A DNA stretch of 12,109 nucleotides, taken from Acidimicrobiales bacterium. GTDB taxonomy: Bacteria; Actinomycetota; Acidimicrobiia; Acidimicrobiales; RAAP-2. Shown here in pieces: positions 1 through 12,109 of the stretch. Below the pieces are notes generated by a model, which was not told the DNA's origin, did no database searches, and saw only the letters and a program-made list of their open reading frames with translations. Location of the stretch: positions 1 to 12,109 of the forward strand of contig JASHWO010000186.1 in assembly GCA_030044045.1 (NCBI GenBank), read 5' to 3'. The translations under genes were made by a program, and so were the position numbers. Positions within the stretch are counted from its first letter, which is position 1, and every line of letters begins with the position of its first letter.

Positions 1-258
1 GCGGCCGAGCGCCTTGGCCACCAGCAGCTTGGTGCCCACGCCGTCGGTCGTCGACACCAGGACCGAGTGACGGTACCGGGCGGTGTCGAGCGCGAACAGA
101 CCGCCGAAGCCCCCGATCGCCGAGACCACCCCGTCGCGCGCGGTGGCCGCCGCCACTCGCCCCAGTCGTTGCACCACCGATTCGGCGGCGTCCAGGCTCA
201 CCCCGGCCCCGGCATAGGTGACCCCCCGGCCGCGGCGGGGGGTCGGGGTGCAGGCCAT
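1..258 (-). CDS. purM: Phosphoribosylformylglycinamidine cyclo-ligase (AIR synthase), N-terminal part only
   Basis: PurM closes the imidazole ring of FGAM to give AIR with ATP, in the cytoplasm, as step 5 of de novo purine synthesis. Only the first 86 codons are in the window; the gene runs off the left edge. The reading begins at ATG 258-256 and shows the family's N-terminal signatures: YAGAGVS at residues 15-21 and the phosphate/ATP-binding TTDGVGTK at 70-77, preceded by the IGGFGG segment at 48-53. The start is 4 bases after the purF stop, so the two are almost certainly one transcript. The first 12 residues are arginine-rich and not typical of PurM, so translation could begin slightly later at GTC/other codons, but ATG 258 is the only normal start seen. 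Family assignment is secure; the start is moderately sure. Confidence 0.93.
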   Translation of the reverse strand, partial: MACTPTPRRGRGVTYAGAGVSLDAAESVVQRLGRVAAATARDGVVSAIGGFGGLFALDTARYRHSVLVSTTDGVGTKLLVAKALGR

Positions 259-262
259 GGGT

Positions 263-1735
263 TCAGACCCCGGGCAGCGCGCCCTGGAGCACGTCGTCGA
301 GGCGGCCCCCGCTCGCCTCGTCGGGGCCGTCGTGGCGGCCGAGCTCGACGGGCACCGGCACCGGGTAGTGGCCGGTCAGGCAGGCGTCGCAGAAGCCGCC
401 CCCGGGGACGTCGATGGCCGCCCGCAGGCTCTCCAGGCTGATGTAGGCCACCGAGTCGGCGCCCAGGTGGCGGGCGATCTCCTCCATCGTCAGGTGGGCG
501 GCCAGCAGCTCGTCCTGCCGGGGGGTGTCGATGCCGTAGAAGCAGGGCCAGCGGAAGGGCGGCGAGGAGATCCGTAGGTGCACCCCGGCGGCGCCGGCGT
601 CGCGCAGCATGCCCACGATGGCCCGGGTGGTGGTGCCCCGCACGATCGAGTCGTCCACCACCACCAGCCGCTTGCCGGCGATGTTGTCGCGCAACGGGTT
701 CAGCTTCCGCCGCACCGTGTCCATGCGGGCCTGCTGGTCCGGGGCGATGAAGGTGCGGGCGATGTACCGGTTCTTCACCAGCCCCTGGCCGTAGGGGATG
801 CCGCTGCGCCGGGCGTAGCCCTCGGCGGCGGGGACGCCCGAGTCGGGCACGCCCATCACCAGGTCGGCGGCCACCGGGGCCTGCTCGGCCAGTAGCTCGC
901 CCATGCGCCGCCGGGTGCCGTGGACCTCCCGGCCGTAGAGCCGGGCGTCGGGCCGGGCGAAGTAGACGAACTCGAAGATGCACAGGTGGGGCTCGACCCG
1001 CCCGGCCGGGAACAGCTGCTCCGACCGCACCCCGTCGCCGTCGACGGTCACCGCCTCGCCGGGGGCCAGCTCCCGCACGAAGGTGGCGCCGATCACGTCG
1101 AGGGCCGGCGACTCCGAGGCCAGCACCCAGCCCTCCGGCCGGTCCTCGGGACCCAGCCGGCCCAGGCACAGGGGACGGAACCCCTGGGGGTCGCGCACCC
1201 CGTAGAGGCGGCCGGCGTCCAGCAGCACCAGCGAGAAGGCGCCCTGGACGTCGGGCAGCACCCGCCGCAAGGCGTCCAGCAGGGCGTCGGGATCGGTGTC
1301 GCCGGTGCTGCTGTAGGCCTGGGCCAGGAGCTCGGCCATCACGTCGCTGTCGGTGACCGCCACGCCGGGCAGCATCCCCGCCCGCCGGGCCAGCTCAGCC
1401 GTGTTGGTGAGGTTCCCATTGTGCCCCAGGGCGAAGCCGGCCCGCCCCACCGGGCGGTAGACGGGCTGGGCGGCCATCCAGTCCGACGACCCGTGGGTCG
1501 AGTAGCGGGTGTGGCCGATGGCCAGATGGCCGGGGAGCCCCGAGAGCGTCCGCTCGTCGAAGACCGTGGTCACCAGGCCCATGTCCTTCACCACGGTGAT
1601 GGTCTCGCCGTCGCTGACCGCCATGCCGGCGGACTCCTGGCCACGGTGCTGCAGGGCGTAGACGCCGTCGAACGTGAGGTGGGCCACGCCACGCCCGGGC
1701 GCGTACACGCCGAAGACCCCGCAGGCTTCCTTCAC
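263..1735 (-). CDS. purF: Amidophosphoribosyltransferase (glutamine PRPP amidotransferase)
   Basis: PurF makes phosphoribosylamine from PRPP and glutamine, the committed first step of purine synthesis. With GTG 1735 as start the product is 490 residues, normal for the family. The N-terminal Ntn glutaminase has the nucleophile Cys5 (CGVFG), HRGQES at 30-35, R77 in HTRYSTHG and GHNGN at 104-108. The PRPP loop VVVDDSIVRGTTT has its acidic pair at D361-D362. Cysteines C252, C398, C449 and C452 match the four [4Fe-4S] ligands of the Bacillus-type enzyme, so this is the Fe-S, propeptide-processed subclass; the propeptide would be only four residues. GTG 1735 is preferred because GAGGG lies about 7 bases upstream and the family similarity starts there; an extension to GTG 1924 adds only low-complexity residues overlapping the divergent gene. 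It is followed at once by purM. Confidence 0.96.
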   Translation of the reverse strand: MKEACGVFGVYAPGRGVAHLTFDGVYALQHRGQESAGMAVSDGETITVVKDMGLVTTVFDERTLSGLPGHLAIGHTRYSTHGSSDWMAAQPVYRPVGRAGFALGHNGNLTNTAELARRAGMLPGVAVTDSDVMAELLAQAYSSTGDTDPDALLDALRRVLPDVQGAFSLVLLDAGRLYGVRDPQGFRPLCLGRLGPEDRPEGWVLASESPALDVIGATFVRELAPGEAVTVDGDGVRSEQLFPAGRVEPHLCIFEFVYFARPDARLYGREVHGTRRRMGELLAEQAPVAADLVMGVPDSGVPAAEGYARRSGIPYGQGLVKNRYIARTFIAPDQQARMDTVRRKLNPLRDNIAGKRLVVVDDSIVRGTTTRAIVGMLRDAGAAGVHLRISSPPFRWPCFYGIDTPRQDELLAAHLTMEEIARHLGADSVAYISLESLRAAIDVPGGGFCDACLTGHYPVPVPVELGRHDGPDEASGGRLDDVLQGALPGV

Positions 1736-1860
1736 CGTCTGGCCCTCTGCCCCACTGCCCTCGTGCCTCCGGTCCCGGCGCCCGTGGCGCGCGCCGCCCC
1801 GCAGGTCGTCGGTCGCTTCCGCTCCAGTCTCCCACACCGTTTGCCCGGTCGGCACACCGC

Positions 1861-1866
1861 TAGGGT
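1861..1866 (+). promoter_or_regulatory. Candidate -10 hexamer for the PHP gene (near-leaderless)
   Basis: TAGGGT fits the actinobacterial TANNNT -10 and ends 9 bases before GTG 1876. No Shine-Dalgarno sequence precedes that GTG, so a transcript beginning at or next to the start codon is plausible. TTGCCC at 1841-1846 is a possible -35 but the spacing is only 14 bases, so this is a weak call. Confidence 0.4.
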
Positions 1867-1875
1867 GCGGGCTGC

Positions 1876-2736
1876 GTGATCGACCTGCACACCCACTCCA
1901 CCTGCTCGGACGGCACCGACCCACCGAGCCACCTCCCCGAGTTGGCCGTCGGGGCCGGGTGCACCGCCCTGGCCCTCACCGACCACGACACCCTGGCCGG
2001 GGTGGCCGCTGCCCGGGCCCGGGCCGCCGAGCTGGGCGTGGCCCTGGTCCCCGGCTGTGAGGTCTCCTGCGCCTTCCGGGGGGGCAGCGCCCACGTGCTC
2101 GTCTACTTCGTGGAGCCCGGCGACGGGCCACTCCAGGACGAGCTGGCCCACCTGCAGCGGGACCGGGTGGCCCGGAACCGGGTGCTGGTGGAGAAGCTGG
2201 TGTCGCTGGGCGTCCCCGTCACCTACGAGGAGGTGGTGGCCGAGGCGGCGGGCGAGGAGAGCGCCGGGCGGCCGCACGTGGCGGCGGTGCTGGTCCGTCA
2301 CGGCGCCGCCGAGTCCATCCCCGACGCCTTCGACCGCTGGCTGGCCAGCGGCCGCCCGGCCCACGTGCCGAAGGCCCGGGTGGCCCCGGCCGAGGTGGCG
2401 CGGCTGGCCCGGGCGTCGGGCGGGGTGGCGGTGCTGGCCCACCCCCTTACCCTGGGGCTGGGTCCCGGGGAGCTATCGGCGGCCGTGGCCGAGCTGGCCG
2501 AGGCCGGGTTCGCCGGCATCGAAGCCGTCTACGGGCGCTACACGCCGAACGAGCGGGCCGGCCTTTGCGACCTGGCCCGGCGGCACGGGCTGGTGGCCAC
2601 CAGCGGGTCCGACTACCACGGCACGGTCAAGCCGGACCTGTCGGTGGGGACCGGCCAGGGTGACCTGCGGGTGCCCGACGACGTGGTGGCCGAGCTGGCA
2701 GCCCGGGCGACCGAAGGAGGGCGACGTGGGCGCTGA
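1876..2736 (+). CDS. PHP-domain phosphoesterase, YciV/RNase AM (TrpH) family
   Basis: The 286-residue product has the complete metal-binding set of PHP phosphoesterases: HTH at residues 5-7 and D12 in the SDG motif, DHD at 36-38, E62, H73, GRPHVA with H134, AHP with H189, and GSDYH with D246 and H248. Length and motif order match E. coli YciV (RNase AM), which trims RNA 5' ends, and the related 3',5'-nucleoside bisphosphate 5'-phosphatases; which substrate this one uses cannot be told from sequence. It is a soluble cytoplasmic protein with no signal peptide. The start GTG 1876 begins directly with the family's MIDLHTHS; there is no visible ribosome site, suggesting a leaderless message. It diverges from purF with 140 bases between starts, and its last 11 bases overlap the HMA gene, so the two are likely cotranscribed. 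Confidence 0.9.
   Translation: MIDLHTHSTCSDGTDPPSHLPELAVGAGCTALALTDHDTLAGVAAARARAAELGVALVPGCEVSCAFRGGSAHVLVYFVEPGDGPLQDELAHLQRDRVARNRVLVEKLVSLGVPVTYEEVVAEAAGEESAGRPHVAAVLVRHGAAESIPDAFDRWLASGRPAHVPKARVAPAEVARLARASGGVAVLAHPLTLGLGPGELSAAVAELAEAGFAGIEAVYGRYTPNERAGLCDLARRHGLVATSGSDYHGTVKPDLSVGTGQGDLRVPDDVVAELAARATEGGRRGR
2714..2720 (+). promoter_or_regulatory. Strong ribosome binding site for the HMA gene
   Basis: AAGGAGG, inside the 3' end of the PHP gene, lies 5 bases before GTG 2726. It decides the start of the small HMA protein and supports translation from the PHP message. Confidence 0.8.
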
Positions 2737-3052
2737 CGCGGCCGGCGAGGGGCAGGGGCCCCTCGCCTCGGAGGAGCCGGCCATCCGGGAAGGCCGCAGT
2801 GGGGCCCCGGGCGGGCCGGACGGCACGGTGGCGGTGCTGGCCATCGAGGGCATGCACTGCGGATCCTGCGCCGCGCTGGTCGAGGAGACCCTGGTCGAGG
2901 ACCTCGGCGTGGCCCGGGCCGACGTCGACCTCGAGTCCGGCCGGGCCACCGTGGCCTACGACCCGGCGCTGTTCGCCGTGGCCGACCTCTGCGACGCCGT
3001 GGTGGCCGCCGGCTACACGGCCACCCCGGTCGACCCCGCGCCCGGGATCTGA
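2726..3052 (+). CDS. Small HMA-domain heavy-metal-binding protein (CopZ-like)
   Basis: This 108-residue protein has one heavy-metal-associated domain from about residue 34 to 103, with the metal site GMHCGSC at 42-48 (C45 and C48) and the typical C-terminal AVVAAGY segment. The first 33 residues are a Gly/Pro/Glu-rich extension not found in the minimal ~70-residue copper chaperones. HMA proteins of this kind bind Cu(I) or related soft metals through the CxxC pair and hand them to P-type ATPases or sensors; the metal here is inferred as copper, not shown. The start is GTG 2726, placed by AAGGAGG 5 bases upstream. It overlaps the end of the PHP gene by 11 bases in another frame. No P-type ATPase is in the window. 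It is followed by a hairpin terminator and then the membrane-protein operon. Confidence 0.88.
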   Translation: MGADAAGEGQGPLASEEPAIREGRSGAPGGPDGTVAVLAIEGMHCGSCAALVEETLVEDLGVARADVDLESGRATVAYDPALFAVADLCDAVVAAGYTATPVDPAPGI

Positions 3053-3085
3053 CCGGGCCGCACCGGGCTGCGACGACCCTCCCCC

Positions 3086-3104
3086 GGCACCGGCCACCGG
3101 TGCC
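3086..3104 (+). terminator. GC-rich hairpin, likely terminator after the HMA gene
   Basis: A perfect 8-bp inverted repeat, GGCACCGG and CCGGTGCC with loop CCA, lies 34 bases after the HMA stop and just before the next promoter. There is no T tract, as is common for actinobacterial terminators, so function is inferred from position. Confidence 0.5.
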
Positions 3105-3120
3105 CGTCCCGGGCCGCCGC

Positions 3121-3149
3121 TTGACTCAACGGATGACGGTATGTAGTAC
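3121..3149 (+). promoter_or_regulatory. Sigma-70-like promoter of the membrane-protein operon
   Basis: TTGACT at 3121-3126 and TAGTAC at 3144-3149 are separated by exactly 17 bases. The -10 lies within the palindrome at 3142-3153. The start codon of the first gene is about 75 bases further on. Confidence 0.6.
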
Positions 3150-3162
3150 TACACCAAGTAGT
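3142..3162. promoter_or_regulatory. Palindromic operator candidate (BlaI/CopY-type half-sites)
   Basis: TGTAGTACTACA at 3142-3153 is a perfect 12-bp palindrome covering the -10. A further GTAGT at 3158-3162 forms a second inverted pair with ACTAC at 3148-3152 (5-base gap). The TGTA/TACA-type half-sites resemble those of BlaI/MecI/CopY repressors (cop box TACAnnTGTA), though the order of halves differs in the 12-mer. A repressor of that family is encoded at 6939-7355. Binding is inferred. Confidence 0.55.
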
Positions 3163-3218
3163 TGAACAGCGCGACGGCCGCATCGGGCTCCGACCCGGCG
3201 GGTCCGGCAGCGGGCAGC

Positions 3219-3225
3219 GGGAGGG
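3219..3225 (+). promoter_or_regulatory. Ribosome binding site that sets a TTG start
   Basis: GGGAGGG ends 4 bases before TTG 3230. No ATG or GTG in this frame is found between here and the promoter, so it supports TTG as the start of the membrane protein. Confidence 0.55.
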
Positions 3226-3229
3226 CACC

Positions 3230-4330
3230 TTGTACCACGTCGACGACTCGGCCATCCCGCCCGCGGTCGTTGCCCTCCCGGCTGTCGCCCCGGCGATCAG
3301 CCCGGCGATCAGCCCGGCCCCGACCCTCCCGGGCTCCGGCCTCCCAGCCGTCACCGGCGCGCCAGCGGGAGCCGGTGGGCCGGCGGGGGCGGGGCCACCG
3401 GGCTGGCGGCGGTGCCTGCAGCTCACCCTCGGGCTGACCTGGCTGCTCGACGGGATCCTTCAACTCCAGGCCTGCATGTTCGTACCCGGCCGGCGCGGGC
3501 TGAGCGGCATGCTGGCCGGCGCGGCTGCCGGCAACCCGCGCCCGGTGGCCTCCAGCATCACCTGGTTCGCCGGGGTGGTCGCCCACCACGCGGCGGTGGC
3601 CGGCGCCGCCTTCGCCCTCGTCCAGATCCTGATCGGCCTGGGCATCGCCTGGCGCCCGGCGGTGAAGCCGGCGCTGGCCGTCTCGGTGACCTGGTCCCTC
3701 GCCGTGTGGTGGTTCGGGGAGGGGCTGGGGGGCGTGTTGCACGGCGCCGGCACCCCGATGGCCGGCGGCCCCGGGGCCGTCCTCTTCTACGCGTTGCTGG
3801 CCATCGTGCTCTGGCCCACGCTGGCGGACCGGTCCAGCCCCTTCGCCGCCGCCGGCGCCGTCGGAGCCCGGGCCGCCCGGGCGGTCTGGGCGGCAACCTG
3901 GACGCTGCTGGCACTGCTGTGCCTGCTCGGGTCGGGTCGGGCACCGTCGGGCGTGCGCGGCGTGATCATCACCGTCGGCTCAGGCCAGCCCGGATGGCTC
4001 AGCGCCATCGACCGCCACGCCGCCTCGGCACTCGGCGGCGCCGGCCTGGTGGTGGCCGTGGCGCTCGCCGCCGCGTGCCTGGCCATCGCAGCCAGCGTGT
4101 ACTTCCCGGCGTGGGCGACCCGAACGGCACTGGCGGCGGCCATCACCGTCTCGCTGGCCATCTGGGTGGTCACCGAGAACTTCGGCACCATCCTGGCCGG
4201 CGGGGCCACCGACCCCAACTCGGGCCCCCTACTGGTGCTGCTGGCCCTCGCCTACTGGCCCGTCCGGCCGACCCCGATCACCGCCACCACGCCGTGCGCC
4301 GTGGTCGCCGCGCCCCTGGAGATGGCCTGA
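3230..4330 (+). CDS. Polytopic membrane protein with two tandem repeated modules
   Basis: This 366-residue protein of unknown function starts at a TTG. Residues 1-58 are a Pro/Ala/Gly-rich head, partly made by a 12-base tandem DNA repeat. The rest is hydrophobic, with about seven to eight probable membrane segments, and consists of two copies of one module (about 66-198 and 221-346). The best-matching parts are A148-P196, with WWFGEGLGGVL and a C-terminal LLAIVLWP, and A300-P344, with WVVTENFGTIL and LLALAYWP. The first module has a HH pair at 119-120 and a CMF segment at 82-84. I recall similar unnamed actinobacterial membrane proteins near DUF5134 genes, but no function is known to me. It is first in an operon: the DUF5134 gene begins 2 bases after its stop. 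The promoter overlaps a palindrome. A role in metal handling is inference from context. Confidence 0.75.
   Translation: MYHVDDSAIPPAVVALPAVAPAISPAISPAPTLPGSGLPAVTGAPAGAGGPAGAGPPGWRRCLQLTLGLTWLLDGILQLQACMFVPGRRGLSGMLAGAAAGNPRPVASSITWFAGVVAHHAAVAGAAFALVQILIGLGIAWRPAVKPALAVSVTWSLAVWWFGEGLGGVLHGAGTPMAGGPGAVLFYALLAIVLWPTLADRSSPFAAAGAVGARAARAVWAATWTLLALLCLLGSGRAPSGVRGVIITVGSGQPGWLSAIDRHAASALGGAGLVVAVALAAACLAIAASVYFPAWATRTALAAAITVSLAIWVVTENFGTILAGGATDPNSGPLLVLLALAYWPVRPTPITATTPCAVVAAPLEMA
3291..3314 (+). repeat. Two tandem copies of a 12-base unit in frame
   Basis: CGGCGATCAGCC occurs twice back to back and encodes the AISP-AISP segment in the Pro/Ala-rich head of the membrane protein. In-frame slippage repeats of this sort are tolerated in linkers. 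Confidence 0.85.
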
Positions 4331-4332
4331 CC

Positions 4333-5070
4333 GTGGCCGACCCGGCCTGGCTCGGCTACGGCTTCGCCGCGCTGATGACGGCGGTCGGCGCCTTCTCGCT
4401 CACCCGCCTGGCAGCCGTCCCCCCGGCCGGCCGCGGGCGCCGCCATCCGGACATCACCACCGGCCATGTCCTGATGGCCTTCGCCATGGTCGGGATGCTC
4501 GTCCCCCGCTGGAACGTGCTGCCGGTCGGCCTGTGGGAGCTGGTGTTCGCCGTCATGGCCACGTGGTTCCTGGCCCAGGCCGTGCAGGCGACGACCGGCC
4601 GCACCACGGCCCGCCGCGGCATGGCCGCACGGGCCGGCCGGAGTAGGAGCCACGCCCGTCACTACCTCGTCCACGCGGTGATGGCCTGCACCATGCTCTA
4701 CACGTACTGGCTCGGCATGCCGGTGGCTGTGGTACCGCGTCCGGGCGTCGGCGGTATGTCCGGCTCGCCGGCCGGTGCCGGGGACCCTGGACTGACCTTG
4801 CTGTTCATGACCATGCTGCTGGCATCGGCGGTACGGCAGCTCGACGGGGTCGAGCGGGCGGCACCCCGACGGCCGGCAGCGCTGGCCGCCACCGGGGCGG
4901 CAGGCAGCGCCCTGGGTGTGGGCGCGACCGGAAGCGACGGCCCGGCAGGATGCGTGGGCGCGGCGCCGGCCGACCCGGTGGCGTGCCCCTGGCTGGCGTC
5001 CCCGCTCGAGGTCGCCTGCCACGTCGCCATGTGCCTGGCCATGGCCTACATGCTCGTCCTCATGCTCTGA
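4333..5070 (+). CDS. DUF5134-like membrane protein with three HxxMxxxM motifs
   Basis: The product is 245 residues from GTG 4333, 2 bases after the preceding stop; a GGAG lies about 11 bases upstream. It has roughly five or six hydrophobic segments with a basic loop near 89-109 and a less hydrophobic Gly/Ala-rich stretch near 190-220. It resembles the actinobacterial DUF5134 family, which has no assigned function. The striking part is H-x2-M-x3-M three times, each within a hydrophobic segment: H45/M48/M52, H114/M117/M121 (with H110 also near) and H230/M233/M237, with extra Met and Cys beside them (M55, C119, C229, C234, M240, M244). One turn spacing puts these side chains on one helix face, fitting a soft-metal site such as Cu(I). 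That role is inference; DUF5134 membership is from memory of the family's look. Confidence 0.75.
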   Translation: MADPAWLGYGFAALMTAVGAFSLTRLAAVPPAGRGRRHPDITTGHVLMAFAMVGMLVPRWNVLPVGLWELVFAVMATWFLAQAVQATTGRTTARRGMAARAGRSRSHARHYLVHAVMACTMLYTYWLGMPVAVVPRPGVGGMSGSPAGAGDPGLTLLFMTMLLASAVRQLDGVERAAPRRPAALAATGAAGSALGVGATGSDGPAGCVGAAPADPVACPWLASPLEVACHVAMCLAMAYMLVLML

Positions 5071-5122
5071 TCCCCCGCTGCCGTGGTGGAGACGATCGAC
5101 GACGCGCCGGCCGCCGGTCTCC

Positions 5123-5137
5123 TGTGAGCTATTCACA
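5123..5137. promoter_or_regulatory. CRP/FNR-like inverted repeat
   Basis: TGTGA-GCTAT-TCACA has both half-sites of the CRP-type consensus, but the spacer is 5 rather than the usual 6 bases. It lies 16 bases upstream of the -35 of the next promoter, a normal place for an activator. The short spacer weakens the call. Confidence 0.3.
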
Positions 5138-5153
5138 CGAGGAGCGGTGCCGG

Positions 5154-5181
5154 TTGACTGGATCTCGATGATGGCTATAGT
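5154..5181 (+). promoter_or_regulatory. Strong sigma-70-like promoter for the 61-codon ORF
   Basis: TTGACT at 5154-5159 and TATAGT at 5176-5181 with a 16-base spacer. The following leader before ATG 5285 is about 95 bases long. Confidence 0.65.
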
Positions 5182-5284
5182 TCCGGCCTTGGGCACACCC
5201 CACCGGCAGGTCCCCCTTGGATGGGGATCCGCGGCGGTGCCAGCGGTGCGTGCAACACTTCGCGTGATCTTGGAGGTAGAGGAA

Positions 5285-5470
5285 ATGACAGCAGTGAGCG
5301 TCCCTGAACTCAAGACCGTGCTGGTGCGAGGCGTCAGGACCGACGGCACGATCGTCGAGAAGCGCGTCCCGACGGCCGACTCGTCACTCTACGACTTGGT
5401 CCAAGCAACGAAACGCGAGAGCAGCGACCGTTCAACCGGGCCAACCGACGCCGAGGAGCCTGTCAGCTGA
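5285..5470 (+). CDS. Small hypothetical protein, 61 residues
   Basis: I do not recognise this protein. It begins at ATG 5285 with GGAGG at 5272-5276 (8 bases upstream) and follows a good promoter, so expression is well supported. The N-terminal two thirds (LKTVLVRGVRTDGTIVEKRV) look like a short beta-hairpin-rich fold with no cysteines, no membrane segment and no signal peptide; the C-terminal 20 residues are polar and probably disordered. A longer reading in the same frame back to ATG 4916 overlaps the DUF5134 gene and has shadow-like composition, so it is rejected. Its last 82 bases are antisense to the 3' end of the interrupted minus-strand gene. GC content is intermediate between the flanking GC-rich operon and the A/T-richer block to the right. 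Confidence 0.65.
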   Translation: MTAVSVPELKTVLVRGVRTDGTIVEKRVPTADSSLYDLVQATKRESSDRSTGPTDAEEPVS

Positions 5471-6552
5471 CTTTCCTCCGTCCGCGTGGCCACTTCGGTA
5501 GCCCGTCGTTGGTGCCTACTGGCTAGGGTGGCAAAGCAGGCATCGGCGATTCCCGCCCCGATCCATGCGTGATCCTCGTTGAACTCTTTCGCGAGGGAGT
5601 CCACGGCAAGGAAACCAAAGATGATCGGTTGATCAACAGGTGCGTCTTGCGCGTCTATCTGACGAAGATCAATCTGAATCGGCCACACGATCGTCGAGTT
5701 GTATAGAGCAGTAGGTGTACCCTGTGGTCAGCTCGTAATGCAGAAGTCATGATTTTCCTCGTACTCCCGCTCGATGTCCTTGACGAGAATCCACTTAGTA
5801 GTCGAGGAGTGGAGCCAGAGTTCACGAAAGCAGTAGCTCTTTACGAGTGGCTTCGGCTCTCGATCGGTCTTTGGTGGATGGACTTTCTCTGTCCTTTGAA
5901 GGGTTCGGTACACGACTGTGTCGATGGGGACGGTACTGCCTGACGTTCCTGACGTTCCGAGCGCCTTCGATGGAACAATCTCCTTGATGCAGGCACGACA
6001 CGGCTCGTCGATCATCTCCGTGAACAATTGAGCGATATGGTTGACAACCCACTTTATACGCTCGCCGAAGTCTTCCCCCCCGCCCTCAGTGAGAGACCAA
6101 CTGCAGAAGCGAAGGTGATGATGTACTCGATGTAATTGCTCTGCAATCCGCCCATCGATGCCTCTGCCAGACTCGACCCCCCGAAGTCGTGCTTCGGCAT
6201 CTTCTGCCTGAGATCGTACGGTTCGGAGATCGGTTTTCAATTTGGCGATTTTTTCCCTGTTTTGATCGGCCTGAACCGTGAGCATTGCTGACGCGACTAC
6301 GATCACGATGACAAAAGTAACGCCGATGACAGCGATGATGACGCCACGATAAGGATATATAGACCCGATAGCTAGGGCGCTGGCCGCAATTAGGGCCAAC
6401 AAAGCATCGGTCCACCGACCTATCCGCTCTCTGATACGGAGGCAGAATCCCCCGAGTCGCTTGAACTTACGACGGAACCATCCTGTAGCAGGCTTCGTGG
6501 CATCCGGCTCCTGGCGGGCCTGGCCCGGTACCTCGGATCCCCCACGATTCAT
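5389..6552 (-). pseudogene. Two-TM coiled-coil protein interrupted by one in-frame TGA
   Basis: From ATG 6552 the frame gives 274 residues, stops at TGA 5730-5728, then continues in the same frame for 112 codons to 5389. The first part has a basic N-terminus, two membrane segments (about 49-66 and 70-91), a coiled coil (about 94-128) and the start of a globular domain with C185/C188 in EPCRACIKEI. The second part reads on naturally: YNSTIVWPIQIDL, then PIIFGFLAVDS and IGAGIADACFATL. Together these look like one GAF-like sensory or effector domain with the stop between two strands; that fold is my guess from strand pattern. A recent nonsense mutation, a sequencing error or stop readthrough would all explain it. 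The DNA here is visibly lower in G+C than its neighbours, suggesting transfer. An upstream ATG at 6636 is possible but lacks a good ribosome site. Confidence 0.65.
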
Positions 6553-6938
6553 GCAGACAGGATACCCTGTGTCTCTCCTGGTTGGTCGAGGCCCTTCGCG
6601 TCGCAGCAAACGAAGGTGACCAGGGTGAACATCCATCTCAAAGCCTTGAGGACCTCATAGACCGAGCGGCCGCGCTGCGAGCCCGCCAGACCCGGATGGA
6701 TGGGTGCCGTCGGTTTGGTACGAGGGGCTCAGGACGAACTTGACCAGCGCGCGTCGCAGTACCCGACGCGACGATGGACGCTCGGCCCCTGGTCGCCGGC
6801 CTACGTAAGGTCCACATCGGCGAGGCTGGTCGTCCAGTGCAACTGGTCTGAGTTCCGGCCGCTGCAACCTGGCGGTCCCCCCACCGGCAACCACCGCTGC
6901 TCGACCGGGCCCGGCCGGCGCGGGATGATGGGACTGCC
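6553..6938. other. Intergenic block between divergent genes, no gene seen
   Basis: This 386-base stretch separates the interrupted minus-strand gene from the plus-strand repressor gene. G+C rises sharply from left to right through it. The only structure I see is a 7-bp stem, CGCGTCG at 6750-6756 and CGACGCG at 6764-6770 with a 7-base loop. Open frames on both strands here are short and do not resemble proteins I know. No copy of the TGTAGTACTACA palindrome is present, so self-regulation of the repressor through that same site is not evident. Confidence 0.5.
6559..6564 (-). promoter_or_regulatory. Candidate -10 hexamer, leaderless start of the two-TM gene
   Basis: On the minus strand TATCCT ends exactly 6 bases before ATG 6552, which would put the transcript start at the start codon. 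An AGGAGAG lies further upstream but too far to act as a ribosome site. No convincing -35 is seen. Confidence 0.4.
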
Positions 6939-7355
6939 ATGCCGGTCGCCTGCACCAACCCGAAGTGCTCCTGCTCGCCCTGCCTCTGCGGTGACACCTG
7001 CAAGTGTGGCGGCGGGAGCAAGCTCGGCGAGCTGGAGCGCCAGGTGATGGACGTGCTCTGGGCCTCCTACGGCCGGGAGGTCACCGGGCGGGACGTGGCC
7101 GCGGCCCTCCCCGCCTACGCCCACACCACCGTGGTCACCGTCCTGAACCGCCTCTCCCGCAAAGGCGCGGTGCGCCGGCACATCGAGGGGCGCACGGCTC
7201 GCTTCGCCGCCATCGACACCCAGGCCGCCCGGGCGGCGGCGGCCATGCGCGAGGCGCTGGAGGCCAGCGGCGACCCGGGCGCCGCCCTCGGCCGGTTCGT
7301 CCGGACGCTCGCCCCGGACGAGGCGGCCACCCTCCGCCGATCGCTCGACCGCTGA
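6939..7355 (+). CDS. BlaI/MecI/CopY-family repressor with metallothionein-like Cys-rich head
   Basis: The 138-residue protein has a winged-helix DNA-binding domain typical of the BlaI/MecI/CopY family from residue 29: LGELERQVMDVLWASYG, then TVVTVLNRLSRKGAVRR (recognition helix and wing, about 70-88) and a helical C-terminal dimer part. Before it, residues 1-28 carry seven cysteines: C5, C10, C12, C15, C17, C21 and C23, i.e. CxCxxCxC followed by CxC, a pattern like bacterial metallothioneins (SmtA-type CxCxxCxC). CopY proteins have a CxCxxxxCxC metal site at the C-terminus; here a Cys cluster is at the N-terminus. This suggests a repressor that senses Cu(I), Zn or a similar ion directly. ATG 6939 is the only in-frame ATG near; the ribosome site is weak. 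No M56 antirepressor peptidase, the usual BlaI partner, is in the window. Confidence 0.88.
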   Translation: MPVACTNPKCSCSPCLCGDTCKCGGGSKLGELERQVMDVLWASYGREVTGRDVAAALPAYAHTTVVTVLNRLSRKGAVRRHIEGRTARFAAIDTQAARAAAAMREALEASGDPGAALGRFVRTLAPDEAATLRRSLDR

Positions 7356-7387
7356 GCCGTCAGCCCGCCTCGGCACTCTAACCCCAG

Positions 7388-7406
7388 GCTCCGGAGGAAG
7401 CGGAGC
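7388..7406. terminator. Hairpin between convergent genes
   Basis: GCTCCG and CGGAGC form a 6-bp stem with a 7-base loop in the 58 bases between the repressor gene and the DUF4143 ATPase, which end facing each other. It could terminate both transcripts. There is no T tract, so confidence is low. Confidence 0.35.
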
Positions 7407-7413
7407 ACGGAGG

Positions 7414-8694
7414 TCAGGGCCCGAGCAGGGCGGCGGGTACGACGGCGATGCCATCGGGCCGGCGGTAGGCGTCGGTGCCGGTGGTGACGATGACCGCGTC
7501 GAGCAGATCATCGCCGAGCCGATCAGCAAGCCAGTGCAGATGGCGGACCTCTCGCTCGCCCACGGTGTGGGCGAGCTTCACCTCGACGGCGAGCACGCGA
7601 TGGTCACCTCGCTCGACGATGAGGTCGACCTCGTGCTCGCCGGCGTGGGTCCGCAAGTGGCGGACCTGGGCCTCGGCGCCTTGGGCGTAGACCCGGACGT
7701 CGAGGGTGACGAGGGACTCGAACAGTTGCCCGAGCAACGTCGTATCCCGAGTGACGACGGGCCCTGCCGGTCGACCCTCCAAGAGCGCGCCGAGATCTGC
7801 TCCGAGAAGTCGGGCGGCCAACGCGGGGTCGACGAGATGGTGCTTGGGCGCCGATCCGAGGCGGCGGAGATGGTTCCGGGTAGGCAACCACGCAGGGACG
7901 GGGTCGAGGATCCACAGCCGCTGGAGGATGCCACGGTAGATCTGAGTGGTCGTCTTGGCGGGCTTGTCGGCTTCACCGGGCGTGGCCGCGTCGCGTACGG
8001 CGTCATAGGAGGCGGTCATCGCGGTCGCGGCAGCGTAGGCCCCCAGCCAGCGGCGCAGGGTGTCGGGACTGCGAACGGTGTGCTGCATCTCAGGCACGTC
8101 GCGGTCGATGATCTGGTCCAGGTAGCCGTCGAGCTGGGCGCGTACCGCTCGTTCGGGGAGGCCGCGCAGGCCCGGCAGCCCGGACGCGCAGATCTCTCGT
8201 GCGTAGTCGGCCAGGGAGACCTGGGTGCTGCCGGCGATCGGATCCCGTCGACCGCTCAGCAGCGCGGCGAGGCTCACGCTCGGTGCGACCCCGGTGCGTT
8301 CCACCAGGGTGAGCGGGCGCATCCGGACCCGTACGATGCGGCCCGCCCCCGAGTGAATGCCCGGATCGCGGGGCGTCGCCGAGCCGGTGAGAAGGAACCG
8401 GGATGGGATGGGGTCGTCATCGACCGCTCGACGTACCAGGTCCCAGGACTGGGGAAGCCGTTGCCATTCGTCGATGAGCACCGGTGGTGGGCCGGCGACG
8501 ATCCGGTACGGGTCGGCCAGGGCGACCTCGAGCGCTCCTGGGCGGTCGAGGGCGTGGACGGTGGCTGCTCGACGACGCGCGGTGGCCGTCTTGCCGACGC
8601 CCTTGGCCCCTTCGAGGGAGAGCGCAGGCAGGACCGGCAGGAGCTCGTCGAGCGCCGCGTCGACCACGCGGCGGACGTACTCCCGGGGGACCAC
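7414..8694 (-). CDS. AAA ATPase with C-terminal DUF4143 nuclease-like domain
   Basis: The 426-residue product has an N-terminal AAA_14-type ATPase: Walker A GAKGVGKT at 29-36, Walker B VLIDEWQ at 72-78 and FLLTGSA at 100-106. A helical linker leads to a C-terminal DUF4143 region containing a PD-(D/E)xK-type core: GQLFESLV, D357 in HEVDLIVE, and E371-x-K373 in AVEVK. This architecture is widespread, often strain-variable and patchily distributed in bacteria and archaea; its biological role is not established, though a nucleic-acid role is suggested by the fold. The start is GTG 8694, which begins with VPREYV as in relatives; it has no ribosome site but a TAGCGT 7 bases upstream. The gene lies alone, convergent with the repressor gene, 88 bases downstream of the purL stop, and may be a late insertion in the purine cluster. 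Confidence 0.87.
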   Translation of the reverse strand: MVPREYVRRVVDAALDELLPVLPALSLEGAKGVGKTATARRRAATVHALDRPGALEVALADPYRIVAGPPPVLIDEWQRLPQSWDLVRRAVDDDPIPSRFLLTGSATPRDPGIHSGAGRIVRVRMRPLTLVERTGVAPSVSLAALLSGRRDPIAGSTQVSLADYAREICASGLPGLRGLPERAVRAQLDGYLDQIIDRDVPEMQHTVRSPDTLRRWLGAYAAATAMTASYDAVRDAATPGEADKPAKTTTQIYRGILQRLWILDPVPAWLPTRNHLRRLGSAPKHHLVDPALAARLLGADLGALLEGRPAGPVVTRDTTLLGQLFESLVTLDVRVYAQGAEAQVRHLRTHAGEHEVDLIVERGDHRVLAVEVKLAHTVGEREVRHLHWLADRLGDDLLDAVIVTTGTDAYRRPDGIAVVPAALLGP

Positions 8695-8701
8695 AGAAGG
8701 A

Positions 8702-8707
8702 ACGCTA
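8702..8707 (-). promoter_or_regulatory. Candidate -10 hexamer, leaderless start of the DUF4143 gene
   Basis: On the minus strand TAGCGT ends 7 bases before GTG 8694, and no Shine-Dalgarno is present, which fits a leaderless transcript. The 88-base gap to purL is also locally richer in A/T. Confidence 0.4.
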
Positions 8708-8782
8708 CCATTCAGACGGACCTAATACTACCGTTTCGACGACACTTTCCCTACCAAGTCGACGGCGTGCCTGGTCACCGAC

Positions 8783-11119
8783 CTAGCAGTCGGCCAGCTC
8801 GCCCAGGGCAGCCGGCAGGGCGCCGGTCCAGGCCGACCGCACCTCGTCCAGTGCCAGGTCGGCCAGGTCCCACAGGCGCAGGCGGTCGCCCCCGGCCCGG
8901 CCCAGCACCGCGGCCGGCACCCCGGCCCGGGCCACCCGCTCGGCCAGCTCGCCGGCCCGGGCGGTGGCCACCACCATCCGTGAAGGCAGCTCGGTAAAGA
9001 GCTCGGCGTGCCCCACCGGGCTGCCGCTCCCGGCCGGGGGCTGGGCGCCGTCGGCCACCAGGCCAACCCCGGCGGCGGCGGCCATCTCGGCCAGGGCCAC
9101 CCCCAGCCCGCCGCCCGACACGTCGTGCACCCCACAGAGCAGCCCGTCGCCGCCGTCCACCGTCTCGGCCACCAGGCCGGCCACCAGGTCCACCAGCCGG
9201 CGGTGGGCGTCGAGGTCGAGCAGGGGCAGTACCCCGCCCCGCCGGTCCCGCCGCTCCACCGCCCACCGGCTCCCGCCCAGCGGGTGGGCCGGCCCGGAGC
9301 TGGCGGCCCGGGCGCCCAGGAGCACCACCGTGGCGCCGTCCTCCCATCCCACGCCGGGCGGCCGGCAACGCAGCACGTCGACCAAGCCCAGCACCCCCAG
9401 CACCACGGTGGGGTCGATGTCCCGGCCGGCGCTCTCGTTGTAGAGGCTGACGTTGCCCCCGATCACCGGCAGCCCCAGCGCCCGGCAGGCATCGGCCAGG
9501 CCGTCCACCGCCTCCGAGAGCTGCCACATCACCTCGGGGTGCTCGGGGTTGCCGAAGTTCAGGCAGTTGACCACGGCTACCGCCCGGGCCCCCACGCAGG
9601 CCAGGTTGGCCACGCTCTCGGCCAGCACCAGCGCCGTCCCGGCCCGCGGGTCGAGGGCGCACCAGCGGGGGGCGGCGTCGGTGGTGACGGCCAGGCCCCG
9701 CTCGCTCGGCGGGAGGCCGGGCCCGGCCAGGCGGAGGAGGGCGGCGTCGCCCCCCGGCCCCTCCACCGTGTTCAGGAAGAGCTGGTGGTCGTACTGGCGG
9801 TAGACCCAGGCCGGGTCGGCCAACAGCGCCAGGAGATCCGCGCCGCAGTCGTGAGCCGCCGCGCCGACGGTCGGGTCGTCGGCTCGGCGGGCCTCCATAT
9901 CAGGTGGTGCCAGCCGCGGGCGGTCGTAGAGCGGCGCGTCGTCGGCCAGGGAGGCGGCGGGCACGTCGGCCAGCACCGGGCCGTCCAGGCCGTCGCGGAT
10001 GCGCAGCCAGCCGACCGGTGGCGCCCCCCCGGCACTGGCCACGGGCTCGGTGACCCGGCCGACCACGGTGGCCCGGACCTCCCAGCGGCGGCACACGTCG
10101 GCGACGGCCGGCCAGTGCGCCGGCGCCACGATGGCCAGCATCCGCTCCTGGCTCTCGCTGGTCATCACCTCCCAGGGGACCATGCCCCCCTCCCGGCGGG
10201 GGACGGCGGCCACGTCGACGTCCATGCCCACCCCGCCCCGGGCCGCCGTCTCGCTGGTGGCGCAGGCCAGGCCGGCCCCGCCCAGGTCCTGGATGCCCAC
10301 CACCAGCCCCTGGTCGAGCAGGGACAGGCAGGCCTCGATCAGCCGCTTCTCCTCGAAGGGGTCGCCCACCTGCACGCTGGGACGCTTGGCGTCGTCCACC
10401 GGGGCGCCCCCCCGGCCGTCCCCGTCGCCGGAGAAGCCGGCCGAGGCCAGCACGCTCACCCCGCCGATGCCGTCCCGGCCGGTGGTGGCCCCCAGCAGGA
10501 CGGCCAGGTTGCCCGGCCCCGAGGCCCGGCCCAGCACCAGCCGGTCCACCGGCAGCGCCCCCAGGCACAGCACGTTCACCAGCGGGTTCTGGGCGTAGCA
10601 GGGGTCGAAGGTCAGCTCCCCGCCCACCGTGGGCACCCCCACCGAGTTCCCGTAGCCGGAAATGCCCGACACCACCCCCTCCAGCAGCCAGCGCTGGCGG
10701 GGCTGGTCCAGCGGCCCGAAGAACAGCGGGTCCATCACGGCCAGCGGGCGCGCCCCCATGGTGAAGATGTCCCGGAGGATCCCCCCCACCCCGGTGGCCG
10801 CCCCCTGGTAGGGCTCGATGGCCGAAGGGTGGTTGTGGCTCTCGATGCGGAGGGCCACGGCGATGCCGTCCCCGGCGTCGATCACCCCGGCGTTCTCCCC
10901 CGGGCCCACCAGCACCCGCTCGCCCTCGGTGGGCAGGCGGCGGAGGTGCAGCCGGGACGACTTGTAGGAGCAGTGCTCGCTCCACATCACCCCGTACAGG
11001 GCCAGCTCCAGGTGGTTCGGCTCCCGCCCGAGCACGGCCTCGATGGCGGCCAGCTCGTCGTCGGTCAGGCCGAGGGCGCGGTGGAGCGGCTCGCCGGTGC
11101 CGGGCACCCCGTGGGACAT
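8783..11119 (-). CDS. purL: Phosphoribosylformylglycinamidine synthase subunit II (small PurL)
   Basis: PurL turns FGAR into FGAM with ATP and ammonia, step 4 of purine synthesis. From ATG 11119 the protein is 778 residues, normal for the small, multi-subunit type that needs PurS and PurQ (ammonia supply); neither is in this window. Signatures: [11 protein letters not shown] at 46-56 with catalytic-region H49, ESHNHPS at 93-99, [14 protein letters not shown], then in the second half NCLNFGNPE (about 517-525), GGNVSLYNE (about 553-561) and HDVSGGGLG (about 663). Frames extending to 11725 have no family similarity. ATG 11119 is supported by the start of similarity and by TACGGT 6 bases upstream, suggesting a leaderless message. 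In many actinobacteria purL, purF and purM lie together; here about 7 kb of other genes lies between purL and purF. It ends in TAG. Confidence 0.96.
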
Positions 11120-11125
11120 GCCGAC

Positions 11126-11131
11126 ACCGTA
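11126..11131 (-). promoter_or_regulatory. Candidate -10 hexamer, leaderless start of purL
   Basis: On the minus strand TACGGT ends exactly 6 bases before ATG 11119. No Shine-Dalgarno sequence lies at a useful distance. No clear -35 is seen. Confidence 0.45.
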
Positions 11132-11171
11132 GCGGCCGCCCGGCCGGAACAGCCGTGACGAGCGGTCACCG

Positions 11172-11228
11172 GCGGAGTGGTCGCCGACCATTTCCGGGAC
11201 CGTGCGGGTTCCCTTCGGGCCACTCCGC
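11172..11228. repeat. 9-bp inverted repeat upstream of purL
   Basis: GCGGAGTGG and CCACTCCGC are perfect complements separated by 39 bases. It lies about 50 bases upstream of the purL start. It could be a regulator site or an RNA hairpin; I cannot choose between them. Confidence 0.5.
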
Positions 11229-11653
11229 ACAAAGCCGGCGGGCCGGCGGTGGTGTACCTCGTCGCCTCCGGTCGCGGTGGTGAGGTGCTCGCCGACCGGC
11301 GATATCACGGGCCGGGTGGCCGGGTCACTCGCTCGGATCCGGCGCGTTCCGCCGACGACATCGACGCGGAGACCGGCTGTCCGGTCCGCTTCTTGCCGGC
11401 TCCGGGCCCGGGCCGACCGACCCTTCTCGTCCGGCTGCCGGGGCCGGAGCCCACGTCCGGCGCGGCACCACGACGACGGTAGCCAGGACCGCCGCGTCAC
11501 GGGCCGGCTCCGGCCGGTGGGGAACGCGGTGATAGCGCAGGCTGATATGACCCGCACGCCGCCGGTCGAGGGCGTCACGACACGATCGGATGCAATTTCT
11601 CGTTGCGTCCTTCCTGGGCAACGGAGAAAATCTCGGATTCTTCCCCTGATGCT

Positions 11654-11682
11654 TTGCTTTAGCCGTGTGAATCGGCAAGAAT
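11654..11682 (+). promoter_or_regulatory. Promoter of the right-edge gene
   Basis: TTGCTT at 11654-11659 and AAGAAT at 11677-11682 are 17 bases apart. The -10 ends 6 bases before ATG 11689, the same geometry as at purL and the two-TM gene, so the message may be leaderless. A GGAGG at 11683-11687 is only 1 base from the ATG, too close to work as a ribosome site for it. Confidence 0.5.
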
Positions 11683-11688
11683 GGAGGC

Positions 11689-12109
11689 ATGGCAAACACG
11701 AAGAGCAGAGTGCAGCACCGCTCAATGAGCACCGAGCACAAGGCGGCCTTGGCCAAGGGTCGGGAAGAAGGTCTTGCGGTTCGGCGGTATCTCGAGGCGC
11801 TGGAGTCGTCCCGGCCGAAGCGTGGCCGGCGGCGTACCACGGGCTCCATCGAGAAGAAGCTGACCGAGATCGACGCGCAGCTCGAAGTGGCCGAGCCGCT
11901 GTCCCGCCTCCACCTCATCCAGGAGCGCAAGGATCTCCAGGAGGAGCTGGGCCGGGCCGGCGACGTGCAGGACCTGAGCGACCTGGAGAAGCAGTTCGTG
12001 AAGGTGGCCCGCGCCTATGGCGAGCGCAAGGGGATCAGCTACGGCACCTGGCGGACGGCCGGGGTGAGCGCGGCGGTCCTGCAGCGGGCCGGGGTCGCGC
12101 GGACCCGGG
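11689..12109 (+). CDS. Basic helical protein of unknown function, 3' end beyond the window
   Basis: A frame open to the window end gives at least 140 residues from ATG 11689; an alternative start is ATG 11725 (residue 13). The protein is charged and helical: a basic patch RPKRGRRR at 42-49, a probable coiled coil from about 53 to 105, and a compact C-terminal motif starting [19 protein letters not shown] (103-121) and ending in a [11 protein letters not shown] helix. I recall this last motif as the conserved tail of unnamed actinobacterial proteins with the same coiled-coil plus tail layout; their function is not known to me. The basic patch and tail would suit nucleic-acid or ribosome association, which is only a guess. 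The tail is nearly complete at the edge, so the stop probably lies close beyond it. It diverges from purL. Confidence 0.8.

Follow-up and report, generated by a model that had tools for sequence, protein, structure and literature searches.

The window analyzed here, a 12,109-nucleotide stretch of DNA, encodes a 138-residue BlaI-family repressor (6939..7355, + strand) whose DNA-binding domain is preceded by a seven-cysteine module resembling metallothionein. The protein is probably a one-component repressor, most likely responsive to Cu(I), in which the N-terminal thiolate cluster serves as the sensor, and from sequence comparisons we strongly infer that it silences the MEM1-DUF5134 operon through a dyad. 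The known switches of this single repressor fold are a C-terminal metal site (CopY) and proteolysis (BlaI). A metallothionein-like cluster at the N-terminus, adjacent to the DNA-reading head, would, if true, constitute a third switch and would bear on how allostery is re-plugged into the same scaffold. The analysis also yields a testable candidate operator together with a copper-linked MEM1-DUF5134 target operon, as well as a widespread type of Cys-rich protein that stands alone and is often encoded before CsoR-type genes.

Structure of the repressor and its cysteine module

The repressor open reading frame matches PF03965 (Penicillinase_R) over residues 29–137 (64.2 bits, above the cut-off of 22.6, with E = 1.8e-17 in the Pfam search), in agreement with the original prediction, made from the DNA sequence, that a BlaI domain begins at residue 29. 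The closest solved structure both by sequence (E = 7.9e-12) and by fold is M. tuberculosis BlaI (Rv1846c, PDB 2g9w), which a Foldseek search with the repressor model ranked first (E = 1.5e-5), followed by the MecI entries 1sd7, 1okr and 1sax. The TM-scores against these BlaI/MecI structures were just 0.43–0.53 with rmsd values of 6.6–8.8, which we think reflects differing placement of the two subdomains. On the basis of PF03965, the predicted structure and Foldseek, residues 29–138 (7023..7352, +) were assigned to a BlaI-type winged helix with C-terminal helices. The winged helix is confident in the AlphaFold model (block-mean pLDDT 86–92 for residues 31–90), and its first helix spans residues 28–42. 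Residues 1–30 form a low-confidence coil (block-mean pLDDT 51–54) that leaves the module without predicted structure. Residue 5 of M. tuberculosis BlaI aligns to residue 27 of the query, an alignment that leaves no room for the module in that protein.

The module (CTNPKCSCSPCLCGDTCKC, residues 5–23, 6951..7007, +), defined by its Cys pattern and conservation, extends over 19 residues from Cys5 to Cys23 and is connected to the BlaI domain by a Gly-rich linker. Translation of 6939–7355 places the cysteines at residues 5, 10, 12, 15, 17, 21 and 23, exactly as had been proposed; the segment originally singled out, 6939–7010, corresponds to residues 1–24. The DNA pattern for the seven cysteines has a single match in the window and none in 200 shuffles. 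The module of the window protein had no match in Pfam, and a PDB search with a 28-residue module query found no matching solved metallothionein.

Homologues were sought among 5.8 billion proteins, which gave 19 rows, one of them the query. Thirteen of these have the full N-terminus, and all thirteen retain the seven cysteines as well as Pro14 and Gly18; P0019 is a distant BlaI protein that lacks the module. Together with ten proteins from the genomes of one bacterial family, these thirteen make up the 23 module-bearing proteins, every one of which keeps all seven cysteines and matches C-x4-C-x-C-x2-C-x-C-x2,3-C-x-C. The spacing comprises 19 residues in 16 proteins and 18 residues in seven, with the seven cysteines intact in both forms. 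Beyond the module, 20 of the 23 have no cysteine and three have one. The predicted cysteine extension is conserved, CxC-rich like metallothionein and absent from the nearest BlaI relatives. As judged from sequence, the repressor is by its domain a member of the BlaI/MecI/CopY superfamily, and its N-terminal cysteine module is a real, conserved variant.

Distribution of the module-bearing repressors

The genome set consisted of 172 genomes of the family to which G002 (locus L013) and G001 (locus L050, module-bearing and from Acidimicrobiaceae, Actinomycetota) belong. The repressor was matched at E ≤ 1e-30 in 13 of the 172, ten with the module and three (G409, G410 and G414) without it. Some BlaI match was present in 57 of 395 genomes of the class, and among the best 30 of these 57 only G001 and G234 carry the module; the same two were the only matches at E ≤ 1e-30 among 397 genomes of the order. 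The BlaI domains of the genome members of the module-bearing clade are 46–64% identical to that of the window protein. A tblastn search of plasmids gave 59 records, all below 60% identity, and the two inspected, H1 and H18, have no module.

A maximum likelihood tree of 58 winged-helix regions, calculated with the module excluded and rooted at the midpoint, separated the 23 module-bearing rows from all others by a single branch (support 97/87, recovered in 98% of bootstrap trees), which defines a clade provided that the root lies outside these rows. The nearest rows are the Cys-less L174 and L175 (87/78), followed by L176, L139 and L140. Flanks were searched for peptidases by tblastn, with two queries taken from beside Cys-less BlaI genes (above the Pfam cut-off for M48 and below that for M56). 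Within these flanks, beyond which a distant gene is possible, an M48/M56-type match was found at 19 of 32 Cys-less loci and at none of the 11 module-bearing loci (Fisher 8e-4, kinship ignored), so that no BlaI-BlaR (M56) pair was seen at the latter. A peptidase gene adjoins BlaI in four of the five nearest Cys-less relatives, and the gene after BlaI on a Streptomyces plasmid is annotated as M56. This distribution fits a replacement of the peptidase partner by the module.

The MEM1-DUF5134 operon and its copper-type neighbors

MEM1 (3230..4330, +), the first gene behind the dyad, was recognized from its homologues and is hydrophobic by eye; it had no match in Pfam, and its true start is possibly downstream of 3230. 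The next gene encodes a DUF5134 protein (4333..5070, +; PF17197, E = 3e-12), the probable partner of MEM1. Inspection by eye revealed His/Met motifs of the type H-x2-M-x3-M in this protein and three stretches with mostly conserved His and Met in the alignment of DUF5134 homologues. The term DUF5134 was absent from the open-licence literature, among the matches listed. MEM1 homologues are present in 62 of the 172 family genomes. In nine of ten genomes the MEM1 and DUF5134 homologues adjoin the module-bearing gene, in several orientations, and in the tenth (repressor locus L179) the pair is located elsewhere, away from the repressor gene. None of the 32 Cys-less loci has a MEM1 or DUF5134 homologue nearby; the flanks of most of these were 1.5 kb, and the same flanks reveal MEM1 in nine of ten module-bearing loci.

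An HMA-domain protein with the sequence GMHCGSC (2726..3052, +; PF00403, E = 4.4e-12) is encoded upstream of the dyad and is perhaps for that reason outside its control. HMA matches occur in five of ten loci: three are L177, L178 and L181, and in the other two, L179 and L187, the match falls inside the ATPase or next to it. On the 6-kb contig of L179 the repressor gene faces a P1B ATPase with an HMA domain and CPC, YN and MxxSS motifs, and a similar P1B ATPase in L187 is divergent from MEM1 on the other side of the dyad. We take these motifs to mark Cu(I) transport. Both ATPases (L179:309–3098 and L187:10895–13561) have, by eye, a C-terminal extension of ~110–120 residues after the last hydrophobic segment. 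HMA or ATPase genes were not seen beside the repressor gene in five of the ten genomes. In G234 (L236), the dyad precedes a MEM1-DUF5134 pair that lies behind genes resembling cytochrome oxidase subunits, as named from sequence. Of the co-occurrences that had been put forward as a check, the one with DUF5134 genes was borne out, and those with HMA and Cu-ATPase genes applied at some of the loci.

In the window, the repressor gene is flanked by an unassigned protein with a hydrophobic stretch (5728–6636, −) and by an AAA_14/DUF4143 ATPase (7414–8694, −). The former may be part of an insertion that separates the repressor gene from MEM1-DUF5134.

Candidate operator and promoter

Sites resembling the cop-box TACANNTGTA were not found in 25 upstream regions, and a palindrome search was therefore carried out; ACTAC-N5-GTAGT was noticed before MEM1 by reading the upstream regions. 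The candidate operator of the window is a TACTAC-N5-GTAGTA dyad with one mismatch (TACTACACCAAGTAGTT, 3147..3163, +), assigned from position and co-occurrence and the sole match in the window at two or fewer mismatches. It is overlapped by a perfect palindrome (TGTAGTACTACA, 3142–3153) and by the −10 element of a sigma-70-like promoter, TTGACT-N17-TAGTAC (3121..3149, +), the promoter being read from the sequence. The same promoter-dyad layout is present in L178 and nearly so in L177; it was not seen in the other loci. The dyad is ~3.8 kb from the repressor gene in the window, and no half-sites were seen there before the repressor gene itself.

At the 11 module-bearing loci, TACTAC-N5-GTAGTA with two or fewer mismatches gave 14 matches against a block-shuffle mean of 1.14 and maximum of 4. 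Twelve precede MEM1 and two, in L184 and L185, lie elsewhere. Half-site spacings of 3, 4 and 6 gave no matches, and spacings of 2, 8 and 11 gave 10, 15 and 4, respectively, probably because the half-site repeats a triplet. A dyad precedes MEM1 in nine of the ten genomes with the repressor and in none of 20 MEM1 loci (one of which, L216, has only about 75 bases upstream of the match) from genomes without it, that is, with no match at E ≤ 1e-30 (Fisher 7e-7, kinship ignored); the 30 loci compared are the best 30 of 62. The window, L177, L178, L181 and L186 are the loci in which the dyad was originally noticed. In the remaining genomes it was found in L183, L184, L185, L187 and L236 and not in L182, which against 0 of 20 gives Fisher 9e-5, again without kinship correction, L183–L185 being close relatives of each other. 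G398 has no dyad before MEM1 within the ~120 bases present on the contig.

Among the 20 dyad-less loci, 18 have no DUF5134 match in the flanks, and most represent more distant MEM1 homologues. G450 and G453 alone contain close, full MEM1-DUF5134 pairs; an HMA-bearing, ATPase-sized open frame lies near these pairs, and the repressor match and the dyad are both absent. Loci L234 and L235 comprise MEM1-DUF5134 without repressor or dyad, with HMA-bearing, ATPase-sized frames nearby and, upstream in both, a similar putative secreted protein of 380–400 residues.

Exact ACTAC-N5-GTAGT sites number 12 over the ten repressor genomes and eight precede MEM1, including all seven in G001, G002, G442, G451 and G452; G463 and G482 have no exact site. 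The pattern read backwards, used as a control, is commoner, with 66 sites in the same ten genomes. The four exact sites away from MEM1, which we take as chance or unexplained, comprise two in G398 (at a rpsG/fusA-like gene junction and near a contig end), one between open frames in G469 and one inside an open frame in G234.

The dyad is presumably similar to the S. aureus mec operator. Five-base-spaced dyad matches are also present at Cys-less BlaI loci (37 in 31 loci), and the dyad therefore marks the BlaI group and not the module. Inverted repeats five nucleotides apart are described for a Clostridium thermocellum BlaI protein in the available text of PMC8457756, and the available portions of PMC12565901 and PMC4757040 do not spell out an operator sequence for M. 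tuberculosis BlaI.

The cysteine motif outside BlaI proteins

A DNA pattern for CxxPxCxCxxCxCGxxCxC matched at least 115 stretches in the genome collection and 16 in viral contigs. Most of the matches listed are, by eye, small Cys-rich proteins; they include two BlaI fusions (L013 and L050) and one CsoR-type fusion (L003; PF02583), and the stand-alone proteins listed come from Bacteroidota, Gastranaerophilales, Alphaproteobacteria, Clostridia and Mycobacteriales, among others. L106 was rejected as a module protein, as it looks like a low-complexity chance frame. The original prediction needs qualification here: the module is conserved on the BlaI fold, but the seven-Cys motif is not special to it, given the stand-alone small proteins and the CsoR-type fusion. 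Four stand-alone examples matched no model in Pfam and NCBIfam, and a search with one such protein as the single query found no homologues. L108 and L083 are identical to the window module at 13 of 19 residues, or six of 12 besides the cysteines demanded by the pattern, and three other stand-alone examples share 3–5 of the 12 non-Cys residues. Common descent of the module with the stand-alone proteins is likely from these comparisons.

A CsoR-type match is present in 37 of 131 pattern loci, among the matches listed. In 35 of the 37 the module ends 78–207 bases before the CsoR-type match on the same strand, and L003 is the fused one; the stand-alone gene ends 87–207 bases before a CsoR-type match in 34 of the 131 listed. 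Loci with the latter arrangement include L001, L005–L008, L011, L017, L019 and L026–L028, and the genes belong to Gastranaerophilales, Alphaproteobacteria, an Elusimicrobiaceae MAG and others. The fused gene, L003:3971–4351, encodes a CsoR-type repressor with the Cys motif at its N-terminus. Eight of 96 relatives of this fusion were examined: P0020–P0022 share the motif of the window protein, P0054 has another Cys-rich extension, P0023, P0026 and P0049 are without the motif, and P0114 is a short piece with it. The hosts of the BlaI fusions belong to one actinobacterial family and those of the CsoR fusion to a proteobacterial lineage. We tentatively propose, as a reading that may well be correct, that the metallothionein-type module has become a portable sensor of metal, joined on two or more occasions to repressors of unrelated fold (BlaI and CsoR), and that in the BlaI branch direct metal sensing at the N-terminus took the place of protease signaling.

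A single locus from a Mycobacterium MAG (L083:2880–3640) contains a stand-alone gene with two modules ~110 bases before a separate BlaI gene, an arrangement that looks like the window gene in unfused form. The 16 viral contigs (L116–L131) contain frames with the same Cys pattern. A hydrophobic, signal peptide-like N-terminal stretch is present in L118 and L123–L125, and in L122 the motif lies inside a 209-residue stop-to-stop frame.

Proposed mechanism and comparison with known systems

In the proposed mechanism, the BlaI winged helix would bind as a dimer to TACTAC-N5-GTAGTA in the MEM1-DUF5134 promoter region, a step for which co-occurrence and position argue strongly. The seven-cysteine module would form a thiolate cluster with a soft metal, Cu(I) being the likeliest, as suggested by the CxC pattern and the copper neighborhood, and metal loading would alter operator occupancy directly, replacing the peptidase partner of many relatives. 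By analogy to CopY, release from DNA on Cu(I) loading appears somewhat likelier than metal-dependent co-repression. Seven cysteines may permit larger clusters than those of CopY, beside the DNA-reading head. The one-component reading draws on the presence of the module in 23 of 23 proteins, on their single winged-helix clade, and on the co-occurrence of MEM1/DUF5134 and the dyad. It is weakened by the dyads near Cys-less BlaI genes, the ~3.8-kb gap, the five of ten genomes without HMA or ATPase genes, the lack of structure for the module in the model and the lack of a matching solved metallothionein. The Cu(I) reading is based on the P1B ATPases of L179 and L187, the HMA genes, the oxidase-like genes of G234 and the CsoR-type genes behind the stand-alone motif.

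A parallel in the way of working is offered by the yeast copper-fist activators Ace1 and Amt1, in which an N-terminal CxC-rich copper cluster controls DNA binding; these are, however, eukaryotic activators with an unrelated fold. Bacterial metallothioneins, of which we take SmtA and MymT as the examples to liken to the module, are CxC-rich as well, whereas here the module resides in a DNA-binding protein. CsoR has its own metal site; the CsoR-type fusion (L003, P0020–P0022) bears the same Cys motif ahead of a metal-sensing type of repressor, but on an unrelated fold and by a separate fusion. No description of a BlaI protein with an N-terminal metallothionein-like module was found in the open-licence literature, among the matches listed.

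Like the arrangement proposed here, CopY and CopR combine a BlaI/MecI-type winged helix with a short CxC thiolate site and are controlled by metal and not by a protease, according to the available text of PMC5772342 and PMC7253601. The metal site of CopY is located at the C-terminus (PMC5772342, available text), as the original prediction had stated, whereas the window protein has seven cysteines before the winged helix and no CxC after it. The operators also differ, RNYKACANNYGTMRNY for CopY compared with the candidate dyad TACTAC-N5-GTAGTA. Membership of the repressor in CopY was rejected, as it has no C-terminal CxC and its score with TIGR02698, the NCBIfam CopY_TcrY equivalog, is 25 bits, below the cut-off of 121.95. 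In S. pneumoniae CopY, Zn(II) at the C-terminal CxC strengthens operator binding and formation of a Cu(I) cluster weakens it, as described in the accessible part of PMC5772342. In the BlaI-BlaR1 and MecI-MecR1 systems of the same repressor family, repression is instead lost through a membrane protease; control of BlaI/MecI by proteolysis is in line with the available text of PMC7253601. PetR-PetP is BlaI-type and copper-responsive, but via proteolysis (PMC12292863 and PMC10141476, available text).

Alternative explanations

The alternative that survives best retains the sensor and reverses its polarity, and it overlaps with the preferred explanation, which leaves polarity open. The metal-loaded module would repress, and MEM1-DUF5134 would function in copper acquisition or oxidase metallation and be expressed in copper scarcity. 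This is possible, although we do not consider it probable. Such polarity becomes plausible if MEM1-DUF5134 serves oxidase metallation, and it is consistent with the position of the pair directly behind the oxidase-like genes of G234, with the SCO1, Caa3_CtaG and DUF1775 genes that adjoin BlaI in L188, and with the His/Met motifs of DUF5134. It is also consistent with the single exact dyad of G414 (L193), the genome of a relative with a Cys-less BlaI-peptidase pair, which lies directly before a SCO1-like gene. Cu-type ATPases can also serve oxidase assembly, but those beside the repressor gene (L179) or across the dyad (L187) fit efflux better. Moreover, Cu(I) causes CopY, the closest relative that senses metal, to come off its DNA (PMC5772342, available text).

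Two further alternatives depart from direct sensing of Cu(I). The module could be a metal buffer, a docking site for an HMA chaperone or a stabilizer, with DNA binding governed by another signal. The free-standing copies of the motif, for which a switch role is impossible, agree with this, as do the short, often Gly-rich linker and the low-confidence coil of the model. We nevertheless consider it unlikely, as the seven cysteines are kept throughout a clade whose genome members have BlaI domains 46–64% identical to that of the window protein, the module has a single origin on the tree, and none of the 11 module-bearing loci has a peptidase gene nearby. Alternatively, the cluster may sense Zn(II)/Cd(II), thiol oxidation, nitric oxide or an Fe-S cluster. 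CxC-rich modules in general bind Zn and Cd besides Cu. However, the informative neighbors are copper-type, the stand-alone copies precede CsoR-type genes, and repeated CxC pairs differ from the usual Fe-S sites; this alternative, too, is rather improbable.

An in-frame stop is present upstream of the repressor frame at 6849, no ATG, GTG or TTG occurs between 6849 and 6939, and the next in-frame ones correspond to residues 36 and 37, inside the first model helix; 6939 is therefore the sole available start before residue 36. Five of the 19 homologue rows are without the module, P0013, P0014, P0016 and P0018 starting at a Met equivalent to residue 37 and P0017, which has no start codon, at residue 29; these presumably reflect called starts or contig ends. 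A mis-read start, with a working protein that begins near residue 28, could account for these five rows but is extremely improbable and was rejected on the start-codon scan, the homologue N-termini (in four of the five rows the start falls within the first helix) and the Cys conservation, all 23 module-bearing proteins keeping the cysteine spacing.
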